From positions 1 through 64,000 of the forward strand of contig JAKQDH010000202.1 of NCBI GenBank assembly GCA_029558835.1: DNA of 64,000 bases. The letters are read 5' to 3'. The translations under genes were made by a program, and so were the position numbers. Numbering within the stretch: position 1 is the first letter of the stretch; the number at the start of each line of letters is the position of its first letter. The DNA comes from Planctomycetota bacterium. GTDB lineage: Bacteria > Planctomycetota > Phycisphaerae > UBA1845. The notes below the pieces were generated by a model. The model was given only the letters and a program-made list of their open reading frames with translations. It had not been told where the DNA came from and did no database searches. Shown here one piece after another: positions 1 through 64,000 of this stretch.

Positions 1-371
1 CGCTGGCCGGGTGTCATGCTCTCGCGCAGCATGAGCATGCCAGGGTTCGCAAGAGGGCGCCGGAAGCCGTTGACCATCTCATCCAGGCGGATGGTGCCAT
101 CGGAGCCCAGGTAGGCGATGTACCCGTTCTCTGGGTCGAGCCGGCGGAACCAGATTTCCGCGTAGGTCCCGCTGTTCATGGTGACATCGACCAGGACGGT
201 GTAGTCATCATCCTGGAACCGGTCCACCTCGGCCACCCCGCCGCGGGCGTCGCTGCCCTCGACCAGCAACTGCGGGTCCATCGCCTGGGCCGCGGAACCC
301 TTGGCCGCCCCGACGATCCGGGGCAGCAGCGGGTTGCGGGCGTCGGTGGCAAAGGCCTTGGCCGTCCCCAC
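1..371 (-). CDS. Partial unknown protein, 3' end beyond left edge
   Basis: An open frame on the minus strand runs off the left edge, and its GC-rich third codon positions look coding. The visible part contains VLVDVTMNSGTYAEIWFRRL and then GYIAYLGSDGTIRLDEMVNG. The alternating polar/hydrophobic pattern suggests beta-rich structure. I do not recognise the family. The start is unclear: GTG at 371 is used here, and an ATG lies at 281. Neither has a convincing ribosome binding site. The frame stays open to about 465, but that extension runs through a family D-like repeat (about 395-425), so it is probably not original coding sequence. It could also be a decayed gene fragment. Confidence 0.45.
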   Translation of the reverse strand, partial: MGTAKAFATDARNPLLPRIVGAAKGSAAQAMDPQLLVEGSDARGGVAEVDRFQDDDYTVLVDVTMNSGTYAEIWFRRLDPENGYIAYLGSDGTIRLDEMVNGFRRPLANPGMLMLRESMTPGQ

Positions 372-394
372 GATCTCTCGCGGACCTGTGCCGG

Positions 395-425
395 CCGCCG
401 CCGCGACCGACAACGGAGCGTCCCC
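395..425. repeat. Family D-like repeat fragment
   Basis: Read on the minus strand, this stretch contains CGCTCCGTTGTCGGTCGCGG. It resembles the CCGCTCGTTTACGGTCGCGGTTCGG half of the family D elements near 35.3 and 37.1 kb. It sits just upstream of the truncated gene at the left edge. Confidence 0.4.
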
Positions 426-490
426 AGTACTCTGCTGAAGAACCCCCGCGCAACGCCGGAATGCTCAGTGGCCGCGTGCGTCAGGGACGT

Positions 491-532
491 TCGACGTCGG
501 CCCCGGGTGGCCGACGCTACTCCTTCAACAGG
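491..532. repeat. Family C palindromic element
   Basis: GACGTCGGCC...GGCCGACGCTAC followed by TCCTTCAACAGG. The core is an inverted repeat (GTCGGCC/GGCCGAC). Nearly the same string, including the CTTCAACAGG tail, recurs at 18515-18560. Shorter copies lie at 19216, 24928 and 27957. Confidence 0.8.
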
Positions 533-641
533 TTGGTGGGGTGGCCACGGGAGAACTCGCGGTTCCGCAGGGGAAGTGTTTTGACTGTTCGCTTCGTGCA
601 GCCGGCACCCATGCCGGACATGCGGTGCCGCTTGGCGGCAA

Positions 642-717
642 TCGGGGCGACAGGATTTGAACCTGCGACCTCTTGACCCCCAGTCAAGCGCGCTAAACCG
701 GACTGCGCCACGCCCCG
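642..717 (-). tRNA. tRNA-Pro(GGG)
   Basis: The reverse complement folds into a full cloverleaf of 76 bases. The acceptor stem CGGGGCG/CGCCCCG is perfect with discriminator A. The anticodon stem CTTGA/TCAAG encloses the loop CTGGGGG, giving anticodon GGG (proline). The T arm contains GGTTCAAATCC. No CCA is encoded. Confidence 0.95.
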
Positions 718-1128
718 GTCATCGTGTCTGCAGCGGATCGCCCCCCCGTCCGGCGGTTGCCGTAGCGGGGCCACGACCCGATCTGGACACGCGGCATTGT
801 AGGGCACCCGCGGCGGTGTGTGAAGACCATGAGCAAACCGGAACCGGCCGCCCCGTCGGGGTGGAAGAGGAAGGCGGGGGGCCGCCTGGAACCGGGGGTT
901 GAAGAGACCCCCGGCAGGTGACTTCAGCCCCTCCCCGGGCGGGCCGGGAGACGGGCTGGCGTAGGGGTCGGGGCGGAGGCGCGGAGCCTGCATCCGGGGG
1001 CCTGCGGTCGGCGGTTTCGGCGTCCGCCCCAAACGACGGTGCGTGGTCAGGCGTTACCGTCGTTGGAACTGGGCCGCTCGCTTTCGGTCGCGGTTCAGAT
1101 CGACGGCGCCGAGTCGCGCACCGGTGAC
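718..1128. other. Gene-free stretch
   Basis: No coding frame here shows recognisable family content. The overlapping frames are GC-rich artefacts, and one of them reads through the tRNA. Only a family D-like remnant near 1069-1103 stands out. The stretch would contain the tRNA promoter, but no clear boxes were identified. Confidence 0.6.
1069..1103. repeat. Family D-like repeat fragment
   Basis: GCCGCTCGCTTTCGGTCGCG followed by GTTCAGA matches the right half of the family D elements at 35272 and 37036. It lies just downstream of the dehydratase gene. Confidence 0.55.
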
Positions 1129-1464
1129 TCAGATGCGACATTGGTCGTCGATCTTGGCGGCGAGGATGAAGTCGCTCTCGGTGAGTCCGTCCACCTTGTG
1201 CGTCCAGATTTCGACGCGGACCTTCCCCCAGGTCAGGTACAGGTCCGGGTGATGGCCCTCCCGTTCGGCGAGTTCCCCTACCCGATTGACGAACGCCAAC
1301 GCCTGGCGGAAGTCGGGGAACTCGTAGGTCCTGCTGAGGTGATGGCCCCGTTCGACAACCCACGTCTCAAGCTGGGCCAGCAGGGCGCTCAGCCGATCAG
1401 CATCCAACGGCGGAACGCCGCCGCCGCACGGCTCGCACGTTCGCTGTGATAGCGTGTCGGTCAC
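1129..1464 (-). CDS. phhB: Pterin-4a-carbinolamine dehydratase
   Basis: This predicted small cytosolic enzyme dehydrates 4a-hydroxytetrahydropterin. In that role it recycles the cofactor of aromatic amino acid hydroxylases, although many bacteria carry the protein without such a hydroxylase. The family signature is visible: EGHHPDLYLTWGKVRVEIWT, then H, and an aspartate in GLTESDF. The frame could start upstream at GTG 1506, but GTG 1464 has GGAG nine bases before it and gives 111 residues, the usual family size. CxxC near the N-terminus (TCEPCGGG) is common in bacterial members. No aromatic hydroxylase is visible nearby, so the physiological role here is open. Confidence 0.9.
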   Translation of the reverse strand: MTDTLSQRTCEPCGGGVPPLDADRLSALLAQLETWVVERGHHLSRTYEFPDFRQALAFVNRVGELAEREGHHPDLYLTWGKVRVEIWTHKVDGLTESDFILAAKIDDQCRI

Positions 1465-1724
1465 TGCCTGAGTCTCCACGGCCGCCAAACCGGGCACGGA
1501 CCCCACGAGGGTGCCGGCGGTGGTGCCCCGTCGGTTGTAGGATGGTAGACGCGGGGTAGATCAAAACAACACACTGCCCCATGGGTGTGCGCGAACACAC
1601 CCAGCCGGCGCTGGGATTCGACCGTCGCCTCAGTCCGACGCGTTGTCGGGACGGTTCGGATCACGGGCCCAGAATCGCGTGCCGCCATCCAGGCGTGGCC
1701 GACGGGAACGCGGCTCAGTGGCCT

Positions 1725-4049
1725 TTACTTGTCCGTCGTGGGCAGCGGCAACTCGACATGGTACGGCTTGCCGGCCCGGAACAACTCCAGGCGCCGGCGA
1801 AGCAGTTCGGCGAACCGGTCATCCTCGGCGGCCTCGGCCAGGGCAAGTGCTTCCTGGGCGGCGGCCACGGCTTCCTCGAACTGTCCCGCCTCAGCCAAGG
1901 CCGTCGCGAGCGTCAACAGGACCGGGGCATGCGGCTCCGGCCGCGTGGCCATCAGCAACCGCGCCCACCGGACGGCCTCAGTGCCGTCACGAATGGCCGC
2001 ATCCGGGTGAGTCGCCAACAGCCGGGCGAGCGGGTCAAGCAGGGCCTGCGACGCGGAGTCACGATCGAGGCCGTCACGCAGGACCTGCACGGCGGCGGCC
2101 GGCTGCCCCGTGCCTGCCAGCAGGTCGGCCAAGCTCGCGCGCGTGGCCACTGAGTCCGGTTTCAACCGCAAGGCCCACTGGTACATGGTGACGGCCGCAT
2201 CGGTACTGCCGCCGAGGGCCAATGTCCGGGCGAAGTGGTCGGCCGTCACGGGGTCGAAGCGGTCGAGTTGCAGAGCCCGGCGATAGTGGTGCAAGGCACG
2301 CTCTAGCGCCGTCGCCCCGTTCTCGGCACCGGTGGCCCAGGCGCGCAGCGCGAGGGCATCCGCGTAGTTGGCATGGGCAAAGGAGCTTTCGGGGCTGACG
2401 GTCACGGCCCGGGCCCAGAGGGTCTCCGCGTCTGCCCAGTAGGCCGCCTGTCGCATCGTGGCGTGGATGAGGACGAAAACTACCAGCGCGATTACCAACG
2501 CGCCGACGGCGCGACGCGACTGCGGCGATGCGGCAGGGCCGGCCGACGGCAGGGCTGTGGCGGGCTCCCCACTTACCCTGCCCTCTCCCCCTGGGGGGAG
2601 AGGGGGAAGCGCAGTCCGGCGGTACCAAGTGAGCACCACGCCGCCAGCAAGCAACGCGAACCCCAGGCAGGACAGGTAGCTGTAACGATCGGCCACAAGT
2701 TGCGGGCCGCTCTGCGCGAAGCCCAACACCGGTGCCAGGATGATGACATAAGCGGCGAGCGCGGCGGGCACGCCCGGCCAACGCCGCCGCAGTGCCACAC
2801 CCGTCACAATGAGAATGACGACCACGACGGCGGATGCCCAAAGGCGACCGCCCAGCAGGACGTCGGGCGGTGGAATCTGATAGATCGGCCCCAGGTTCAC
2901 CGGCAAGAGCATCTTGCCTATGTAGAACGCCAAGCCCTGCGTCGCCTGGGCCAGACGCGACCACGGTCCATACTGCTGAAGCGTGTACAAGGCCCCGGCC
3001 GCCGCCTGCGCTGCCAGAGCACGCTCGGCGGCCCACAAGCCCAATAGCAGAAACGGCAGTTTCTCCAGCCACACCCGGCCGGCGTCCGCCGTGAACCAGC
3101 CGCGGCGACCGCCGAGCCGACGCAACGGATACACGTCCAACACGAGCAGCACACCGGTCAACGTCAGAGCCGAAGCCTTCGCCAGCAGCGAGACCGCACA
3201 CAGCACGACGGCCAGGATGTACCAGGTCTTGCAGCCATATACGGCCAACGCGGACTCGCGCTGCGATGTTGGCTGGTCTGCGAAGCCCGGAGTTTCCTCG
3301 GCGTCCCCGCTTCGCGGTGCGGAGGCATCAATGCAGGGTTGCGTGGCCGCGGTCTCCCCCCTCACCCTACCCTCTCCCCCCGGGGGGAGAGGGGTGATGT
3401 TCAACATCGGCGGGGCCTTGCCTGAGGCGTACTTCACGTAGCACAGTACGCTCAGCAGGTACAGGAAGGCGCTGAGTACGTCCCGTCGCTCCGCGATCCA
3501 CGCTACCGACTCCACGCGCAACGGGTGCACCGCAAACAGCGCGGCCGCGCAGGCCGCCGAGGCCCGCCACGCCACGGGTGAATGTGCGCTCTGTTCAGGA
3601 AGAGCAAGGCCCAGCAGGCGCCGCGCCACGAAGTAGAACGTCAGTGCGGCGAGCGTGTGAAGCAGTACGTTGCTGCAATGCAAACCGAAGGTGAGGTCCG
3701 GCCAGAGCACCCGGTCCACGGCGTACGTCACCCAGGTGAGCGGCTGAAAGTGCCCCCCAGCCCGAGTCTCCCACATCCAGCGCACGCCATCCGCATCGAG
3801 GGTCAGGTGTGGCAGGTTGCCCAAGACGAGTTGCTCGTCATCCCAGGCGACATAACCCGCCAGCAGTGCAGGAAAGAAGGCGGCCACCACCAGCAGGACA
3901 AGCAGGCACGGTAACACCCACGCCCACAAAGCGACCACGCGAGGGGACGTGGGGCGCGGCGTCACGGGCACGTCGCGAGGCGACGGCGCCTCTGCGTCAG
4001 GGCTCTGGGCCGCAGGCAGTGCCACTTCTACAGGCTCCGGCTTCAACAC
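1725..4049 (-). CDS. TMTC-like membrane glycosyltransferase with C-terminal TPRs
   Basis: Predicted polytopic inner-membrane protein of 774 residues. The N-terminal part carries WDDE at about 69-72 after the first membrane segment. It then has FAVHPLRVESVAWIAERRDV (about 172-191), typical of bacterial proteins related to eukaryotic TMTC O-mannosyltransferases (GT-C fold). Several further membrane helices follow to about residue 535. The remainder is TPR-like helical repeats (about 545-760). By family it probably transfers a sugar from a lipid-linked donor to a protein, but the acceptor is unknown. Two in-frame repeat-derived inserts interrupt it, at about 217-275 and 481-508; both contain LPPGGEGRV. 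The start is GTG at 4049, with no strong ribosome binding site. Confidence 0.8.
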   Translation of the reverse strand: MLKPEPVEVALPAAQSPDAEAPSPRDVPVTPRPTSPRVVALWAWVLPCLLVLLVVAAFFPALLAGYVAWDDEQLVLGNLPHLTLDADGVRWMWETRAGGHFQPLTWVTYAVDRVLWPDLTFGLHCSNVLLHTLAALTFYFVARRLLGLALPEQSAHSPVAWRASAACAAALFAVHPLRVESVAWIAERRDVLSAFLYLLSVLCYVKYASGKAPPMLNITPLPPGGEGRVRGETAATQPCIDASAPRSGDAEETPGFADQPTSQRESALAVYGCKTWYILAVVLCAVSLLAKASALTLTGVLLVLDVYPLRRLGGRRGWFTADAGRVWLEKLPFLLLGLWAAERALAAQAAAGALYTLQQYGPWSRLAQATQGLAFYIGKMLLPVNLGPIYQIPPPDVLLGGRLWASAVVVVILIVTGVALRRRWPGVPAALAAYVIILAPVLGFAQSGPQLVADRYSYLSCLGFALLAGGVVLTWYRRTALPPLPPGGEGRVSGEPATALPSAGPAASPQSRRAVGALVIALVVFVLIHATMRQAAYWADAETLWARAVTVSPESSFAHANYADALALRAWATGAENGATALERALHHYRRALQLDRFDPVTADHFARTLALGGSTDAAVTMYQWALRLKPDSVATRASLADLLAGTGQPAAAVQVLRDGLDRDSASQALLDPLARLLATHPDAAIRDGTEAVRWARLLMATRPEPHAPVLLTLATALAEAGQFEEAVAAAQEALALAEAAEDDRFAELLRRRLELFRAGKPYHVELPLPTTDK
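2567..2606. repeat. Family B element inside the TMTC-like gene
   Basis: ACCCTGCCCTCTCCCCCTGG followed by GGGGAGAGGGGG, an inverted repeat. It is read in frame by the minus-strand gene as a Pro/Gly-rich insert (LPPLPPGGEGRVSGE). Confidence 0.85.
3354..3394. repeat. Family B element inside the TMTC-like gene
   Basis: CCCCTCACCCTACCCTCTCC followed by CCCCGGGGGGAGAGGGG. It is read in frame on the minus strand as ITPLPPGGEGRVRGE. The insert continues for about 45 more residues of unusual composition before the membrane domain resumes at YILAVVLCAV. Confidence 0.85.
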
Positions 4050-4373
4050 CCACGCATTCTACAGGGGGCGACTCAGCGCGAAAACCGACCCGGACGCATG
4101 CCCATGCCGAGGGCACCGGCGATCTGAGCCACGGCCGTCGGGGAGTGAGCGAATCCCAACGTCGGTCGGCCATGTTTGCGCACTCGCGTTCTGCAGCGGG
4201 CGGCTGCGAATCGGCACGGCGCGACCGCCCGGTGGAATGCGTATCAGCTTGCGGGAATTCGTGGCGTCCCCTATCGTGCGTGGTTGCCGCGTGGGTTACG
4301 CGGCGTACCGTTGCTCCGGCGCCATCGGGTGGTTGGGGCGACGGTGGCATTCGCCCCCACGGACGGTCGAACG
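4050..4373. other. Divergent intergenic region with a family A remnant
   Basis: This separates the TMTC-like gene (minus) from the HEAT-like lipoprotein gene (plus), so it must hold both promoters; no clear boxes were recognised. At 4096-4122, GCATGCCCATGCCGAGGGCA followed by CCGGC is a degenerate left half of a family A element. Confidence 0.55.
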
Positions 4374-5813
4374 ATGCGTATGGGGCACGTGAAGGTATAC
4401 GGCACGGTAACGGCACGGCTCCTGGCGTGCGTGTTGGCCTGCGGCGCCATCGCGGCCGGCACACCGCCTGAGCAACAGCCGGCCCCCCCCACCCCCCACA
4501 CACCTGATAACCGGCCACCGGCGACCGCCGCCCCGTCGGACAGCCACCCGGCTGAGCCAGCCACCCTTACGGCTCCGGCCACGGCGCAGGAGATCGATGA
4601 ACTCGTCAAGCTCCTCGGAGATGCGGCGTTCGAGCGGCGCACGCACGCCACTCGCCGCCTTTGTGCGATCGGCATGCCGGCGGCCGCGAAGCTCCGAGCA
4701 GCGGCCGAAGGCGATGACTTCGAGGTCGCCCTGCGGGCCCGCAAGATACTGGCCGTCTTCGACAACCTGCTCTTTGCCGGCGTCGAGGTGCGCTTGACCG
4801 CGGCGCGTGAAGAGATCGCCTGGAACGACCCGTTGACGGTGCGGCTGACGTTCACGAATCGGTCGGAGTTTCCGGCACGCGTGCCGTTCGAGACGGACGC
4901 GGCGCGTCGGGCCGCGCTTGCCGAAGGTGTCCTGCGGGCGGGCGACATGCTGGACTTCGCCGAGTTTGCAGAATGTCGCGGTCCGGGTGGACGGCCGGTG
5001 GACCTGCGGGTGCAGGATTTAGACGAGGCGGAGGGTGCCGCCAAGGCGGTCGCGGATCGCCTGGTCGCGGGGCCGACTTCCACGCTGGCCCCGGGCGAGA
5101 CCGTCGTCCTCGAGTTGCCCGAAGTTAACCGCGGCTGGGCGCGGTTCCCCCTTCTGGAGGCCGGCGCCCATACCCTGGTCATCGAGTATGTGCCCCGCTG
5201 GGACGACGAGGTACTGGCGGCACAGCAGGTTGGGCGCGTGGTCAGCAACCACCTGCTGGTGAAGGTGCGGGAGCCTGCCCCGGCCTCGGTCGCCCGCGAC
5301 GCGGCGCTGTGCTCGGTCAGCGTTGCCCTCGAAGAGGGGACGCTGGTGGCGCGGTTGACGAATCATCGGGATGTGCCGCTACGCGTGAACCGCAACTTCG
5401 GGCCGGCCGCTCCGTTCGCCCAGGGCACGTGGTTGGCCGGAGCCGGTGACCGAGCGGTCGAGATCATGCAGGCCGGCCCGCGTCACCTCACCCTCGGCGA
5501 CTTCCGGGCGGAGGCGATCACGGAAGTGGCCCCTGGAGCGGCGGTGGAACTCGCCCGGATCACGACGGAGGAGTTTCAGGCGGCGTGCGCAAGGCAGGCG
5601 CCCGCCGTGGCGGGCGAACTGCCGAGGGCGCAGTTCCGCTACGTCAACCTGAGCAACCGCAGGTGGCAGGCCCTCGGCGGACGGGAAATCCTGGGCAACG
5701 AGCGCGTGCCGCCGGTCCTGCGCGACCCTCTGCCCACGGGCATGCTGGTCACCCAGCAGCTTAGCGCGCCGCTGACACTCCCGGAGCCGAAGCCGGCGCC
5801 GCCCGTACCCTAG
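4374..5813 (+). CDS. Exported HEAT-like protein, probable lipoprotein
   Basis: The predicted 479-residue protein has an N-terminal hydrophobic segment ending in VLAC, a possible lipobox, followed by a Pro/Thr/Ala-rich linker. Residues about 65-125 form a HEAT-like helical pair (ELVKLLGDAAFERRTHATRR and ALRARKILAVF), a motif frequent in planctomycete secreted proteins. The rest looks beta-rich with sandwich-like stretches (VEVRLTAAREEIAWNDPLTV). ATG 4374 is chosen because it places the signal peptide at the N-terminus; the frame upstream to 4176 has no export signal. No enzymatic motif is seen, and function is unknown. It lies 81 bases upstream of tatC on the same strand. Confidence 0.7.
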   Translation: MRMGHVKVYGTVTARLLACVLACGAIAAGTPPEQQPAPPTPHTPDNRPPATAAPSDSHPAEPATLTAPATAQEIDELVKLLGDAAFERRTHATRRLCAIGMPAAAKLRAAAEGDDFEVALRARKILAVFDNLLFAGVEVRLTAAREEIAWNDPLTVRLTFTNRSEFPARVPFETDAARRAALAEGVLRAGDMLDFAEFAECRGPGGRPVDLRVQDLDEAEGAAKAVADRLVAGPTSTLAPGETVVLELPEVNRGWARFPLLEAGAHTLVIEYVPRWDDEVLAAQQVGRVVSNHLLVKVREPAPASVARDAALCSVSVALEEGTLVARLTNHRDVPLRVNRNFGPAAPFAQGTWLAGAGDRAVEIMQAGPRHLTLGDFRAEAITEVAPGAAVELARITTEEFQAACARQAPAVAGELPRAQFRYVNLSNRRWQALGGREILGNERVPPVLRDPLPTGMLVTQQLSAPLTLPEPKPAPPVP

Positions 5814-5894
5814 AAGCAATCCGTGTGACGTTGCCGGCCATGCAACCCGGCGCCGATTGACCACCTGCCAAACCATCCCTAGAATCCTCTCTCC

Positions 5895-6938
5895 ATGACC
5901 GGAAGCGCGCCGGCAGCCGTCCCCCCGCAGACCCGTCTCGACTCGGGCGAACCCGAGGACGATCGGCGCATGTCCTTCGGCGACCATTTGGAGGAGCTGC
6001 GTCAGCGGGTCATCTACTCCTTGCTGGGCGTGCTGGTCACGACGATCGTGGCTTTCGCCTTCGCCAAACAGATCCTGGTCTTTCTGTTCCAGCCATTGCT
6101 GGTGGTGCAGCACAGTGCCGGACTGCGACCGGAGTTGCAGGCGTTGTCGCCGCCGGCGGCGTTCGCGGCCTATCTCAAGATCGGGTTCCTCACGGGGCTG
6201 ATCGTGGCCATGCCGTGGGTGTTGTGGCAGTTCTGGCAGTTCGTAGCGGCGGGGCTTTACCGGCGTGAGAAGCGGTTCGTGAAGCTGTTCGCCCCCGCCA
6301 CGGTCGTGCTGTTCACCCTCGGAGTGGTGTTCCTTTACTACGTGGTCTTGCCGATTGTGCTGCTGTTCTTCGTCACGTTCAACCGGGCGTTCAACCTGCC
6401 TGAACTGAGCCCGGTCGGCATCCAGAGCCTGCTGTTGCCTAAGCAGGAAGCCGTGCAAGCAGTACAACCGGAGGAGGGCCGGCCGCGGCTGCCGGTGCTA
6501 GCCGAAGACCCACTCGATCCGCGGGACGGCGACGTCTGGGTCAACAGCACTGTGCGGGCGCTGATGTTCAAAACGTCTCACGGCGTGATGTACGTACCGT
6601 TGGAACTCTGGGAGAGCCGTTCGCCGGTACACAGCCAGTTTGCCATCGACTTCTACATCTCGTTCGTGTTGCTGCTGGCGTTGGCGTTCGGGTTGGCGTT
6701 CGAACTGCCGGTCGCAGTGTTCTTCCTGGCGCTGACGGGGCTGGTCACCACGGCCATGATGGCGCGGGCGCGGCGCTACGTGCTGCTCGTGGTGGTCATC
6801 CTGGCGGCCGTGCTGACGCCGCCGGATGTGGTCAGCCAACTCCTATTGGCTATCCCCATGTATCTGCTGTTCGAGCTGGGATTGCTGGTGGCGCGCGTCT
6901 CTGAACGCCGGATGACCCAGGGCGAACGAGCAAGCTGA
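5895..6938 (+). CDS. tatC: Twin-arginine translocase subunit TatC, with large loop insertion
   Basis: TatC is the multispanning receptor of the Tat pathway that exports folded proteins with RR signal peptides. The family hallmark MSFGDHLEELRQRVIYSL begins near residue 27, and the helix pattern is recognisable, including YLKIGFLTGLIVAMPWVLWQ and the C-terminal AAVLTPPDVVSQLLLAIPMY. At 347 residues it is about 100 longer than usual. The surplus lies mostly between FNRAFNLPEL (about 174) and FYISFVLLLAL (about 255), in the predicted periplasmic loop between helices 3 and 4. The loop includes LPVLAEDPLDPRDGDVWVNS. ATG 5895 adds about 25 residues before the conserved start, so an internal ATG at MSFGD remains possible. 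No tatA or tatB is adjacent. Confidence 0.93.
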   Translation: MTGSAPAAVPPQTRLDSGEPEDDRRMSFGDHLEELRQRVIYSLLGVLVTTIVAFAFAKQILVFLFQPLLVVQHSAGLRPELQALSPPAAFAAYLKIGFLTGLIVAMPWVLWQFWQFVAAGLYRREKRFVKLFAPATVVLFTLGVVFLYYVVLPIVLLFFVTFNRAFNLPELSPVGIQSLLLPKQEAVQAVQPEEGRPRLPVLAEDPLDPRDGDVWVNSTVRALMFKTSHGVMYVPLELWESRSPVHSQFAIDFYISFVLLLALAFGLAFELPVAVFFLALTGLVTTAMMARARRYVLLVVVILAAVLTPPDVVSQLLLAIPMYLLFELGLLVARVSERRMTQGERAS

Positions 6939-6972
6939 GCCTGAACAGGCCCACCCAAACGGGAAACCGAGA

Positions 6973-7071
6973 GGGTGGCGTGCCCAAGCCGAAGGCGCCG
7001 GCATGCGGTTGCAGACGGCCGCTTCGAGCACGGGAAGAACCACGGCGGCGCTGCGCTTGGCCATGCCACCC
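6973..7071. repeat. Family A hairpin element (complete)
   Basis: This begins GGGTGGCGTGCCCAAGCCGA and ends GCGCTTGGCCATGCCACCC. The ends are inverted repeats and the interior continues the pairing imperfectly, giving one hairpin of about 100 bases. It lies between the convergent tatC and lutC genes and might also serve as a bidirectional terminator. Other complete copies are at 31673, 41279 and 62564. Confidence 0.88.
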
Positions 7072-7163
7072 TTGTCCGGCATGGCAGCGTTGTGCTCGGC
7101 CATACGACCCCACACCGTTGGTCGATTGCCGCATTACGTGGAGTTCCCGCGCCTTACGTAGCG

Positions 7164-7859
7164 TCAGGTTCCGGGGGAGCGGTCAATCTCCCCTTCGGCC
7201 GTCACCACCACGACGTGCACCTCACCGGGCCCGTGCACACCGGTGATGAGGATGCCCTCGATGTCGGCCGTCTTGCTGGGGCCCGTAATGACCACAAGCT
7301 GCGCCGGCAGATTCTCGGGTGGCGCTGTCGCCAACAGGTCAAGCAGGTCGGGCAGAATCTGCTCCTCGCGCACGACGGCTATGTGCACCGGCGGTACCAG
7401 GCTCAGCGACCGCCACCGGCTCGGCCCGCTGACGCACACGATGCTGCCGGTCTCCGCAACGGCCGCCGCAACGCCACTGATGCCGGCGCCGACCGCGAAA
7501 AGCTGTTCGTCACTGACCGGCGGCGTCAGCACGTTGACCGAGTCGGGCACGGCCGCCAGGATCAGCTCCCGCCAGGGCAGATCGGGCTCCACGAGCACGC
7601 CGCACGGTGCGGCCTGAGCCGAGGCCGCCTTCCTCAGCAGCTCGCCGATATGCCGTGGCAGCGCGGATTCAGTAACGACGGCCGGCCGCAGACCTACCGC
7701 CGCGGCACGCTGACAGAACAACTCGACCAGGCCGACACCCGTCGTCGGCTGCCGCACAATGTCCGGCGTCACCGGCGGCAACGGTTCACGTGCGGAGGGC
7801 GGCAGGTAGTCGGCCGCGACGCGGACACCGGCGAGGACGCTCTCACGCAGGGCGTTCAT
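7164..7859 (-). CDS. lutC: L-lactate utilisation protein LutC (LUD domain)
   Basis: Third gene of a lutABC operon. LutC is a LUD-domain (DUF162) component of the LutABC system that oxidises L-lactate to pyruvate. Family signatures include GISGVAAAVAETGSIV, then ALVPPVHI-type sequence (here LSLVPPVHIAVVREEQIL) and ITGPSKTADIEGILITGVHG. ATG 7859 gives 231 residues; the longer frame upstream is the shadow of lutB. The start overlaps the end of lutB by 17 bases, consistent with translational coupling. Confidence 0.93.
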   Translation of the reverse strand: MNALRESVLAGVRVAADYLPPSAREPLPPVTPDIVRQPTTGVGLVELFCQRAAAVGLRPAVVTESALPRHIGELLRKAASAQAAPCGVLVEPDLPWRELILAAVPDSVNVLTPPVSDEQLFAVGAGISGVAAAVAETGSIVCVSGPSRWRSLSLVPPVHIAVVREEQILPDLLDLLATAPPENLPAQLVVITGPSKTADIEGILITGVHGPGEVHVVVVTAEGEIDRSPGT

Positions 7860-9261
7860 CCTTCCGACTCCTGGTCCATAGGGTGCGGAAGGACTGCGGT
7901 GCCGGGGCACGCAGATCGTGCAGGTCCGTGATCCTCCGCATGAGCGCCGGCGCCTGCCGGACCCAGCCCTCCTCGGACCGCCGGCGAAGCACCGCCCGCG
8001 CCAGCCCCTGTCCAAGCCTGTACAAAGCAGGATACCGCAGCAGCAATCCCGCCCATTGAAAAAGCCGCCGGTGCGTCCGCCCCACCACCCGTTGCCGCAC
8101 CTGGTCTCGCCGCAACCGCACGAGCAGCCCGGGGATGTCGATCCGCACCGGGCAGACCTCGCGACACAGCCCGCAGAGGCTCGACGCCTGGGGCAAATCA
8201 GGGTATCGGGCCAGCGTCGCCAGCAGCGGGCTCAGGACCTTGCCCACCGGGCCGGGGTAGACGCTGTCATACGCATGCCCGCCGATCTTGCTGTACACCG
8301 GGCAGGCATTCAGGCAGGCGCCGCACCGGATGCAACGCAGAATCTGGCGGTAGGGACCGGCCAGGATGTCGCTGCGCCCGTTGTCCACGATGACCACGTG
8401 CAGCTCGGCGGGCCCGTCGGCGTCGTCCGCGCGACGCGGGCCGGTGATCAGCGACGTGTAGCACGTCAGCGGCTGACCGGTGCCCGAGCGGGCCAGCAGC
8501 TTCAGGAACACGGCCAGGTCCTGCATGCGCGGCACGAGCTTCTCGATGCCCATCACGGCCACGTGCACGCGCGGGCGCGTCAGCGTCAGCCGCCCGTTGC
8601 CTTCGTTCGTACACAGGCAGATGGTGCCCGTCTCGGCCACCGCGAAGTTCACGCCGGTGATGCCGAGGTCGCAGCGGCGGAAGATGTCGCGCAGGTGCCG
8701 TCGGGCATGCTGCGTCAGTTCCTGCGGGTCTTCCGTGTAAGCCACGCCCAGCTCACGCTCGAACGCCCGCGCGATAACCCGGCGGTTCTTGTGGATGATC
8801 GGGGTGACGATGTGGCTGGGCCGATCATGATCGATCTGCACAATGAACTCGCCCAAGTCCGTTTCGACCACCTGGACGCCGTCGGCCTCCAAAGCCGCGG
8901 TCAGACCAATCTCCTCCGTCGTCATCGACTTGGCCTTGACGCAAAGGCGCAGACCGTGCTGCCGGGCGATCCGCGTGAGGGCCACGCATGCCTCCCCGGC
9001 CGTGGGCGCGAAGTGGACGTGCCCGCCGCGATCCTCAACCCGCGCAACAAACTGACTCAGATACGTGTCCAGGTGATCGAGCGTATGTTGCTTGATGCTC
9101 CCGGCCAGCTCCCGCAGGGCGTCGGCATCGTGAAGCTGGTCGATGCCGGTCTTGTGCACCGCCTGCTTGTTGGACGTCGCGGAGTACAGCGCAGCCCGCA
9201 GTCCGGCATCGGCCAGGGCGGCCGCCACCGCGGTACGGAATGGCGACAAAGCGTCATTCAT
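7843..9261 (-). CDS. lutB: L-lactate utilisation iron-sulfur protein LutB
   Basis: LutB combines a LUD domain with a ferredoxin-like domain and is thought to carry electrons in lactate oxidation. In the 472-residue protein the LUD part spans about 20-300 (GITGVNFAVAETGTICLCTN). The first [4Fe-4S] motif is CIRCGACLNACP, with Cys at 310, 313, 316 and 320. The second is CGLCREVCP, with Cys at 363, 366 and 370. The order lutA-lutB-lutC on the minus strand is the canonical one, but 269 bases of repeat sequence separate it from lutA. Confidence 0.95.
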   Translation of the reverse strand: MNDALSPFRTAVAAALADAGLRAALYSATSNKQAVHKTGIDQLHDADALRELAGSIKQHTLDHLDTYLSQFVARVEDRGGHVHFAPTAGEACVALTRIARQHGLRLCVKAKSMTTEEIGLTAALEADGVQVVETDLGEFIVQIDHDRPSHIVTPIIHKNRRVIARAFERELGVAYTEDPQELTQHARRHLRDIFRRCDLGITGVNFAVAETGTICLCTNEGNGRLTLTRPRVHVAVMGIEKLVPRMQDLAVFLKLLARSGTGQPLTCYTSLITGPRRADDADGPAELHVVIVDNGRSDILAGPYRQILRCIRCGACLNACPVYSKIGGHAYDSVYPGPVGKVLSPLLATLARYPDLPQASSLCGLCREVCPVRIDIPGLLVRLRRDQVRQRVVGRTHRRLFQWAGLLLRYPALYRLGQGLARAVLRRRSEEGWVRQAPALMRRITDLHDLRAPAPQSFRTLWTRSRKDERPA

Positions 9262-9316
9262 CGCAGGTCCTCTCGGACGCCGGAATCGTCGTGGGCGATC
9301 CCGCGCATCCGAACAG

Positions 9317-9403
9317 AGTCCCTCTCCCCCGTGGGGGAAAGCGTAGGGTGCAGGGGGAATGCTGCACAGCTCTGACCCCCACCTGCACCCCTCTCCCTGG
9401 GTG
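9317..9403. repeat. Family B composite element between lutA and lutB
   Basis: CCCTCTCCCCCGTGGGGGAA is followed by GCGTAGGGTGCAGGGGG and then, after a short gap, the inverted counterpart CCCCCACCTGCACCCCTCTC. The two halves can pair as a nested hairpin. Confidence 0.75.
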
Positions 9404-9426
9404 CGTGTTCAGCGTCTTTGGCGTTA

Positions 9427-9528
9427 TGGGTGCCATGCTTTCCCGCGACCGCGGTCGCGGGTAAGCATGCCTCTGCGGACGCGGCACATGCCCACCCCCG
9501 CCTGCGGCGGGTGAGGGCATGGCACCCA
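9427..9528. repeat. Cruciform repeat in the lutA-lutB gap
   Basis: Outer arms TGGGTGCCATGC and GCATGGCACCCA are exact inverted repeats about 100 bases apart. They enclose two further hairpins: a perfect 20-base palindrome CCCGCGACCGCGGTCGCGGG and ACCCCCGCC-TGC-GGCGGGT. The predicted fold is a three-way junction. It ends two bases before the lutA stop codon. Confidence 0.85.
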
Positions 9529-9530
9529 CG

Positions 9531-10301
9531 CTAAGCACATACTTCCCTGGGAGGGTGAGGGGTTACGTCAAGCGTTCCCAGACGTTCCGCCCACAGCTCG
9601 GCCACGTGTCTGAAGGTGACGTTCAGCCCCCGCCGCCGTGCCGCCCCGCCGAGCGTCATGCCACAGCCCGCCTCGTTGCAGACCACCGTGCGGGCACCGG
9701 TGCGCGCGATGCAGTCGAGTTTGTCGCCCGTCATCGCGTCACTGATGTCGGGGTACAGCACGTGAAACGCGCCGCCGAAGCCGCAACACTGGTCGATTCG
9801 CTCCAGCGGGCGGAAGTCGATGCCGGGCAACTCGCTTACCAATCGTACGCCTTCCTCGGGTGTTTGCAGGTGTCGCAGGTGGCAACTGTAATGATAAGTG
9901 ACCGGTCCGTCGGCGCCGCGGGGCAACGCCTTCGGGTCGGCATGCAGGACGTTGAGCAGGAACTGCCCGAACTCCCACGTCTTGTCCGCGAGCGCCTGGG
10001 CCCGCGCGGCGTAACACGGGTCATCGGCCAGCAGCCCGGGCGTATGCAGCCTGACCATGGCCGCACAGGAGCCCGAGGGCGTCACGACATAGGGGTACGG
10101 CTCGAAAATATCGACCATCCGTCGGCCCAGCGCGGCCGCCGCGGCGTGATAGCCGTTGTTGTAGTGGGCCTGCCCGCAGCACGTCTGGGCACTAGGGAAG
10201 TGCACACGACAGCCGAAGTGCCGCAGTACCCGCACGACGGCCACGCCCACGCCGGGCTCGAAGGTGTCCGTCAGGCACGTGATGAAGAGAGCTACGTCCA
10301 T
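9531..10301 (-). CDS. lutA: L-lactate utilisation protein LutA (CCG domains)
   Basis: LutA carries two cysteine-rich CCG (DUF224) domains, as in GlcF/HdrB relatives, and acts with LutB and LutC in lactate oxidation. The first domain shows FITCLTDTFEPGVG and TCCGQAHYNNGY (about residue 40). The second shows YHYSCHLRHL and QCCGFGGAFHV. ATG 10301 gives 256 residues, close to the family norm; the frame upstream to 10421 has no conserved sequence. Transcription runs leftward into lutB across a gap occupied by a cruciform repeat and a family B element. Confidence 0.93.
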   Translation of the reverse strand: MDVALFITCLTDTFEPGVGVAVVRVLRHFGCRVHFPSAQTCCGQAHYNNGYHAAAAALGRRMVDIFEPYPYVVTPSGSCAAMVRLHTPGLLADDPCYAARAQALADKTWEFGQFLLNVLHADPKALPRGADGPVTYHYSCHLRHLQTPEEGVRLVSELPGIDFRPLERIDQCCGFGGAFHVLYPDISDAMTGDKLDCIARTGARTVVCNEAGCGMTLGGAARRRGLNVTFRHVAELWAERLGTLDVTPHPPREVCA

Positions 10302-10681
10302 GCCGCATCCCACCCGCCGGGCACCCGTGCCCCCGCTGCGCGTTTCCCCCGGCTTGGTGTCCACCGCTGCGCACGTTAGCGGCTGGGGCACGCCCCGCAA
10401 GGCCGGGGCCGGGGCCGGCACCGGTCTTTCGAGCTACGCAAGCGTCCGGAGGAAGCGGAACCGGCAGGGTCGTTTTCTCGCTGGGGCATTACCCCTGCGG
10501 TCAGCGGTTTGGCGAGGACCGCGGGCAAGAGAAGCGAACCCTCCCCACGCCCCCATGGGGAGCTCTTTCCGGTCCGTCGCAAGAAACCGTTTCCGGCCAG
10601 CGCTCCAATTCCGTACAATGGCACACGGGGACCGTCATTGGTCTGGGTCACTACCGCACCTTGGGCTGGGAGATGGGCATC
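10302..10681. other. Divergent intergenic region, lutA and PEP-CTERM gene
   Basis: This must contain the promoters of lutA (leftward) and of the PEP-CTERM gene (rightward). A possible -10 box TACAAT lies at 10614-10619, with a weak TTTCCG box about 18 bases upstream, pointing right. The stretch 10395-10425 is a run of GGCCGGGGCC. No gene was recognised. Confidence 0.35.
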
Positions 10682-11809
10682 ATGGCACGCACGCATTGGC
10701 AACCGTGGATCGCGGGCATGTTCCTCACTGCTTGCAGTGTAACGCAGGCGACGGCGGAAGCTCCCTTTTTCGTGAATCTGGGGCCGGTACCGGGCTCGGG
10801 GACGGATTCGTGGGCCCGAGCCGTCTCGGGCAACGGGCTCGTGGCTGTGGGGGACGCTTTGGGCTTCCCGGGCCAGACGCCGTACCGCTGGGAGAATGGA
10901 GTGCTCGCCACGCTGGAGGGTCTGCCGGACAACTGGACGGGCACCACGGCCACTGCGGTGTCCAGCAACGGCTCCGTCATCGCCGGGCATAGTTACCCCA
11001 ACGAGACCATGACCGCGTTCCGCTGGGAGGGCGGCAACGTCACCTGCCTGCCGGACCTGCCCAGCGGCGAGACTTGGACTGCGGCGTTCGGCATGTCGGC
11101 CAACGGCAACAGGATTGTTGGGGAGAGCTGCGGCGTCGAGGGGTGGGAGGCAGTCTACTGGCAAGACGGCACGGTAACCGGGCTGGGCGACCTGCCCGGC
11201 GGCCCCTATGGGGGTTCGGCGCAGGCATGCTCAGCAGACGGCTCGGTGATCGTGGGCTGGAGCCAGTCCAGCAACGGGATCGAGGCGTTCCGCTGGGAAG
11301 ACGACGTCATGACCCCGCTGGGCAACCTGCCGGGGGGCGGGCTGGAGAGTTACGCGCGAGACGTCTCGGCCGACGGGTCGGTGGTCGTCGGCTTTGGCAA
11401 ATTTGGGAGTTTCTATCAAGCGTTCCGTTGGGAGGATGGGGTGATGGCTCCCCTCGGCGATCTGCCCGGCGGCACCTTCGACAGCCGGGCGACGGGGGTC
11501 TCGGCCGACGGGTCCATTGTGGTCGGCTACAGCAAGGCGACCGGAGGCTACGCTCCCTTCATCTGGGACGCACAGCACGGCATGCGCAACCTGGCGGAGC
11601 TGTTTGTCAGCGAGTACGGGTTCGACTTGAGCGGCTGGGAGTGTCTCACCTCGGCCGCGGGAATCTCCGATGATGGCCTCACCATCGTAGGGGTCGGCAC
11701 GTACGGGCCGGTGTACCAGCGCGGCTGGCTGGCCCACCTGCCCGAGCCGAGCAGCCTGATGCTGCTCGCGTTGAGCGTCGCCGTCGTCAGTGCCAAGCGA
11801 CGGCATTGA
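10682..11809 (+). CDS. PEP-CTERM protein made of HAF repeats
   Basis: Predicted exported protein of 375 residues. A signal peptide lies at about 1-30. The body is six to seven repeats of the HAF type, each built on G(D/N)LPGG...A..VSADGSVVVG...AFRWEDGVM (about 45 residues), probably a beta-propeller. The C-terminus LPEPSSLMLLALSVAVVSAK ends in Arg-Arg-His. That is a PEP-CTERM sorting signal (PEP, membrane helix, basic tail), cleaved by an exosortase in species that have exopolysaccharide-linked sorting. ATG 10682 is chosen because GGGAG lies nine bases upstream; ATG 10673 is an alternative. Confidence 0.85.
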   Translation: MARTHWQPWIAGMFLTACSVTQATAEAPFFVNLGPVPGSGTDSWARAVSGNGLVAVGDALGFPGQTPYRWENGVLATLEGLPDNWTGTTATAVSSNGSVIAGHSYPNETMTAFRWEGGNVTCLPDLPSGETWTAAFGMSANGNRIVGESCGVEGWEAVYWQDGTVTGLGDLPGGPYGGSAQACSADGSVIVGWSQSSNGIEAFRWEDDVMTPLGNLPGGGLESYARDVSADGSVVVGFGKFGSFYQAFRWEDGVMAPLGDLPGGTFDSRATGVSADGSIVVGYSKATGGYAPFIWDAQHGMRNLAELFVSEYGFDLSGWECLTSAAGISDDGLTIVGVGTYGPVYQRGWLAHLPEPSSLMLLALSVAVVSAKRRH

Positions 11810-11864
11810 GCGGGACGCGCCACGGTGCGGGTACGTGTTCTCGTTGGCCGAGCTGCCCCGGCGG

Positions 11865-12893
11865 TCACTGGTCGCCCGAGGGCTTGGCCGGGGGAACCCG
11901 TAGCTGCATGTTCTTCTGCCGCTCTGCCGCACGCTCGTCCGAGGTGAGCAGGCGCGTGGTCTGGCGGTAGCTGATTTCGCTCTTGAGGGTGCCCCGGTCT
12001 TCCCCTTCAGGGCTGCGTCCGGTCGATTCGCTTCTCAAGTGCCCGTCCTCGACCGCGCGGAGGAGTTCTCCGCGCTCCACGTCAAAGGTGGCCGTCCCCC
12101 TGCACCCGCCCTTCTCCAGGGCGCGGGTGACCTGAACGTCGCCTGATTGATACTCTTCGGGCGCCACGCGTTCGTAATCCGCCTCGTACGTCACGCCCAG
12201 GAACCGGCGCCCCCCATCCTGTTCCCAGCGCGCGAGTTTCATGCGATACGCAGACTTCTTCCCTCGATGGAGCAGTTCCTCCGCCCACCGATCGCCAATC
12301 CGACGGGCACTGTCGGGCGGATACAGCAGCAGGAACTCTTCCGCCAACTTCGACTTGCTCTCACACTCCAGATCGTGCTTCTGCCACTCATAGAAGTCGT
12401 TGCCCTGTGCACGTGCTTCCACTCGCTCCCGGATGGCGTCCATGCCGGAGCAGTCCACCACGTGACCCTGGGCGTCCACTTCCAGGAAGAACGACTGACC
12501 AAGCAGCGGGGCGTAGACCGCGGCGATGGCGTTGTCGGCATCGTCGGGGTCGTCGACATCGGAGTCGAACGCCTCCTGCTCCTCGTCGTCGCCACGGTAG
12601 CAGGCCATTCGCTCGAACGTCAGCTTCAGGCGTGCTCGCCCGTCGGAGGCAACTGACTCGACCTCCTGCAGCCAGCCTTCCGTCTGCCCGAGACGCCGTT
12701 CCCATACGGCTCTCGGCTCGCCTGAGTGTCTGCTGTGCACCACGGCGTCCCAGGCGACCTCGACGTACGTCACCCGGGCGGGCACAAACCGCGGCTTCAG
12801 GCGGTAGCTCTCGTCCTCAGACAGCCCGTCGCCGGAAAGAGCAATGCCCGCCATTCCTGCCGTTGCGGCCACAACAAAGCTGACAAACCGCAT
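11865..12893 (-). CDS. Secreted protein of unknown function (DUF6263-like pattern)
   Basis: The 342-residue predicted protein has a signal peptide (MRFVSFVVAATAGMAGIALS) and then SYRLKPRFVPARVTYVEVAW. The overall layout is a long beta-rich region with an acidic loop DSDVDDPDDADN and several short helices. It resembles DUF6263-type exported proteins, but I recall no biochemical function. ATG 12893 has GGGAGGG about eight bases upstream and supplies the signal peptide; the longer frame to 13085 does not. It is convergent with the PEP-CTERM gene and downstream of the thioredoxin-like gene on the same strand. Confidence 0.65.
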   Translation of the reverse strand: MRFVSFVVAATAGMAGIALSGDGLSEDESYRLKPRFVPARVTYVEVAWDAVVHSRHSGEPRAVWERRLGQTEGWLQEVESVASDGRARLKLTFERMACYRGDDEEQEAFDSDVDDPDDADNAIAAVYAPLLGQSFFLEVDAQGHVVDCSGMDAIRERVEARAQGNDFYEWQKHDLECESKSKLAEEFLLLYPPDSARRIGDRWAEELLHRGKKSAYRMKLARWEQDGGRRFLGVTYEADYERVAPEEYQSGDVQVTRALEKGGCRGTATFDVERGELLRAVEDGHLRSESTGRSPEGEDRGTLKSEISYRQTTRLLTSDERAAERQKNMQLRVPPAKPSGDQ

Positions 12894-13103
12894 GAACTTG
12901 ACCCTCCCGTACTGCGAAGACCTCCACCGTCGGGCGCCTGAAAGGACGCCGCTCATAGCGTTGCATCGTACTCGTTCGGGCCGTCTGAAGCACCTGGATG
13001 CTGGACGACAGGACTGGTACGTCTCACCGGGGTTGGGGCAGACTTGGCAGGGTGCTGTCGGGCGCAGGCTCCACCGAGGAGACACGAACCGCTCCCGTCC
13101 CTC

Positions 13104-13589
13104 TCAATGCCGCCGTGCCTGCGCGGCCGCCAGGAAACGCAGAAACTCGGTCTCGTCCGCGGAGCCCTCGAACCGACCGAGCGGTGTTTCCGTTGGATCA
13201 AGCGCGACGTAGGTCGGAGCGGCCACCACGCCCAGGCGGGCAGCCAAGTCACCCTCGGCGGCCAGGTTGAGTCGTACCGGCACGAACCCCCCCAGGGCCT
13301 TGACGACCTGCTCGCTACGCAACGTCGTGCGGTCCATCAGCTTGCACGGCACGCAGCCGTCCAGGTAGAAGCCGACAAGCAGCGGTTTGCCTAGGCGAGT
13401 GGCCTCCCGCAGGGCGCCGTCGTACTCGGCCGCCCATCCCGGGGGCGGGCTGGCGGGCCAGTTCAGGACCGTCATCACGACCAGCGCGAGCCCGAAGAGG
13501 ATCCACAGATCGTACGATCGGCGTGTCCGGCGCCCGGTTCGGGCGGTCGGTGGGGCTGGCGGGCCAGGGGGCTGGAACGGTTCGCTCAT
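13104..13589 (-). CDS. Membrane-anchored thioredoxin-like protein
   Basis: Predicted 161-residue protein. A Pro-rich cytoplasmic N-terminus precedes one membrane helix (LWILFGLALVVMTVLNW, about 28-44). A thioredoxin-fold domain facing the periplasm follows. The active-site motif is CVPC within GFYLDGCVPCKLMDRTTLRS; the cis-proline region is GVVAAPTYVALDP. Family members reduce or isomerise disulfides of exported proteins, including cytochrome c apoproteins, but the substrate here is not known. ATG 13589 gives the compact form; the frame upstream shows no conserved sequence. Confidence 0.8.
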   Translation of the reverse strand: MSEPFQPPGPPAPPTARTGRRTRRSYDLWILFGLALVVMTVLNWPASPPPGWAAEYDGALREATRLGKPLLVGFYLDGCVPCKLMDRTTLRSEQVVKALGGFVPVRLNLAAEGDLAARLGVVAAPTYVALDPTETPLGRFEGSADETEFLRFLAAAQARRH

Positions 13590-14165
13590 GGTCGGGCTGC
13601 CGGCACAACTTCCGCGCAACAGAGCCTGCGCGGGCGATTGTAGGCCGTGCCCACGCCGGGGAACAGGCAGCCGGTGCTGGCCCCCGTTCCCTGGGCATGC
13701 GGCCGGACCAACCTTCCCGACCGCGCCCCCTGTGTCGGGCCGGTTGACGGGCCCCAGGCTGAGCACATGCTCGGGGTCAGAGGCACCAGGCGTGGTCCGT
13801 CGTGGACTGGGTTCCGCGCCGCAACGGTCGCCCGCCGCCCCGCTTCTGGGCCGGCATTGTTCCAACGCGGGGCGCAGGACCCCACCGGCGGAACGCATCT
13901 TGCCAGTGAGCCTGTATGCTCCATGCGCTCGCTCCAGGGATTGCGGTCGCAATGCGCCTAGGACGTTCTATTGGGGGTGGCGAGTGAGGCGGATGCACCT
14001 GTGCTCCGACGGCTTCCGCCGTTCGACCACCCGAAAGGGAACCCAGCGGACTCAGCGCCCTGCCCAGGGTGCCGGTGTGCCATTCCGGGCGTCCCGCCGC
14101 TATCCTGACGGCGCAGCGGTCTGCCGGGTCAGGGTGGGTCGCGGGTCGAAAACCACAGGTGTGCC
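13590..14165. other. Gene-free divergent region upstream of the oxidoreductase operon
   Basis: 576 bases between divergent genes with no recognisable coding frame. It must hold the promoter of the 2-oxoacid oxidoreductase operon; I cannot place a convincing -35/-10 pair. A short inverted stretch GATTGCGGTCGCAATGCG lies near 13938. Confidence 0.5.
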
Positions 14166-16394
14166 ATGATGGAGATGACGATCTTCGGACGCGGCGGCCA
14201 GGGCGGCGTCACGCTCGCCAAGCTGATCGCCACCACCTACTTCCGAGAAGGCAAGTACGTGCAGGCGTTCGGGGTGTACGCCGCGGAGCGGTCCGGGGCC
14301 CCGTTGCAGGCCTTTGTCCGCATCGACGATGAGGAGATCACCAACCACAACCAGATCCGCGAGCCGGACCACGTGGTCGTCATCGACCGCACGCTCATCG
14401 GACGGCACATCGCCAGTGGGTTGAAGCCTGCCGGGTGGATCATCCTGAACACTCCGGACGCGCCGGCGGCGTTTGCGGAGATGTTTCCGGGGCGACAAGT
14501 GGCCACCGTGGACGCGACGGAAATCGCGGTGGCCAACGGCCTGGGGACGAAAGCGGTCCCGATTGTCAACACCACGATGCTCGGGGCGATCGCGCGCATC
14601 CTCGGCTTGCCCGTTGAGCAGGTGGAGGGAGCGCTCAGCTACGCGAAGTTCGGGGGTCCGAATCTCAAGGCGGCTCGGCAGGCTGCCCAGGCCGTCCGGA
14701 TGCAGACGCTCAAGGGGCGGGCGGCGGCGGTCGCGCCAGGCGCGCCGAAAGGACCGGTGGCCGGCATTCTCGACGACGTCGTGGGCGGCATGCCGACGAT
14801 CCGCACCGGAAGCTGGGCGTCGCGGAGACCGGAGCGCCAGCGCTTCACCCCGCCGTGCAACCACGGTTGCCCGGCCGGGAATGACGTGCGCGGGTTCCTG
14901 GAGGCCGTGGCCCGCGACCAGGATTACACGAAGGCGCTGGAGATCATCCTGCAAACGTCGCCGCTGCCGGGAATATGCGGGCGGGTGTGCCCCGCCCCGT
15001 GTATGGAAGCGTGCAACCGCAGCGACTACGACGAGGCGGTGAACATCCGGGAGGTCGAGCGGTACATCGCCGATCACGGGCGCTGGCCGGAGGCGACCCC
15101 GCCGACGCGTAAGGAGCGGATCGCCGTCGTCGGCTCGGGGCCGGCGGGTCTGAGCGCCACGTATCATCTGGCCCGGCTCGGCTATCCGGTCACGCTGATC
15201 GAGGCCGGCGACGAGCTGGGCGGCGTGTTGCGGACCGGCATTCCGACGTACCGCCTGCCACGGGACGTGCTGGGCCGGGAGATCAACCACATCGTCCGCC
15301 ACGGTGTCGAGGTGCAGACGGGGCGGCGCGTGGGGCGAGCGGACCTGCTGGAGTTGTCGCACTCGTTCGCGGCCGTGTTCGTGGCGACCGGGCAGCAGGA
15401 GAACCGGGCGCTCAACTTGCAGAACCTCGAACCGGGCGTCGTCGAGCAGGGCATTGACTTCCTCGACCGGGTCCGCAAGGGGCAGGAGTCACTCAAGGGG
15501 GCGCACGTTGTGGTGGTCGGAGGCGGGAACACGGCCATGGATGCCGCCCGCTCGGCCCGGCGGATCGGTGCGGCGAGCGTGCGGATCCTGTACCGGCGTA
15601 CGCGGCAGGAGATGCCCGCGATTGCCGAGGAGGTTGAGGAGGCCATCGAGGAGGGAATCGAACTCCAGGAGCTCGTGCTGCCGGTTCGGCTGACAAAGGA
15701 CTCGCTGGGGGCGGTGCTGACGTGCCAGCGGATGAAGCTGGGCGAACCGGATGAGTCCGGTCGGCGTCGTCCGGTACCGGATGAAAGCGAGGATGCGTGG
15801 TTTGACGTGCGTTGCGATCGCGTGCTGCTGGCGTTGGGGCAGGTAAGCGACCTGACGATTCTGCCGGAAGGCTCGGCCGTTCACGAGAAGGACAAGGAAT
15901 CAGCGCTGCTCGGCTGGACCGGGGCACCGGTTTTCACCGGCGGCGACCTGGTGACCAACGAGGGAACGGTGACGGCCGCCATCGGCAGCGGGCGGCGGGC
16001 CGCGTGGCACATTCACCGCACGCTGACCGGGGAGGACCTGTTCCCCGAAGAAGGTCCGCCGGTGGCCGAGCCGCGTATTCTCCACATGCACATCTTCGAG
16101 CACGCCCCGCGTGAGCGGCCCGCCATGCTGCGGCCGGAGGACCGCCGCACGAGTTTCCGCGAGGTGCGGCTGGGCTTCATCGACGAGCCGGCGCACCACG
16201 CAGCCCTGCTCGAGGCGCAACGTTGCTTCAGTTGCGGCGTGTGCAACGAGTGCGACCGGTGTTTGACGCACTGCCCCGAGGGCATCCTGCTGCGCGAGCG
16301 CGACGGGTACCGGTTCGATTATGACTATTGTAAAGGTTGCGGCGTGTGCTCTACCCAATGCCCGCGCGGCGTGATCTATATGGCGGAGTTGTAG
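14166..16394 (+). CDS. 2-oxoacid:acceptor oxidoreductase gamma subunit fused to GltD-like FAD domain and ferredoxin
   Basis: Three functional parts are joined in 742 residues. (1) Residues 1-185: POR/KOR gamma domain, starting MMEMTIFGRGGQGGVTLAKL. (2) Residues about 225-625: a module like the small subunit of glutamate synthase. It has CNHGCPAGN at 231, CGRVCPAPCMEAC at 271, an FAD-binding VVGSGPAGLS at 321 and an NAD(P)-binding VVGGGNTAMDAAR at 450. (3) Residues about 685-735: ferredoxin with Cys 690/693/696/699/703 and 722/725/728/732. This would let one polypeptide link TPP-dependent oxidation of pyruvate or another 2-oxoacid to NAD(P) through flavin and Fe-S centres. It is the first gene of the operon, 18 bases before the alpha subunit. 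Confidence 0.93.
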   Translation: MMEMTIFGRGGQGGVTLAKLIATTYFREGKYVQAFGVYAAERSGAPLQAFVRIDDEEITNHNQIREPDHVVVIDRTLIGRHIASGLKPAGWIILNTPDAPAAFAEMFPGRQVATVDATEIAVANGLGTKAVPIVNTTMLGAIARILGLPVEQVEGALSYAKFGGPNLKAARQAAQAVRMQTLKGRAAAVAPGAPKGPVAGILDDVVGGMPTIRTGSWASRRPERQRFTPPCNHGCPAGNDVRGFLEAVARDQDYTKALEIILQTSPLPGICGRVCPAPCMEACNRSDYDEAVNIREVERYIADHGRWPEATPPTRKERIAVVGSGPAGLSATYHLARLGYPVTLIEAGDELGGVLRTGIPTYRLPRDVLGREINHIVRHGVEVQTGRRVGRADLLELSHSFAAVFVATGQQENRALNLQNLEPGVVEQGIDFLDRVRKGQESLKGAHVVVVGGGNTAMDAARSARRIGAASVRILYRRTRQEMPAIAEEVEEAIEEGIELQELVLPVRLTKDSLGAVLTCQRMKLGEPDESGRRRPVPDESEDAWFDVRCDRVLLALGQVSDLTILPEGSAVHEKDKESALLGWTGAPVFTGGDLVTNEGTVTAAIGSGRRAAWHIHRTLTGEDLFPEEGPPVAEPRILHMHIFEHAPRERPAMLRPEDRRTSFREVRLGFIDEPAHHAALLEAQRCFSCGVCNECDRCLTHCPEGILLRERDGYRFDYDYCKGCGVCSTQCPRGVIYMAEL

Positions 16395-16412
16395 GGCGTC
16401 AAGGAGACTGTT

Positions 16413-17585
16413 ATGGCACGGGCGCTGGTGACGGGGAATCACGCTGCGGGTTACGCCTTGTCGGTCGCCGGCGAGGCGAACCGTCAGGCCCGCGGCTGCG
16501 CGGCCGGGGCGTATCCCATTACGCCGCAAACCGAAATCATCGAGTACCTGCGGTCGTTTGCGTTTACGAAGGGCTACATCGTCCCGGTCGAGTCCGAGCA
16601 CAGTGCGATGGGCGTCTGCATCGGCGCGTCGCTGGCCGGGGCCCGCGCCATGACGGCCAGTTCCGCCAATGGCCTGGCGTACATGAATGAGAACGTCTTT
16701 GCCGCCGGTTACTACCGACTTCCCATCATCATGATCGCGGTCAACCGCACGCTGGGCCCGCCGTGGAACATCTGGGTGGACCAGGGCGACAGCCTGTCCT
16801 TGCGTGACGCAGCGTGGATGCAATTCTATACAGAGTCGCACCAGGATTTGGTGGACACGATTCTCGTGGCGTTCCGGGTGGCGGAGGATCACCGGGTCCT
16901 GCTGCCGGCGCTGGTTGCCCTCGATGGGTTCGTCGTCTCCCACACCCAGATGGTCGTGGACCTGCCCGAGCAGCAACTCGTTGACCGATACCTGCCGCCC
17001 TGCCACGTCCCGCACCAGGTCAGTTACGAACACCCGGTCACCGTCGGCGGGCTCACCTGGCCGCGGGAAACCGAACACCACCGCATCGAGGTTCAGCGGG
17101 CAATGGAGCAGGTGCCGCAGGTACTTAGCGAGGCGACCGAGGAATTTGTCAAGGTCTTCGGGCGCCGCCCGCACACCGCGCTTTCCTGCGAATACACGGA
17201 AGACGCGGAGGTCGTGCTGATCGCCTGCAACACCATGGTGCGGACTCTGCGCAACGTAGTCAAGGAGCGCCGGGCCAAGGGCGAGAAGATCGGGCTCATC
17301 AAGGAGAAGCTGTTCCGGCCGTTCCCGCGTGCTGAGCTGCGCGCGGCGCTCAAAAATGTTAAGAAGGTCGGCGTGCTGGACCGCAATCACTCGCCGGGCT
17401 CGGGCGGCATCTTCTGGCAGGAGGTCACGACCAGTCTCCAGGGCCACTCTGATGTGCTGGTGCAGGATTACCTGGTCGGGCTCGGCGGCGGTGACGTGAC
17501 GCCCGCCATTATCAATGACATTATTGACGATTTGTATCGTCGCAAGCAGGCCGCGGAGCCTGTGTGGAAAGAGGTGGTCGCATGA
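16413..17585 (+). CDS. porA: 2-oxoacid:ferredoxin oxidoreductase alpha subunit
   Basis: The alpha subunit of a pyruvate/2-oxoacid:ferredoxin oxidoreductase binds coenzyme A and contributes to the active site. It shows AGAYPITPQTEIIEYLRSF near residue 33 and VESEHSAMGVCIGASLAGAR near residue 62, both characteristic of PorA. The C-terminal transketolase-like domain includes GVLDRNHSPGSGGIF. Its length of 390 residues is normal. ATG 16413 follows AAGGAGA at a good spacing. The stop overlaps the beta-subunit start as ATGA. Pyruvate is the likeliest substrate by motif, but this is not certain from sequence alone. Confidence 0.93.
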   Translation: MARALVTGNHAAGYALSVAGEANRQARGCAAGAYPITPQTEIIEYLRSFAFTKGYIVPVESEHSAMGVCIGASLAGARAMTASSANGLAYMNENVFAAGYYRLPIIMIAVNRTLGPPWNIWVDQGDSLSLRDAAWMQFYTESHQDLVDTILVAFRVAEDHRVLLPALVALDGFVVSHTQMVVDLPEQQLVDRYLPPCHVPHQVSYEHPVTVGGLTWPRETEHHRIEVQRAMEQVPQVLSEATEEFVKVFGRRPHTALSCEYTEDAEVVLIACNTMVRTLRNVVKERRAKGEKIGLIKEKLFRPFPRAELRAALKNVKKVGVLDRNHSPGSGGIFWQEVTTSLQGHSDVLVQDYLVGLGGGDVTPAIINDIIDDLYRRKQAAEPVWKEVVA

Positions 17586-18496
17586 GTACCGCACCGACGC
17601 CCACCAAAGAGCAACTTTCGGACTACTGTCACAATCTTCTGCGCCCGGGCAACACCAACTGCGCGGGCTGCGGGATGTCGATGGGCCTCCAGTGGCTTGA
17701 TGAGGCACTCGGCGAAGACCGTCCCACGCTGGTGATCCCCGCCTGTTGCGGGATCGTGACGGCGGGGGCGTTTCCCACGAGCGCCTACGGGGTGCCCACC
17801 GTGGCCGCCACGTTTGCGAGCGCCCCCGCGGTCGCCACCGGGGTGAGTGTCGTGTATCGCCTGAACAACGAGGATCGTCCCACGGTCTGCTGGACCGGGG
17901 ACGGCGGAACGTACGACATCGGCGTGGCCACGTTGTCGGCGGCGGCTGAACGTAACGAGGACATGATCTACGTCTGTTACGACAACGAGATCTACGGCAA
18001 CACCGGCGGCCAGCGCAGCAGTGCAACACCGGAGGGTGTCGTCACCTCAACCACGGAGAAGGGCAAGGCCGAGCGCAAGAAGGACATGATGGCCATCATG
18101 GCCGGGCACCGCATCCCTTACGCGGCCACGCTTTCCCTCGCGCATCGTGAGGATTTCCTGCGGAAGGTGCGCCGGGCCCGCAGTCTGAGGGGGTTCAAGT
18201 TCTTTCTCATACTCTCACCGTGCCCCACCGGCTGGAAGAGCGAGGCGGAAGACAGCGTGGACCTCATCCGCCTGGCCGTGCGCTCGGGGTTGTTTCCCGT
18301 CTACGAAGTCTTCGGGGGCGTGCGTTATCGCGTCAACGTGCAGCCTGATGGAACGCCGGTCGAGGAATACATGAAGCGCCAGCGGCGTTACACGAAGGGC
18401 AAGACGGACGCGGCCGTGCTGCGGCGGTTCATCGAGGACCAGTGGCACTACCTCAACGGGATGGTGCGTGCGTTCCCGGCCGGACCGAATGATTAA
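17582..18496 (+). CDS. porB: 2-oxoacid:ferredoxin oxidoreductase beta subunit
   Basis: The TPP-binding subunit, 304 residues. It shows NTNCAGCGMSMGLQ (two of the Cys that hold the proximal [4Fe-4S] cluster), then PACCGIV. The TPP motif is GDGGTYDIG followed by YDNEIYGNTGGQRSS. A further Cys in LSPCPTGW fits the fourth ligand. It overlaps the alpha gene by four bases. With the fused first gene, the operon supplies all four classical POR functions (gamma, delta-like ferredoxin, alpha, beta). Confidence 0.94.
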   Translation: MSTAPTPTKEQLSDYCHNLLRPGNTNCAGCGMSMGLQWLDEALGEDRPTLVIPACCGIVTAGAFPTSAYGVPTVAATFASAPAVATGVSVVYRLNNEDRPTVCWTGDGGTYDIGVATLSAAAERNEDMIYVCYDNEIYGNTGGQRSSATPEGVVTSTTEKGKAERKKDMMAIMAGHRIPYAATLSLAHREDFLRKVRRARSLRGFKFFLILSPCPTGWKSEAEDSVDLIRLAVRSGLFPVYEVFGGVRYRVNVQPDGTPVEEYMKRQRRYTKGKTDAAVLRRFIEDQWHYLNGMVRAFPAGPND

Positions 18497-18514
18497 GCGA
18501 GCGGCGCCTTTGTA

Positions 18515-18560
18515 GCCCTCCACGTCGGCCACGGGGGGCTGACGCTACTTCTTCAACAGG
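18515..18560. repeat. Family C palindromic element
   Basis: CCCTCCACGTCGGCCACGGG then GGGCTGACGCTACTTCTTCA and ACAGG. Nearly identical to the copy at 491-532, including the non-palindromic tail. It lies in the gap between the convergent porB and clpS genes. Confidence 0.85.
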
Positions 18561-18639
18561 CTGGAAGAGCGTCGAGAGTGGCCCCTCGCTTCCTCTCGGG
18601 TTCGGGCGCGTCGTGCGCGCGCCGGGCCGGTGACGGTCT

Positions 18640-18978
18640 TTACGCCGGTTCGAGCGTCGTCGTGACGGACAGCGACATGAACTGCTCGACGAGCAGTTCG
18701 GCCCGTTCCAGGTGCGTGACCAGCAGCAGGGCGACGCCGGTCTCGTGAGCTTCCAGCGCCTTCAGCAGGGCTTCCTCCACGGCCATCCCCGTCAGTCGCA
18801 CGACGGCGGCGATGACGTGCTCGAAGGTGTTCACGTCGTCGTTATGAAGGAGCACCTTGTAGGGAGGGAGCTCGCCGGTTTTGCGTTTTGGTTCAGTCTT
18901 GGCCGGTGCGGTCAGCGTTGCGGTGCCCGTCGAGCCGGCGTCCGTGCCGGGCCCGGCCTCATGCTCGTGATCGGTCAT
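18640..18978 (-). CDS. clpS: ATP-dependent Clp protease adaptor ClpS
   Basis: ClpS delivers N-degron substrates to the ClpAP (or ClpC) protease. The core motif LPPYKVLLHNDDVNTFEHV (about 37-55) and the helix following it match the family, including the ND pair that contacts the substrate amino group. The C-terminal part, GVALLLVTHLERAELLVEQF, fits the Clp-binding face. The N-terminal 35 residues are a disordered Thr/Ala/Gly-rich tail. No clp ATPase gene is adjacent. Confidence 0.92.
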   Translation of the reverse strand: MTDHEHEAGPGTDAGSTGTATLTAPAKTEPKRKTGELPPYKVLLHNDDVNTFEHVIAAVVRLTGMAVEEALLKALEAHETGVALLLVTHLERAELLVEQFMSLSVTTTLEPA

Positions 18979-19215
18979 GCGTGTGCACTCCAGAAACCTA
19001 CGGGCGGCGGCGGACGGTCGCCCGCACGGCAGCGCTGAGCGTCGCCATCTACTGACGCATGTCTCGACCCGCGGCGACGCCGCGTACCGGCATGGGGGCG
19101 AGCCGGCGACGCTCTAACCTCCTGCGCTGCAACGAGTTGAATTGTACACCAAAAACGGTCGCGGGGCAAGTCGTGGCCCTGAACACCAGCAAGACCCGCG
19201 TGTAGGGCCGCCCAC

Positions 19216-19243
19216 CACGTCGGCCGCGGGGGGTCTACGCTAC
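19216..19243. repeat. Family C element overlapping a stop codon
   Basis: CACGTCGGCCGCGGGGGGTC then TACGCTAC. The final CTAC supplies the TAG stop codon of the minus-strand lipoprotein gene at 19240, so insertion may have set that protein's C-terminus. Confidence 0.75.
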
Positions 19244-19905
19244 GGGCTCGGGGCGGGACCGCGGTCCGGGAGTTCGAGAGAGAGGCGCTTCGTGGCGGCC
19301 AGGACCGCCCCGGACAGGTAGTCGCTGAACTCGAGCGTAGCGGTCACGCTCCGGGACGCGGGCAGCGCCGTTCCCGGTGGGAAGGGGCAGTCTACCGTGA
19401 AGTGCTGGGTGAGGAACTTGCCGTGCCACATGCGACGCAGGTCGTCGAGCTTGTCGAAAACGTAGAGGCCGAGCAGGCGGGGCTTTCCAAGTTCCGACTC
19501 ATCCAGGAGTTGCACGCGAATTCGGCCGGGCACCTTGACAACGTCACCGTCCGCGTCGATCGGCCGGATGTACAGGCGGACGCCGTCGTGGCCGGGCTTG
19601 CCGTCGAAATCCGCCCCGCCGGAGAGAGAGGCGATCTCGATGCGAACGGGCGCGAAGGCGGCGAAGGGTCGGTCGGGCCCGAGTTGCTGGAGGCGCGTCA
19701 GTTGATCGCGCAGTTGTACGAGGCTGCCGTCACGCTGGGTCAGGGTCCGTTCGAGGCGGGCGCGGTCGTCGCGCAACTGCTGGTTCTCCTTGGCGAGGCG
19801 CACGCGTTCGCCTGCGGATTCGCAGCCGGTTACCAGCAGCACGGCCGCCAAGGTTGCCAAGCCCCGACACCAGAACGACCTTGGAAGAGCGCGGATGTGG
19901 TTCAT
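19240..19905 (-). CDS. Coiled-coil lipoprotein of unknown function
   Basis: 221-residue predicted lipoprotein. The signal sequence ends in LLVTGC (lipobox), followed directly by a coiled coil (RLAKENQQLRDDRARLERTL, about 33-70). A beta-rich C-terminal domain follows, with VRIEIASLSGGADFDGKPGH and VRLYIRPIDADGDVVKVPGR. I do not recognise a named family. ATG 19905 is chosen for the signal peptide. It lies 48 bases downstream of the FIST gene on the same strand, so the two may be co-expressed. Its stop codon falls within a family C repeat. Confidence 0.7.
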   Translation of the reverse strand: MNHIRALPRSFWCRGLATLAAVLLVTGCESAGERVRLAKENQQLRDDRARLERTLTQRDGSLVQLRDQLTRLQQLGPDRPFAAFAPVRIEIASLSGGADFDGKPGHDGVRLYIRPIDADGDVVKVPGRIRVQLLDESELGKPRLLGLYVFDKLDDLRRMWHGKFLTQHFTVDCPFPPGTALPASRSVTATLEFSDYLSGAVLAATKRLSLELPDRGPAPSP

Positions 19906-19953
19906 GGCGGACCGTATAGCCCCAGGATGTCCGGCACGCAAGCGGCAGCCCCC

Positions 19954-21150
19954 CTATGCCTCGTCCTCTTCGGGGGGATCGCCTTCCGGGGCGCGGAAGA
20001 GGGCGATGCTGGCGGTGAAGCCGTGGACGAAGTTGCGGCCACCAACGGGGCCGAACTCACCGGCACAGAAGAACCCGGCCACGGGGACGTCGCCCAGTAG
20101 CTCGCGGAGTACGCCGACGTCGTGGCCCGGGCGTGGCCACATGCGGGTGCCCCGGCCGTTGCAGCCAAAGAGCAACCCGCCGCGTACGTCGGAGCCGGCG
20201 TAGGGGGCTAGAACGGTGCGGAGGTCTTCGTCGGCGCTCTTGGCGTCACGGACGTGAAATTGCACGGTGGTGCCGACTCGGGCGGGGCCGGCAATGGCCA
20301 GGGCGCCGGTTTCCTTGTCGGCCCCGAGGATGCTGTGGATGAGGAAGTCGCCCCGGCCGAACTCGCTGCGGTACTCGTCGATAGCTCGGCCGAGGAAGAG
20401 CGATTGCCGCGCCAGTTTCTCTTCCTCGGGGGAAAGTTGCGTGAGTACCGACTGGAGTCGGGTCAGCGCCGGCAGGCCTCCTAAGGCCTGGACGATGTTG
20501 TGCTCGCCTTTGGTGATGACGAAGGGCTTGCCGATTGGGCGGCACCCCTGGGACACGACGGCAATCGCGTCCAGGTTACCCGTGAGGGCGACGCCGACGG
20601 CCCCGTCGCGGAGGATCTCACCGTCGAGGATGAGGCGGTTCTCGCCGGGGGCGGAACCCGCGCTGGCCACCCCGCCGAAGAGCGGCCGCTGGGGGTAGGC
20701 CTGGCTGATCTGCTCTACGAAGCCCAGTATGTTGAGGCGGAACGGATCGGCGAGGGTGATGAAGACCGGCCGGCTCTCGGGTGCGGCCCCCACCAGGCGC
20801 TCCCAGTCGTGGTGAGTTTGGACGGCGTCGAGTTGGGGTTGCCGGACGTGAAAGGGCTGAATCCGCACGCCCGGCAGGCAGGCGGCCAGGAGCGACATCG
20901 ACGGGCGGCGTTCGACCTCGCGTTCAGTGGCCAACGTGCCTTCCCCGGTGCACCCCAGCACGATGGCGCCGCTGAAGCCGTCATGCAAGGCAGTTACCAG
21001 GTTGTCCATCTCCTCCTCAAAATGGGGCGTGCAGAAGAACACGACCAAGTCAACCATACCGCGTGTGATTCGGCGATCCACGGCCGTGAAGAGGTTGCTC
21101 AGGGCCACGTTGCCGTCGGAGTTGGCCGAGATGGCGGAGGCAAACCGCAT
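19954..21150 (-). CDS. FIST-domain sensory protein
   Basis: 398 residues with the two-part FIST architecture. FIST N spans about 30-225 (VDLVVFFCTPHFEEEMDNLV, GCTGEGTLATEREVERRPS). FIST C spans about 230-380 (SLFLGRAIDEYRSEFGRGDF and GGLLFGCNGRGTRMW). FIST domains are predicted to bind small ligands such as amino acids and usually feed signalling pathways. Here the domain stands alone, without an attached kinase or cyclase, so partners are unknown. No signal peptide: cytosolic. Confidence 0.88.
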   Translation of the reverse strand: MRFASAISANSDGNVALSNLFTAVDRRITRGMVDLVVFFCTPHFEEEMDNLVTALHDGFSGAIVLGCTGEGTLATEREVERRPSMSLLAACLPGVRIQPFHVRQPQLDAVQTHHDWERLVGAAPESRPVFITLADPFRLNILGFVEQISQAYPQRPLFGGVASAGSAPGENRLILDGEILRDGAVGVALTGNLDAIAVVSQGCRPIGKPFVITKGEHNIVQALGGLPALTRLQSVLTQLSPEEEKLARQSLFLGRAIDEYRSEFGRGDFLIHSILGADKETGALAIAGPARVGTTVQFHVRDAKSADEDLRTVLAPYAGSDVRGGLLFGCNGRGTRMWPRPGHDVGVLRELLGDVPVAGFFCAGEFGPVGGRNFVHGFTASIALFRAPEGDPPEEDEA

Positions 21151-21251
21151 GCTTGATTACCCTGCCCGAGCGGCCGTGCCAGCGGGCGTGTTGGTGCTTA
21201 GTCGCGGGGGAGTGTTCTGATGCATGGGCGGGCGTCATTCCCTCCGCCGCC

Positions 21252-21288
21252 CTCCCCCCTACCCCTCTCCCGAGGGGAGAGGGGTCAG
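21252..21288. repeat. Family B element
   Basis: CCCTCCCCCCTACCCCTCTC then CCGAGGGGAGAGGGGTC, a hairpin in the divergent region between the FIST gene and purL. Confidence 0.8.
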
Positions 21289-21477
21289 GCGCCGCGAGCG
21301 CTGGGACGATAGCGGGCAGTAGCCGCGGAATCAAATCGGGGGTAAGGTGCCGGGCGTAACGTACTGAACCGGTTGCTCGGGCCCACGGACGAGGCACGGG
21401 AGGGGGTGGCGCGGCGGAGCCGCCGCGTTCCCTGGGCATCGGGGTGTCGGGTTGGACGGCGTGGAGTGTTTGGCCCA

Positions 21478-24400
21478 ATGCCTTTGGAAACACCTTCGGC
21501 GGCGACTTCGATCCCACCTGCGAGCACGGCGTGCCCGCCGCAAGCGAGCTACTGGCACCTCCGGGTGCGGCCGCGGTCGGCGGAACTGGACGGGCATGGC
21601 CGGCAGGTGCTGGGGGACGTTCGGCAACTGGGCCTGCGGCACATTAACGAGGTACGGTCGAGCCGGTTGTACCTGGTGCGTGGGCGGCTGGGGGAGCAGG
21701 AGGTGCGGCTGCTGGCGGAGGAGCTGTTTGCCGATGCGGTGGCGGAGACCTACCGCATCGGCCCGGGGCTTACCGAGCGGCGTGACGAGGCGCCGGCGAT
21801 CGAGGTGCACTACCGGGCGGGCGTGATGAACCCGGTGGCGTTGAGTGCCCTGCCGGCGGCGCGGCGACTGCTGGCGGCCCGGGGAGCAGCGGCGGCGGGC
21901 CTGGAGGAGCTGCAAACCGGGCGGCGGTATGAGATCGTCGGGGCGGCGACGCCGGATGAGTTGGAGAGCATCGCCCGGCGGGTGTTGGCCAACGACTGCG
22001 TGGAGACGGTGTACTTGGAGGGCCTGGGGCGGCACGATCCGCTGCCGGAGACGTTTGCGACACCGCCCGTGCGTGACCTTACGCTGCGCCACGTAACACT
22101 TGCAGGGCTGGACGACGCGGAGCTCGCGCGGCTGGCGCGGGAGGCACATCTGTTTCTTTCCGTGGCGGAGATGGCCGCGATTCGGGACCACTTTGCCGAG
22201 CGCGGGCGCGACCCTACCGACCTGGAGCTGGAGACGCTGGCACAGACGTGGTCGGAGCACTGCATCCACAAAACGCTGAAGAGTGAAGTGGTGTATCGCG
22301 GGCCCGGGTTCGGGCGTCCGGGTCACGTCGAGGTGCACTTTGCCAATCTGCTGAAGAACACGATCGCGCACGCGACGGAGCAACTTGCGCGCGACTGGTG
22401 CCTGTCGGTGTTCGTGGACAACGCGGGAGTGATTGCGTTTGACGACGAATACGGCATCGCGTTCAAGGTGGAGACGCACAATCATCCCTCGGCCATCGAG
22501 CCGTACGGCGGAGCGGCGACGGGCATCGGTGGGTGTATCCGCGACATCATGGGGTGCGGGCTGGGCGCGAAGCCGATCGCTTCGACGGACGTCTTCTGCC
22601 TCGGCCCGCCGGACTTCGAGGCGGCGCGTCTGCCGAAGGACGTGCTGCATCCGCGACGCATCTTCCACGGGGTGGTCGCGGGCGTGCGGGACTACGGCAA
22701 TCGGATGGGCATCCCGACGGTGAACGGGGCGGTCTACTTCGATGAACGGTACCTGGGCAACCCGCTGGTGTTCTGCGGCTGCGTCGGATTGATCCCGCGT
22801 GAGCGGATTCACAAAAGCGCCCGGACGGGGGACCGCATCGTGGTGGCCGGGGGGCGCACGGGGCGGGACGGCATTCACGGCGCCACGTTTTCGTCGGCCG
22901 AGCTTACGGATGCCCACGCGGACGAGTTCTCGCATGCCGTACAGATTGGCAACGCGATCGAAGAGAAGAAAGTACTCGACGCGCTGCTGCTGGCCCGTGA
23001 TCATGCCGAGGGGTGTCTGTATTCGGCAGTTACGGACTGCGGTGCCGGCGGGTTGAGCAGCGCCGTGGGCGAAATGGGGCGTGAGCTGAGCGCGGTCGTG
23101 GACCTCGACGACGTGCCACTTAAGTATCCGGGACTGCGCTACGACGAAATCTGGATTTCCGAGGCCCAGGAGCGCATGGTCTTTGCCGTGCCACCCGAGA
23201 AGCTGGGTACCTTCCTCGAACTGTGTAGTCGCGAGGAGGTGGAAGCGACGGTCATCGGCACGTTTACGGATGACAGACAACTCCGCGTGCGGTATGGGGG
23301 GCAGGTTGTCGGCGAGCTCGATATGGATTTCCTCCATGAGGGGTATCCGCGCGCGGCGCGCCGGGCGGTCTGGCGGGCGCCTTCCGCGTCGGCGGGCAGC
23401 CTCGAGGACCAGCGTGCCTTCGCTCGGGCAGTCGGGGGGTCCGCGGTAGTCAACGATCGCCGGGCAGTCCCCGGTGGTCGCCCGGCTGCCGTGACGACCA
23501 GATCCGCGCCGGGTTGGTGTGATTGCCGATTGCTCGAGGCGTTGTCCAGTTTCAACATTGCCTCGAAGGAGTGGGTGATTCGGCAGTACGATCATGAAGT
23601 ACAGGGCCGCAGCGTGATCAAGCCGCTGGCAGGCTTGGGGCCGGGGCCGGCGGACGCGGCCGTGCTGCGCCCGCGACTGGATTCGTGTCGCGGCATTGCC
23701 CTGGCTGGCGGGCTATGTCCGGAGCTCAGTGACGTTGACCCGTATGTGATGGCCGTGGCGGCGGTGGACGAGGCGTTGCGCAACGTGATCTGCGTGGGGG
23801 CGGACCCGGAGCGGACCGCGATCCTGGATAATTTCTGCTGGGGCAAGGTCGATACGGAGGAGGCGCTGGGGGCGCTGGTGCGGGCCTGCTGCGGGGCGCG
23901 GGACGCGGCGCTCGCCTACGGTTTGCCATTCATTTCCGGCAAGGATTCGCTCAATAATGAGTATGCGCTGAACCCTGACGAGGCGCGGCGCCTGGGGCTA
24001 CCGGAACGGATTGTGATTCCCGGCACCCTCTTGATCAGTGCGCTGGGGACGATCGCGGATGTGCGGCGGTGCGTTTCGATGGACCTGAAGGAGCCGGGGG
24101 ATGTGCTGGTGCTGGCTTCGGCGCCCGTGGAGCGCTTCGGCCTGGAGGCGGCGGCGGCCTTGCACCGACGGGCGGCAGAGTTGATCGGCAGTGGACAGGT
24201 ACGGGCGGCCCACGATGTGAGCGACGGCGGTCTGGGGGTCGCGGTGGCGGAGATGTGTATTGCCGCCGGGCTCGGGGCGCGGCTGGCGTTGCTCCCCGGC
24301 CAGTATGACGGCGACCTGCTGGAGCGGCGACACACTTCCTACGTACTGGAGATGAAGGCGGAGGATGCCCGGTCCGCGGGTTTGCCGGTGATCGGCGAGG

Positions 24401-24516
24401 TAACGGGCGAGGCAAGACTCAACATAGCCCGCGAACGTACCGTGCTGATTGACCTTACGGTAGCGGAGCTGGCTGAGGCGTGGCACGCGCCGCTGGCCCA
24501 CGGGGGAGGCGACTAG
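21478..24516 (+). CDS. purL: Phosphoribosylformylglycinamidine synthase PurL with N-terminal PurS-like domains
   Basis: Catalyses the ATP-dependent fourth step of purine synthesis, using ammonia supplied by PurQ. In this 1012-residue form, two PurS-like segments precede the synthetase: about 24-98 (YWHLRVRPRSAELDG) and about 107-182 (AIEVHYRAGVMNP). The synthetase hallmark VETHNHPSAIEPYGGAATG lies at about 331-349. The second half carries SGKDSLNNEY and HDVSDGGLGVAVAEM. Between the halves is a spacer of about 50 residues (about 630-683) that includes an inverted repeat at DNA level. ATG 21478 has GGAG upstream and leaves a short linker before the PurS-like part. The stop is one base before purQ. 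Confidence 0.93.
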   Translation: MPLETPSAATSIPPASTACPPQASYWHLRVRPRSAELDGHGRQVLGDVRQLGLRHINEVRSSRLYLVRGRLGEQEVRLLAEELFADAVAETYRIGPGLTERRDEAPAIEVHYRAGVMNPVALSALPAARRLLAARGAAAAGLEELQTGRRYEIVGAATPDELESIARRVLANDCVETVYLEGLGRHDPLPETFATPPVRDLTLRHVTLAGLDDAELARLAREAHLFLSVAEMAAIRDHFAERGRDPTDLELETLAQTWSEHCIHKTLKSEVVYRGPGFGRPGHVEVHFANLLKNTIAHATEQLARDWCLSVFVDNAGVIAFDDEYGIAFKVETHNHPSAIEPYGGAATGIGGCIRDIMGCGLGAKPIASTDVFCLGPPDFEAARLPKDVLHPRRIFHGVVAGVRDYGNRMGIPTVNGAVYFDERYLGNPLVFCGCVGLIPRERIHKSARTGDRIVVAGGRTGRDGIHGATFSSAELTDAHADEFSHAVQIGNAIEEKKVLDALLLARDHAEGCLYSAVTDCGAGGLSSAVGEMGRELSAVVDLDDVPLKYPGLRYDEIWISEAQERMVFAVPPEKLGTFLELCSREEVEATVIGTFTDDRQLRVRYGGQVVGELDMDFLHEGYPRAARRAVWRAPSASAGSLEDQRAFARAVGGSAVVNDRRAVPGGRPAAVTTRSAPGWCDCRLLEALSSFNIASKEWVIRQYDHEVQGRSVIKPLAGLGPGPADAAVLRPRLDSCRGIALAGGLCPELSDVDPYVMAVAAVDEALRNVICVGADPERTAILDNFCWGKVDTEEALGALVRACCGARDAALAYGLPFISGKDSLNNEYALNPDEARRLGLPERIVIPGTLLISALGTIADVRRCVSMDLKEPGDVLVLASAPVERFGLEAAAALHRRAAELIGSGQVRAAHDVSDGGLGVAVAEMCIAAGLGARLALLPGQYDGDLLERRHTSYVLEMKAEDARSAGLPVIGEVTGEARLNIARERTVLIDLTVAELAEAWHAPLAHGGGD

Positions 24517-24517
24517 C

Positions 24518-25420
24518 ATGGCGCGGGTGCGGGTTCTGGTGGTGCGGGCGCCGGGGATCAACTGTGATGAGGAAACTGTGTATGCCTGGCAGGTGGCCGG
24601 CGCCGAGGCCGACCTCGTCCACGTGAACCGGTTGGTCGAGCAGCCTCAGCGTCTTGACGACTACCAGATTGTGACGTTCCCCGGGGGCTTCAGCTACGGC
24701 GACGATATCGCCGCGGGCGTCATTCTCGCGCAGCATGTCACCCTGCACCTGGCGGAGCGGATGCGCGAGCTTGTGGCGCGCGGGGGCGGGCTGCTGGGCA
24801 TCTGCAACGGTTTTCAGGTGCTGGTGAAGGCGGGGCTGCTGCCCGACGGGGCTGCGCCGACCTCCGGCAGCGTGCCGGAGACCAGCCGGACCGCCGTTGA
24901 TGCCGTAGAGACCGGCGCGTTTGAGGCCCCCTACGTCGGCCACGGGGGGCCGACGCTACCTCTTCAGCGGTCTCTTGGCACGGGCGGCGGGCGGCAGGTG
25001 ACGGTGACCTTCAACGACTCAGCCAGGTTCGAGGCGCGGTGGGTGCGGTTGGAGGTTACGACGGAGCACTGTGTATTCCTGCGGGGCGGCGAGTTGCTCG
25101 AGCTTCCGGTTGAACACGCGGAGGGCAAGGTTGTGACGGCCGATGATTCGGTCATTTCGGCACTGCGGCAAGGCGGCCACGTGGCCCTGCGTTACGTTGA
25201 TCACGATGGGCGCAGCGACAGGTATCCGGCCAACCCGAACGGCAGCGTGGCCGGTATTGCGGGGCTGTGCGATTCGACCGGCCGGGTGCTGGGCCTCATG
25301 CCGCATCCGGAACGTCACCTGGATGCCACCCATCACCCGCTATGGACCCGCCGGGCACCCGGCGAGCCGCCGGACGGACTGAAGATTTTCCGCCGGGCCG
25401 TTGAGCACTGGAGCGCATGA
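24518..25420 (+). CDS. purQ: Phosphoribosylformylglycinamidine synthase glutaminase PurQ, with repeat insertion
   Basis: The glutaminase subunit that feeds ammonia to PurL. Class I amidotransferase features are present: FPGGFSYGDD (54-63), the nucleophile Cys96 in GICNGFQ and the His/Glu pair in MPHPERH near the C-terminus. The protein has 300 residues, against roughly 230-260 in most relatives. The excess is an insert at about 116-158, between GLLPDG and GGGRQVTVTFNDSARF. Part of it (APYVGHGGPTLPL) is the in-frame translation of a family C repeat. The catalytic residues remain intact, so the enzyme is probably active. GGAGG lies 10 bases upstream of ATG 24518. Confidence 0.93.
   Translation: MARVRVLVVRAPGINCDEETVYAWQVAGAEADLVHVNRLVEQPQRLDDYQIVTFPGGFSYGDDIAAGVILAQHVTLHLAERMRELVARGGGLLGICNGFQVLVKAGLLPDGAAPTSGSVPETSRTAVDAVETGAFEAPYVGHGGPTLPLQRSLGTGGGRQVTVTFNDSARFEARWVRLEVTTEHCVFLRGGELLELPVEHAEGKVVTADDSVISALRQGGHVALRYVDHDGRSDRYPANPNGSVAGIAGLCDSTGRVLGLMPHPERHLDATHHPLWTRRAPGEPPDGLKIFRRAVEHWSA
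24928..24967. repeat. Family C element inside purQ
   Basis: CCCTACGTCGGCCACGGGGG followed by GCCGACGCTACCTCTTCAGC. This is the same core and tail as the intergenic copies at 491 and 18515, here read in frame by purQ without a stop codon. Confidence 0.9.
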
Positions 25421-27012
25421 CTCGCTTGCAGCGTCGCGTTGATGGCACCTGGGTCGTGCTGGCAGGCGCGCTCCTGCTGGCCGGCGTCGTGCGCTTCTGG
25501 CAGCTTGGGGAGCAGGATTACTGGGTCGATGAGCTGCACGCCCTGGTTGATTCCGCGGGCAAACAGAGCGTGCTGGCGGCGATCCCGTATGACCGGGTCC
25601 TGGCCGAGTTGCCTGACCTGACCGGCATCGCCGGCGACACCGGCGTGGCCGACGCGTGGCGCGGCATGCGTCAGGAGACCCACCCGCCGTTGTACTTCTT
25701 GTTGCTGTATGGGTGGCGAAGCCTCGTGGGCGATGAGGAGTTCGCGGTCCGGGCATTGTCGGCGGCGCTTTCGGTGCTGTCCGTCATTCCGGTTTTCCTC
25801 ACTTTGCGCGCTTATGGTCGCGCCGAGGTGGGCGCGGCGGCCGCGTGCGTGCTGGCGGCGGCGTTTGGACACATCTACGTTGGCCAGCAGAATCGTCAAT
25901 ACAGTCTCGCACTGGGGCTGGTGGCCTGTGCCTACTGGTTCTGGGCGCGCTTCGAAGGTTGCGGGGCGAGCACGAGACGCGGAGAGGGACGCGGTTCGGA
26001 TCGCCGGGGCAGCGGCGCGCGGGGCGCTGCGGCCACGTGGGTATGGAGCGCCCTCTACGGCGCGGCGCTGCTGGCGGCCATGCTCACGCATTACATCGCC
26101 GCTCTGCCGCTGGCCGGTCACGCGGTGTATGTGCTGGCGCGGGGGCGCGGGCGAGAACGACTGACGTGGGCGACGGCCACGATTGCGGCCGCGGGGACGT
26201 TCCTGCTCTTGTGGGGGCCGCAACTTGCGCAACAGTTTCCCCACATGCGGGCGGTTGCCCCGGTGCTGGCTGAAAGTGGACCACAACATGAGTTTGACAC
26301 ACTGGTGAGGTTTGCCAACGTGCCCCTGCGTCTGCTGTTCCACCTGGCGGGCGGCAACGTGAATCCCGCACAGGCTGCGGCCGGGTGCGTGTTGATGATT
26401 ACAGTACTTCTGGCACTGCATCGGCGCTGGGAGCGCGAGGCGGTTCTGTTCGGTTTGTGGTTCGCGGTCCCGGTGGCGTTCCTGGGTATGGTGGACATCA
26501 CGTCGGGGCGCGGGACACTCGGGCATCTGCGCTATCCTGTGTTTGCGCTGCCGGGGCTGGTGGTGCTCCTGGTGCTGGCGGCGCGGCGATTGCCGCGGCG
26601 AGGCTGGGTCGCGTGCGTGTGTGGCATCACGATCCTCTCGCTGGTTTCGCTGTCGTATCCGACGCGGCGAAACCCGGATGCGCGCGTGGCCGCCGAGTTG
26701 CTGGCCGGGCAGATGCGGCCGGGGGACCTGCTTGTTTGTGATGGGACCAACCAGCTCGAGCACTGGCCTCGGACCTTGATGCTCGTTACCACCTACTATC
26801 TGCCTCGGCCGTACCCGCCGCTGTTGCTGCTGAGCCGGCTTCCCAGCGCGGCACTGATGAGCGAGGTCGGCGTATACGGCCGGCTGTTTGTGGTGTCGGG
26901 GTGGAGTGATCAGCAGCCGTGGGTCCCGCCGCCCCCCTACCGGCAGACGCTGACTACGCCGTGGCTTTGGGACCTGGGGCCGATACGGGTGTATGAACGG
27001 CAGACGGAATAG
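25417..27012 (+). CDS. GT-C membrane glycosyltransferase (GT39/ArnT-like)
   Basis: Predicted polytopic protein of 531 residues. Its first membrane helix is followed by QDYWVDELHALVDS (about 33-47). The acidic WVDE motif in the first periplasmic loop is the usual catalytic site of lipid-phosphate-sugar dependent GT-C enzymes. At least nine hydrophobic segments follow, then a soluble-looking C-terminal part. It overlaps the purQ stop codon as ATGA, so it is co-translated with purine genes, although no functional link is obvious. A basic Gly/Arg/Ser-rich stretch at about 185-207 (GASTRRGEGRGSDRRGSGAR) falls between two helices and may be repeat-derived (GCGGTTCGGATCGCC at DNA level). Confidence 0.8.
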   Translation: MTRLQRRVDGTWVVLAGALLLAGVVRFWQLGEQDYWVDELHALVDSAGKQSVLAAIPYDRVLAELPDLTGIAGDTGVADAWRGMRQETHPPLYFLLLYGWRSLVGDEEFAVRALSAALSVLSVIPVFLTLRAYGRAEVGAAAACVLAAAFGHIYVGQQNRQYSLALGLVACAYWFWARFEGCGASTRRGEGRGSDRRGSGARGAAATWVWSALYGAALLAAMLTHYIAALPLAGHAVYVLARGRGRERLTWATATIAAAGTFLLLWGPQLAQQFPHMRAVAPVLAESGPQHEFDTLVRFANVPLRLLFHLAGGNVNPAQAAAGCVLMITVLLALHRRWEREAVLFGLWFAVPVAFLGMVDITSGRGTLGHLRYPVFALPGLVVLLVLAARRLPRRGWVACVCGITILSLVSLSYPTRRNPDARVAAELLAGQMRPGDLLVCDGTNQLEHWPRTLMLVTTYYLPRPYPPLLLLSRLPSAALMSEVGVYGRLFVVSGWSDQQPWVPPPPYRQTLTTPWLWDLGPIRVYERQTE

Positions 27013-27042
27013 CGAAGTAAGAATAGCGAATAGCGAATGAAA

Positions 27043-27085
27043 GGCGCCCGGCGCTGCGCGTTAGAAGGCGCAGGCGCCGGGCGCC
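27043..27085. terminator. Strong hairpin between convergent genes
   Basis: GGCGCCCGGCGCTGCGC and GCGCAGGCGCCGGGCGCC pair over 17 bases with one bulged G, around an eight-base loop. The position between two convergent genes suggests bidirectional termination. No clear T-tract follows on either side. A family D-like AGCGAATAGCGAATG string precedes it. Confidence 0.6.
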
Positions 27086-27120
27086 CGCAGTAGTGGCACG
27101 ACTGGCCACTTCCGCAGCGT

Positions 27121-27711
27121 CTATCCCTTGCGGTGCGAGGTGCCCTCCAGCTCCATCACTTTGTGCTTGAAGAACCACCAGCTCCGCGTCCACTCGGTCC
27201 AGGTCCATTGCTGGGTGTTGTCGTCGACGAAGACGGCCTTGCCTTCACCGAAGGTCGCTTTGCCCAGCGGTGAGTTGCGGGTGCACGCCTTGAAGTGCCA
27301 GGTTCTCGAATCGGGCGCGTAGGTCGCGAGCCCCTCGGACGTTTCGCCCGAGCTGTTGGCGAACCACATGCGATACTCTTCGGCCTTGGGGTCCCACACC
27401 CAGAACCCCACGCCGCGCATCTTCTCCTCGCCGTCGCCCATGGCATATTCCATGTGATCGACGAGGACCCAGCCGTCCGCCTCCCAGCTCAGCGTCTCAG
27501 CGCCCTTGCTGACAACGACTTCCGGCGCCCCCACCATCTTCACGTTGGCCGTGCCTTCCCAGGTGCCGACGAACATGTTCAGCGCGTCCAGCGCCGCCGG
27601 CCGCTGCGGCGCCTGCCAGTCGCTCATGTCCATGGCCGCGCGATGACAGCCGGGCAGCATGAAGATGCTCACTGCCAGAACGGCGCCCAGTGCAACCTGC
27701 CTGGTTCTCAT
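27121..27711 (-). CDS. DUF1579-like lipoprotein
   Basis: 196-residue predicted lipoprotein with lipobox MLPGC. The conserved N-terminal pattern of the DUF1579 group appears as LNMFVGTWEGTANVKMVG, and the beta strands that follow (WVLVDHMEYAMGDGEEKMRG, FWVWDPKAEEYRMWF) fit its small beta-barrel. Its function is unknown. ATG 27711 is chosen because it starts the signal sequence. The gene is the last of a minus-strand series but is separated from the RDD gene by about 300 bases of repeats. Confidence 0.75.
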   Translation of the reverse strand: MRTRQVALGAVLAVSIFMLPGCHRAAMDMSDWQAPQRPAALDALNMFVGTWEGTANVKMVGAPEVVVSKGAETLSWEADGWVLVDHMEYAMGDGEEKMRGVGFWVWDPKAEEYRMWFANSSGETSEGLATYAPDSRTWHFKACTRNSPLGKATFGEGKAVFVDDNTQQWTWTEWTRSWWFFKHKVMELEGTSHRKG

Positions 27712-27775
27712 ACTTGTTCCTCCCATGTATCGGGTTTCCAGTTCCTCAGCCTCAAACAGCAACAGTCCCTAACAC

Positions 27776-27870
27776 GACACCCCTCCCTTCCAGGGAGTGG
27801 CGCGGGAAGGGTCGGACCCCAGCGGTGTCCCCCCTCACCCTACCCTCTCCCCCAAGGAAAGAGGGGTTCT
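27776..27870. repeat. Two adjacent family B elements
   Basis: The first reads ACCCCTCCCTTCCAGGGAGT then GGCGCGGGAAGGG. The second, at 27828-27870, reads CCCCTCACCCTACCCTCTCC then CCCAAGGAAAGAGGGG. They lie in the gap upstream of the DUF1579-like gene. Confidence 0.75.
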
Positions 27871-27956
27871 GCCACGCGTCAGAGAGTCCTCAGCGGTCCA
27901 GTGCAGGACTCTCGATCCTGAGTCGGCGTCTCGTCGACCGCTGCATTCGAGGCTTT

Positions 27957-27986
27957 CCACGTCGGCCACGGGGGGCCGACGCTACA
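27957..27986. repeat. Family C element
   Basis: CACGTCGGCCACGGGGGGCC then GACGCTAC, the full family C core, 22 bases before the RDD gene's stop codon. Confidence 0.85.
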
Positions 27987-28007
27987 GCCTACCCAGGTGG
28001 TTCGATC

Positions 28008-28775
28008 TTACAACGCCCGTCCGAGTCCTTCCTCTCTGCTGTCCAGCACGGGTGGCACCACCGGGGGCGCGATCGCCGCAGCGGCGATCGGGCGGCCGCA
28101 CTCCGGGCAAACGCCCGACACGTTGCCGCGCAGATCGTAGCCGCAGTTGACACAGATGTGCCCGCGGGTGTCGAACGGCAGGCGATGCGCGTATTTCTTC
28201 CAGACGACCTTCGTGCGCGCCACGCCGTCACCCCAGCGCGGGCCGCGGCAAAGCCGCATAGCAATATACAGAAGCAGTATTGACGCCATCGCCACCACGA
28301 GCATCAGCCAAGGCACTAGTCCCGCCAGGTTATAACACACGCTTTGTACCAACATGATCCCCACCACCGGCAGGTTGCGCAAGAAAGAGCGGCCGAAGGT
28401 GATGGGTTCGAGCGTGTCCACATCAACAACTTGCACGCCGGCCAGCCATTTGAACGGCGAATAGCCTCCGAAGCCGTCCTTGAAGCCGAACGCCACGATC
28501 ATCAGATTGAACGCCACCTGCCAGAAGACCTCTGCGTCCGCCAGGGCCGGGGGCAGGACGAGGCTCAGTAGGCCGAGCGTCATCCCCACCGCGAGACTGA
28601 AGCACAGGTTGTCCAGGATGAACGCCGCCTGTCGGCGGTTCGCCAAGCTGTAGTAGCATTTTCGGCAGACGCGGACGCCGTACAGGAGCAGGTGCTTGCG
28701 GGTTCTCCACTTCGTGCCCAGACAGATGGGGCAGCAGGGAGGATGAAGCGTGGTGGGCGTCGGCGGCATCGTCAT
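28008..28775 (-). CDS. RDD-family membrane protein flanked by zinc ribbons
   Basis: 255 residues in three parts. The N-terminus has a possible zinc site, CCPICLGTKW...CRKCYYSLANRRQ. A four-helix RDD-like membrane domain follows (about 60-185), including GFKDGFGGYSPFKWLAGVQV. The C-terminus has a ribbon CVNCGYDLRGNVSGVCPECG, a sequence I associate with planctomycete proteins. RDD proteins are membrane proteins of mostly unknown function. ATG 28775 has GGGAG nine bases upstream; the frame extends further but only through a family A remnant. Confidence 0.78.
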   Translation of the reverse strand: MTMPPTPTTLHPPCCPICLGTKWRTRKHLLLYGVRVCRKCYYSLANRRQAAFILDNLCFSLAVGMTLGLLSLVLPPALADAEVFWQVAFNLMIVAFGFKDGFGGYSPFKWLAGVQVVDVDTLEPITFGRSFLRNLPVVGIMLVQSVCYNLAGLVPWLMLVVAMASILLLYIAMRLCRGPRWGDGVARTKVVWKKYAHRLPFDTRGHICVNCGYDLRGNVSGVCPECGRPIAAAAIAPPVVPPVLDSREEGLGRAL

Positions 28776-28830
28776 GGCAAGCTTTCTCCCGCGCCGGCAT
28801 GCCGGCGCCTGCGGCTTGGGCATACCACCC
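28774..28830. repeat. Family A half element
   Basis: CGCCGGCATGCCGGCGCCTG then CGGCTTGGGCATACCACCC. This is the right half of the inverted orientation seen at 62564-62662, abutting the RDD start codon. Read from the minus strand it would extend the protein N-terminus as MPKPQAPAC. Confidence 0.75.
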
Positions 28831-28925
28831 GATAGGTTCCAGGCTCGTGCGGTCCCACTGAGAAACCATCTCAGAGTTCCGTCTCTCCCGGCGAGGGGGC
28901 GGGGAGGGTCAAATCGCTGCCGCCC

Positions 28926-28965
28926 AGCCCCTCACCCTGCCCTCTCCCCCGGAAGGAGAGGGGTC
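28926..28965. repeat. Family B element
   Basis: CCCCTCACCCTGCCCTCTCC then CCCGGAAGGAGAGGGG, a hairpin eight bases beyond the icd stop codon. It could act as the icd terminator. Confidence 0.8.
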
Positions 28966-28973
28966 TTCAGGCC

Positions 28974-30275
<1,302 letters not shown>

Positions 30276-30513
30276 GGCTGCTGGTCCTCCCGCCGGCGGC
30301 CGGCTTCGGTGATACGACAACGGCGCCGATGTTCGTCCGCTCCGCAACGCTCGTGGCAAGGGAGCCTCGCCGCGGCCGTCCCGAACCCCGGCGGTGTCCT
30401 CTCGGTGCGACGCCGATGCCGGTCGCATGATACGCCGCCGGTGCGGCGCGTCAACCAAGTCGTTCGTCGAGCGCACCAACGCGTGACACCGGCGCGCCTC
30501 CGTCAACGGGGTA

Positions 30514-31704
30514 CTATGGCGTCAACGAGCGGTGCAGGGCAAGCAGGCTGAAGGCGACGCCGTAGGGCCGGTCGTAGCGGTGCACGTCGTAGTCCCACAT
30601 GGAGCCGTCTTCCTGCTGGGTCTTGAGGATCTCACGGCACAGCTTCGGCCACCACTGGGCCTGTTCCTCGGGCGGCAGGGTGGCGATGACGAGGCCGGCG
30701 TAGTAGTGCCCGAACAGGTAGAAGTAGCCGGAGTTGTAGTAGTACGCCTCGTGCGGGACCGGCTTGTGCATGGCGATGTCGAGGAACTTGTGCTCGCGGA
30801 AGAAGTGCGTGAGGCCGAAGCGCCGATCTTCGAGGGGCACGTCCCGGCCGGCGGCCAGCAGGGCCGCCTGACAGACCTGGATGCGGGACAGGGAGCCCTT
30901 TACCTGGTCAATGTACTCCGAATGCAGGTTCGGAATAACGCGGGCGTGGTAGGAGTAGGCACCGTTGGGCAAGCGGCAGCGCTGGACGAGACGGACGGCC
31001 CGGTCGATCACCGCCTGATCGACAATGAAGCCCTGGCGCTTGGCGTCTTCCATGGCCACGACGGCGGCCGCAGTCATGAAACTCGTGGACCACTGGGGCC
31101 GCTGGGTGCGCGGGACGTCAAACGCAAGGTAGCCCCAACCGCCGTCAACGGATTGAAAGTGTGCCAGCGCGTCGAAGTACTTGGGAACGGCCGCGGCGAT
31201 TTGCTCATGGATGGCCGGCGCGGCGTAGCGCGGGTGCCCGGCCGCGGCCGCCAGACCCTGCAACCCGTAGATGTACGCCCAGTTGTTCATCAGGTCCCAC
31301 TCGTTGGGACGTTTCACGTCAGCGTTGTGGAGCAGGTACTGCACGGCGCGGTCGGTGGCGTCGGCGGCCTCCGGCGGCGGGCCAACCTCGAGCAGGGCGG
31401 CCACGCAGAGGCCGGTGGTGGCCACTTTCCAGGCGCGATGGGTCTCGGGATTGGGCCACATCTCGCCGGACCAGGTGGTGATGGAGTCCTGCGGGCCACC
31501 CCAGGAGCCATCGGAGTTCTGGTCCTGCACGAGAAAAGCGACCGCGCGGGTAATCGAATCGTGTACGCTCTGCGGGTCGGGCGCGTTGGCCACGTCGGCC
31601 GCCAGCACAAAGGACACAAGCCAGAGCAATGCGAGGATCGGTACACAGGACGACGCAAGTGGCGCACCGGGAGGGTGGCATGCCCAAGCCGAAGGCGCCG
31701 GCAT
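30514..31704 (-). CDS. Prenyltransferase/squalene-oxidase-like repeat protein, exported
   Basis: The mature part resembles the alpha/alpha-barrel of prenyltransferase and squalene-cyclase repeats ([50 protein letters not shown]). No DxDD cyclase motif was found, so catalysis is doubtful; planctomycetes have many such exported proteins. A hydrophobic segment [17 protein letters not shown] precedes the barrel. The start is a puzzle: the only ATG close to it, 31704, lies inside a family A element (giving [13 protein letters not shown]). GTG or TTG codons inside the signal peptide are alternatives. The element probably replaced the original 5' end. Confidence 0.7.
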
Positions 31705-31771
31705 GCTGCGGCAGAAGCCGCCTGCTTCTCCGGGAGAAGGCATGGCGGCGCGGCGCTTGGCCATGCCGCCC
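31673..31771. repeat. Family A hairpin element at the 5' end of a gene
   Basis: GGGTGGCATGCCCAAGCCGA to GCGCTTGGCCATGCCGCCC, about 100 bases. It overlaps the candidate start codon of the prenyltransferase-like gene and is open in that gene's frame. Confidence 0.88.
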
Positions 31772-31849
31772 CATCCCACCTGCTTGCTCCGCCATTGCGT
31801 CGAGCCACTTAGCGTAGCCCCGTCGAGGGAAGGTCGAAGGGCGTTGGCA

Positions 31850-31891
31850 CCCCCTCTCACCTTGCCCTCTCCCCCCAGGGGGAGAGGGATA
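31850..31891. repeat. Family B element
   Basis: CCCCTCTCACCTTGCCCTCT then CCCCCCAGGGGGAGAGGG, between the prenyltransferase-like and coiled-coil lipoprotein genes. Confidence 0.85.
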
Positions 31892-31934
31892 TTGGACGGT
31901 GCTCCATCCGGAGTGTACTGCCGAGGCATGGGCG

Positions 31935-32885
31935 TCACTCCGTTGGCGTGCCGGGTTGGTCGGGGGTCTTGGCCGGCTGCTCACCGAGGGGCGCCGCCTG
32001 GTCCTTCTTCTGCCGCTCGGCCTGTTTCTTGTCGTGTTCCTTCTTCGCCTTGTCCCGTTCCTTCTCCAGGACCTTGAGGTCGGCCTCCTGTTGCACGATG
32101 GTGGCCTCGGCGGTCATGATGTTGATGTCCTGGTCGAGAGCGGAGGCAGCGGCATCGCGTTTCACGCGTTCGAGGCGGCGTTGGGCCTGTTCGAGTCTCT
32201 GCTGTTCCTCGCGGGTTTCGAGGGGGATCGTCTTCTCGATAAGGGTCTGGAACTCACGGTGACGCAGGTCGAGATCCGCGCGGGCGCGTTCGAGTCGTCG
32301 GCGGCCACGCTCGAGGACGATCTCCTTGGTCTGATCGGCGAAGTCCTCGGCCGCGTACATCAGCTCGAGTTGGTGAAGTTCCTCTTCTGCTTCCTTGGTG
32401 CCGTCTTCAGCGCGTTGGAGGCCGAGCTTCGCCCAATCAACCCGCGTGGGTAGGTTGCGTTCCAGGAAGATGCTCAAGCGCTGCTCGGCAACGGCCAAGT
32501 CGAATTGGGCTTCGAGCAAAGCGATGTCGTTCTGGATGGCCGCGTGTTGCCGGCCGAGCTGAGTACGCGCGAGACGCTGCCGGGAGATGTTCAGCTCGCG
32601 CACAGCCCGTTCGCGCTTGCGGGCGAACTCCTCCTCCTTGTCGGCCCACTCCTCGGCTTCTTTGGCGGCACTTTCGGCCTCGGTCTCCTTCGCCTCGGCC
32701 GGCATTTCGCCAGCGGGCGAGGTTGCCTCGGGTGCAGATGGGGCGGCCGCCTGCGCAGCGGGCGCCGGCGGCACCGGCGATGGCGCTCCGGGCGTGGTGC
32801 GCCGAAGCAGCGCGCAGCCCGGCAGAACCCCGAGGGTCACGAGCAGGCAGGCCAAGCGAAAGGTCAGCAGCAGGCGTCCATGCAT
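31935..32885 (-). CDS. Coiled-coil lipoprotein
   Basis: 316 residues. The lipobox is VLPGC, then a Pro/Ala-rich linker, then about 220 residues of nearly continuous charged coiled coil (EEWADKEEEFARKRERAVRE to KVLEKERDKAKKEHDKKQAE), ending in a Pro/Gln-rich tail. No catalytic motif is seen. Such proteins often span part of the periplasm or act in envelope scaffolding; that role is inference. ATG 32885 gives the lipoprotein signal directly; the frame start at 32918 adds only 11 residues. Confidence 0.72.
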   Translation of the reverse strand: MHGRLLLTFRLACLLVTLGVLPGCALLRRTTPGAPSPVPPAPAAQAAAPSAPEATSPAGEMPAEAKETEAESAAKEAEEWADKEEEFARKRERAVRELNISRQRLARTQLGRQHAAIQNDIALLEAQFDLAVAEQRLSIFLERNLPTRVDWAKLGLQRAEDGTKEAEEELHQLELMYAAEDFADQTKEIVLERGRRRLERARADLDLRHREFQTLIEKTIPLETREEQQRLEQAQRRLERVKRDAAASALDQDINIMTAEATIVQQEADLKVLEKERDKAKKEHDKKQAERQKKDQAAPLGEQPAKTPDQPGTPTE

Positions 32886-33078
32886 GGTGGTATCACTCCC
32901 GCATACGAGGAAGGGCAACCAGAGGCACCAAAGCTAGCGGGTCGGCAACCCGACTCAGGGCGCGCCCGACCGAGTGCGCGGCCCCAGGGGGCAGCCTACC
33001 ATAGGGGGCGGGATTCGGGTACCGTGTGGGGATGGAGGGGGCCGTGGCGGTCCGGTGACCCCCGGATGGTGAGTTCTC

Positions 33079-35184
33079 ATGGCTGCTGCACATTGGCTTT
33101 CCCAGCTTAACCCTTCCCAGTACGAAGCGGTAACTTACGGTGACGGTCCGCTGCTGGTGGTGGCGGGCGCGGGGACCGGGAAGACCAAGACGCTGGCGTG
33201 CCGGGTGGCGCATCTAGTGGAGCGCGGGGTGCGGCCCGATCGCATCCTGCTGCTGACGTTCACGCGCCGGGCGGCGGCCGAGATGCTTGATCGGGCGGCC
33301 AAGCTGACCACGCAGAGTACGCTGACGAAGGTTTGGGGCGGGACGTTTCACGCCGTGGCGAACCGGTTGTTGCGGCTGTATGCCCGGGCGGTCGGCTTGA
33401 CGGAGGGGTTCACGGTCATCGACGAGGAGGACGCGGCCGACATTCTGAACCTGATCCGCACGGAGCTGGGGTTCGGCAAGAAGGACCGGCGCTTCCCCCG
33501 CAAGGCGACGCTGGCGAAGATCTACTCGCACACCGTCAACGCCGAGAAGCCGCTGAGCGAAGTAGTGGAGCGGCACTTCCCGTGGTGCCGGGGTGATCTC
33601 GAAGCGCTGGGGGAGATTTTCGGGCGTTACGCGCGCCGCAAGCGGGCGAGCAACGTCGTCGACTATGACGACCTGCTGCTGCTGTGGCGGCTGCTGTGCA
33701 CGCAGCCGGGTGTCGGCGAGCGCGTCGGCGAGCGGTTCGACCACGTCCTGGTGGATGAGTACCAGGATACGAATGCGATTCAGGCCCAGATCCTGGTGGG
33801 CATGCGGCAGCGGTGCAAGAACATCATGGCGGTGGGGGACGACGCCCAGTCGATCTACTCATTCCGGGCAGCCACCATCCGCAACATCCTGGACTTCCCC
33901 GAGCGGTTCCTCGGTACGCACGTGGTGACGCTGGAGGAAAACTACCGCTCGACGCAACCGATCCTGGCCGCCTCGAACACGGTGATGAGCTATGCGCGGG
34001 AGCGGTACACAAAGGAGTTGCGTTCCCAGCGGCCGTCGGAGCAGAAGCCGGTGCTGCTCACGTGCGTCGATGAGGCGCAGCAGTCGCGTCTGGTGTGTCA
34101 CCACGTGCTCGAACACCGCGAGCGCGGGCTCCAGTTGATGCAACAGGCGGTGCTGTTTCGCGCCGGGCATCACAGCGCCCAGTTGGAGGTAGAACTCGCC
34201 AGCCGCAACATCCCGTTCCGCAAGTACGGCGGGCTGCGGTTCGTCGAAGCGGCCCACATTAAGGACCTGGTGGCGTTTCTGCGGGTGCTGGAGAACCCGC
34301 ATGACGAGCTGAGCTGGTTCCGGGTGCTGCAGCTTCTGGAGGGCATCGGTCCGGCGGCCGCCCGGCGGATCATCAGGCAATTGGGCGTGCACCGGATGCA
34401 GCCGGAGGGGGAAGGCGAGGCCGCCGACGAGGTTGCCGGGGAAGCCTCGCCGCTGCAGCGCCTGCTCCGCGACCCACCGAAAGTGCCGCCGGCGGCCGCG
34501 GCAGGCTTTGCCGCGTTGCGGCAGGCGTTGGGCGACTGCGCCGGGCTGGGCCGCTCGGAAGACACGGCCGCCGCGCGGGGCACGGGGATGTCCGTGGCGG
34601 CGCAGCTCGAACGCATCCGCCAGTTCTATCAGCCGGTGTTCGAGCGTCTCTATGAGAATGCCCCCGCCCGCCTGCGGGACATTGAACAGTTACAGGCGAT
34701 GGCCGTCCGGTACCGGTCGCGCCAGCGGTTCATCACCGACTTGACACTCGACCCGCCCAACTCGACGGCGGACCTGGCGGCCGCTCCCTACCTCGACGAG
34801 GACTACCTCATCCTCAGCACGATCCACTCGGCCAAGGGCATGGAGTGGAACGTCGTGCACATCATTCACGCGGCCGACGGCATGATTCCTTCCGACATGG
34901 CCACGGGGAGCGATGAGCAGATCGAGGAGGAACGACGGCTGTTCTACGTGGCGATGACGCGGGCGAAGGACATGCTCTATGTGTATTTCCCGCTGCGCTA
35001 TTATCATCACCGGTTTGGGTTGAGCGACGCGCACACCTACGCCCAGTTGACGCGGTTCCTCCCGGCGGATGCGCGGGCGTGCTTTGAGCCCCGCTTCGAG
35101 AAGTCCGATGCCGATGCGGACCAGGGCGAGCTTACGGCGCGCGTGTCCGTGGATGAGTTCCTGGATCAACTGTGGAAGCGGTGA
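33079..35184 (+). CDS. UvrD/PcrA-type superfamily 1 DNA helicase
   Basis: 701 residues with the ordered SF1A motifs. Q-motif region LNPSQYEAVTY; Walker A AGAGTGKT at 29-36; TFTRRAAAEM; VDEYQDTN (Walker B/II); VGDDAQSIYSFRAA (III); EENYRST (IV); ILSTIHSAKGMEW (V) and FYVAMTRAKDML (VI). It unwinds DNA 3'-5' in repair or replication restart. The insert around 450-520 differs from PcrA, and the C-terminal Tudor-like part is absent, so it may be a UvrD/Rep relative rather than the housekeeping UvrD. It is divergent from the coiled-coil lipoprotein gene. Confidence 0.93.
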   Translation: MAAAHWLSQLNPSQYEAVTYGDGPLLVVAGAGTGKTKTLACRVAHLVERGVRPDRILLLTFTRRAAAEMLDRAAKLTTQSTLTKVWGGTFHAVANRLLRLYARAVGLTEGFTVIDEEDAADILNLIRTELGFGKKDRRFPRKATLAKIYSHTVNAEKPLSEVVERHFPWCRGDLEALGEIFGRYARRKRASNVVDYDDLLLLWRLLCTQPGVGERVGERFDHVLVDEYQDTNAIQAQILVGMRQRCKNIMAVGDDAQSIYSFRAATIRNILDFPERFLGTHVVTLEENYRSTQPILAASNTVMSYARERYTKELRSQRPSEQKPVLLTCVDEAQQSRLVCHHVLEHRERGLQLMQQAVLFRAGHHSAQLEVELASRNIPFRKYGGLRFVEAAHIKDLVAFLRVLENPHDELSWFRVLQLLEGIGPAAARRIIRQLGVHRMQPEGEGEAADEVAGEASPLQRLLRDPPKVPPAAAAGFAALRQALGDCAGLGRSEDTAAARGTGMSVAAQLERIRQFYQPVFERLYENAPARLRDIEQLQAMAVRYRSRQRFITDLTLDPPNSTADLAAAPYLDEDYLILSTIHSAKGMEWNVVHIIHAADGMIPSDMATGSDEQIEEERRLFYVAMTRAKDMLYVYFPLRYYHHRFGLSDAHTYAQLTRFLPADARACFEPRFEKSDADADQGELTARVSVDEFLDQLWKR

Positions 35185-35271
35185 CGCGGGTTGCACGTTG
35201 GGCAGACAGGTGCCGCACCCGTACCGTTGCGGGTCGGAGCACGCGCCTGCCACGTGCGCTACTTGTGCTTC

Positions 35272-35336
35272 CTCATTCGCTATTCGCACTTCGCTATTCC
35301 GCGGCCGCTCGTTTACGGTCGCGGTTCGGACCGGCC
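35272..35336. repeat. Family D element, downstream copy
   Basis: ATTCGCTATTCGCACTTCGC then TATTCCGCGGCCGCTCGTTT and ACGGTCGCGGTTCGG. The same orientation and order of motifs recurs at 37036-37100, so the GT-C gene is flanked by direct repeats. Its right end supplies the last codons of that gene (EGRSEPRP). Confidence 0.85.
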
Positions 35337-37049
35337 CTCCCGGGGTGTCGCGGGCACGGTTACCTCCAGCAACCCCAGCCAGGGGTCGTGCCCGCGGACG
35401 TCGTAGCCGGCCTCACGTAAGCCGGCCAGCAATTGCGAATCAACCTCCCAGCGCGGGCCGGTGGGGTCTCCCTGCCAGAGAAGCCAGACTCGTGCACCGT
35501 CGTGCAGAACGCGGCGGATGCCGGTCAGCGTTGAGGTGACCGCGGGCTTAATGCCTTCCGGATCGGCCAGTTCGGCGCGTGGGTTGTCCCAGCCGACCTG
35601 GCGGTCGTGCGCCGGGGGGAAGGAGATGATCCGCGTGGAGAAGCCCTGGCGGTTAAGTTCGTAGGCCAGGAACCAGCGGTACATGCCCACGGAAACCACC
35701 AGGTCGTGGGGGCCGACATGCTCCTGGAGTCGCCGCACGCGCTCGGGCGTCTCAATCTGCACGGGTACGGCGTGCAGGCCCACGGTCGTGGCGGCGCTGC
35801 ACAGCAACAGGAAGGCCGTGGCTGCAATGCGCGACCCTGCGTTCCGCAGGGCACCGTCGAGAAGCAGAGTGACGGTCAGCAGGAGCGCGGGAAGCGCGCA
35901 TAGATCATAACGCCCCACGACGTACGCCGGCCGAACCAGCCACGAGTAAAGGAAAGGCGTAGCCAAAGTCGCCAGCGTCAACAAGGCAAAAAAAGCCACG
36001 TGCCGCCCAGAGGCCGGTGACACCTGCGCCGACTGCGCCGTCATCCGCGCAACGGGTTTCCGGATTCCCCAGACCAGGAGCAGCAACAGTATCAGCGCCG
36101 CCGGTCCCCACTGAACGAGACGGGTAAGCCACGTCCCCACGGCCTCTCCCAGCACACCGGTGGCCGCGGCCAGCGGGCCCAGGTAGGCTTCGGGATACCC
36201 GCCGGCCGGCAGCAGCGCCCAGCACGAACGCAACAACGCCAGTGCCGGGGGGTAGCTTGCCCAGACGTCCTCGAGCCACATCTGGCTGCCGCGGCCGGTC
36301 AACGGCACGATGATGAACATGATAAACGGAAGCAGTACCACCCCCAGCACGGCATGCGTCACGGTCCACTGCTTGGCAAAGTGAAGCGCTCTTGGACTCA
36401 GTAGCACGGCCACGGCGCTCGCGGGGAGCCAGAATAGCGTGTAGTAGTGCGTGGCCGTGGTCATAACGACGAGCAACGCATACGCAACCCACCATCGTGG
36501 CGACTGCAAGCGGGCCGCCTGGTACAGACTCCAGAGCAGCAGCGTGCACTCGAGACACCAGAGCGCGTAGACCCGGGCCTCCTGGCTGTAGTACACCTGT
36601 AGTGGGTGAAGTGCGGCGAGGGCGCCGGCGATCGCTCCCGCACGGCGGCCCGCGACGCGCGCGGCCACGTACATCAGTGCGACCACCGTCAGCAAGCCGG
36701 CGACGGCTGAGAAGCTACGCAGGCCAAGGATGGTCTCGCCCGCAACCCGCGTCCACGCGTGCAGCAGCACGGTGTAGGGGACCGTCGTGAGTTCCAACCA
36801 CGGATCCGGGCCGTCGGCGGGCCAGTTGAAGAGATGATGCACGTAATAGTAGGTACAGCTCTCGTCCAGCCAGAGTTCGCGGTCGGTGATGCCCGCAAAG
36901 CGAACGGCGGCGGCCAGCAGGAGGATCAGAGCGACCCCCAGACAAGTGGACGCGCGAACCCCGGTGTGGGGGCACGGTACCACCGCTCCCCGATCCCGAC
37001 CTGTGTCGGGACGGTTCGGCACGCGTGATCTGCATTCGATACTCGCCAT
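35313..37049 (-). CDS. GT-C membrane glycosyltransferase flanked by direct repeats
   Basis: Predicted polytopic protein with ten or more hydrophobic segments. The acidic loop motif appears as DRELWLDESCTYYYVHH, as in other PMT/ArnT-type enzymes. HPLQVYYSQEARVYAL follows, typical of GT39-like proteins. The C-terminal 120 residues look soluble (VRRLQEHVGPHDLVVSVGMY). It probably uses a polyprenyl-phosphate sugar, which the neighbouring GT2 enzyme could make. Start uncertain: ATG 37049 is used, but this and the next 30 residues (ECRSRVPNRPDTGRDRG) are repeat-like. The original start may have been lost when the element inserted. Both ends of the gene lie in family D copies. Confidence 0.75.
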   Translation of the reverse strand: MASIECRSRVPNRPDTGRDRGAVVPCPHTGVRASTCLGVALILLLAAAVRFAGITDRELWLDESCTYYYVHHLFNWPADGPDPWLELTTVPYTVLLHAWTRVAGETILGLRSFSAVAGLLTVVALMYVAARVAGRRAGAIAGALAALHPLQVYYSQEARVYALWCLECTLLLWSLYQAARLQSPRWWVAYALLVVMTTATHYYTLFWLPASAVAVLLSPRALHFAKQWTVTHAVLGVVLLPFIMFIIVPLTGRGSQMWLEDVWASYPPALALLRSCWALLPAGGYPEAYLGPLAAATGVLGEAVGTWLTRLVQWGPAALILLLLLVWGIRKPVARMTAQSAQVSPASGRHVAFFALLTLATLATPFLYSWLVRPAYVVGRYDLCALPALLLTVTLLLDGALRNAGSRIAATAFLLLCSAATTVGLHAVPVQIETPERVRRLQEHVGPHDLVVSVGMYRWFLAYELNRQGFSTRIISFPPAHDRQVGWDNPRAELADPEGIKPAVTSTLTGIRRVLHDGARVWLLWQGDPTGPRWEVDSQLLAGLREAGYDVRGHDPWLGLLEVTVPATPREGRSEPRP

Positions 37050-37100
37050 TCGCACTTCGCTACTCCTCAGCCGCTCCCTCACGGTCGCGGTGCGGAGGGC
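37036..37100. repeat. Family D element, upstream copy
   Basis: CATTCGCACTTCGCTACTCC then TCAGCCGCTCCCTCACGGTC and GCGGTGCGG. This is a direct repeat of 35272-35336. It covers both the 3' end of the GT2 gene (C-terminal RPSPRPSAPRP) and the 5' end of the GT-C gene. Confidence 0.85.
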
Positions 37101-37882
37101 CGGGGCGACGGTCTGGGTCGCGAGGGTGCGCAACGCTGCCGGCAGATTAGCCGCAGCGTGCGTACGATCGTGGTGAGCACGCGCATCTTGCTCGTTCCGC
37201 CCTTCAGATCATAGCGCAGGACCAGCGGCACCTCGCCGCAACGGGCGCCGAGCCGGGCGAGCTTGAGCAGAATCTCGGCCATGCAGGCAAACGAACGCTC
37301 CTCAACGAAGCGGTCACTGTAGATACCGATAGCCCGCTGCAAGCACGCGGCCCGATACAGGCGATAGCCGCAGGTGTAATCACGGACGCCACGGACGGGC
37401 AGCACGACGCGAAACAGCACACCGGCAACCGACGTCGTAAGCCGCCGCAGCCCGCTAAGCCCCACGACCTGCGCCCCCGGCTCGTAGCGTGACGCGATGA
37501 CCACGTCGAGCCGATCGCGTTGCAGCCGGTCGAGCATCGGCGGGAACAGCTCAGGCGGATGCGTGCCGTCGGCGTCCATCGTGGCGATGACGTCGTCGGG
37601 AGCGGCCTGCGCGGCGGCGGCGACGAGTGCATCTCGGATGGTCATCCCCAGTCCCTGGTTGGCGGCGTGGCGGTGTATCTCAAGTGGGAAGCGCTGGGCC
37701 AACTCCGCCAGCACGGACGGCGTGGCGTCGCTGCTGCCGTCGTCCACGATCAGGATGCGGAACGGGCGGTCCAGGCCGCGGAGCACCGCTGCCCAGCGTT
37801 CGACGAGCGCAGGCAGGCTGGCCGCCTCGTTGTACGCAGGCAGCGCGACCCGGATGGTGTTCGGTTCAGCCGCTTCCGGCAT
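37079..37882 (-). CDS. GT2 family glycosyltransferase (dolichyl-phosphate mannose synthase-like)
   Basis: 267 residues. GT-A fold motifs appear in order: RVALPAYNEAASLPALVERW, ILIVDDGSSDATPSVL (nucleotide-sugar Asp), ANQGLGMTIRDAL, MDADGTHPPELF (DxD-type metal site) and VIASRYEPGAQVVGLSGLRR. No C-terminal membrane pair is clear. By family it transfers a sugar to polyprenyl phosphate, which would supply the downstream GT-C gene. ATG 37882 is chosen; the frame upstream has no conserved sequence. The C-terminus reads through the family D element and ends in an Arg/Pro tail. Confidence 0.88.
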   Translation of the reverse strand: MPEAAEPNTIRVALPAYNEAASLPALVERWAAVLRGLDRPFRILIVDDGSSDATPSVLAELAQRFPLEIHRHAANQGLGMTIRDALVAAAAQAAPDDVIATMDADGTHPPELFPPMLDRLQRDRLDVVIASRYEPGAQVVGLSGLRRLTTSVAGVLFRVVLPVRGVRDYTCGYRLYRAACLQRAIGIYSDRFVEERSFACMAEILLKLARLGARCGEVPLVLRYDLKGGTSKMRVLTTIVRTLRLICRQRCAPSRPRPSPRPSAPRP

Positions 37883-38042
37883 AGGTAGCTCGCCGTGGCC
37901 GTGCTTTATGTAGCACGTTCCGACCGGTTCGTCGATGCGCCGGAACGGCACCGGCACTCCGTACCGCGGCAATGGGCCGGTTTGCGGGCCCCCGGGAGGC
38001 GGGTAGACTGCGTGGCCAAACGCAGGCTGGACGTCGAACCGC

Positions 38043-39107
38043 ATGAGTGATCACGCTACAACCGAATCCGGCGGGGCCGCCCTCGTCGAAGTACGTGACC
38101 TGGTCACCGTGTATGGGACGGGCACCGGCCGGCTTGGGCGGGCACGGGCCGGTTTGCGGGCGGTCGATGGCGTCAGCCTGGACATCCCGGCGGGCACCAC
38201 GCTGGGCCTGGTGGGCGAGAGCGGGTGCGGCAAGACGACCTTGGGCCGGTCGATTCTGCGCCTCGTGGAGCCGACCAGCGGTGAGGTCCGGTTCGCCGGG
38301 CACGATGTGCTGGGGGCATCGGGGACGCAGCTTCGGCGTCTGCGGCGCGACATGCAGATCGTCTTCCAGGATCCGTTCGGCAGCCTGAACCCGCGGTTGA
38401 CAGTGGGGACGATCGTGGGCGAGCCGCTGGTCCTGCATCGGTGGAGGTCGCGCCGTGAGCGTCGAGAGCGCGCGACCGAACTGCTGGAGCGAGTCGGGTT
38501 GCGTGGCGATGACGCCGGCCGGTATCCGCACGAGTTTTCGGGCGGGCAACGGCAGCGGATCGGGATAGCCCGGGCGTTGGCATTGGAGCCGCGTTTCATC
38601 GTGTGCGATGAGCCGGTCAGCGCGCTCGACGTGTCCGTGCAGGCACAGATTCTCAACCTGCTGGCGGACCTGCAAGGCGAGTGGAGGCTGACGTACCTGT
38701 TCATCGCGCACAACCTGGCGGTGGTCGAGCAATTCTGCGCGCGGGTGGCCGTCATGTATCGCGGGCGGATCGTCGAGGTCGGGCCCGCGACGGAGGTGTG
38801 CGAGGCACCGCGGCATCCGTACACGATGCTGCTGCGGCGCTCGGTGCCGGTGCCGGACCCGGCGCGGCGCGTGACGGGCGAGGTGTGGCCGAGGTCAGAC
38901 GGGGCACGGGCGGGTGAGGCTGAGACCGCGGGCGGCTGCGTGTACGGGCCGCGATGCCCCTTCGCCACTGATTTGTGCAGCCGCGCGACGCCTACGCTCA
39001 GCAGCGTCAACGATGCACCGTCAAGACATGCCGTGGCCTGCCACCATGTAGCGACGATACCGAGCTTCGAGCCGGTAGCGGCCAACTGCGGCACCATCGG
39101 ACCTTAG
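38043..39107 (+). CDS. Oligopeptide/dipeptide-type ABC transporter ATP-binding protein (OppF/DppF-like)
   Basis: 354 residues with Walker A GESGCGKTT (58-66), the Q-loop IVFQDPFGSLNPRLT, the signature SGGQRQRIGIARAL, Walker B FIVCDEPVSALD and the H-loop IAHNL. The C-terminal oligo_HPY-type tail (APRHPYTMLLRRSVPVPDP and GCVYGPRCPFATDLC) places it in the peptide/nickel uptake group. Its 20-residue C-terminal end runs past the usual stop. No permease, OppD-like partner or binding protein is adjacent on this strand, so it is an orphan within the window. Confidence 0.9.
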   Translation: MSDHATTESGGAALVEVRDLVTVYGTGTGRLGRARAGLRAVDGVSLDIPAGTTLGLVGESGCGKTTLGRSILRLVEPTSGEVRFAGHDVLGASGTQLRRLRRDMQIVFQDPFGSLNPRLTVGTIVGEPLVLHRWRSRRERRERATELLERVGLRGDDAGRYPHEFSGGQRQRIGIARALALEPRFIVCDEPVSALDVSVQAQILNLLADLQGEWRLTYLFIAHNLAVVEQFCARVAVMYRGRIVEVGPATEVCEAPRHPYTMLLRRSVPVPDPARRVTGEVWPRSDGARAGEAETAGGCVYGPRCPFATDLCSRATPTLSSVNDAPSRHAVACHHVATIPSFEPVAANCGTIGP

Positions 39108-39159
39108 GCACGGTGGGGCTGCTCCCCTCTTGACGGTGAGCGAGTTCGGGGGCACTGGC

Positions 39160-39270
39160 CCCATGCACGGGCGTCGCGCCCGTGGCCCCGGTCGTGGCAC
39201 GGGCGTCTCGCCCGGGTCGTCTGCCAGCGATGTGCCGTTCTTCCGGCGTCTGGTAGGCTCTCGGCAGGCG
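39160..39270. repeat. Multi-hairpin intergenic element (CACGGGCG type)
   Basis: CACGGGCGTCGCGCCCGTG (39166-39184) is a palindrome flanked by GGCCCC on both sides. CACGGGCGTCTCGCCCG follows at 39198. Then CTGCCAGC and GGCTCTCGGCAG form a longer outer pairing. It lies downstream of the ABC ATPase gene. Confidence 0.6.
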
Positions 39271-39300
39271 TATCTGTCCGCCCCGCGGCGTTCTCGACGC

Positions 39301-39344
39301 CCCAACCCTCACCCCTACCCCTCTCCCTGCGAGGGAAAGGGGCC
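39301..39344. repeat. Family B element
   Basis: CCCAACCCTCACCCCTACCC then CTCTCCCTGCGAGGGAAAGG. It lies downstream of the small membrane-anchored protein gene, on the other side of the hairpin cluster. Confidence 0.75.
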
Positions 39345-39378
39345 ATGCGTCGCAACGAACGAGGCCACAAACGACAGG

Positions 39379-39738
39379 TCAGCCGTGCACGTTGAGGGTG
39401 ACGAGCGTGCGTTCCTCCGTCAGCTTCGTGGCCAAGGTCTCCCGGCCGCGGTCGCGGGCGGCACGTTGCATGGCGTCGAAGAGAACGTCGAGATAGCGGT
39501 CACCGGCGAAGGGTCCACCGGCGGCCTTGCCGGCTTCCCTGCCTTCCTTGAACGCGCGGGCGTGGAAGGTCTCGACCATCCCGCGGACCTCGGCGCGTTC
39601 GTCGGGCGTCAGGTCCATCTTATCGACCAGGGTGAGCACCTCCGCCTTGACCTTGGCATCGAACTGGCCTTGCAGGTAGTAGACGCCCGCCCCGATCCCG
39701 ACAATCACAACCACAACACCGATCAGAACCTTCAACAT
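39379..39738 (-). CDS. Small membrane-anchored protein of unknown function
   Basis: 119 residues with one N-terminal helix (VLIGVVVVIVGIGAGVYYL) and then a charged helical domain (DKMDLTPDERAEVRGMVETF). Codon third positions are GC-rich and the amino acid composition is balanced, supporting a real gene. No family was recognised. ATG 39738 is the first codon of the frame. Repeats border it on both sides, so it is probably monocistronic. Confidence 0.6.
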   Translation of the reverse strand: MLKVLIGVVVVIVGIGAGVYYLQGQFDAKVKAEVLTLVDKMDLTPDERAEVRGMVETFHARAFKEGREAGKAAGGPFAGDRYLDVLFDAMQRAARDRGRETLATKLTEERTLVTLNVHG

Positions 39739-39835
39739 GGTTTGGCTCCGGGCAATGATACTCCCAGGCGGACACCCGTCGGGACAAGTTGGCGGGTGAA
39801 GTCAGTCACCGGCACCTCGCCTCCCGCGAGCGTTT

Positions 39836-39956
39836 CTCACCCTGCCCTCTCCCGTGGTACATGTTGAGCGCGTCCCACGAGGCCGGGGGGAGCACGTCTG
39901 TGCACCAGGGGCGCCGCCGCCCCCACCCCTGCCCCTCTCCCAGGGGGAGAGGGGTC
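39836..39956. repeat. Family B elements (half copy plus full copy)
   Basis: CTCACCCTGCCCTCTCCCGT at 39836 is a left half. CCCCCACCCCTGCCCCTCTC then CCAGGGGGAGAGGGG at 39918-39956 is a full hairpin, 14 bases beyond the acyl-CoA dehydrogenase stop. Confidence 0.8.
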
Positions 39957-39969
39957 TTGGGGTAGTTTC

Positions 39970-41133
39970 TCAGAATGCTTCCTCCCCCGTGATTTCCCGG
40001 CCGACGATCAACTGGTGGATCGTCTCGGTTCCCTCATAGGTGATCACGCTTTCGAGGTTGAGCAGGTGCCGGATGGTGGCCAGCTCCACGGTGATGCCGC
40101 CGGCACCGAGCAGGTCGCGGGCGTCGCGGGCGACGTCCAGGGCCGCGCGGACGTTGTTCCACTTGGCGAGCGAGACCTGGGTGTGGTGCACCCGCCCGGC
40201 GTCCTTGAGCCGGCCAAGCTGCAGCGCGAGCAACTGGGCGGAAACAATGCGGCGGAGCATTTCGGCCAAGCGCACCTGCGTCATCTGCTTGGCAGCCAGG
40301 GTTGAGCCGAACAACTTCCGCTGCCGGGCAAATTCCAGCGCCTCGCGATAGCAGGCGCTGGCCGCCCCGATGGCGCCCCAGGCAATGCCGTAGCGGGCCT
40401 CGGTCAGACAACTCAACGGGCAGGCCAAGCCGTGCGCGCCCGGCAACCGGCTGGCCGCGGGAAGCACGCACTCGTCGAAGAAGAGTTCACTGGTGACCGA
40501 GGCACGCAGGGAGAACTTGTGCGGGATGTCGCGGGTGGTGTAGCCGGGGGTACCCTTTTCGACGAGGAAGCCGCGGATGCCCTCGTCCGTCTGGGCCCAG
40601 ACGACGGCCACGTCGGCCACCGTCCCGTTCGTGATCCACATCTTGGCGCCGTTGAGCACCCAATCGGAGCCGCGAAGATGAGCGCGGGTCTTCATCGTGC
40701 CGGCATCGCTACCGCCGTCGGGCTCGGTAAGTCCGAAGCAGCCGATGGCCTGGCCGCCTGCGAGCCGCGGCAGCCAATGCTCCTTCTGCTGGGCGGACCC
40801 CCAGCGGTGGATCGGGTACATGACTAGGCTGCTCTGCACGGAGGCGAAGCTGCGTACACCGCTGTCGCCGCGTTCCAGCTCCTGCATGATGAGGCCGTAG
40901 GCAATGTGGTTGAGGCCTGCACAGCCGTAGTCGCTGAGCGTGGGACCGAACAGGCCCAGGTCGGCCATGGGGGCGACCAGTTCCATGGGGAAACGTCCGG
41001 TCTCGAAACAGTCGGCAATGACGGGCAGGACCTGAGCATCCACAAACCGCGCGACGGTATCACGCACCTGCCGCTCATCGGGGGCGAGCAGCGAGTCCAC
41101 CTCAAGAAAATCGGGGGTCCGGGTGTCGGTCAC
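39970..41133 (-). CDS. Acyl-CoA dehydrogenase (glutaryl-CoA dehydrogenase-like)
   Basis: FAD-dependent oxidation of acyl-CoA, 387 residues. It shows CFGLTEPDGGSDAGTMKT (flavin/substrate region), WVLNGAKMWITNGTVADVAV and LTEARYGIAWGAIGAA. The C-terminal catalytic region ITYEGTETIHQLIVGREITG places the Glu base at about 367. These features resemble glutaryl-CoA dehydrogenase more than short-chain enzymes, so the substrate may be glutaryl-CoA, but that cannot be settled here. The start is GTG 41133. No other beta-oxidation gene is adjacent. Confidence 0.93.
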   Translation of the reverse strand: MTDTRTPDFLEVDSLLAPDERQVRDTVARFVDAQVLPVIADCFETGRFPMELVAPMADLGLFGPTLSDYGCAGLNHIAYGLIMQELERGDSGVRSFASVQSSLVMYPIHRWGSAQQKEHWLPRLAGGQAIGCFGLTEPDGGSDAGTMKTRAHLRGSDWVLNGAKMWITNGTVADVAVVWAQTDEGIRGFLVEKGTPGYTTRDIPHKFSLRASVTSELFFDECVLPAASRLPGAHGLACPLSCLTEARYGIAWGAIGAASACYREALEFARQRKLFGSTLAAKQMTQVRLAEMLRRIVSAQLLALQLGRLKDAGRVHHTQVSLAKWNNVRAALDVARDARDLLGAGGITVELATIRHLLNLESVITYEGTETIHQLIVGREITGEEAF

Positions 41134-41609
41134 GGTTTTGCTCCGGTGCGTCTCGCGCGGGGCATGATACCCGCCGGCCGGGGCGAGGGGGAGACGGTTC
41201 TCCGGACGACGGCGTCAGGGGTGGAGACGGCCCAAAAGCCGACTATACTAGATGGGACGACGCTCAAGGGGGGCCTAGTGGGCATGCCCAAGCCGAAGGC
41301 GCCGGCATGCCGGGAGGTAGACCGACATACGGTTACCGATGGTAGCGTCGGGCAAGCGGAGCAGCATGGCGGCGTTGCGCTTGGCCATGCCACCCCGCTA
41401 TGTCGGTCGGTTTTCCGATCGAGTGGACCCATTCCGTCGGGGTGAGAACTCGACCGTCAGCACGGGGGGTTGGCCGTTCGTGCCTCCTGGACCGGCGGTC
41501 CGCGTTAACGAGCTGTCCCGCGAGTCCGGGCTGCCGGGAAACCAGGGCGCGGTGAGGCGCACCGGGTACTGGGCAGGAACCGGATGGACGGGACGGACTT
41601 GCGGGACGC
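41134..41609. other. Divergent intergenic region containing a family A element
   Basis: 476 bases between the acyl-CoA dehydrogenase and radical SAM genes. It must hold both promoters; no reliable boxes were recognised. The centre is a family A element; the rest shows no coding signal I trust. Confidence 0.5.
41279..41395. repeat. Family A hairpin element
   Basis: GTGGGCATGCCCAAGCCGAA then GGCGCCGGCATGC at one end, and GGCGTTGCGCTTGGCCATGC then CACCC at the other. About 117 bases, slightly longer in the loop than the other copies. Confidence 0.85.
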
Positions 41610-43640
41610 ATGATGACTTCAGATGGGCAAACAAGTAGCGGCGTGGGAGTCAGCGGTGTGTCGCTGCCTGTGCTTACCATGCGCGGCCGTGGGCCGGTGA
41701 CCTCCACGCCACCTCTACCCATGACTGCGGACGAGGTCCGGGAGCGCGGGTGGGACGACGTGGACGTGGTGTTCGTCACCGGCGACGCCTACGTCGACCA
41801 CCCGAGCTTCGCGACGGCAATTCTGGGACGGGTCCTGGAGGCGGCCGGGTTCCGCGTGGCCGTGCTGGCGCAGCCCGATTGGCACTCCTGCCTGCCGTGG
41901 CGAACGTTCGGCCGCCCACGGCTGTTCTTCGCGGTCAGCGCGGGGAACATGGACTCGATGCTGAACCACTACACGGCCGGTCGGAAGGTCCGCAACGACG
42001 ACGCGTATTCGCCGGGGGGCCGGATCGGTCTGCGGCCGGACCGGGCAACGCTGGCCTATTGCCACCGGGCGCGGGAAGCGTACCCGGGGGTGCCGATCAT
42101 CGCGGGCGGCGTCGAGGCGAGCCTGCGGCGGCTGGCGCATTACGACTACTGGTCGGATACAGTCAGACGGTCGATCGTGCTGGACGCCAAGGCGGACCTG
42201 GTGGTGTTCGGCATGGGCGAGTCCGCCGTGGTCGAGATCGCGCGGCGCGTGGCCGCCGGTGAGCGGGTGCATGCTCTGCGCGATGTGCGTGGCGCGGCGT
42301 TCGTACTGGGCGCGAGCGACCAGCCGCCGGAGGGCCCGGAGGTCGTCGTGCTGCCGTCGTACGAGAAGGTGAAGGAGAGCAAAGAGGCATTCGCGGAGGC
42401 CGCCCGCCTCATCCACCTGGAGACGAACCCGCACAACGCCCGGACACTCGTGCAATGGCACGATCGTCAGGCCGTGGTGTGCAATCCGCCGCGTCTGCCG
42501 GAAAGCCAGGCGGCCCTCGACTCGTACTACGATTTGCCCTACACGCGCCGGCCGCACCCGAGCTACCGGGAGCCCATTCCCGCCTACGAGGTCATCAAGG
42601 ACTCAGTCACGATCATGCGCGGGTGTTTCGGGGGTTGTACGTTCTGCTCGATCACGACACATCAGGGGCGGGCGATCCAGTCGCGCAGCGCCGCGTCCGT
42701 CCTGCGCGAGGTGGCGAACGTCGGTGCCGGTCCGGACTTCCGAGGCGTTATCAGCGACCTCGGGGGGCCGACGGCCAACATGTACGAAATGCGGTGCCTG
42801 CGGCCGGAGGTCGAAGCGCGGTGTCGGCGGCTGTCGTGCGTGCACCCGATCATCTGCCGGCTGCTGGGCACCGACCACGGTCCTCTGCTTGAGCTGCTGC
42901 GGCGGGCACGAGAGCAGCCCGGCATACGGCAGGTCCTGGTGGCCAGCGGCGTGCGTATGGACCTGGCGCTGCTGTCGCCGGAGTACATTCAGGAGCTGGC
43001 GACGCACCACGTCGGCGGGCATCTGAAAGTAGCGCCGGAACACACGGACGCCGAGACGCTGCGTCTGATGAAGAAGCCGGCGATCGAGCACTTCGAGGGC
43101 TTCGCCCGGGCCTTTGCGTCCTCTTCGCGGCAGGCGGGGAAGAAGCAGTACCTGGTCCCCTACTTCATTGCGGCCCATCCGGGTTGTGACGTGCGGGCCA
43201 TGATCGGGCTGGCGGTCTTCCTGAGACAGCACGGCTATCGGCCGGACCAGGTGCAGGATTTCATTCCCACGCCGATGGACCTGGCGACGTGCATGTACTA
43301 CACGGGGCTCGACCCGATGACCGGGCGACCGGTACCTGTCGCACGTCACCTGCGGGACCGCAAGGTCCAGCGGGCGCTCATGCAGTTCTTCAAACCGGAG
43401 AACTACTTCGAGGTCCGGCGGACCTTACTGAAGGCGGGACGGCGCGACCTGATCGGCGAAGGGTGCGCGTGCCTGATCCCCGCGCGCCCGCCGCGCGAAG
43501 CCCTTACGCACCCGCGGCCGCCCGTACGGACGGCGGGTGACAGCCGTGGAGCGCGCGACAACGTACAACGCGGACCCGGGTATCGTCCGGGACGGCGGTC
43601 CGTGCAGCAGCCCCACAGGACTCCCCCGCGGACCTCGTAG
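41610..43640 (+). CDS. ygiQ: YgiQ-type radical SAM protein
   Basis: 676 residues. After a divergent N-terminal tail comes the family start [20 protein letters not shown] with [52 protein letters not shown] and NPPRLP complete the YgiQ N-terminal domain. The radical SAM cluster motif is GCFGGCTFC, with Cys at 339, 343 and 346. The C-terminal region includes [20 protein letters not shown] and [20 protein letters not shown]. The reaction of YgiQ proteins is not known to me. The last 50 residues are an Arg/Pro-rich tail of poor complexity, perhaps read-through into repeat sequence. Confidence 0.92.
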
Positions 43641-43659
43641 ACTAAAGACCGTTGGAGTC

Positions 43660-43765
43660 CCTAACCCAATCCCCCTCCCTTTCCGGGAAGGATCGGGAGA
43701 GGGTGGGATCGTCGGGGTAATCCCCGTTACCTTACCCTGTCTCCGACGGGGGAGAGGGACTCTGT
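43660..43765. repeat. Family B composite element
   Basis: CCCTAACCCAATCCCCCTCC, CTTTCCGGGAAGGATCGGGA and GAGGGTGGG form one hairpin set. TTACCCTGTCTCCGACGGGG then GAGAGGGACTC form a second. It lies between two plus-strand genes. Confidence 0.7.
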
Positions 43766-43898
43766 TGGGCGATCTTAGGAACTGACCCCCGCGCGCGATC
43801 GTTGCCGCGCGGTGGACGAGCCCGGCGCGGAAGTCGGCTGATCACGGCGGTGTCCCGGCCGAGTTGCCCGACCGGTCGATCGGGGCGACAATGCCCGC

Positions 43899-46800
43899 AT
43901 GCAACTGCAACGCCGCGAGATACCGATTCTGATCGTCAATGCCATCTACATTCCGGTCTTCACGGTGCTCGCCCTGCTGCGCCACAACTTCGAGTTTCTG
44001 CTGTACGCGGGCGTGGTGCTGCTGCTGGCGACGTGGGTTCTGCTGACGCAGAGCCGAGTGCGGTTCACACCGACGGTTCTGTGGGGCCTGACGCTCTGGG
44101 GGCTGTTGCACATGGCCGGCGGCAACATCCGGGTCGGCGACGGGGTGCTCTACAGCGTGCAGCTTGTGCCGGTGGTGCTGCGGTACGACCAGCTCGTCCA
44201 CGCGTTCGGCTTCGGCGTGGCGACGCTGGTGTGTTACCACTTGCTCCGGCCGCACCTGCGGACTGACGTGCCTCGCCGTGGATCGGTGCCCGTCCTGGTG
44301 GTTCTCATGGGGTGCGGCGTGGGGGCCATCAACGAAATCGTGGAGTTCGTGGCCGTGCTCATCATGCCGGAGACCGGCGTGGGAGGGTATGAGAATACCA
44401 TGTGGGACCTGGTGTTCAACCTCATCGGAGCGGTGCTGGCGGTTGCCCTGGTGAGTCGTCGCGCGGGCAGCGCGGGCGGCGGCGGCTCTCCGGGTAGTGC
44501 CGGCCACGGCGTGGCGAGCGTGGTGGCGGGGTTGCTGCTGGCGACGACGGCCGCCCCGACGAGTGCGGAAGACGTGCCGGCGTCGGCCAGCGTTGGGGTT
44601 GAGACGAAGGAAGAGCGCCCCGATGCCTGGGGCACGCAAGACGTCGCACTGGCCGCCCTCAACGCCGGCATCGCCCATCTGGAGCGGTATGAGTTTGCGG
44701 ACGCCGTGCAGCAGTTCGAGCGTGCGGTACAGCTTGCCCCGCGGCTGTCCGAGGCCCGTTTCGATCTCGCCCTGGCACTGTTCAACCGCGCGGGAAGAAA
44801 CGACCTGGAGCAGGCCGAGCAGGCGCTGGACTCGCTGCTGGCCGACGAGCCCGACCATGTTCATGCGCTCTACCTGCGCGGCGCGATTTATCAATACAGC
44901 GGGCGCGATGAAGCGGCCGTCGCCTGCTTCGAACGCGTGCTGGCACGCCGGCCGGGGGACGCCGCCACGTGGTACCTGCTCGCCCGCAGCCAGGCGCACC
45001 TCAATCAGCCGAGCCGACCGGCCCTCGAACGCGCCATCCAGGAGAATCCGTTCCTCGCGAGCGCCTACTATGATCTGCTGCGCTTGTCCGCCCAGGAGGA
45101 CAAGGCCGAGGACGTGGAACGCTACCAGCGGCAGTTTACCCAACTCCGCGAGAGCCCTTTGTGTGAGATGGTGAATGTGCCGCACTACAGGCAGATGGGA
45201 CCGCTGGCGATCGTGCGGCCGTTGCCGGCAGCGCCGCAACAGCCCACGGCCAGCGGCGAGGTCAGCGGCGGCGTCCCGCGCACTCTGCTTACCGGCGTCG
45301 GGGGCACCGCCGCGGAACCCGGGGCGGCCAGTGGCGAAGGCGTGTTCTCCTGCCTGGCGCTGGCGGATGTGAACGGCGACGGCCGGCTGGACATCGTCGC
45401 GACCCGGCGGGAGCCGGCGGCCGTCGTGCTTCTCCTCGGTCAGGAGGACCACACGTTCGCGGACGCGACCGCAGCGTCAGGGTTGCGTGTCGCCCGGCCA
45501 CCGCTGGCATGCTCGTTTGGCGATTATGACAATGATAGGCACGTGGACCTGTTTGTATGCTGCGCGGGGCCGAATCACCTGTTTCGAAACCGGGGCGACG
45601 GGACGTTCGAAGATGTCACCGCCTCCATGAACACGGCCGGCGCCGACGTGGCGAGTACCGCGATGATCTTCCTGGACGCGGATCACGATGGCGATCTGGA
45701 CATCTATGTATGTAATACGCTCGCCCCTGGGACCGGCGGTTCCACCACGACGGCCAACCAGTTGCTCAACAATAACGGGGACGGCGCCTTCACGGATATT
45801 GCTGCCACCGCCGGCGTCGCCTGTGCGGACACCGCCTCAATCGGCGCGGCCTTCGCGGACGTGGATTCCGACCGCGACCTGGACCTGGTGGTGTTCAACC
45901 TGGACGCCCCCGCGCGTCTCTTCCTGAACGACCGGGGCGGGCGCTATCATGAGGGTATCTTTGCCGGGGAGCTCGTGCGCGCGCCGGGGGGCGGCGTGCA
46001 CCAGGACTTCAACGGCGACGGCCGCGTCGATCTGTTGGTGTTGCCCGCGGTCGATACCCGCGGCGGACTGTACCTGATGGACGACCTTGGCATTCTGCGC
46101 CGCAGCCCGCAGTTCGATTCCTGCCTGCGCGGTCTGCTCACCTGGGGCGATCCGCGCGAGATGCGTGTCGGCGACGTGGACCTTGACGGTGACCTTGATG
46201 TGGTTGTTCTCGGGGCGGGGAATCACCTGCTGCTCAACGATGGCACGGGACGCTTCAGCATGCGGCCCAACGTCTGGCCGCTGTTCTGTACGGGACGCTA
46301 CCGCGCCACCCAGCTCGTCGACGTCAGCAACGACGGCGTGCCCGAGCTACTGGGCATCGGGCCGGGCGACAGCGGCACACTTGCACTGGTGCCCACGCGT
46401 CTGCAACCGCCCGCCCGCTGGCTGGGCGTCACCCCGACCGGTATGCACGGCGACGACCGGCGCATGCGCAGCCCCGCCAGCGGCTATGGTACCGGTCTTG
46501 AACTACGTTGCGGCCGGCATCGGCAGGTGGTCGCTTACACCGGGCTCCACGGCAGTGCGGGTCAATCGTGCACTCCCGTCGTCTTCGGCCTCAACGGCGC
46601 CGCGCGCGTGGACTATGTCGCGTTGACCTGGCCCGACGGGGTGACCCAGTGCGAGGACGACCTGGCTCTGGACCGTCACCACCGGATCGCCGAAGTCGAA
46701 CGACGCGTGTCCAGTTGTCCGGTACTGTTTGCCTGGGATGGCACGCATTTTGCATTCGTGGGTGATTTCGCCGGGGTCGGCGGCCTCGGTTACTTTGTGG

Positions 46801-47978
46801 CTCCCGCGCAGTACGCCGCCCCGCAGCCGCGCGAACTCGTGCGCATCGACGCGCGTGATCTTCGTCCGCGCGACGGGTATTACGAGCTGCGCGTTTGTGA
46901 ACCGATGGAGGAGGTCGCCTATATAGACCAGCTCGTGCTTACGGTCATCGACCACTCGGCGGACGTCACGGTGTATCCCGATGAGCGTTTGACCATCTCC
47001 GGCCCACCGCCGTCACAGCGATTGCTGGCGACGACGCACCCCGTCTTTCCCTTGCGCGCCATTGCTCACAACGGCACTGACTGCGCCGCGCGGCTGCGCA
47101 CCGTGGACCGGGTGTACGCCTATGACCCGCCGCGTGATCCGCGTTTCCTTGGGTTCTGTGAACCACACACGCTGACGCTTGAGTTTCCTGACGCAGGGGA
47201 CACGTCGGCCGCCGGGAGGCCCCTGTACCTCCTGATCGCGGGGTCCATCGAGTACCCATACTCGCAAACCACGTACGCGGCCGCGCAGGCGGGGGTTGCG
47301 TGGCAGCCGCTCAAGGTTGAGCGTCTCGACGCGGACGGACACTGGATGAGTCTCGTCGAGGACGCCGGCGCGCCACCTGGCATGGGTCGCACGATCGCGG
47401 TCGAACTTACGGGCCTGTTGCCTGCCGGGCCGGCCACGCTGCGGCTTACCACGAACCTCGAAGTCTACTTCGACCAGGTCTTTCTCGCGGCCGACGCCGG
47501 CGAAGAGGCGCTGCACGTCGTGACGTTACCTCCGGCAGCGGCCGAGCTGCGCCGTCTCGGGTTCCCGCGGGAATGGTCCCCGGACGGGCGATTCCCGACT
47601 GTGTATACGTACGACATTATTGAACAGGTTTCGTCTTTCAAGATTCCTCGCGGCAGCTACACGCGTTACGGCCGGGTGGACGAACTACTGCTTGCGGCCG
47701 ATGACCATTACGTCATCATGGGCACCGGCGATGAGCTCGCCGTACGTTTCTCCGCCGCCGGGTTACCACCGCCGCCGCCGCGCCACGCGCGCGGCTTCAT
47801 CCTCGAATCGACGGCCTACTGCAAGGACATGGACCTGTACACGGGCACGCCGGACACCGTCGAGCCGCTGCCGTGCCGAGGGATGTCGTCGTACCCCGAT
47901 GGTGTGGAGCAAGGGTGCCCGGCAGACGGCGACACGCTGCGCTATCGGGAGCGGTTTAACACGCGCAACGTTAAGTAG
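43899..47978 (+). CDS. DUF2238-like membrane domain fused to TPR, FG-GAP, UnbV and an uncharacterised C-terminal module
   Basis: 1359 residues. (1) About 1-190: six or more membrane helices matching the DUF2238/YjdF type (GLLHMAGGNIRVGDGVLYSV, RYDQLVHAFGFGVAT, GAINEIVEFVAVLIMP). (2) A second hydrophobic stretch at about 205-225 (VASVVAGLLLATTAAPTSAE) resembles a signal peptide. (3) TPRs, about 250-430. (4) FG-GAP/VCBS repeats, about 490-860 (DVNGDGRLD, DYDNDRHVD, DADHDGDLDIYV). (5) An UnbV-like domain to about 940. (6) A C-terminal module from LFAWDGTHFAFVGDF to the end, shared with the 58954-62541 gene. The inner signal-like segment suggests that two genes fused, or that a second start exists near a GTG at about 44508. 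It is convergent with the operon to its right. Confidence 0.82.
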   Translation: MQLQRREIPILIVNAIYIPVFTVLALLRHNFEFLLYAGVVLLLATWVLLTQSRVRFTPTVLWGLTLWGLLHMAGGNIRVGDGVLYSVQLVPVVLRYDQLVHAFGFGVATLVCYHLLRPHLRTDVPRRGSVPVLVVLMGCGVGAINEIVEFVAVLIMPETGVGGYENTMWDLVFNLIGAVLAVALVSRRAGSAGGGGSPGSAGHGVASVVAGLLLATTAAPTSAEDVPASASVGVETKEERPDAWGTQDVALAALNAGIAHLERYEFADAVQQFERAVQLAPRLSEARFDLALALFNRAGRNDLEQAEQALDSLLADEPDHVHALYLRGAIYQYSGRDEAAVACFERVLARRPGDAATWYLLARSQAHLNQPSRPALERAIQENPFLASAYYDLLRLSAQEDKAEDVERYQRQFTQLRESPLCEMVNVPHYRQMGPLAIVRPLPAAPQQPTASGEVSGGVPRTLLTGVGGTAAEPGAASGEGVFSCLALADVNGDGRLDIVATRREPAAVVLLLGQEDHTFADATAASGLRVARPPLACSFGDYDNDRHVDLFVCCAGPNHLFRNRGDGTFEDVTASMNTAGADVASTAMIFLDADHDGDLDIYVCNTLAPGTGGSTTTANQLLNNNGDGAFTDIAATAGVACADTASIGAAFADVDSDRDLDLVVFNLDAPARLFLNDRGGRYHEGIFAGELVRAPGGGVHQDFNGDGRVDLLVLPAVDTRGGLYLMDDLGILRRSPQFDSCLRGLLTWGDPREMRVGDVDLDGDLDVVVLGAGNHLLLNDGTGRFSMRPNVWPLFCTGRYRATQLVDVSNDGVPELLGIGPGDSGTLALVPTRLQPPARWLGVTPTGMHGDDRRMRSPASGYGTGLELRCGRHRQVVAYTGLHGSAGQSCTPVVFGLNGAARVDYVALTWPDGVTQCEDDLALDRHHRIAEVERRVSSCPVLFAWDGTHFAFVGDFAGVGGLGYFVAPAQYAAPQPRELVRIDARDLRPRDGYYELRVCEPMEEVAYIDQLVLTVIDHSADVTVYPDERLTISGPPPSQRLLATTHPVFPLRAIAHNGTDCAARLRTVDRVYAYDPPRDPRFLGFCEPHTLTLEFPDAGDTSAAGRPLYLLIAGSIEYPYSQTTYAAAQAGVAWQPLKVERLDADGHWMSLVEDAGAPPGMGRTIAVELTGLLPAGPATLRLTTNLEVYFDQVFLAADAGEEALHVVTLPPAAAELRRLGFPREWSPDGRFPTVYTYDIIEQVSSFKIPRGSYTRYGRVDELLLAADDHYVIMGTGDELAVRFSAAGLPPPPPRHARGFILESTAYCKDMDLYTGTPDTVEPLPCRGMSSYPDGVEQGCPADGDTLRYRERFNTRNVK

Positions 47979-48158
47979 CATCGTGTCCCTGCAACAACGG
48001 CGCGCGAAGCCGCGTCGGAACTGGTGCCGTACAGCCGACCCCGCATAGACTGCAGCCTGCGCTGGACCACGCAAGTGGGAAGCTGCGCGTCTGCCATGTT
48101 AAGGGCCTGGCTGCCGGCAGGCAGGCAGGCACGCTGTTGCCGCCGCCAGCCGCCACAC

Positions 48159-48194
48159 GGAGAGCATGGCGACGCTTCGCTTGGCGATGCCACC
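48159..48194. repeat. Family A half element
   Basis: AGCATGGCGACGCTTCGCTT then GGCGATGCCACCC matches the right half of a complete family A copy. The left half is missing or diverged. It lies between the convergent fusion gene and binding-protein gene. Confidence 0.65.
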
Positions 48195-48232
48195 CTGGTC
48201 TCGCCATCGGCTTCCCCATGGCGTGGAGCTGC

Positions 48233-49513
48233 TCAGTCGGCCGGCAACGCCACGACTTGCCCGTTGTGAATCGTGCCCAGACCCACGGAGCGGCTGTTCT
48301 GACCCGTCGCATCCCAGGTAATCGTCCCGCTCACCCCCGTCCACGGGGACAGCGCCCGCAGGGCATCACCGATGCGGGCCCGATTCAGCCCGGCGTCACG
48401 GACGGCCGCGCAGAGCAGAGCTACAGAGTCGTAAGTGCAGGCGGCCGTGTAGTCCGGCTCCAAGCCGCTGGCGTGGCGGAACCGGTCGGCGAAATTCACG
48501 GCGGCTTGCCCCCCCTCCCGCGGGTCCCAGAGAAGGGGAAACACCACGTCCTCCGCCAATGCACCGGCCCGTTCGAGAAAGTACGCCTGACCCATCCAGG
48601 GTCCGCCGAAGATAGGCATCGTCAGCCCGGCGTTGCGTGCAGCCACCACAAAACCGGCAGCGTCCGCCGCCCCGGCAACGACGATTAGCGCCGCCGGCGG
48701 CGTCGCCGTGAGACTGTCCAGTTGGGCGGCGAAGTCCCGGGCCGCGGGTTGAAACTCCAGGTGCAACGCGGGAAACGCCTGCACCCTGGCCAGGGCGCGC
48801 AGCAGGGTCTGCCTGTAGACGCGGGCGTCGTGATCGGTGCAAGAGACGATGGCGCAAGGGCGGCCCGCCGCGGCCGCGACGATCGCCCGCGCGAGCACCG
48901 GGGCGTGCAGATGATCGCCCGGCGCACACGAGAAGATCCACGGTACATTAGCGAGATTACTGGTCGGGTCCGTCGCCACGGGACTGACGAACGGCAGCCG
49001 CGCCTTGGCGGCCACCTGCGTCAGCAGGTGCGCCGACGGGCCGTCCGGGGCACCCGTGAATGCCCAGAGATGGTCTCGGTACGCCAGGCGCACCGCCTCA
49101 CCGATCCCCGTCCCCCAGGGATTCTCCGACCAGACCGGGAGCAGCCGGAACGGAGTCTCGCGGTAGCCGCCGCCGGCATTCGCCTCTTCGACTGCCAGCG
49201 TTGCGGCACACCACATCCGCCGCGTCGCCGGGTCCCGTGCATCGCTCGGCCCGAACCAGCCCAACTCGACTTCCGCCACACCTTCCGGCGGCGGCAGTTC
49301 CCGATCGGGACCGGCGTAGTAAGTCGGATGAGAGCGTGCAGCGAAGAAAGGCGGAGGGCGTGTCTTCCCGCGGCTGGCAGGCACCACATTCCCCGGTGCA
49401 GTGGCCACGCCATGCCCGGCCACGTTGCCGCTACGACAGGCGTCCAGCAGCGCCCCGCCGCAGAGCAGAGCCGTGGTTAACCCCACGGTCACCAGCCGGG
49501 CCTTCCCTCTCAT
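48233..49513 (-). CDS. Type-1 periplasmic ligand-binding protein, divergent paralogue
   Basis: 426 residues, last gene of the minus-strand operon. An N-terminal signal (VTVGLTTALLCGGALLDAC) may be a lipoprotein signal with an unusual Asp at -2. The fold matches Leu/Ile/Val-binding (Peripla_BP_6) proteins: VELGWFGPSDARDPATRRMW, AVEEANAGGGYRETPFRLLP, DHLWAFTGAPDGPSAHLLTQ and WDATGQNSRSVGLGTIHNGQ. It aligns with the 49521-51044 protein along most of its length (for example NVPWIF against NIPWVM). ATG 49513 is seven bases after the upstream stop. No ABC permease or ATPase lies in this operon, so it may sense or scavenge a ligand rather than feed a transporter. Confidence 0.8.
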   Translation of the reverse strand: MRGKARLVTVGLTTALLCGGALLDACRSGNVAGHGVATAPGNVVPASRGKTRPPPFFAARSHPTYYAGPDRELPPPEGVAEVELGWFGPSDARDPATRRMWCAATLAVEEANAGGGYRETPFRLLPVWSENPWGTGIGEAVRLAYRDHLWAFTGAPDGPSAHLLTQVAAKARLPFVSPVATDPTSNLANVPWIFSCAPGDHLHAPVLARAIVAAAAGRPCAIVSCTDHDARVYRQTLLRALARVQAFPALHLEFQPAARDFAAQLDSLTATPPAALIVVAGAADAAGFVVAARNAGLTMPIFGGPWMGQAYFLERAGALAEDVVFPLLWDPREGGQAAVNFADRFRHASGLEPDYTAACTYDSVALLCAAVRDAGLNRARIGDALRALSPWTGVSGTITWDATGQNSRSVGLGTIHNGQVVALPAD

Positions 49514-49520
49514 GTCCTGC

Positions 49521-51044
49521 TCACTCAGGATCAGCGGCCAGCGTCCGGCTGACGCGGTCGCGCGGCGCGATGTAGCCCCGCGGGATACCCAACTCCGCAC
49601 GGGATGAGAACTTCCACGCGCCGTTCTCCACGCGTGCCAGAAAGACGTCGCCCAGATCGTCGAGGCAGGCGCTGAACGGAATCGGCCCCGTGACACCGGC
49701 AAAGGGCCGGGATCGATGCGCCAGTACGTCCCGGACCTTCGCCCGATTCAGGCCAGCCGCCTGGATTGCCCAGATGAGCATGCTCATGCCGTCGTAGCCA
49801 TGCGCGGCATACGTGTCCGCCTCGGCGTTGAAACGCTCACGATACGCGGACCGGAAGGCCGTCAGCTTCACGTCCTCGCGCGTCGGGTCCCAGGGGTACG
49901 TGCAGACGACTCCCTCGGCGTGGGTCCCGGCTACGGCCAGGAACTCGTCGTCGACGCAGCGGTCGCAACAGAAGTATGGCTGCTGCATGCCGAGAGCGCG
50001 CATCTGGGTGAGAATCGCCGCCCCGTCCGCCGCGTCCCCCCAGTGCACAATGGCCTCCACGTCGCTGTCCTTGAGACGCTCCAGTTGCAGCGTGTAGCCC
50101 CCGCTCCCGACTTTGTAAGCCATCTCCAGAATGATCGGATGCTCGAGCCGCCGGCTGCCGTCGTTGATCTCACGCACTCCGAACCGCCCATAACGATTGC
50201 TTGCCCGGATGATGCCGACTCGCGTGTAGTTCAGCTTGCGATACAGGTAATCGACCAGCAGGTAGCTCTGCTGGCGGTCGTCACTGATGCAACGCATCAC
50301 CCAGGGGATGTTGGTTTCGATGAACGTCGGATCGGTGTCACCTGAGTTCATCATCACGATCTCAGCCTTGAGCGCCACGCGAATGGCAATATGACTGTTG
50401 GCACCGTCGATCGTACCCAGAATCGCCCACACGCGGTCCTTGTAGGCCAGCTTGATGATCTCATTGCCGGAAGCGCCCCACAGCCCGTTGTCGTTGGACA
50501 CGACCAGCTCGAACGGCAGGTTCCGCTTGCGGTACCCGCCGGCGGCGTTCGCCTGCTCAATGGCGAGCATGGCACCCCGCAACATGGACACGCCGAGCGT
50601 TTCCTCGTGACTCTTGCCCCCCGTCGCCACGGAGACCGTGGACATGATCGGCCCGATGAACCCGATCTTGACACTGGTGAGATTCTCAGGCTCGGGCAGG
50701 GCCCGCCCCGGCCCCGTGTACTCCATCTGTTCGAGGAAGTGCTCCTTGAACGGCGTCACGTAGCCGAACGGCTCGACGTCCACGGACGAATAGGCGTAGT
50801 TCTGGTCCCTTTTCAACGTCAGCTTTGGCACGTCGTAGGGCCCCACGTCGATTGCGCGAAGCAGGCGCGCCAGGTAGTCAAGATCCTCGCCGCTCGCATC
50901 GAGCCTCGGCCCGGGCGTCTCCGCAACGGCCTGCCCCGCCTGCCCGGCGGGCTCCGCAGCGCCCGCGGCATCGTCGCCACTCACTGCCGGCCCGCTTCCC
51001 GCGGCAATGAGCACCGTGTATAGCACCCAGCCAGTCGTGCTCAT
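49521..51044 (-). CDS. Type-1 periplasmic ligand-binding protein (Peripla_BP_6)
   Basis: 507 residues with a signal peptide, then an Ala/Gly-rich linker. An N-terminal extension of about 95 residues (LDYLARLLRAIDVGPYDVPK, RDQNYAYSSVDVEPFGYVTP) is not part of the usual binding-protein fold. The core begins at VKIGFIGPIMSTVSVATGGK and shows AIEQANAAGGYRKRNLPFEL, WAILGTIDGANSHIAIRVAL, YTRVGIIRASNRYGRFGVRE and AAHGYDGMSMLIWAIQAAGL, as in branched-chain amino acid receptors. ATG 51044 has GGGAGGA seven bases upstream. With its paralogue downstream it forms a tandem pair. Confidence 0.85.
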   Translation of the reverse strand: MSTTGWVLYTVLIAAGSGPAVSGDDAAGAAEPAGQAGQAVAETPGPRLDASGEDLDYLARLLRAIDVGPYDVPKLTLKRDQNYAYSSVDVEPFGYVTPFKEHFLEQMEYTGPGRALPEPENLTSVKIGFIGPIMSTVSVATGGKSHEETLGVSMLRGAMLAIEQANAAGGYRKRNLPFELVVSNDNGLWGASGNEIIKLAYKDRVWAILGTIDGANSHIAIRVALKAEIVMMNSGDTDPTFIETNIPWVMRCISDDRQQSYLLVDYLYRKLNYTRVGIIRASNRYGRFGVREINDGSRRLEHPIILEMAYKVGSGGYTLQLERLKDSDVEAIVHWGDAADGAAILTQMRALGMQQPYFCCDRCVDDEFLAVAGTHAEGVVCTYPWDPTREDVKLTAFRSAYRERFNAEADTYAAHGYDGMSMLIWAIQAAGLNRAKVRDVLAHRSRPFAGVTGPIPFSACLDDLGDVFLARVENGAWKFSSRAELGIPRGYIAPRDRVSRTLAADPE

Positions 51045-51070
51045 GGCTACTCCTCCCACCGCATACTTCT

Positions 51071-52288
51071 CTAGGGCCCTCGCTCCGCCTCGGCACCGGC
51101 CGCTCGCAAGCCTCGGTAATAGCCGTCCCCAATCGCATGCCCCACGCCCTTCGATGTCCCCACCCACACATCCGGCCCATCAAAGTCGACCGCCAGCGCG
51201 TAGTCATGCGGCAGGCTCAACGGCATCTCGATCTCCTTCAGCAGTTGCTTGCCGCGCTTCACCACCGCCTTGCCCTTCATCGCGGTGTGATCGCTCGTGT
51301 ACGTCACCCACGTGTCGGTAGCGAAGTCCGCCAGTGCTCCCAGCCCCTTGTCCGTCGCATACCACGCCTCGTTCGCGCTGCGGGCTCTCACGGCGTTGTG
51401 GAAATCACTCGGCACGCCACACTCGTGGCTGAAGAAGCCCCGCCAGTGCCGGCCGTCGTACCGGCAGGCCCCGAAGTAGGTAGACACCCAGAGCGTCTTC
51501 TCTATGTAGCTGACGCCCGTCGTGATTACGTGCACGATCCCGTCGTCACGGTACAGGTCTATCTCCATTTCACCATCCGGATCGAGATAGTCCTTCCACG
51601 TGCCCCGCTGCACGTCGTACTCCAGCACGCCGCTTCCCCACACCCCGAGGTAAACGTAGCCGTCCGCGTAGCACACGCCGTAATTCCAGATCTCCTCCAT
51701 CGGCGCGTTCTTCTCGGTGAAAATGCTCCACTCCCCGGTGACGGTGTTGTACCGGCTCGCCCCGGCCGTCGTGGCTGCCCAGATGTTATCGTTCTCCACG
51801 GCCACTCCGTACACCACATCGTTGACCAGGCCGCTGTTGAGCTGGTGCCAGTGGTCGAAGCGGCCGCCACTGAACCGCGCCAACCCGCCGCCGAACATCC
51901 CGAGCCACACTTCCCCGGTACGCGGATGCACGTCAATGCCGGAAATCACCCGCCAGGGCAGGCCATCCTGCTCCCTCCACGCCTTGATCTTGCGGCTCTT
52001 CTTGTCCAGGCATGCCAGCCCATCCTCCGTGCCGATCCACACGGAATCACCATGCACCCTGACCGCAAAGACGTGATCGTTGGGCAGACCGGTCGCGGTC
52101 GTGAACTGTTCCCAGCGTCTGTACACAAAGGGCAGGCCCGGATCGCCCGTGGCTGGCGTCGCCGCCGGTGCCGTCTGTCCGGCGGAGATGCCTGGCGTCG
52201 CCGCCGGGTCCGCCGCGGACGCAACCACCCCACTCAGCAGCAGCACCGACACCACCAACCCGCTCCCTGCCTGCGTCGCCCTCAGCAT
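51071..52288 (-). CDS. Exported two-component-regulator-type beta-propeller protein
   Basis: 405 residues with a signal peptide and repeated propeller blades of the Reg_prop type: TATGLPNDHVFAVRVHGDSV with WIGTEDGLACLDKKS, VHPRTGEVWLGMFGGGLARF and LWVSTYFGACRYDGRHW. Such propellers are usually the sensor parts of hybrid kinases; here there is no kinase or membrane helix after it, so it is a free periplasmic or surface propeller. It sits between the decaheme gene (20 bases upstream) and the binding-protein pair (26 bases downstream). Confidence 0.82.
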   Translation of the reverse strand: MLRATQAGSGLVVSVLLLSGVVASAADPAATPGISAGQTAPAATPATGDPGLPFVYRRWEQFTTATGLPNDHVFAVRVHGDSVWIGTEDGLACLDKKSRKIKAWREQDGLPWRVISGIDVHPRTGEVWLGMFGGGLARFSGGRFDHWHQLNSGLVNDVVYGVAVENDNIWAATTAGASRYNTVTGEWSIFTEKNAPMEEIWNYGVCYADGYVYLGVWGSGVLEYDVQRGTWKDYLDPDGEMEIDLYRDDGIVHVITTGVSYIEKTLWVSTYFGACRYDGRHWRGFFSHECGVPSDFHNAVRARSANEAWYATDKGLGALADFATDTWVTYTSDHTAMKGKAVVKRGKQLLKEIEMPLSLPHDYALAVDFDGPDVWVGTSKGVGHAIGDGYYRGLRAAGAEAERGP

Positions 52289-52308
52289 ACTCAGTCCTCC
52301 GGCGCGTA

Positions 52309-55257
52309 CTACAGCGTCTTAAGATACTCAATCAGGTCGTTCAACTGATCCTTCGTCATATCGTTCGTGACGCCATGCGTGTCGTGGGGGTTGAAGCGCG
52401 TCCAGATTTCCTCGAGCGTCTCGGCAATCCCATTGTGAAGATACGGCGCGGAATCGTAGATGTTATTCAGATGCGGCACGTCGAACTTCCCGGTCCGGTC
52501 AAGCCACATTCGCGTACCCACATCTCGCTGCGTCCGGTCCGTGTACAAGGGCACGGGGTGGCACGTGGCGCACCGGTTCTCTACCGGGATCAGCCGACCA
52601 TCGTTACCGGCTTCCCGTTCGAAGAGCAGCTTGCCCCGCCGCTGCGCCGGCGTCAGTTCAGCACCCACCGCACGATACCGATTCGGCGGCCGGGGTATCG
52701 TGCAGATGTACGCGTCCACCGCCGCCAGCTCCTCCGGGGTGAACGGGTCAATCCGGGTGAAGAAAACCGCCAGCCGCGCCCCGCATTGGCGCTGCAAGCT
52801 GGGATTCGTACCCTCCCATTTGAACGGCGCGGTATCGAGGATGCCGCGCAGCGTGCGGTTGTCGACCGGGCTCACGCCGATCCCGTCCGGCTCAATGTCA
52901 TACGTCACGCCGTCGACGTGCCCGTCCGGATGACACGAATGACAGGAAAACTGCCGCCGGAACGTGATGTCCGCGCTGTGGAACAGGCGTTCTCCATAGC
53001 GCACCTTCGTAATCTCCCGCGGCCCGCCCAGATCAATGCGGCCCACGGCCTCCAGGCGCCCGAGGTCAATGACCGTCAGCGAATCGTCCAGCGCGTTGGC
53101 CACGTAGGCCCTCTTCCCATCCGGCGCGCAGATAATCCCGCGCGGACTCGCCGGCGTCGGAATGTGCTTCACCACGAACTCGGTGGCCTTGCCCATGTGG
53201 TTGGGCAGCACGTGCTCGCGTTCAGCCGGCGTCGCACGCTGCAGCAACTCAAGGAGCTTCGCCACGTCCACCACGGCCACCCGGTCGGAACCGCTGCTGG
53301 TCACCAGTGCGTACCTGCCGTCCGGTGTACAGGCGACGTCGGCCGCGTCCGGAAACGATTGATCCGGCTCATCCAGCAGGACCTGGTCCACGCGTCCGTC
53401 GCGCCAGAGAATCCCCAGCCCGTTCGTGATTGTCCACCCCTGCACCAGACGCGTCATCGGCACCAGGCTTTTCGTGCGGTTCAAAGTGACCAGCGCGAAG
53501 TCGCCGCTGGGGTGCCACGCGATCCCCTGCATCAGGTTGGCACCGGGCACCGCCACCCGCGCCTGCACGGTCCCACGCTCCGCGTCCAGCAAGGTGATCT
53601 CGGAGACCGGCGGCGCCCGGAACGGCACGAACCGCGACAGCGCATTCGTGGCCGCCAGCACCTTCCCATCCGGACTCAGTGCCAGCGACCAGGGGCTCCG
53701 ACTGGCAGCCAGCCGTTTGGCCTCCCGTTGCACTCCCGCGTCAATGACAGAGATAGTGTCCGACCACGTATTCAACACGTATACAGAGTTGCCGGCCGCA
53801 TCGGTCAGCACACCGTGCGGCTCGTCACCGACGGCAACCACGCGCGTCACCGCGCGGCTCCGCGTATCGATCACGGCCAGCGTATCGTCAAGCCGGAGCG
53901 TCACATACGCCCGCGTTCCGTCGGGGTGGAAGGCAACGTCCATCGGCTGCCCCCCCGTCGCAACCTCCGCCAGGACCGCGCCGGTGGCCGCATCGACAAC
54001 CAGCACCGCGTCAGCGGCCTCACAGGCGACGTACAGCTCCCGACCATCGGGCGACAGGGCAAGGTTGACGGGCGTCCGGTAGCGAAGCCCCGCCTTCGCC
54101 TGCGGCAGGCGCGTGGGGTGCGCGATCATCACCCAGGCAGCAGCCGCATCAAAGGCCTTGCCGTGGGCGTTCTCATGGCACGCCCGGCAGCTTTCCGGGG
54201 TGGGAAGCACCAGACCGGAACGCCGGGCGGCCTGGCGATCACGCATGATCGCCTCCGGCCAGTACGCACTACCCGCCCCGTGGCAACTCTCACACTGTAC
54301 GCCCTCACGCACGCAGAAACCCTTCTCCAACCGTCGCCCGTCCTCACCGGCTGCCGTCGCATGGCAGCGCAGGCACTTCGTCTCGTTCTGGGGATCACCG
54401 CTGACTCCCTCACGCCGGGCCATTTCACACCCGGCGGCCGTGCCCAACACCGCAAAAGCACGGGCATGTCTGCTGACGCGCCAGCGGCTGAACTGATAAC
54501 CCATCTGCGGCCCGTCATGGCAGCCCCCGCAAACCGCCACGCCCGTATAACGCTGCTCGTCTACGGAGTTCGACGCCGTGCCCGCCCCCCCGGGCGGGTC
54601 GGCGCCACTTCCCGCCCCGCCCCGCGCCGGCGTGGGATGCCTCGGACTCACCGCCTGCCCACGGGTACCGGCCGGCACGGGGTGGGCGATCTTCTCCACG
54701 GCCGGCGCGTAGGCGAAGTCGGCCGACCCCAGCACCGCCACGTGCGAGCCCTTCACGTTGTGGCACAACATGCAGGCACGTTCGTCCGGCATCATCAACC
54801 CCGCGCGGAGCGCACGCTCCCGGTCCCTCATGACCTCGGCCGTGCCGTACTCGCTGCCCGCACCGTGGCAGCGCTCACACTGCACTCCGTCGCCGATGCG
54901 GAACCCCTCCTCCCGCTCCCAGCCCTCGGCGTCCGCCGCCGTGGCATGGCAACCCAGGCACATGCGCGACTTCTGCGGTTCCTCCGGGATGCCGCTGACC
55001 CGGGCAATGGCCTTCGCCTGCGGACTCCACAATGCCGCATACGCCGCCGCATGCTTCGACACCCGCCACTTGCTGAACTGATGCCCCGCCTTCTGATCGC
55101 CGTGGCACCCCGCACACACGCTCACGCCGACGTACACGGGATGCCGGTCGCTCACACCGGTTCCGCTCGCCCAGGCGACGGCGACGCCGCCCGCCAGCCA
55201 TGCCAGCCCCAGCATGACCAATCCCACCCCCATGCGTGAAGAGCTGCGTCGCTGCAC
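52309..55257 (-). CDS. Decaheme cytochrome c with YVTN beta-propeller
   Basis: 982 residues, exported. Ten CxxCH motifs are visible. Eight lie in two tandem tetraheme modules resembling cytochrome c554 (KWRVSKHAAAY and RWRVSRHARAF mark each). Their first Cys are at 48/100/127/162 and 243/295/322/357, so the spacing is identical in both. A YVTN-type propeller follows (LALSPDGRELYVACEAADAV onward, about 395-750). The last two hemes, CHSCH (about 771) and CATCH (about 894), lie in a diheme-peroxidase-like C-terminal part with HNGIAETLEEIWTRFNPHDT. GTG 55257 is chosen because GGGAGG lies six bases upstream; GTG 55278 would overlap the previous stop. Likely role: periplasmic electron transfer or oxidation of an unknown substrate. 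Confidence 0.9.
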   Translation of the reverse strand: MQRRSSSRMGVGLVMLGLAWLAGGVAVAWASGTGVSDRHPVYVGVSVCAGCHGDQKAGHQFSKWRVSKHAAAYAALWSPQAKAIARVSGIPEEPQKSRMCLGCHATAADAEGWEREEGFRIGDGVQCERCHGAGSEYGTAEVMRDRERALRAGLMMPDERACMLCHNVKGSHVAVLGSADFAYAPAVEKIAHPVPAGTRGQAVSPRHPTPARGGAGSGADPPGGAGTASNSVDEQRYTGVAVCGGCHDGPQMGYQFSRWRVSRHARAFAVLGTAAGCEMARREGVSGDPQNETKCLRCHATAAGEDGRRLEKGFCVREGVQCESCHGAGSAYWPEAIMRDRQAARRSGLVLPTPESCRACHENAHGKAFDAAAAWVMIAHPTRLPQAKAGLRYRTPVNLALSPDGRELYVACEAADAVLVVDAATGAVLAEVATGGQPMDVAFHPDGTRAYVTLRLDDTLAVIDTRSRAVTRVVAVGDEPHGVLTDAAGNSVYVLNTWSDTISVIDAGVQREAKRLAASRSPWSLALSPDGKVLAATNALSRFVPFRAPPVSEITLLDAERGTVQARVAVPGANLMQGIAWHPSGDFALVTLNRTKSLVPMTRLVQGWTITNGLGILWRDGRVDQVLLDEPDQSFPDAADVACTPDGRYALVTSSGSDRVAVVDVAKLLELLQRATPAEREHVLPNHMGKATEFVVKHIPTPASPRGIICAPDGKRAYVANALDDSLTVIDLGRLEAVGRIDLGGPREITKVRYGERLFHSADITFRRQFSCHSCHPDGHVDGVTYDIEPDGIGVSPVDNRTLRGILDTAPFKWEGTNPSLQRQCGARLAVFFTRIDPFTPEELAAVDAYICTIPRPPNRYRAVGAELTPAQRRGKLLFEREAGNDGRLIPVENRCATCHPVPLYTDRTQRDVGTRMWLDRTGKFDVPHLNNIYDSAPYLHNGIAETLEEIWTRFNPHDTHGVTNDMTKDQLNDLIEYLKTL

Positions 55258-55274
55258 CCGCCACCTCCCGGTCG

Positions 55275-56936
55275 TCACTCGCCAGAGCCGCGCGCCGGGC
55301 CCTGTTGGCGCTTCGCCACCAGCTCCAGCGTCTGATTCACCGCCACCTTCTTCGCCACGGTCACTTCCCCATCGGGCCAGCGCACCGCCACCTCGTCGAC
55401 TTGCAGCGCCGACCCCAGCCCGAAGTTCGGCCGGGCGTCACCCTGCGACAGGTAACCCATTACGCCACTCACCTCCTGCACCATCCCCATCCCGTTGGCC
55501 GTAACCGTTACCCGCGCCCCCAGTGCCTCCATCTTCGTATCCGCCCGTCGCGGGACAACTTTCAGCCACCTACTGCCGTTTCCGCCGTTATTACGCAGCA
55601 GCTTCGCCGGCCCGTTGAGGTTCATGACCAGAATGTCCGTGTCGCCGTCGTTGTCGTAGTCGGCAAACGCCGCCCCCCGACCCACGTACTTCTCCCGGAA
55701 GTACGGACCCGACTGGTCCGCCACGTCCACGAACCTCCCCTTCCCGTCGTTGCGCAGGAGCACGTCTTCCTCGGCGTACTCATGATGCGCGTCGCCGTTA
55801 GCGACGAATATGTCCAAGTACCCATCGTTGTCATAATCGATCAGACCACCGCCCCAACCGGTGTACTGCCCACACGCGACGGCCACGTTGCTTGGTGCCG
55901 TCACGTCCACGAACGTCTTTCCCTCGTTCAGCAGCAGGCAGCCGTACCCCATATCCGGGATGAACACATCGAGAAACCCATTGCGATCCACGTCGCCGAT
56001 CACCGGCCCCATTGACGATGCCCCCTGGCCACCCTCGCCAAACGCCAGCCCCCAGACCAGGGCCTGCTCGGTGAAATGGCCCTTGCCGTCATTCACAAAG
56101 TAGCAATTGGGCGTCGCGTCGTTGCTCACGTAAATGTCCAGGTAGCCGTCGTCGTTCAGGTCCGTGGCCACCGCACTCATCGCCCGGCCATCTGGGAAGT
56201 ACACACCGGCCTCCCGGGTCACGTCGCTGAATGTTCCGTCGCCATTGTTGCGATAAAGGCAGTCCGGCTGCGCCTTGTAGCTCAGCGGGCCGGGGTACCC
56301 GGCCGCCGGGTAGTAGTCGCGGAACTTCCCGGCGTCGTACTCCAGGTAGTTGGCCACGTAAACATCGAGGTCCCCATCCCGGTCGTAGTCCAGCCACGGT
56401 GCCGACAGGCTCCAGCGCGCGTCGTCCAGGCCGGCAGCCTGCGACACATCCGTAAACGTACCGTCGCCGTTGTTGCGGTAAAGCACATTGGGCCCGTAGT
56501 TCAAGACGTACAGGTCCAGGTCGCCGTCGTTGTCATAGTCGGCCGCCGAAGCACCCATGCCGTAGTGCTCCGCGTCGCCCACCCCGGCCGCGGTCGTCAC
56601 GTCCGTGAACGTGCCGTCGCCGTCGTTCCGGTACAACGCGTTCGACAGCTTGCCGCGGAGGTCGCGGCCCAGGTTGTCGCTGACCTCCCGCAGCCAGCAG
56701 CCGTTCACGAGGTAGAGGTCGAGATAACCGTCGCCGTTGTAGTCGAAGAACGCGCAGCCCGGCCCCGAGCCCTCGACGATGTTACTCAGGTTGTGGTCGC
56801 CGAAACTATGCTTGAACCGAATGCCGGCCTGCTCAGTCACATCCGTGAAGGTAGGAAGCACTGCCTCAGCCGCGCCGGCACCGGCAACCAGCGCACCCAG
56901 CGTGAACATCCAACGAAGGTGCCGCACCTTACTCAT
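55275..56936 (-). CDS. CRTAC1-like protein: FG-GAP repeats plus ASPIC/UnbV
   Basis: 553 residues, signal peptide then FTDVTEQAGIRFKHSFGDHN, the standard N-terminus of CRTAC1-type proteins. Seven or more VCBS/FG-GAP repeats with Ca-binding DxDxDG loops follow (DYNGDGYLDLYLV, DYDNDGDLDLYVL, DYDRDGDLDVYVA), predicted to form a beta-propeller. The C-terminal UnbV domain includes GARVTVTANGMGMVQEV and PNFGLGSALQVDEVAVRWPD. Such proteins are exported and bind Ca; their molecular function is poorly known. Its start overlaps the HzsA-like gene's stop as ATGA, and its stop precedes the decaheme gene by 17 bases. Confidence 0.92.
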   Translation of the reverse strand: MSKVRHLRWMFTLGALVAGAGAAEAVLPTFTDVTEQAGIRFKHSFGDHNLSNIVEGSGPGCAFFDYNGDGYLDLYLVNGCWLREVSDNLGRDLRGKLSNALYRNDGDGTFTDVTTAAGVGDAEHYGMGASAADYDNDGDLDLYVLNYGPNVLYRNNGDGTFTDVSQAAGLDDARWSLSAPWLDYDRDGDLDVYVANYLEYDAGKFRDYYPAAGYPGPLSYKAQPDCLYRNNGDGTFSDVTREAGVYFPDGRAMSAVATDLNDDGYLDIYVSNDATPNCYFVNDGKGHFTEQALVWGLAFGEGGQGASSMGPVIGDVDRNGFLDVFIPDMGYGCLLLNEGKTFVDVTAPSNVAVACGQYTGWGGGLIDYDNDGYLDIFVANGDAHHEYAEEDVLLRNDGKGRFVDVADQSGPYFREKYVGRGAAFADYDNDGDTDILVMNLNGPAKLLRNNGGNGSRWLKVVPRRADTKMEALGARVTVTANGMGMVQEVSGVMGYLSQGDARPNFGLGSALQVDEVAVRWPDGEVTVAKKVAVNQTLELVAKRQQGPARGSGE

Positions 56937-58957
56937 CGGTGTCCCTCCCCTCCGTTGTCAGCCGCGGGCGACGGCGGTGGCGTACCGCCGAGAGACTGAC
57001 CCGCACTCCAGCACGCACCAAGGTCAACCCACTCGATAATCGTCAGCTTCTCCTCGGGCGTCAGCGGCGCCGCACCGGGCGGCGGACACACGCCGCTCGG
57101 CCCGCCGCAGCCGAAGGATGCATCCCAGGGGCGCGACGTGTTGCGCCCGAGGATGCGCCAGACCAGCGGACTGCTGCGGGCCTCGCCGGGAGTAAGGTAC
57201 CTGCTGCGCACGCCCGTGTCGCCGGCCCCGACACCATCCTGTACAGCCAACAGGCTGAGATAAGCTCGATTGAACGCCTCCACCGGGTCCGCACGCAGGT
57301 CCAGTCCGCTGGACGCGTCGTTATGGCAGCCGGCACACTTGCCGTTTACAATCAGCATCATGTCGCGCTGGAAGCTTACCGAGCGCCGGCGCTCCGGCGG
57401 CAACGTCAGCCTCGGCGCCGGCTGCGACAGCGCCGCCACGAAGCGGTTCTCCGGCGCCAACTCAGGATCCTCATGGCAACCGATGCACCCCCGCGACTCC
57501 TTGGGCTTCACCCAGATCCAGCCGCAGCTCTGCAACGCCAGCCCGTCTTCGTCGAGAACTTGAAGCTGAATAGGCGTATCCGCCGGCACCTCAATCTGAA
57601 ACGATCCATCCTCCTCCACCGCGACAACGCCCAACAGACGCCTGGCGGCCATTCCGGGAAGCGCGTCCGTGCGCGCGCCGGGGCCGCCGAGCGCACCGTT
57701 CGGCCGCGCACCAAAATACGCCCCCGCATCCGTCGCCGGCACAGCAAGACCCTCGATAACCCGCAACTGCCGCAGCACTCCCGGCCGCAGGTGGGCCTGG
57801 ACCTGCGGCTCACTTTGGTACGCATTGAGGCAATACAGCTTACCCGTCGCGTACTCCTCATTCACCACGCTCGACCGCCCGTCGGCTTCGGGCCTCGGTG
57901 CCAGCACGCGCGCGTGCACGTCGTGCCACGCCGGATCATCGAAGACAGTCTGCACGGCCCCTGTACGTGGATTATAGCGGCACAGACCGTGCGTTCCCTC
58001 CCGGCCTGCCGGCCGGCGCGCGACCAGTACCTCGCCGTCACGCAGTGGCGCCGGCGAGTGGTACACCCACGCCGGATCATTAGTGAGCTTGCGGTACGAG
58101 TACAACGGTCGCCGCTGCGTCACGGCCGCAAGCTGCCCCGCACCGTCCCAGTCGACGCGGTCCGCTTCCACGAAGATCACGAGCCCCTCCCTCGTCGCGC
58201 AGGGCATCTGCTTGATGCGCGCCCCCTGCGTACCAGCGTAGAAGGCATAGTCGGTCCCGTCGGTGTTGATGTCGAAAAGCGCCACCCTTCCTTCATAGCC
58301 GCGGCGGAGGTCCATGCGCTGCCAACTGGCCAGCAGCACGCGCCCGTCCTGCATAAGAAACGGATCGAGGTCATCGCTGAGATTAAAGGTCAGTCGGCGC
58401 AGCCCGCTGCCGTCAAGCTTGCAGCTATAGATGCTCGTCGCGGTGCTGGCCCCATACTCGTTCATTTCTCCGGCCGCATCGCTCACAAACATGATCTGGT
58501 ACCACGGCTCGTTGGAAACGATCGTATACAGCGTCGCCTGGTACGCGGGGCTGCGGCAGTTGCCGGCGTTGCGGGTAATCTGCCGCACACCCGTGCCGTC
58601 CATCTGCATCTCCCAGATATCCCACGCATCGCCGGCATGGCGCTTACCCGCAAACAGGAGGCGCTGCCCGTCGAACGAAACGTCCGCGCCGCATGCACTC
58701 TGGAAATCGCCGCTGAGCAGGTGCAGCCCACCCTCCGGATCGAGGCGGACCAGGCGCCCACCCTCCCCGTAATCCTGCGGCAGCGCGCCCCCCGCGCGAC
58801 CCCCGGTTCGCTCCTTCTCCGGTGCCACCGGCAACTGCGTGAACACGATGGGCACCCCCGGCACTCCCGGCTCCGCCGCGCTCGCGGCAGCAAGGCTCGC
58901 CGCAACCGCGAGCATCGCTCCCACCACCGGCGGAGAGATTCGCCCTGCATCGCTCAT
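56933..58957 (-). CDS. HzsA-related diheme beta-propeller protein
   Basis: 674 residues with a signal peptide. An N-terminal WD40/TolB-like propeller (VSFDGQRLLFAGKR, DIWEMQMDGTGVRQITRN, about 65-345) is followed by a middle domain ending in SCGWIWVKPKESRGCIGCHE, with heme motif CIGCH at 491-495. A second, CAGCH, lies at 541-545. This layout (propeller, heme, heme) and the sequence around the first heme resemble the alpha subunit of hydrazine synthase (HZS alpha middle domain). The residue four after the CIGCH His is Glu (CIGCHEDPE); as I recall, the anammox enzyme has a Tyr heme ligand there, so the same chemistry is not implied. Both gene ends overlap neighbours as ATGA. Confidence 0.82.
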   Translation of the reverse strand: MSDAGRISPPVVGAMLAVAASLAAASAAEPGVPGVPIVFTQLPVAPEKERTGGRAGGALPQDYGEGGRLVRLDPEGGLHLLSGDFQSACGADVSFDGQRLLFAGKRHAGDAWDIWEMQMDGTGVRQITRNAGNCRSPAYQATLYTIVSNEPWYQIMFVSDAAGEMNEYGASTATSIYSCKLDGSGLRRLTFNLSDDLDPFLMQDGRVLLASWQRMDLRRGYEGRVALFDINTDGTDYAFYAGTQGARIKQMPCATREGLVIFVEADRVDWDGAGQLAAVTQRRPLYSYRKLTNDPAWVYHSPAPLRDGEVLVARRPAGREGTHGLCRYNPRTGAVQTVFDDPAWHDVHARVLAPRPEADGRSSVVNEEYATGKLYCLNAYQSEPQVQAHLRPGVLRQLRVIEGLAVPATDAGAYFGARPNGALGGPGARTDALPGMAARRLLGVVAVEEDGSFQIEVPADTPIQLQVLDEDGLALQSCGWIWVKPKESRGCIGCHEDPELAPENRFVAALSQPAPRLTLPPERRRSVSFQRDMMLIVNGKCAGCHNDASSGLDLRADPVEAFNRAYLSLLAVQDGVGAGDTGVRSRYLTPGEARSSPLVWRILGRNTSRPWDASFGCGGPSGVCPPPGAAPLTPEEKLTIIEWVDLGACWSAGQSLGGTPPPSPAADNGGEGHR

Positions 58958-61900
58958 GGCTGCGCATCCGTGTTCGGCACTCGCCCGGGTTCGGTTTGCA
59001 GCCGACCCACTGTGCAGCGTGCCGGCCGCGTGTTGTATTCACGCAGGTAGGCCTGGTGCGCCGCTGTGTCCGGGTAGTGCTCCGTGTCCGGGTACGGATA
59101 GCTGCTCATCCCGTGAAACGGCAGCGGCGTAACACTCTCGGAGCACTTCGTGTTCAGATCGCCGTCCTTCACCCACCCATTCGCGTAGAATATGTAGTCG
59201 CGACTCCACCCGGGCGGCAGCGCCGGCACCCCGGCCGCGTCAAACTCGAGCAGCAGCTCATCGCCCGACGTGAATATCACGTACCGATCGTCCGGCGCCC
59301 GCAGCAGCTCCTCCACGGGACCATAGCGCGTATACATCCCCGGCGCCGGGTCCCACGAGCCCGTCTCGCTCACGTCGTCGTAGTCAAACCGCTCGAACCC
59401 GAAAGCGTCGGCCTGCATCCGTGAGAAGCCCCGGTAGTGGAGCTGCGCCCGGGCGACCGGCAACTCCGTCTGCCGGCAGCGCCCCGGCTCATCACGGGTG
59501 CCCACGAAAATGCGGTCGAAATATACACACATATTCGTGGCCAGCCGGACGTGGAAATCGCCCCCTGCGAACTGTCCACTGAGGTCCACGGGGACGATGA
59601 GCCCCTTACTGGTGGGCAGTCCTACTGACTCGATGGCCGTGCGCCAGACGCCGTTTGCGTCGCGTACCTGCAAGCTCAGCGGCGCGCTCGCGTACCGCGG
59701 ATCCTGGGCGATCGCGATCACCGCGCTGGACTCCGACCAGTAGATCCAACTATCAAGGAACAGGATGATGCGCTCCGCCCCGCGCAGGTCACCAAAGTCC
59801 AGCGTCAGGCTGTGCGGCTCGGCCAGTCCTTCATAGGCCGTCACCGGGAACACCGGGCAGCGCTCATCGTGTTCGAGAATCAACGGGCGCACGTCCTTAC
59901 CATCCTGGTCGACGGCGGTCACCGGCGGCCGGGCGTCTGCGATCGCATAGAACCGATCCTCGGGAAACGGCGGGGTCGTGAAGTACTCGTTCGGAATGAT
60001 CTCCAGATTCTGCGGATGGTCGATGACGCGCAGCGTAATCTGATCGGCAAACGTGATCTCGCGCAGCTCCTCCGTCAGGCGTAACTGATATACGCCGTCG
60101 CGAGAAACTAGCTGCGTCCCCGTTATGCGGGTCAGCTCCGTGCAGTCCGGCTGATAGTACACGCCCGGCGCCATGGGCACGCCCAGCGGCCCGATCCCGA
60201 GAATCTCGTTGACCAGCTTGAAGCCGCTGCCGTCCCAGGCATACAGAAACGCACACGATGCCGAGACCTTGACGTACTCCTCGACGGTGAGCACCGCGTC
60301 GATCGGCGGGCGGATGACGTTCTGCGCGACCCCGTTGGGCCACGTCACGCGCACCACGTCGACCTGCGTCAGATCACCCAAACCGAAGTGCAGCGGCCCC
60401 TCGGTGTACGCCTGCTTCTGATAATACCCCGGCGCCGCGACCTCCACCGTCGCCCCGATACCGCTGCGGTTGACCTTCTTGCCCGCCAGTCGCACGCCCA
60501 GCCAGTGCCGCTTGGGGCTTTCGTTCCGCAGCACCAGCGGGCCCCTGTCCAGCGTGTGGACGACCAAGTCCATGTCGCCGTCCCCGTCAAGGTCCCCCGC
60601 CGCAACGTCGGCCACCCAGCTAAACCCGTCGTGAGCACCGGCCCCCAGGTCGAGTGGCGTTGATGCACCCGCGAACCGCCCCGGCCCAGTTCCGGCCAGC
60701 ACCCGCAATGCCCCGCCCTCATGCACGAGAAGGTCGCTCCAGCCGTCGTTGTTGCAGTCCACCACCTGCATCAGACCCAGCAAGCGCAAGTCGCCGAGGT
60801 CAATCGCCTCTCCCTGAAACCGTGCCTTGCCATCGTTCACGTACAGGCGCAAATGAGGCTCGCAGGCGGAGCAGCCTGTCGTCACTAAGTCGAGATTACC
60901 ATCCCGATTGAAATCCCCGACTGCCACATCGGCTATGCTGTCATCCAACGGCGGCGAGAACCCACCGCCTGCCACCAGCTTCCCAAGCCGCGCATTCACA
61001 AGCAGCCTTGACGGTGCACCCTCGTTGCCGATGAAAAGATCCACGTCGTGGTCACCTTCAAAGTCTGCTGCCACCACAGCACGGGTCTTATCGAGTCCGT
61101 CCAGCAGCCCGGCCGCATCCGTACAATCCGCAAACGTCCCGTCGCCATTGTTGCGCAGCAGCGTATTGAACTGCCCCGGGAAGTCGTCCGGTATCCGCAC
61201 CTCGCTCGGTCGCTCCTCCTTCGGTTCTGGGAACTCGATGTAGTTGGCCACAAAAATGTCCAAATCGTTATCGTGGTCGTAATCGACAAACGCAGCCGCC
61301 GCGCCGTACTGCGGCTCGTTCGCCCGGGCAGCCTCGGAGACATCCTCGAATGTCCCGTCGCCTTTGTTACGGTAGAGCACGTTAGGACCGCAGTTCACTA
61401 CGTACAGATCGAGGTCGCCGTCATTGTCGTAGTCGCCGAAGATCGCGCCCGTTCCCATCCCGCGATCCCCGACAGCGGCCCGCGCCGTTACGTCCACAAA
61501 TGTTCCGTCCGCGCGGTTTTCATACAGCACGTTGGCCGATCGCTCGGGTTCATCAGAGCAGTTGACGACATAGATATCCAGATCGCCGTCCTCATCGAAG
61601 TCCGCGAGCGTAACTGCATTACCCTCCCATGGCACGTGGTAATTACGCAGATGCTCCCGTGTATCGCTGCCTGGTAACGGAATGTAGGACGACATGATCT
61701 GCCGCACAGCCGGCCCATACGTCCCCGGCTTCGGCAGCCCAACGTCGTCCGTCACCTCGACGAAGCGAGTCTGCGTGTCGAGCGCCGGGGCAGCGGTCGC
61801 AACGGCCGACGCCACCTCGAGGATGTACGTGTACCTGCTCCGCTCCAGCGCCTCGGCCGTCTTCTCGGCCTCGGAGACGGTGTCCTTGACGCGATCGTAG

Positions 61901-62541
61901 ATTTCCTTGTGCCGCTCGGCATTGTCCACCTGGCCGAGCCGGCGGTAGAGCGTGATGAGCTGGTAGTGCGTGCTGGGGTCCGTCGGTGACAGCTCCGCCT
62001 TCTTCTGGAACGCCCCGACGGCCTTCTCGTACTCTTGCAGGAACTTGTAGCAGACACCGAGGTTGTAATAAGCCCCCTCGCACTGCGGGTCACGTTCGAT
62101 GACCGCCTGGAGAGCCGCCACCGCCTCAGCAAACCTGCCCTCGCGCTGCTGGATGATCCCGCGGAGGTAGTACGTGCCGATCAGGGTGGGGTCCAGCTTA
62201 TGCGCCTCATCCAGCCACCGCAACCCCTCTTCGTGCTTCCGCGCCCGCATGAGCACCAGCGCCAGGTTGAAGCGATCGATCGCCGACTCCGGCTTCAGCT
62301 CGACGCAACGCGCAAACTCCGCCGCCGCTTCTTCGAACTTGTCGTTCTCGTAGTACGCCTTACCCAGCAAGCGGTGACTCTCCACCTCACGTTGCACCTC
62401 CGCCTGCTGCGCACCGGGCGCGGTTGCACGAGGCCCCGGCGCCTGCTTTGGCTCTGCCGCGGCGACGCATACTCCGGCCAGCACGCAACCGACTGCCACC
62501 CACGCCCACCGCGTTGTACCACGTGAATGGCTCCACCCCAT
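58954..62541 (-). CDS. TPR/FG-GAP/UnbV protein with shared C-terminal module
   Basis: 1195 residues from ATG 62541. A signal-like segment (WAWVAVGCVLAGVCVAAAEP) is followed by five to six TPRs (about 40-245), FG-GAP repeats with DEDGDLDIYVV and DYDNDGDLDLYVV (about 320-680), an UnbV-like domain (LHFGLGDLTQVDVVRVTWPN) and a 430-residue C-terminal module from LYAWDGSGFKLVNEI. The last is also in the 43899-47978 protein (shared VYFDRIFVGT/VYFDQVFLAA, TRYGPVEELL, MSSYP near the end). The frame could start at ATG 62703, directly after the upstream stop, but that would add 54 residues of translated family A element before the signal segment. ATG 62541 lacks an obvious ribosome binding site. Confidence 0.85.
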   Translation of the reverse strand: MGWSHSRGTTRWAWVAVGCVLAGVCVAAAEPKQAPGPRATAPGAQQAEVQREVESHRLLGKAYYENDKFEEAAAEFARCVELKPESAIDRFNLALVLMRARKHEEGLRWLDEAHKLDPTLIGTYYLRGIIQQREGRFAEAVAALQAVIERDPQCEGAYYNLGVCYKFLQEYEKAVGAFQKKAELSPTDPSTHYQLITLYRRLGQVDNAERHKEIYDRVKDTVSEAEKTAEALERSRYTYILEVASAVATAAPALDTQTRFVEVTDDVGLPKPGTYGPAVRQIMSSYIPLPGSDTREHLRNYHVPWEGNAVTLADFDEDGDLDIYVVNCSDEPERSANVLYENRADGTFVDVTARAAVGDRGMGTGAIFGDYDNDGDLDLYVVNCGPNVLYRNKGDGTFEDVSEAARANEPQYGAAAAFVDYDHDNDLDIFVANYIEFPEPKEERPSEVRIPDDFPGQFNTLLRNNGDGTFADCTDAAGLLDGLDKTRAVVAADFEGDHDVDLFIGNEGAPSRLLVNARLGKLVAGGGFSPPLDDSIADVAVGDFNRDGNLDLVTTGCSACEPHLRLYVNDGKARFQGEAIDLGDLRLLGLMQVVDCNNDGWSDLLVHEGGALRVLAGTGPGRFAGASTPLDLGAGAHDGFSWVADVAAGDLDGDGDMDLVVHTLDRGPLVLRNESPKRHWLGVRLAGKKVNRSGIGATVEVAAPGYYQKQAYTEGPLHFGLGDLTQVDVVRVTWPNGVAQNVIRPPIDAVLTVEEYVKVSASCAFLYAWDGSGFKLVNEILGIGPLGVPMAPGVYYQPDCTELTRITGTQLVSRDGVYQLRLTEELREITFADQITLRVIDHPQNLEIIPNEYFTTPPFPEDRFYAIADARPPVTAVDQDGKDVRPLILEHDERCPVFPVTAYEGLAEPHSLTLDFGDLRGAERIILFLDSWIYWSESSAVIAIAQDPRYASAPLSLQVRDANGVWRTAIESVGLPTSKGLIVPVDLSGQFAGGDFHVRLATNMCVYFDRIFVGTRDEPGRCRQTELPVARAQLHYRGFSRMQADAFGFERFDYDDVSETGSWDPAPGMYTRYGPVEELLRAPDDRYVIFTSGDELLLEFDAAGVPALPPGWSRDYIFYANGWVKDGDLNTKCSESVTPLPFHGMSSYPYPDTEHYPDTAAHQAYLREYNTRPARCTVGRLQTEPGRVPNTDAQP

Positions 62542-62563
62542 GGAGAAAAGAGGCCACCGAACT

Positions 62564-62662
62564 GGGTGGCATGGCCAAGCGCAGCGCCGCCATGTTCTCG
62601 CCTGGGTGAGGCGCTGGTTTCCGGCACGGCATGCCGGCGCCTTCGGCTTCGGCATGCCACCC
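62564..62662. repeat. Family A hairpin element inside the operon
   Basis: GGGTGGCATGGCCAAGCGCA to GGCGCCTTCGGCTTCGGCAT then GCCACCC. Inverted orientation relative to the 6973 and 31673 copies. It occupies the junction between the last two genes at the right end of the operon and is open in the frame of the downstream gene. Confidence 0.88.
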
Positions 62663-62703
62663 TCCCGGTTTCCCACCAACCTGGTCCTGTTCAGCGCGTT
62701 CAT

Positions 62704-64000
62704 TCAATCCACCCAAACCTTCGCCAAGTCCGTATCCACCGGGTCCTCGAGGCCGCGGAGCTTCTCCACGTAGTCGATCAACTCGTCCGGCGAGCGCTCC
62801 AGCAGCTCCAGACGCACCTTCAAACCCTCAAAATCCGGGTATTCCCGCAACCCCTGTTCCCAGGTCTCCTTTGCCTTCTTCAGGTTCTCCTCCAGCCCCT
62901 CCTCGCGATTCTTCACGTAGGAGTCGCCCAGCCCCACGTAGCCGAACGCGAAGTACCGCCGCTGCTTCTCGGGCGGCAGCGTCTTCTGCAGGGCAATGAG
63001 TTCGGTGAAGTCCTGGATCGCCAGCGGCGCGTGGCCGAGCTTGCGCGGCCAGTGCAGATGGTTCATCCCCCGCACGAACTTGGCTGTCCAGCAGGTCGGG
63101 TCGTGCTGCAGGATAATGTCAAGCTGCTCCAGGGACTTGTTCGACAGCTTCCCCTGCGTCACGATTCCCAACTTGGGGTAAGGCATCTTGTCCACGTACG
63201 ACAGCGCCTTGTTCAGCCGCGGCATGGTCGCGTCGGGGTGCTTCTCCACCAAGTCCTCGAAGAACCTGATCGAGCGGTCGAAGTACACGTGCCCGTAGCG
63301 ACGAATCAGCGTGCGGTACTCATTCGAGTACAGCAGCGCGTTCGGTTCCCGCTCGATCGCCCGCTCCAGCTCGCCCAGCGCCGCCGACTTCCGCCCGCGT
63401 CCGTCGAGAACCAGCGCAAACTCGTAACGCACCTTCGGATCATTGGGGTTCTGCTCGACGGCCTGCTTATGAACCAGAAACTCCTTCTTGAACGCCTGCA
63501 ACTCATCCCAGTTCAGTTCCGGCTCCTCATCGGGAGCGGACGCCGCGGCTTCCGCCAGCTTCTTCTCCCGCTCGGCCTCCTTCTTGCGCGCCTCGATCTG
63601 CGCTTCCTTGAAGCGCTTCCGCTCTTCCAGGAACGCCGCGGGCGTGTTCTCAACATACCGCAGAAGCTGGTTCGCCTTCACGTTCTCGAAGCGCTCGACA
63701 TAGCCCGTGGGCCAGCGCACTTCCACCACATCCGCCTTCTCAGATTCACCCAGGCCGAAGTGCATCCGATACGGGCACTGGCTGTGATCCCCGTTGCCCC
63801 CCTCAAGCTCACGAATCTGTCCCGCGTCTCCGCAAACTACCTTGACCCGCGTGCCGATGGCGTCCCGATTGCAGTTCGTCCCCTTCAGTTCAATCTGCAG
63901 CCAGTGGTTCCGATTGCCGACGTCGTTGCGATACAGGACGCTGTCCTGGCCCTGGTTCGAGATATACACGTCGAGGTCGCCATCGTTGTCGAAGTCGGCG
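62704..64000 (-). CDS. FG-GAP/UnbV protein with coiled coil and TPR-like C-terminus, 5' end beyond right edge
   Basis: At least 432 residues; the frame is open at the right edge, where DFDNDGDLDVYIS shows that FG-GAP repeats continue upstream. The UnbV-like region runs from NHWLQIELKGTNCNRDAIGT to MHFGLGESEKADVVEVRWPT. Then comes a charged coiled coil (FKEAQIEARKKEAEREKKLA) and about 240 residues of TPR-like helices (KQAVEQNPNDPKVRYEFALV). The last part, LLERSPDELIDYVEKLRGLE, ends in VWVD. It is the most upstream gene visible in the operon. Confidence 0.85.
   Translation of the reverse strand, partial: ADFDNDGDLDVYISNQGQDSVLYRNDVGNRNHWLQIELKGTNCNRDAIGTRVKVVCGDAGQIRELEGGNGDHSQCPYRMHFGLGESEKADVVEVRWPTGYVERFENVKANQLLRYVENTPAAFLEERKRFKEAQIEARKKEAEREKKLAEAAASAPDEEPELNWDELQAFKKEFLVHKQAVEQNPNDPKVRYEFALVLDGRGRKSAALGELERAIEREPNALLYSNEYRTLIRRYGHVYFDRSIRFFEDLVEKHPDATMPRLNKALSYVDKMPYPKLGIVTQGKLSNKSLEQLDIILQHDPTCWTAKFVRGMNHLHWPRKLGHAPLAIQDFTELIALQKTLPPEKQRRYFAFGYVGLGDSYVKNREEGLEENLKKAKETWEQGLREYPDFEGLKVRLELLERSPDELIDYVEKLRGLEDPVDTDLAKVWVD

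Follow-up and report, generated by a model that had tools for sequence, protein, structure and literature searches.

Introduction

Protein-coding palindromes are best known from Rickettsia, and in the literature that we found the transposase that mobilises them is not identified there. The Rickettsia palindromic elements (RPEs) are palindromic repeats of ~100-150 bp that lie in frame in housekeeping genes, where their peptide is tolerated (Ogata et al. 2000, 2002, reviewed in PMC10969869), and fusions between MITEs and RPEs have been reviewed as well (PMC10969869). A CGTC tag has been reported for the RPEs of R. conorii (PMC3733652). GTAG repeats have been described in the PVC superphylum including Planctomycetes, and intragenic REPs had been catalogued earlier in other bacteria, the inserts being single REPs, dimers or groups (PMC3733652, 2013). 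Intragenic palindromic repeats are already known from these RPEs and intragenic REPs, and the MITE that we describe here, located within the essential purine-synthesis gene purQ of an uncultured planctomycete, is a new variant of them.

When compared with the RPEs, the purQ element is likewise palindromic, in frame in a housekeeping gene and apparently tolerated as a peptide, and a second case, in hydE, involves the same REP family but another type of element. The purQ element is nevertheless not an RPE. It bears a GTAG tag rather than CGTC (PMC3733652), the latter occurring here within the stem, its host belongs to a different phylum, two of 137 copies are convincingly internal to genes whereas nearly half of the RPEs are, and, judged by the ends and the target duplication, its mover would probably be an IS1182-like transposase. 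The likeness to RPEs that the original prediction had drawn thus describes how the element acts, not what it belongs to, since the element itself is a MITE, with ends of the IS1182 type and a GTAG REP. With intragenic GTAG REPs it shares the GTAG hairpin, a mainly intergenic distribution and occasional in-frame copies in genes (PMC3733652), but the purQ REP is embedded in a 107-bp MITE bounded by TIRs, while the insert in hydE belongs to the dimer type. With IS1182-family MITEs it shares TIRs and a 4-bp duplication, features also seen in the complete IS1182-like elements of two genomes from the same GTDB family, but it carries a REP hairpin, and we saw no similarity between its interior and the transposase gene, short of a systematic search. 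Finally, inverted REP pairs of fixed length, most commonly 81 bp and one of them in hydE, occur in the same genome and recall REPINs (PMC3116915, 2011), whereas the purQ element is a single REP with TIRs.

The long loop of PurQ

The window, that is, the whole stretch of 64,000 nucleotides analysed here, is part of contig C62 of a draft genome of 5.69 Mb in 224 contigs, which is ~91% complete. The gene of interest is:

24518..25420, plus strand: purQ, phosphoribosylformylglycinamidine synthase subunit I, 300 aa (Pfam, TIGR01737, Foldseek)

The protein matches GATase_5 (Pfam, E=2.2e-74) and, above the model cut-off, TIGR01737 FGAM_synth_I (E=5e-58), and its Foldseek matches are FGAM synthetase structures (best E 2.4e-20), including Salmonella FGAM synthetase and Thermotoga PurQ; purL lies immediately upstream. 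The catalytic triad and conserved motifs of class I glutamine amidotransferases are present, with Cys96 and His263 invariant in a 62-sequence PurQ alignment and Glu265 kept in the window PurQ, and we confirm that the reading frame is preserved and that these three residues are intact.

We observed that the loop between LLP and QVTVT spans 50 residues, in contrast to 5-7 in all measured orthologues of the same family. The surplus is 43 residues, or 129 nt, slightly fewer than the ~45 extra residues first proposed. Across 103 PurQ the loop ranges from 3 to 50 residues, the window PurQ being the longest, and because of this variation the site is intrinsically tolerant. The relatives compared were Phycisphaerae and other Planctomycetota, the nearest belonging to the same GTDB family; upon tblastn against 60 of them, nearly every relative matches the window PurQ as residues ~1-112 and ~154-300 with the middle absent, in agreement with the expectation that orthologues lack the segment. 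We also looked for the same segment in orthologues without family C, the repeat family described below, a finding that the original prediction had named as its refutation. Five long-loop PurQ were found, all beyond the same GTDB family, and since their 38-46-residue inserts in the same loop differ in sequence from the window segment, the prediction survives. The purQ genes of two other Phycisphaerae (L180 and L188) have 46-residue loops at this PurQ site without family C.

An AlphaFold2 model of the window PurQ, built with 62 sequences, has a mean pLDDT of 86. Values below 50 occur only at residues 122-156 and most of the remainder is a confident PurQ fold, the insert scoring 43-53 versus mostly >90 elsewhere in the fold. 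The model predicts that the insert is a disordered, flexible loop, consistent with the surface position that had been anticipated for it.

A 107-bp MITE family with an internal GTAG REP

The core of family C is present in ~128 copies with ≤3 mismatches in the 5.69-Mb genome, 20 of them exact; the reversed control pattern has 0 copies in the same genome, and 0.00 core matches are expected in the shuffled window. Apart from purQ, the window contains:

495..520, plus strand: family C core, 2 mismatches (window core search)
18502..18563, plus strand: right half of a family C copy, right TIR intact (core search, BLAST)
19218..19243, plus strand: family C core, 3 mismatches (window core search)
27960..27985, plus strand: family C core, the same as the purQ core letter for letter (window core search)

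The best-kept copies form a 107-bp unit that consists of CAGCCTGTTGAAGAA, ~51 nt, the REP core CGTCGGCCRCGGGGGGCCGACGCTAC and TTCTTCAACAGGCTG. The 15-bp TIRs CAGCCTGTTGAAGAA and TTCTTCAACAGGCTG are perfect in clean copies, and nearly all TIR matches in the genome are paired at a spacing of 105-109 bp. Using the 107-bp consensus, BLAST detects ~20 near-full-length copies in the window genome. Seven others were compared and have none: in six the match is confined to the REP core region, and the seventh has no match. The repeat unit is this TIR-bounded element; the palindrome, which had been taken for the mobile unit, is one part of it. Next to the copies lie YTAR-like 4-bp flanks that are directly repeated: among the 16 best copies, five have identical direct flanking 4-mers versus 1.06 expected by re-pairing flanks (p=0.00045), 11 agree at ≥3 positions, and none has identical 4-mers in inverted orientation.

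The fold of the consensus strand is one closed hairpin (z=-6.4), and just within the right end lies a GTAG-type REP on the minus strand, composed of GTAG, an 8-bp stem CGTCGGCC/GGCCGACG and a 6-nt loop. Its stem pair 6-17 covaries (94 G-C, 14 C-G), with 108 paired versus 85.7 in shuffles. The arrangement is that of GTAG REPs, in which the tag stands at the foot of a stem-loop with a stem of 5-13 bp and a loop of 2-20 nt, and the copies are, as in those, many and mostly intergenic with inverted pairs common, few having two coding flanks. We found no match in Rfam. With its TIRs, a target duplication at the level of the family, a short length without a transposase gene, and an IS with the same ends, the family C element is a 107-bp MITE that carries an internal GTAG-REP hairpin.

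A symmetric variant was observed in genome G026, arranged as TIR-REP-spacer-REP-TIR and ~125 or 144 bp long including YTAR (e.g. C63:5830-5954 and C542:197-340). There are ~259 TIR matches in that genome, and its REP stem is the variant CGTCCGCC/GGCGGACG.

Candidate transposases

The extended end YTAR-CAGCCYGTTGAAGAA occurs in hundreds of copies in relatives, most commonly in G026, G030, G028 and G005. Two genomes of the same GTDB family carry an IS with these ends. In G024 (L269 1505-3015) a complete 1511-bp IS reads ctag-CAGCCTGTTGAAAAA...TACTTCAACAGGCTG-ctag and encodes a 464-aa transposase with DUF772 and DDE_Tnp_1, for which the best NCBIfam model is IS1182, at 199 bits and under the curated cut-off of 270. 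In G021 (L277 1392-2919) a 1528-bp IS reads ttag-CAGCCTGTTGAAAAA...ttag, and its transposase is 82% identical to that of G024. Since both genomes contain complete IS1182-like elements bordered by the ends and the type of target duplication seen in family C, an IS1182-like transposase is the probable mover, and judging from these shared ends and duplication, this transposase family probably moved the MITE in trans. The two IS1182-like elements are apparent autonomous partners of the MITEs.

Within the window genome we found no intact IS with family C ends, just a distant degenerate transposase fragment, and PF13586 (IS5-type transposase) is absent. Ten PF01609 genes were considered as the mover and rejected, being without family C ends. 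Six Y1_Tnp genes were likewise rejected as RAYTs for the GTAG REP: across these six loci of the ~91% complete genome, no flanking REP copies were detected. A RAYT gene flanked by REPs is frequent among GTAG REPs, though not strictly defining for them.

The purQ copy and its origin

Within purQ we delineate the following features:

24851..24867, plus strand: left linker (alignment of relatives)
24868..24974, plus strand: 107-bp MITE copy, no indels versus the consensus (BLAST and ungapped comparison)
24868..24882, plus strand: left TIR, decayed, 10/15 to CAGCCTGTTGAAGAA (TIR comparison)
24934..24959, minus strand: GTAG-type REP (genome copies, compensatory stem change)
24960..24974, plus strand: right TIR, decayed, 10/15 to TTCTTCAACAGGCTG (TIR comparison)
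24975..24991, plus strand: right linker (alignment of relatives)

The 107-bp consensus aligns to C62:24868-24966 with 79% identity over 99 nt (BLAST, E=1.5e-17), and 82 of 107 positions are identical without gaps. A family C copy does lie inside the insert, as had been proposed, but the element is shorter than the span of 24860-24995 first given, the rest being linker. The proposed identity of core and tail with the copies at 491 and 18515 does not hold either: 2 and 1 bases, respectively, separate its core from theirs, and the right end matches the TIR at only 10 of 15 positions. The 26-nt core is one base off the consensus. In the fold of the copy (z=-0.9) the long palindrome is gone and the REP core is intact. 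The insert exceeds a clean 111 nt by 18 nt, a surplus that we attribute to the left and right linkers; comparison by eye gave nothing convincing for a direct duplication of the flanks as its source. As the flanking 4-mers are CCGG and TTGG, no target duplication is visible in this copy.

The central proposal, that a mobile palindromic repeat was inserted in frame into purQ, against loops of 5-7 residues in the same family, is upheld. Very likely, a 107-bp non-autonomous MITE, which bears a GTAG-REP hairpin in its interior, entered the PurQ loop by transposition behind GLLPDG. An IS1182-like DDE transposase would have moved it in trans, its autonomous copy presumably being lost later from the window lineage; the inserted peptide would serve as a tolerated, mostly disordered linker, and the terminal palindrome, and mobility with it, would have decayed after insertion.

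It is improbable that the REP hairpin alone was inserted, by a transposase of the RAYT type (Y1 tyrosine) working on single-stranded DNA, and that the MITE-like surroundings are coincidental. The gapless match to the whole MITE extends well past the 26-nt core, and GTAG REPs flank none of the six Y1 genes. In favour of this reading are the presence of those genes, the TIR-less REPs and REPIN-like inverted pairs of 81 bp in this genome, the REP-pair nature of the insert in hydE, and the match of the purQ TIRs at just 20 of 30 positions.

Less probable still is domestication, with the insert selected for a role in PurQ (contacts in the PurL/PurS complex) or for mRNA regulation through its hairpin. 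The open frame, the 0 indels over 107 bp at ~23% divergence from the consensus and the core just one base off would fit such a role, but the core is kept in copies outside genes too, the RNA fold of the insert is no better than shuffles (z=-0.17), and AlphaFold2 gives low confidence there. Furthermore, the substitutions in the copy are spread 9/8/8 over the codon positions, and in 14 of the 18 codons affected the change is non-synonymous, a pattern with no sign of selection on the insert peptide. Given the even substitutions and the predicted disorder, the insert is most likely tolerated junk in a loop, not useful.

A metagenome assembly artefact that joined the repeat into purQ is hardly credible: the draft has 224 contigs and repeats cause misjoins, but the reading frame runs through both junctions, the element keeps its boundaries, and the copy has diverged, with no identical copy among those compared. 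Ordinary loop expansion without mobile DNA, any similarity to family C being due to chance, is refuted by the sequence match (a 26-nt exact match versus 0 expected, and the 99-nt alignment), for all that this loop is long (46, 42, 38 residues) in a few lineages without family C.

Frame preservation and insertion into genes

A clean family C insertion is frame-neutral, since 107 bp plus the 4-bp duplication make 111 nt, or 37 codons. purQ reads the element from one base inside, which is sense frame +1; among the 22 best copies this frame is almost always stop-free, while stops are usual in the two remaining sense frames. The MITE persisted in purQ because its length preserves the frame and its site is a floppy surface loop. 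There is a slim chance of something broader, that the lengths (107+4 bp as 37 codons, the 81-bp REP pair as 27 codons) and the stop-free frame reflect selection among selfish elements for harmlessness in genes, and that across planctomycetes unrelated palindromic repeats land again and again in flexible loops such as those of PurQ.

Gene insertion by these repeats is rare in the window genome. A codon-usage screen of 137 copies yielded two convincing internal cases, purQ and hydE. Thirty long ORFs over other copies are not demonstrated gene insertions, because in none of them do Pfam matches flank the repeat on both sides. Three further screen matches were discarded as terminal overlaps, at the C-terminal tail of a cytochrome oxidase-like protein (L116), the N-terminus of a nuoC-like gene (L023), both named by reading the sequence, and an N-terminus (L129); a fourth (L086) is an ORF without a Pfam match. 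In hydE (L078, G000:C157:54782-57807, minus strand), which encodes a [FeFe]-hydrogenase maturase (TIGR03956 HydE, 8e-97), an 81-bp inverted REP pair is in frame, and residues ~230-280 are absent in eight relatives with HydE. This length is the modal one for inverted REP pairs (10 of 22) and a multiple of three.

Other PurQ inserts were also observed. The PurQ of G026 (L162 3430-3680) has a long in-frame insert in a different loop, after ~residue 190, and within this insert lies a palindromic repeat of 35 nt that recurs dozens of times in G026. In the purQ of another relative, G012 (L058), there is an in-frame insert at a similar place, whose peptide resembles translated repeat DNA (...NRHSTIENF...). 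With purQ, hydE and the G026 PurQ as cases, in-frame palindromic insertions are not limited to Rickettsia. The purQ case offers a defined element with measurable ends, a duplication whose length accounts arithmetically for the preserved frame, and relatives in which complete ISs share those ends. The seeding of new protein segments by small mobile elements thereby becomes an idea that can be tested on one particular gene and with one particular transposase. For annotation the case is a warning: where an essential enzyme has an insert seen nowhere else, this may be mobile DNA and not a functional domain.

Other repeats in the window

Two further dispersed palindromic families were observed in the window. 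The first, of ~127 nt and with the core GGCATGCCCAAGCCGAAGGCGCCGGCATGC, lies at 6945-7071, 31645-31771, 41281-41434 and 62525-62690; the second, CCCTCTCCCCC...GGGGGAGAGGG, at 2560-2605, 3349-3394, 27822-27867, 31844-31889 and other positions. Repeat arrays in coding-like sequence (GTCGCCGTCGTTGTCGTAGTCGGC...) extend over 55620-56760 and 61133-61618 and resemble calcium-binding repeats of the FG-GAP/VCBS type.
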